From contig CAJCHQ010000592.1 in assembly GCA_903970295.1 (NCBI GenBank), forward strand, positions 1-5,079: DNA of 5,079 nucleotides. The letters are read 5' to 3'. This stretch comes from Bryobacterales bacterium. Its GTDB lineage: Bacteria; Cyanobacteriota; Vampirovibrionia; Obscuribacterales; Obscuribacteraceae. A program made the translations under genes and the position numbers. Each line of letters begins with the position of its first letter. The stretch's first letter is position 1. Positions 1-5,079 of the stretch are shown piece by piece. The notes beneath the pieces were generated by a model. The model saw only the letters and a program-made list of their open reading frames with translations, was not told where the DNA came from and ran no database searches.

Positions 1-2
1 TC

Positions 3-593
3 ACCAACATCGTCATGGACGAAACGCTCGTCAACACTGTCAAGCGTCAGAACATGGCCCAGTTGCAGACGCAAGCATACGAGGCGGAGCAACTGGCGGA
101 GGTGAAGCGGATCGAGCTGGAGAAGACGAAGGCTCAGGCAAACCAGCAGGGGCGCCTGATGGAAGCCCAGATCGGCATTGCGGTCGCAGACAACCAGGCA
201 CAGCAAGCGATCAAGGTCGCCGAAGGCAAGGCCAAAGCGATCAAGATCGAAGCGGATGCCGATGCGGAACGTACGACCAAGACAGGTCTCGCTCAGGCGG
301 GAGTGATCGAAGCCCAGGGCCGGGCTACCGGTGTCGCTTTCAACGAGCAAGCGAAGGCGCTGGGCCCGAGTGGTCTAGCTCTGGTGCAAGCGCTCGGCAA
401 GATCGCCGATGGCAACATCCGAATCACTCCGAACTTCCTTGTCAGTGGCGCAGCTGGCGAAGGCGGCGCCGCTGGCAATGGCACCCTGAGCAGCGCTCTT
501 CTGGCGCTGGTCACTGCCGGACTGGCGGACAAGGCGGGTCTCATCAGTCTGACTACCGAGCCGGAGAGCACCGCGCCCGGTGGCGACGCTTAA
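3..593 (+). CDS. SPFH/band-7 (flotillin-like) protein, C-terminal part, cut by the left edge
   Basis: The frame is open to the window start, so the N-terminal SPFH domain and any membrane anchor lie outside; 196 residues are visible. An ATG at 15 is internal, since the frame continues upstream of it in register and coding-like. Roughly the first 100 visible residues are rich in Ala, Glu, Lys and Gln and form a long coiled coil with the A-E-x-K and E-A-x-A patterns typical of flotillin and prohibitin tails (for example VAEGKAKAIKIEADADAER). Next comes a segment of the type 'alGpsgLaLvqaLgkiadGniritPnflVsG', common at the end of SPFH proteins, and then a Gly/Ala-rich tail. Known members oligomerise through the coiled coil and act as membrane-microdomain scaffolds. 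That role is inferred from the family and not shown here. The stop is TAA, and an intrinsic terminator lies about 160 nt downstream. The family call is firm; the exact subfamily cannot be decided without the N-terminus. Confidence 0.88.
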   Translation, partial: TNIVMDETLVNTVKRQNMAQLQTQAYEAEQLAEVKRIELEKTKAQANQQGRLMEAQIGIAVADNQAQQAIKVAEGKAKAIKIEADADAERTTKTGLAQAGVIEAQGRATGVAFNEQAKALGPSGLALVQALGKIADGNIRITPNFLVSGAAGEGGAAGNGTLSSALLALVTAGLADKAGLISLTTEPESTAPGGDA

Positions 594-601
594 GACAGCA
601 G

Positions 602-642
602 CAAAGCTGAAACTGCGCCTGGGTAAAGCGGAATCAGCTTTG
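602..642 (+). repeat. Perfect 9-bp inverted repeat just after the SPFH gene
   Basis: CAAAGCTGA (602-610) and TCAGCTTTG (634-642) are perfect complements around a 23-nt loop. The first arm starts 8 nt after the SPFH stop codon. No T-run follows, so this is not a classical intrinsic terminator. It could protect the 3' end of the mRNA or be chance. The better terminator lies at 752-806. Confidence 0.4.
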
Positions 643-751
643 AAGATCGTGCAGGTCAGTGGCCAGACTGGGTGAAAGGTAGCAACTGAATCGCACGGCA
701 TTTTGACTGGTTGGTACGTGCCAGTTCAGAGATTGCTCGATCAAGGAAGGG

Positions 752-806
752 CTGGGCATTGCAAAAGATGTCCAGTTCTTCCTTCTTTTTTGTTTTTTTG
801 CTTTTG
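752..806 (+). terminator. Intrinsic terminator of the SPFH gene
   Basis: CTGGGCAT (752-759) pairs with ATGTCCAG (768-775) over 8 bp, including one G-U pair, around an 8-nt loop. It is followed at once by a pyrimidine tract with several T-runs (776-806, TTCTTCC then T6 and T7). The plus-strand polarity and position fit termination of the SPFH transcript, with a 3' untranslated region of about 160 nt. Confidence 0.7.
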
Positions 807-1068
807 TTTACTATTTTGCCGATTTAATCTATTTTTAGCTAATTTAACACAACAAAAATTTAATAACTTCCGCACTGTATTTCTTGGACTTGCAGACTAA
901 GACATCATCTGCGATGCTCTGGGTAAAGGACGACTCGAAAATGGACGACCCTGATCGCGACGGTCATGATCAAGCAAATCATCACTTATCGATTCGCAAG
1001 ACGCTCAAATCCAGGTTCATGCAGGACATGTTCGAACAGGCAATCATCTTCCTGTCAGATCGATCGTC
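776..1068. other. Gap without a supported gene; AT-rich patch
   Basis: No reading frame here looks coding. Bases 776-880 are markedly AT-rich, with T-runs on the plus strand grading into an A/T mixture, unlike the more GC-balanced flanks. Bases 880-1068 return to normal composition and lead into the permease remnant. The upstream part of that gene, including its true start, may lie in 1020-1068, because the permease frame is open there. A promoter could sit in the AT-rich patch, but I see no convincing -35/-10 pair. Confidence 0.5.
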
Positions 1069-1445
1069 ATGTCCATGGTTTCGGCTTTGCTCTTTGGCGC
1101 AGCCACCCCTTGCAGCAAACCACTATTGGTACATATCAGTCCACTACAGCTGGCCGGCTTGATGTACTTAGGTTCCGCCATCGCCATGGCACCCTCCTTT
1201 TTTCAAATTGGGAATAAATTGCCATGGCAACTGGATTCAAAAAATAAAAAGCTCCTCGCCACCTCGCTCTTTTTGGGAGGAACATTAGCGCCTGCGCTCA
1301 TGTCTGGACTGCAACTCGCCAAAGCTGGCTCGGTATCGATTTGGCTAAATCTCGAACTCGTTTTTACTACGATCATCGCCTGCATTTTTTTGGTGAGCAT
1401 TTGAGCAAACATGGCTCACGCACGAGCACGAACATACTTCAATGA
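1069..1445 (+). pseudogene. DMT/EamA-family permease remnant, truncated and frameshifted
   Basis: The 111-residue frame from 1069 to 1404 matches the first EamA domain of drug/metabolite-transporter permeases. It has SALLFGAATPCSK in helix 1, SPLQLAGLMYLGSAIAM in helix 2, a polar loop, then LLATSLFLGGTLAPALMSGL and a segment resembling SVSIWLNLELVFTTIIA. Family members usually have about 280-310 residues in two EamA repeats; only the first is present. The frame fails in T7 (1385-1391). Adding one T would give FFGEHLSKH, which fits the conserved 'fxEhl' motif after this helix, but the shifted frame stops at 1443-1445. No second EamA repeat is visible in any frame after that. I infer a decayed gene. 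A sequencing error could explain the frameshift but not the missing second half. The exact start is uncertain; ATG 1075 and upstream in-frame codons are alternatives. Confidence 0.7.
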
Positions 1446-1570
1446 GGCACTCGCATTTTCATTTGCCCGATCTGCATCATCGCCACCGGCACTGATTGGC
1501 AAATAACAATAGTCGCACGCACCTGCTCGCTTCAGAAATTTCACGCCACCGCATATGGTGCCAGTCAGAT

Positions 1571-1638
1571 CCAAAAAAAAGCAAAAAAAGTCACCGGAGA
1601 TAGAGAGTCTCGAGGATTGAGGCGCCCTATCTCCAGTG
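1571..1638 (-). terminator. Strong intrinsic terminator of the 264-residue minus-strand gene
   Basis: Read on the minus strand, CACTGGAGATAG (1638-1627) pairs with CTATCTCCGGTG (1603-1592) over 12 positions with one U-G wobble. It is followed by a T-run of seven (1589-1583) and, after GC, a second of eight (1580-1573). The stem starts 15 nt after the TGA of the minus-strand gene. Polarity and position assign it to that gene and are a main reason to believe the minus-strand frame over the long plus-strand frame opposite it. Confidence 0.88.
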
Positions 1639-1653
1639 ATTAGTTTGCGACGG

Positions 1654-2448
1654 TCAGGCTGCCATCAATCGCCGCTGGACGAGATGAGAGATAATCCGCG
1701 GCGGCACTTCGCTCAGCTCCCAGGTCTTGATCGCGTAGCTTGTGCGCTGCCAGCCGAGATGTTCGATGCACTCGATTTCGCCGGCGAAGATTCGTGTGCA
1801 CCGAGCAACCAGCGCTTCCGCGAGATTGGTGCTGAGGGCAACGGAGGAATCTGCGTCGGCGGAATCTGCGTCGGCGGAAGCAGAGGATGCACAGTGCACG
1901 ACAGTCAGGCTCAGAGGCAGGACGGGCAACCCCCTGGACTTCAGAGCTTGGTCCTCCAGGACAATCTGTTGATACAGTCCGTCGCATTCGGCGCCCAGTT
2001 GCTGGCCCCAGCGATTGCGTGCGAAATCGAGTGCCTCCTGCGCGAACAACGCTTCCCGCTCCGGGACGACCACTGTGCAGCGCTTGGCTTTGACGATGCT
2101 GATAGTCGGCGGAAAGAGAGAGCGATTGGGCTGGAACTCGGGTTCACACTCGCGGATGAGCTCCAGGCTTTCCGACCTCGAATCTGCGCTGGGAGTGAAT
2201 CCAGGTATGAGGGCGACGATGAAGTAGCTGTTCTCGACTTCCAGGGCGGGAGTGGCGATGTAGACGCGTTCGTCGTTTGCTACCCGGGTGAGCAGCTCCT
2301 GCCGTTGCGCATCGTTGAGGTGCGGGGTGACCACGGCGAGGGTGTGCGCGTTGAGGGCGGGTGTAGTCGCATGCAGAGTCGCCTCGAGGGCATTGCGATA
2401 GGTCTGGCGAAGTAGGCGAGGAAGGCGAATATTGCTTGCTGCGGACAT
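1654..2448 (-). CDS. Unrecognised 264-residue protein, probably cytoplasmic
   Basis: I do not recognise this protein. The start is ATG 2448 (MSAASNIRLPRLL). GGAG lies 8 nt upstream (2457-2460), and the upstream ATG at 2526, which would add 26 residues, has no such site. There is no signal peptide or membrane helix. The N-terminal 60 residues are basic and helical in character. A mixed alpha/beta middle follows (residues 60-130, with strands such as YFIVALI and KRCTVVVP), then a helical stretch 130-170. A Ser/Ala/Asp-rich low-complexity linker at about 187-202 is encoded by a 15-bp tandem repeat. The last 60 residues (SVALSTNLAEALVARC to the C-terminus) look ordered again. Five Cys residues are scattered without a metal-site pattern. 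It is a single-gene transcription unit with its own terminator just downstream. The gene is well supported; the function is open. Confidence 0.78.
   Translation of the reverse strand: MSAASNIRLPRLLRQTYRNALEATLHATTPALNAHTLAVVTPHLNDAQRQELLTRVANDERVYIATPALEVENSYFIVALIPGFTPSADSRSESLELIRECEPEFQPNRSLFPPTISIVKAKRCTVVVPEREALFAQEALDFARNRWGQQLGAECDGLYQQIVLEDQALKSRGLPVLPLSLTVVHCASSASADADSADADSSVALSTNLAEALVARCTRIFAGEIECIEHLGWQRTSYAIKTWELSEVPPRIISHLVQRRLMAA
1846..1875. repeat. Two tandem copies of a 15-bp unit inside the 264-residue gene
   Basis: GGAATCTGCGTCGGC occurs twice back to back (1846-1860, 1861-1875), with a degraded third start (GGAAGC) after it. On the coding (minus) strand it encodes a repeated five-residue Ala/Asp/Ser unit in a low-complexity linker. 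The unit is a multiple of three, so copy-number change would keep the frame. Confidence 0.85.
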
Positions 2449-2456
2449 AGGTATTA

Positions 2457-2460
2457 CTCC
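2457..2460 (-). promoter_or_regulatory. Ribosome binding site that fixes the start at 2448
   Basis: The minus strand reads CTGGAGTAATACCTATG, with GGAG 8 nt before the ATG. This decides for the 264-residue protein rather than the longer frame from 2526. Confidence 0.75.
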
Positions 2461-2525
2461 AGTTGTTGGCGACGAATGCGCCGGTTTCACGAGCTTCGGT
2501 CCACACCCCACATCAAGAAAATGCA

Positions 2526-2566
2526 CACCAGAGTTTCAAGATAGATTTGAAACGCTTTGTCTGGTG
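2526..2566. repeat. Bulged 14-bp hairpin in the leader region of the 264-residue gene
   Basis: CACCAGA (2526-2532) and GTTTCAA (2533-2539) pair with TTGAAAC (2547-2553) and TCTGGTG (2560-2566). The loop is 7 nt and there is a 6-nt bulge on one side. On the plus strand a T7 run follows 9 nt later (2576-2582). It lies about 80 nt before the minus-strand start codon, so it could be a 5' leader structure of that mRNA, or a weak terminator for a transcript entering on the plus strand. Confidence 0.55.
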
Positions 2567-2777
2567 AGCAGCTCCTTTTTTTAAGACAAAGTGTAGATAC
2601 GAATGTGATAGCAATTGGAGAATGCGCAACCAAATGAAGTTTTCTCGTTTAACGTTTGTTATAAACAACCTGAGCGAAATCATGCGTAGTCTTCCTAACT
2701 GTCCACTGGCGAGGCTAGCGAGGCTCTACGAACCAATCACTCAGACACGCACTCACATATTCTGCACACCGACGTTC

Positions 2778-2783
2778 TAGAAT
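2778..2783 (+). promoter_or_regulatory. Possible -10 element of the thioredoxin-like gene
   Basis: TAGAAT differs from TATAAT at two positions and lies 42 nt before the GTG start. No good -35 element is found at 16-18 nt upstream (the sequence there is ACATAT or similar). This is a weak suggestion only. Confidence 0.25.
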
Positions 2784-2814
2784 GATAAAGGCATTGTTCC
2801 ATCGGTTTAAGCAC

Positions 2815-2818
2815 GAGG
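2815..2818 (+). promoter_or_regulatory. Ribosome binding site that selects GTG 2826
   Basis: GAGG lies 7 nt before GTG 2826 but only 1 nt before the in-frame TTG at 2820. The ATG at 2824 is out of frame and followed at once by TGA. GTG 2826 is therefore the best start and gives a signal peptide beginning MKRRLPALL. Confidence 0.7.
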
Positions 2819-2825
2819 ATTGAAT

Positions 2826-3926
2826 GTGAAAAGACGACTTCCGGCTTTACTGACCGCCCTGCTAAGCCTCACGATCGTTTCTGTGCAAGCAGCGCCACTG
2901 CTGGTGCCAGGCAACGTTAATCACGATCGAACCAACCAGCTAACGAGCGAAATTCAATGGAACACCTCGCTTTATCAGGCTGAACGAACGGCGGCTCAAC
3001 GGGGGAAATTGGTGTTCTGGATGCACATGCTGGGTTCGCTCAGCGGCGCTACCTGAAGTGCCGGCAATAGCCTGAGAGCCGTGTCGCTCTCGCAAGACCC
3101 TGCTCTGTCGGCTCTCAAGCAATCATTCGTTTGCGGCTACAAAGATATCTCGAATGAGCCTTACGCTGGCGCCTCAGGCTTGCACGAAAAAGATGGCAAA
3201 GCCATTAACACAACAAATGGCGCTGGTCCGCACAACATCCAGATGTTCATCCTAGCGGCCGACGGCACGGTGCTGACTTGCTTGCCTGGCTTCTGGAATC
3301 CCCAGGACCTGGTCACCGAGATGGAGCTTGCCGAACAGCTCAACACCGTCTGGACGAATCCTCGTTTGACGCGCGCGCAAAAAGATCAAACTTTTCGCCA
3401 AATGCACCTGGCGCATATCCAGGAGCATTCACCCGCAATGGTTCGCCGCAGCCATATGCAAGGCTTCGACCAGAAATACGAAGCCGAGCACAGGCTAAAT
3501 CATTCAGACACGATTCGCAATCGGAATGTCGTGGCCATGGCTCTCGATTCCGGAGCGAAATTGCCGCAGAATGCCTTCAAAACCACCGACGAGATTTTTC
3601 ACGAACGGATGGCGAGAAGACCATTCGAGTCATATGAACACTTCGACGTAGCTGCCTTCGCCGATTACGGCAAACCAAAGTATGACAAACAAGAAGATGC
3701 ACGCGACTCCTACGGGCAAGTCGATAAAATGGCTGCCCGAAATGCGCCGACGATCGGCAATGCCCAGGCTGCGTACCCGATGGGCCGGCGCCGCATGCAA
3801 GTTCCGGAAAACAACCCTAATGCCTGGGGCAATAACAATAATGCCTGGGGTACGAACACCAATGCCTGGGGCACCAACCGCAATGCCTGGGGCACCAACC
3901 CGAATGGCTGGGGAAGCGGACGCTGA
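2826..3926 (+). CDS. Exported thioredoxin-like protein with in-frame TGA at codon 77: candidate selenoprotein (or nonsense-mutated gene)
   Basis: Read through the TGA, this is a 366-residue protein. Residues 1-22 are a signal peptide (basic MKRR, hydrophobic core, VQA before the predicted cut), so it acts outside the cytoplasm. A thioredoxin-like domain follows: EIQWNTSLYQAERTAAQRGK, then strand KLVFWM (61-66), a loop HMLGSLSGAT, the TGA at residue 77, and a helix region continuing SAGNSLRAVSLSQDPALSALKQSFV. A later strand MFILAADGTVLTCLPGFW (140-157) resembles the beta-hairpin of such folds. The TGA occupies the place of the N-terminal active-site Cys; the position three residues on is Gly80, so no CxxC partner is adjacent. 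Cys103 and Cys152 are the other cysteines. Residues 329-363 are five Asn/Trp/Gly heptads. A SECIS-like hairpin follows the TGA. Restart at GTG 3081 would lose the signal peptide and half the fold, and it has no well-spaced ribosome binding site. The frame is certain; recoding is inferred. Confidence 0.72.
3054..3056 (+). other. In-frame TGA: candidate selenocysteine codon (residue 77)
   Basis: TGA is one base from TGC or TGT (Cys) and falls at the expected active-site position of a thioredoxin-like fold. The same frame stays open for 76 codons before and 289 after, with continuous domain logic across it. TGA is also the true terminal stop of this gene (3924-3926) and of both complete minus-strand genes, so general reassignment of TGA is unlikely. 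The choice is between Sec insertion and a nonsense mutation. Confidence 0.55.
3073..3092 (+). promoter_or_regulatory. Candidate bacterial SECIS hairpin
   Basis: GAGAGC (3074-3079) and GCTCTC (3086-3091) form a perfect 6-bp stem closed below by a U-G pair (3073/3092). The 6-nt loop is CGTGTC. There are 23 nt between the TGA and the loop, and G is the second loop base. The published bSECIS model asks for an upper stem of 4-16 bp, a loop of 3-14 nt, a G in the first two loop bases and 16-37 nt from UGA to loop; all are met. Binding by SelB is inferred and not shown. Confidence 0.5.
3810..3914 (+). repeat. Five tandem 21-bp units encoding a Trp-containing heptapeptide
   Basis: The C-terminus of the thioredoxin-like protein is five copies of a seven-residue unit: NNPNAWG, NNNNAWG, TNTNAWG, TNRNAWG, TNPNGWG. 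SGR and the stop follow. Copies differ at several positions, including synonymous changes, so the array is not newly made. Such Asn/Gly/Trp tails are flexible; surface or peptidoglycan binding is possible but not shown. Confidence 0.9.
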
Positions 3927-4017
3927 AGCTGTAGCATTGACGACTTATTCCGACATGTCGGCAATTGCACATTGCCCAGAAACAAGTGATTCAATAGTAT
4001 GACTTCATGTAGTAAAA

Positions 4018-4038
4018 GCCGCCATTGATAAAAGCGGC
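4018..4038 (-). terminator. Small GC hairpin followed by T4 on the minus strand
   Basis: Read on the minus strand, GCCGC (4038-4034) and GCGGC (4022-4018) pair around an 11-nt loop, followed by TTTTA. It lies 154 nt beyond the stop of the 185-residue minus-strand gene and may terminate it. The stem is short, so the call is moderate. Confidence 0.4.
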
Positions 4039-4049
4039 ACGAATCAAGC

Positions 4050-4090
4050 GTGAGGCACGTCTCGATGAACGAAACGAGAGCATGCCTCAC
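4050..4090. terminator. Long hairpin between convergent genes, possible shared terminator
   Basis: GTGAGGCA (4050-4057) pairs with TGCCTCAC (4083-4090), and inside it TCTCG (4060-4064) pairs with CGAGA (4075-4079), with a small internal loop of 2 and 3 nt and a 10-nt apical loop. It lies in the 265-nt gap between the thioredoxin-like gene and the convergent 185-residue gene. Neither side has a strong T-run, so it may slow polymerase or stabilise 3' ends rather than terminate alone. Confidence 0.5.
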
Positions 4091-4191
4091 CTCGATTTCT
4101 GCGCGGGTCAGCCCAGCGTCAGAGTGAAGCAACCTGCATCGGATTCAGTTCTTGGTCGACTTGGGTCAGAAGAGCAGTAAGTTCCTGAGAC

Positions 4192-4749
4192 TCACAGTGA
4201 GGGAATGCCGTGAACGGCGATTAGCATCCGGGTCATCGCACCGGCGTCGTCATTGACGGCAAACGCAGATGCGGGCAAAGCCGCACAGCGAATCAGGATA
4301 ATTTGTCTGCAATCTTTTTCGTTGACCAACACCGCTCCGAGCTTGGAGAGGATGCCAGTGTACTGGTTTAGATCTGCCGGGAAAGTTGTCAAACCACCAA
4401 CGATTTCAATGTTGCCCGCGGCAGCAGTCGGTGTGGTTACCAGCGGGTTATCGTCGCCGATGCAAACGATGCCGCTTAGCAAATTCGCAAGAGCAGCCTC
4501 AGCCCCGAACATGTTTCTAAGCGCTTCGGTCAACGCAATGCTGAGATTTCTCGACCGCCCTTGACTGGTGCGTCGGCTGATGCTGTAAACAGGATGCGTT
4601 TGCACAAACTTCTTATCACCCACATCCAGGGTACTACCGAGAACTAGGGGCTCAGGAGTTTCGGACAAGCGCTTACACAGAAGCGGTTCATTCTTGGCAC
4701 GCCAAAATACAACTGTTCCGTGAGCGTGGCTAACTCTGCTAGTTGCCAT
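4192..4749 (-). CDS. Unrecognised 185-residue protein
   Basis: I do not recognise this protein. The start ATG 4749 is preceded by AGAGG with a 6-nt gap (4756-4760), a good ribosome binding site. There is no signal peptide. The N-terminal 60 residues contain beta-like stretches (HGTVVFW, PLVLGSTLDVGDKKFV, PVYSISRR). A helix follows at about 67-95 (RNLSIALTEALRNMFGAEAALANLLSG), then a Gly/Thr/Ala-rich segment VCIGDDNPLVTTPTAAAGNI. A C-terminal half of mixed strands and helices ends in HGIPSL. Cys25, Cys96, Cys147 and Cys155 are spread out with no obvious motif. The frame is convergent with the thioredoxin-like gene and follows a partial minus-strand frame by 149 nt, enough room for its own promoter. 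The intact length, start signal and amino-acid composition support a real gene; a function cannot be given. Confidence 0.68.
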   Translation of the reverse strand: MATSRVSHAHGTVVFWRAKNEPLLCKRLSETPEPLVLGSTLDVGDKKFVQTHPVYSISRRTSQGRSRNLSIALTEALRNMFGAEAALANLLSGIVCIGDDNPLVTTPTAAAGNIEIVGGLTTFPADLNQYTGILSKLGAVLVNEKDCRQIILIRCAALPASAFAVNDDAGAMTRMLIAVHGIPSL

Positions 4750-4755
4750 AATTTT

Positions 4756-4760
4756 CCTCT
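4756..4760 (-). promoter_or_regulatory. Ribosome binding site of the 185-residue gene
   Basis: The minus strand reads AAAGAGGAAAATTATGG, with AGAGG 6 nt before the ATG. This supports both the strand and the start. Confidence 0.7.
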
Positions 4761-4898
4761 TTCGGACGGATTACTGTGAAATGCTAGGACGGTATAGATT
4801 TGATCGGCGTCGGCTTGCTTTTATCAAGGTTAGCTTCGCCGGCGCCGTAACGAGGCTCAAGGTAGTTCTAACCCAATCACCTCATATTTGCCGCTGCT

Positions 4899-5078
4899 TT
4901 ATGCAGTGCTGGCGCTCAGGCATTGCCGCCAGGCGGAGAAGTCGCCTTCGAACCAGATAGATGAAGGCAGGTCACTAACACAATCCAAGGCCTCAGTTGC
5001 CAGAGCAGCACAAAATGCCCTGGGGAAAAATGATTGCTCGACTGATGGGCGAGGTCCGATGCCGCCGCTGCTCGAGGC
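4899..5078 (-). CDS. C-terminal end of an unrecognised protein, cut by the right edge
   Basis: On the minus strand a frame is open from the window edge for 59 codons and ends in TAA at 4899-4901. The peptide has a plausible globular composition, with several aromatic residues (SFFPRAFCAALATEALD, then SSIWFEGDFSAWRQC), and mixed codon use like that of a coding region. No start codon lies inside, so the gene would begin beyond 5079. I cannot name a family. It reads in the same direction as the 185-residue gene 149 nt downstream of it. A 59-codon open frame can arise by chance, so this is tentative. Confidence 0.45.
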   Translation of the reverse strand, partial: ASSSGGIGPRPSVEQSFFPRAFCAALATEALDCVSDLPSSIWFEGDFSAWRQCLSASTA

Positions 5079-5079
5079 A

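Follow-up and report, generated by a model that had tools for sequence, protein, structure and literature searches.

The 5,079-nt stretch of DNA analyzed here, referred to as the window, carries at positions 2826–3926 of the plus strand a gene which is best explained, as a whole, as coding for an exported thioredoxin-fold selenoprotein of an undescribed family, probably with selenol-dependent activity; we estimate the probability of this reading at about 0.94. An exported, selenocysteine (Sec)-containing thioredoxin-like protein had been proposed in an original prediction made from the DNA, and this proposal is supported by the conservation of an internal TGA codon, by Cys homologues, and by a structure model.

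Gene structure and reading frame

Translation of the frame 2826–3926 (+) yields 366 residues, with a GTG start codon, a terminal TGA, and a single internal TGA at codon 77 (3054–3056), in agreement with the original prediction of one TGA at residue 77 within a 366-codon frame. Homologous genes share this layout. A GAGG resembling a ribosome binding site was recognized by eye at 2815–2818, upstream of the GTG start. In a mechanical ORF list, the frame appears as an upstream part of 78 aa, starting from a TTG at 2820, and a downstream ORF of 281 aa (3081–3926, plus strand), which is what a gene caller would report. The GTG of the 281-aa ORF is the GUG in the loop of the SECIS hairpin described below, and its assignment as a start codon therefore is probably an annotation artefact. 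The read-through protein did not match any Pfam or NCBIfam model at E values up to 1, and no Rfam model reached its gathering score in the window.

The claim that TGA terminates three genes in the window holds for the selenoprotein gene; for the other two it is right insofar as the ORFs in question, 1654–2526 (290 aa) and 4192–4749 (185 aa), both on the minus strand and with their stop codons visible as TCA at 1654–1656 and 4192–4194 of the plus strand, represent genes, neither of them having a Pfam match over the cut-off. Within the 290-aa ORF, the sequence GGAATCTGCGTCGGC is repeated twice in tandem (1846–1875). Positions 1069–1404 (+) encode a 111-aa piece of an EamA-family transporter (Pfam E value of 1.2e-9), apparently only part of a permease.

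Conservation of the internal TGA

A protein search retrieved 592 homologues; the 120 listed are mostly about 270 aa long, are mostly called “hypothetical protein”, and bear names which include Candidatus Obscuribacterales and Chroococcales. Ten of the eleven annotated homologues examined start just past the TGA, at an (M/V)SLS sequence that corresponds to the GTG of the SECIS loop. When residues 1–110 were used as protein query, 281 candidates shared words with it and none matched.

At the nucleotide level, TGA occupies the column in each of eight loci (L001–L008) from seven near relatives. Among the 53 genomes searched in the order of genome G001, 41 contain the family, with exactly one internal TGA in 100 of 109 match rows and in 87 of the 92 strongest rows; the other five of the latter comprise three with a TGA and another stop codon, one with two TGAs, and one (L073) with none. 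We infer that the host genomes of this order are of the Obscuribacterales type, and label them as such. Obscuribacterales-type bacteria are non-photosynthetic kin of the cyanobacteria. In the phylum of G001 (292 genomes), 13 genomes matched, namely G001 itself and twelve with weak matches devoid of the TGA. In the Planctomycetota, the phylum of genome G007 (392 genomes), there were matches in 56 genomes; those that are strong and full-length contain one TGA, whereas several of the weak ones contain none.

Part of these matches, 158 loci of which 14 are sel or tRNA-Sec places, was taken for alignment together with the window, giving 159 sequences. Column 77 is covered in 145 aligned sequences, which have TGA (118), TGC or TGT (14), AGT or AGC (12), or TTG (1) at this position. 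Removal of duplicates, i.e., of places fetched twice, left 132 sequences: 105 main-family genes with TGA, 13 paralogues with TGA one codon further on, and 14 without TGA here, which are twelve cyanobacterial sequences, L073 (with Cys), and L106. The latter, a frayed copy from genome G030 which is interrupted by a TGA and a TAA and retains a disrupted remnant of the hairpin, apparently is a decaying gene and was excluded from the 105. At least 105 distinct main-family TGA genes from Obscuribacterales-type genomes and Planctomycetota were thus present in the sequences taken, with up to six family copies per genome. The homologues have TGA or Cys at column 77, the outcome which the original prediction had looked for, and the pattern which would have spoken against it, Cys in siblings and no TGA elsewhere in the family, was not observed; the TGA is conserved across the family.

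The open frame of the 105 genes extends over a median of 93 codons before the TGA (minimum of 71) and 268 codons after it (minimum of 142), and ends with TAA in 40, TAG in 36, and TGA in 22 genes, while seven run past the end of the sequence. From 34 close pairs that are not independent of each other, pN/pS was estimated at 0.19 over the 40 codons ahead of the TGA and at 0.11 over 40 codons following the hairpin. Both sides of the TGA thus appear to be under purifying selection and to evolve as protein; with frames open and pN/pS low on either side, coding character continues across the TGA, as originally proposed.

The SECIS hairpin

The strongest single piece of evidence, which was absent from the original prediction, is a bacterial SECIS hairpin at 3074–3091 (+). 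The UGA is followed by 17 nt and then by GAGAGC-CGUGUC-GCUCUC, with a 6-nt apical loop (3080–3085) at a UGA-to-loop distance of 23 nt. The loop has G at its second place, followed by U, the stem comprises 6–7 bp, and a 24-nt piece has a folding energy of –9.7 kcal/mol. Published constraints for bSECIS elements are a loop of 3–9 nt with G in the first two positions, a stem of 4–16 bp, a distance of 16–37 nt from the UGA, and a minimum free energy of at most –7.5 (PMC13188914), and the hairpin of the window falls within all four.

Over the 105 main-family genes, the mean folding energy of the element is –9.2 kcal/mol, whereas 1260 equally long pieces from other parts of the genes average –3.2 kcal/mol. 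In a set of 108 distinct hairpin sequences (96 from the main family and 12 from paralogues), a stem of at least 6 bp was observed in 98, versus 9.7 expected when codons were redrawn synonymously; the other ten have stems of 5 bp (seven) or 4 bp (L142, L093, and L094). Pair cells are paired in 94.0% of cases over the 108 sequences, as opposed to 33.6–66.7% with the partner slid. Compensatory changes occur at pair 25–34 (G-C to A-U in twelve sequences), pair 26–33 (C-G to G-C in two), and pair 22–37 (A-U to C-G in one). However, cells changed on both sides number 15 in the proposed structure versus 21 and 19 when the partner is slid by –2 and –1, respectively, and by covariation counts alone the proposed structure is not the best. 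Some lineages combine a shifted pairing register with a change of the protein, examples being AAGGGA-CGUG-UCCCUU in L067 and UGAGGAC-GGAC-GUCCUCA in L138. Arg84 is encoded by AGA or AGG in 101 of the 105 genes, as compared to 427 of the 2038 Arg codons at other positions of the frames analyzed, a set that takes in 70 codons upstream of each TGA, a few of them possibly located ahead of the start codon.

A covariance model of the element, built from many of the same sequences against which it was searched, has its sole match in the window at 3054–3095 (E value of 6e-17). In 14 genomes it gave 38 matches with E values below 1e-3, 37 of which are located at places known from the protein searches; the one place absent from the protein-query finds is G333:C430:6150–6191 (E value of 4.7e-7). 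No match under an E value of 0.4 was obtained in three genomes that carry the Cys form seen in cyanobacteria.

Selenocysteine machinery

In the seven genomes holding L001–L008, tRNA-Sec, SelA, and SelD were each found over the cut-off in all seven and SelB in six, G005 being the exception. Within the order of G001, tRNA-Sec was detected in 38 of the 41 genomes with the family and in four of the twelve without it (Fisher p of 7e-5, which is generous because the genomes are related); SelA exceeded the cut-off in 38 of the 53 genomes (33 of 41 with the family, 5 of 12 without). The family-bearing genomes of the order without detected tRNA-Sec are G042, G044, and G049, and SelA did not exceed the cut-off in eight of the 41; G042 and G044 are without both. 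In the Planctomycetota, tRNA-Sec was detected in 25 of 30 genomes with the TGA gene, leaving five without, and in 15 of 20 genomes lacking the family, the latter being the first ones listed and not a random draw; therefore, its presence does not discriminate within this phylum. Assembly gaps may be the reason why tRNA-Sec, SelA, or SelB are missing from genomes with a TGA gene. None of the twelve genomes with the cyanobacterial Cys form was found to contain tRNA-Sec.

Among 14 control genomes, a tRNA-Sec match passed the gathering score in five and an E value of 1e-9 in three, and the gathering cut-off alone is therefore lenient; the matches used here scored 62–81 bits, second copies excepted. 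SelA exceeded the cut-off in one control genome, and SelB and SelD in two each. The SelD gene of the planctomycetal genome G007 (G007:C37:2833–3759) itself contains one in-frame TGA, and its product is therefore probably a selenoprotein as well.

Protein architecture and predicted fold

The putative signal peptide (residues ~1–24; 2826–2897, plus strand) was recognized by eye from a KRR sequence, a hydrophobic run, and VQAAP, consistent with the leader which the original prediction had placed ahead of the TGA; the mean pLDDT of the structure model is 53–54 over residues 1–20. It is followed by a thioredoxin-like domain (residues ~37–178; 2934–3359), assigned from a block with pLDDT values of 88–99 and from its structural neighbours. 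The model adopts a thioredoxin fold in which residue 77 opens the first active-site helix, supporting the original placement of this residue at the active site of a thioredoxin-like domain. It also bears out the argument that the downstream part alone is inadequate, as this part would lose the leader and the first strand of the predicted fold. The active-site motif is of the UxxG type, without a second Cys; elsewhere in the protein, C103 and C152 are present in 83 and 93 of the 105 main-family genes, respectively. The conserved, mostly helical C-terminal domain (residues ~179–318; 3360–3779) matches no known family, and its comparison with the PDB gave no match. The repeat tail rich in Asn, Trp, and Gly that had been described earlier was found as Asn/Ala/Trp/Gly repeats (NAWGxN; 3816–3923), which are predicted to be disordered (pLDDT below 50 for residues 333–366).

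Sec/Cys exchange and paralogues

The motif around the Sec codon of the window gene is GATUSAGNSLRAVSLS. Two main-family homologues, L073 and P0101, have Cys in the Sec column. L073 combines a TGT codon with a decayed hairpin, as if Sec had been lost. A paralogous group of 13 loci from the order of G001 (L093–L105) has adjacent Cys and Sec residues in an (F/R)-CU-TNARLARTV-like motif, and its hairpin, typically GAGAAC-CGUGYU-GUUCUC, lies at the same distance from its own TGA as in the main family. Other genomes in the phylum of G001 encode twelve proteins (L143–L154), each about 430 aa long, which have LSC-ANSRFFRVA and possess neither the TGA nor such a hairpin. The relatives of L147 bear the names of Anabaena, Nostoc, Fischerella, and their kin, i.e., of photosynthetic cyanobacteria, and we infer the same affiliation for the other eleven genomes of the Cys-form group.

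Sec/Cys exchange at the UGA column thus was observed, with the register between the groups uncertain by one residue, because the MAFFT alignment places the paralogue U together with the cyanobacterial Cys one column past the main-family U (CU in the 13 paralogues, SC in the twelve cyanobacterial relatives), whereas the hairpin distance points to the same residue. The Cys homologues L073, P0101, and L143–L154 have the same domain, with Cys either replacing Sec or located one column on, but lack the TGA.

Relation to known families

The structural neighbours of the model are thioredoxin domains of the DsbD C-terminal, DsbH, AGR3, and 3ira types, with 8–16% sequence identity, and include the Thioredoxin_7/Thioredox_DsbH group; in contrast to these domains, the window protein has Sec in its motif and no second Cys. 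No convincing sequence match to the window protein was found among PDB chains. The window protein does not match Thioredoxin_7 or Thioredox_DsbH in Pfam, and sub-cut-off matches to this group were obtained with L104, L138, L141, L143, and L147, but not with L118 or P0101. Sec-containing thioredoxins (PF00085) have UxxC, whereas the window family has UxxG or UxxA, a leader, and an extra C-terminal domain; the window protein with its USAG motif, devoid of a second Cys, had no match to PF00085 at E values up to 1. The same holds for peroxiredoxins (TxxU) and glutathione peroxidases; in the window protein, T directly adjoins U instead of forming TxxU.

A 2026 review catalogues 119 prokaryotic selenoprotein families and subfamilies (PMC13188914); the catalogue has no TUSAG entry and lists no thioredoxin-like family as UxxG, and its main text does not mention Cyanobacteria, Melainabacteria, or Planctomycetes. 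The new selenoprotein families of PMC12013277 stem from other organisms, as judged from its Table 3. A full-text literature search for selenocysteine combined with Obscuribacter did not find a paper.

Other candidate selenoprotein genes were observed in the phylum of G007. L195, L198, L200, L202, and L204 (and L199, by tally only) code for DsbH/thioredoxin-like proteins with two in-frame TGAs in an FRU(V/I)PUxxC motif and possibly form a double-Sec family. L208, from genome G190, has ATWUGPC, a motif of the Sec-thioredoxin type.

Alternative explanations

A recent nonsense mutation, the competing reading considered in the original prediction, would have turned a Cys or other codon into TGA and the gene into a pseudogene; the apparently incomplete EamA-family permease nearby could be adduced for it. 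Since 105 distinct genes from two phyla share this TGA, the explanation is refuted; purifying selection on both sides of the codon and the conserved hairpin likewise speak against it, and we consider its probability negligible. If UGA coded for an ordinary amino acid throughout the genome, the frame would likewise be open, but such a reassignment is hard to credit: TGA terminates 22 of the 105 family genes, including the window gene, as well as two further ORFs of the window; the SelA, SelB, and SelD matches over the cut-off in the relatives are free of internal stops, except for the single TGA in SelD of G007; and nearly all family genes have just one UGA, located at the active-site column and ahead of the hairpin.

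The UGA might instead be a regulated stop, followed by re-initiation at the GUG of the loop, so that two proteins are made and the 281-aa product is the working one. An in-frame GTG start codon in the loop and the annotation of database homologues from that point are in keeping with this model. It is nonetheless very unlikely, given that L073 and P0101 read straight through, that the 281-aa part is devoid of the leader and the first strand of the predicted fold, that the GUG lies inside a stem-loop with no ribosome binding site recognizable by eye, and that the Sec machinery tracks the family within the order. Somewhat less remote, albeit still improbable, is a divergent form of the known VPGUxxT thioredoxin-like selenoprotein family, which borders on the DsbH/Thioredoxin_7 group and, like the window family, has Sec behind the first strand of its thioredoxin-like domain. 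In a planctomycetal genome, a VPGU gene (L190) was found in which Sec is similarly placed after the first strand as judged by eye, and the CU paralogue L104 showed weak matches, all below the cut-off, to NF041382 (E value of 7e-4), NF041383 (3e-3), and Pfam Thioredox_DsbH (4.5e-4). However, L104 scored 18.9 bits against a VPGUxxT model cut-off of 350, the window protein matched neither NF041382 nor NF041383 at E values up to 1, and NF041382 missed the main-family genes of G007, G135, G333, G001, G003, and G022 at an E value of 1e-3. Moreover, the window family has GATUSAGNSLR (with the core TUSAG) in place of VPGU and more residues separating the strand from Sec.

Proposed mechanism and significance

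In the preferred reading, that of an exported selenoprotein, the ribosome would decode the UGA at 3054–3056 as selenocysteine because SelB carrying Sec-tRNA-Sec would bind the hairpin at 3074–3091, as suggested by conservation, by agreement with the SECIS criteria, and by the sel genes of the relatives. The product would be exported by virtue of its putative leader and is predicted to fold into a thioredoxin-like domain, with Sec77 opening the first active-site helix; a conserved helical domain and a tail predicted to be disordered follow towards the C terminus. Judging from the fold and the position of Sec, it most likely works in the cell envelope as a reductase of the thiol-disulfide or peroxide type, dependent on the selenol of a single Sec in a UxxG motif that has no partner Cys; this Sec might be regenerated by an external reductant or by a different Cys whose conservation is not strict. 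No conserved neighbour genes were found around the family members.

As judged from the sequences, the family, which is undescribed in the literature searched, occurs in multiple copies in Obscuribacterales-type bacteria, and some Planctomycetota have it as well. In a wider scenario, to which we give about even odds, Obscuribacterales-type bacteria would run an envelope selenium redox system for which a genome provides up to six paralogues of this Sec protein, alongside a second, related family with Cys-Sec. The proteins would go back to an ancestor in common with photosynthetic cyanobacteria, where Cys versions persist, and gene transfer or common descent would have brought the Sec gene to the Planctomycetota, or from them.

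The analysis adds a strongly supported, multi-copy selenoprotein family from two phyla which has been hidden by annotation, the databases recording its members mostly as headless fragments, which in ten of the eleven cases examined start within the SECIS loop. It provides a SECIS element for which compensatory changes can be seen among the members of a family, indicates Sec use in Obscuribacterales-type bacteria, and makes the function of an exported, single-Sec enzyme with a thioredoxin fold a testable question.
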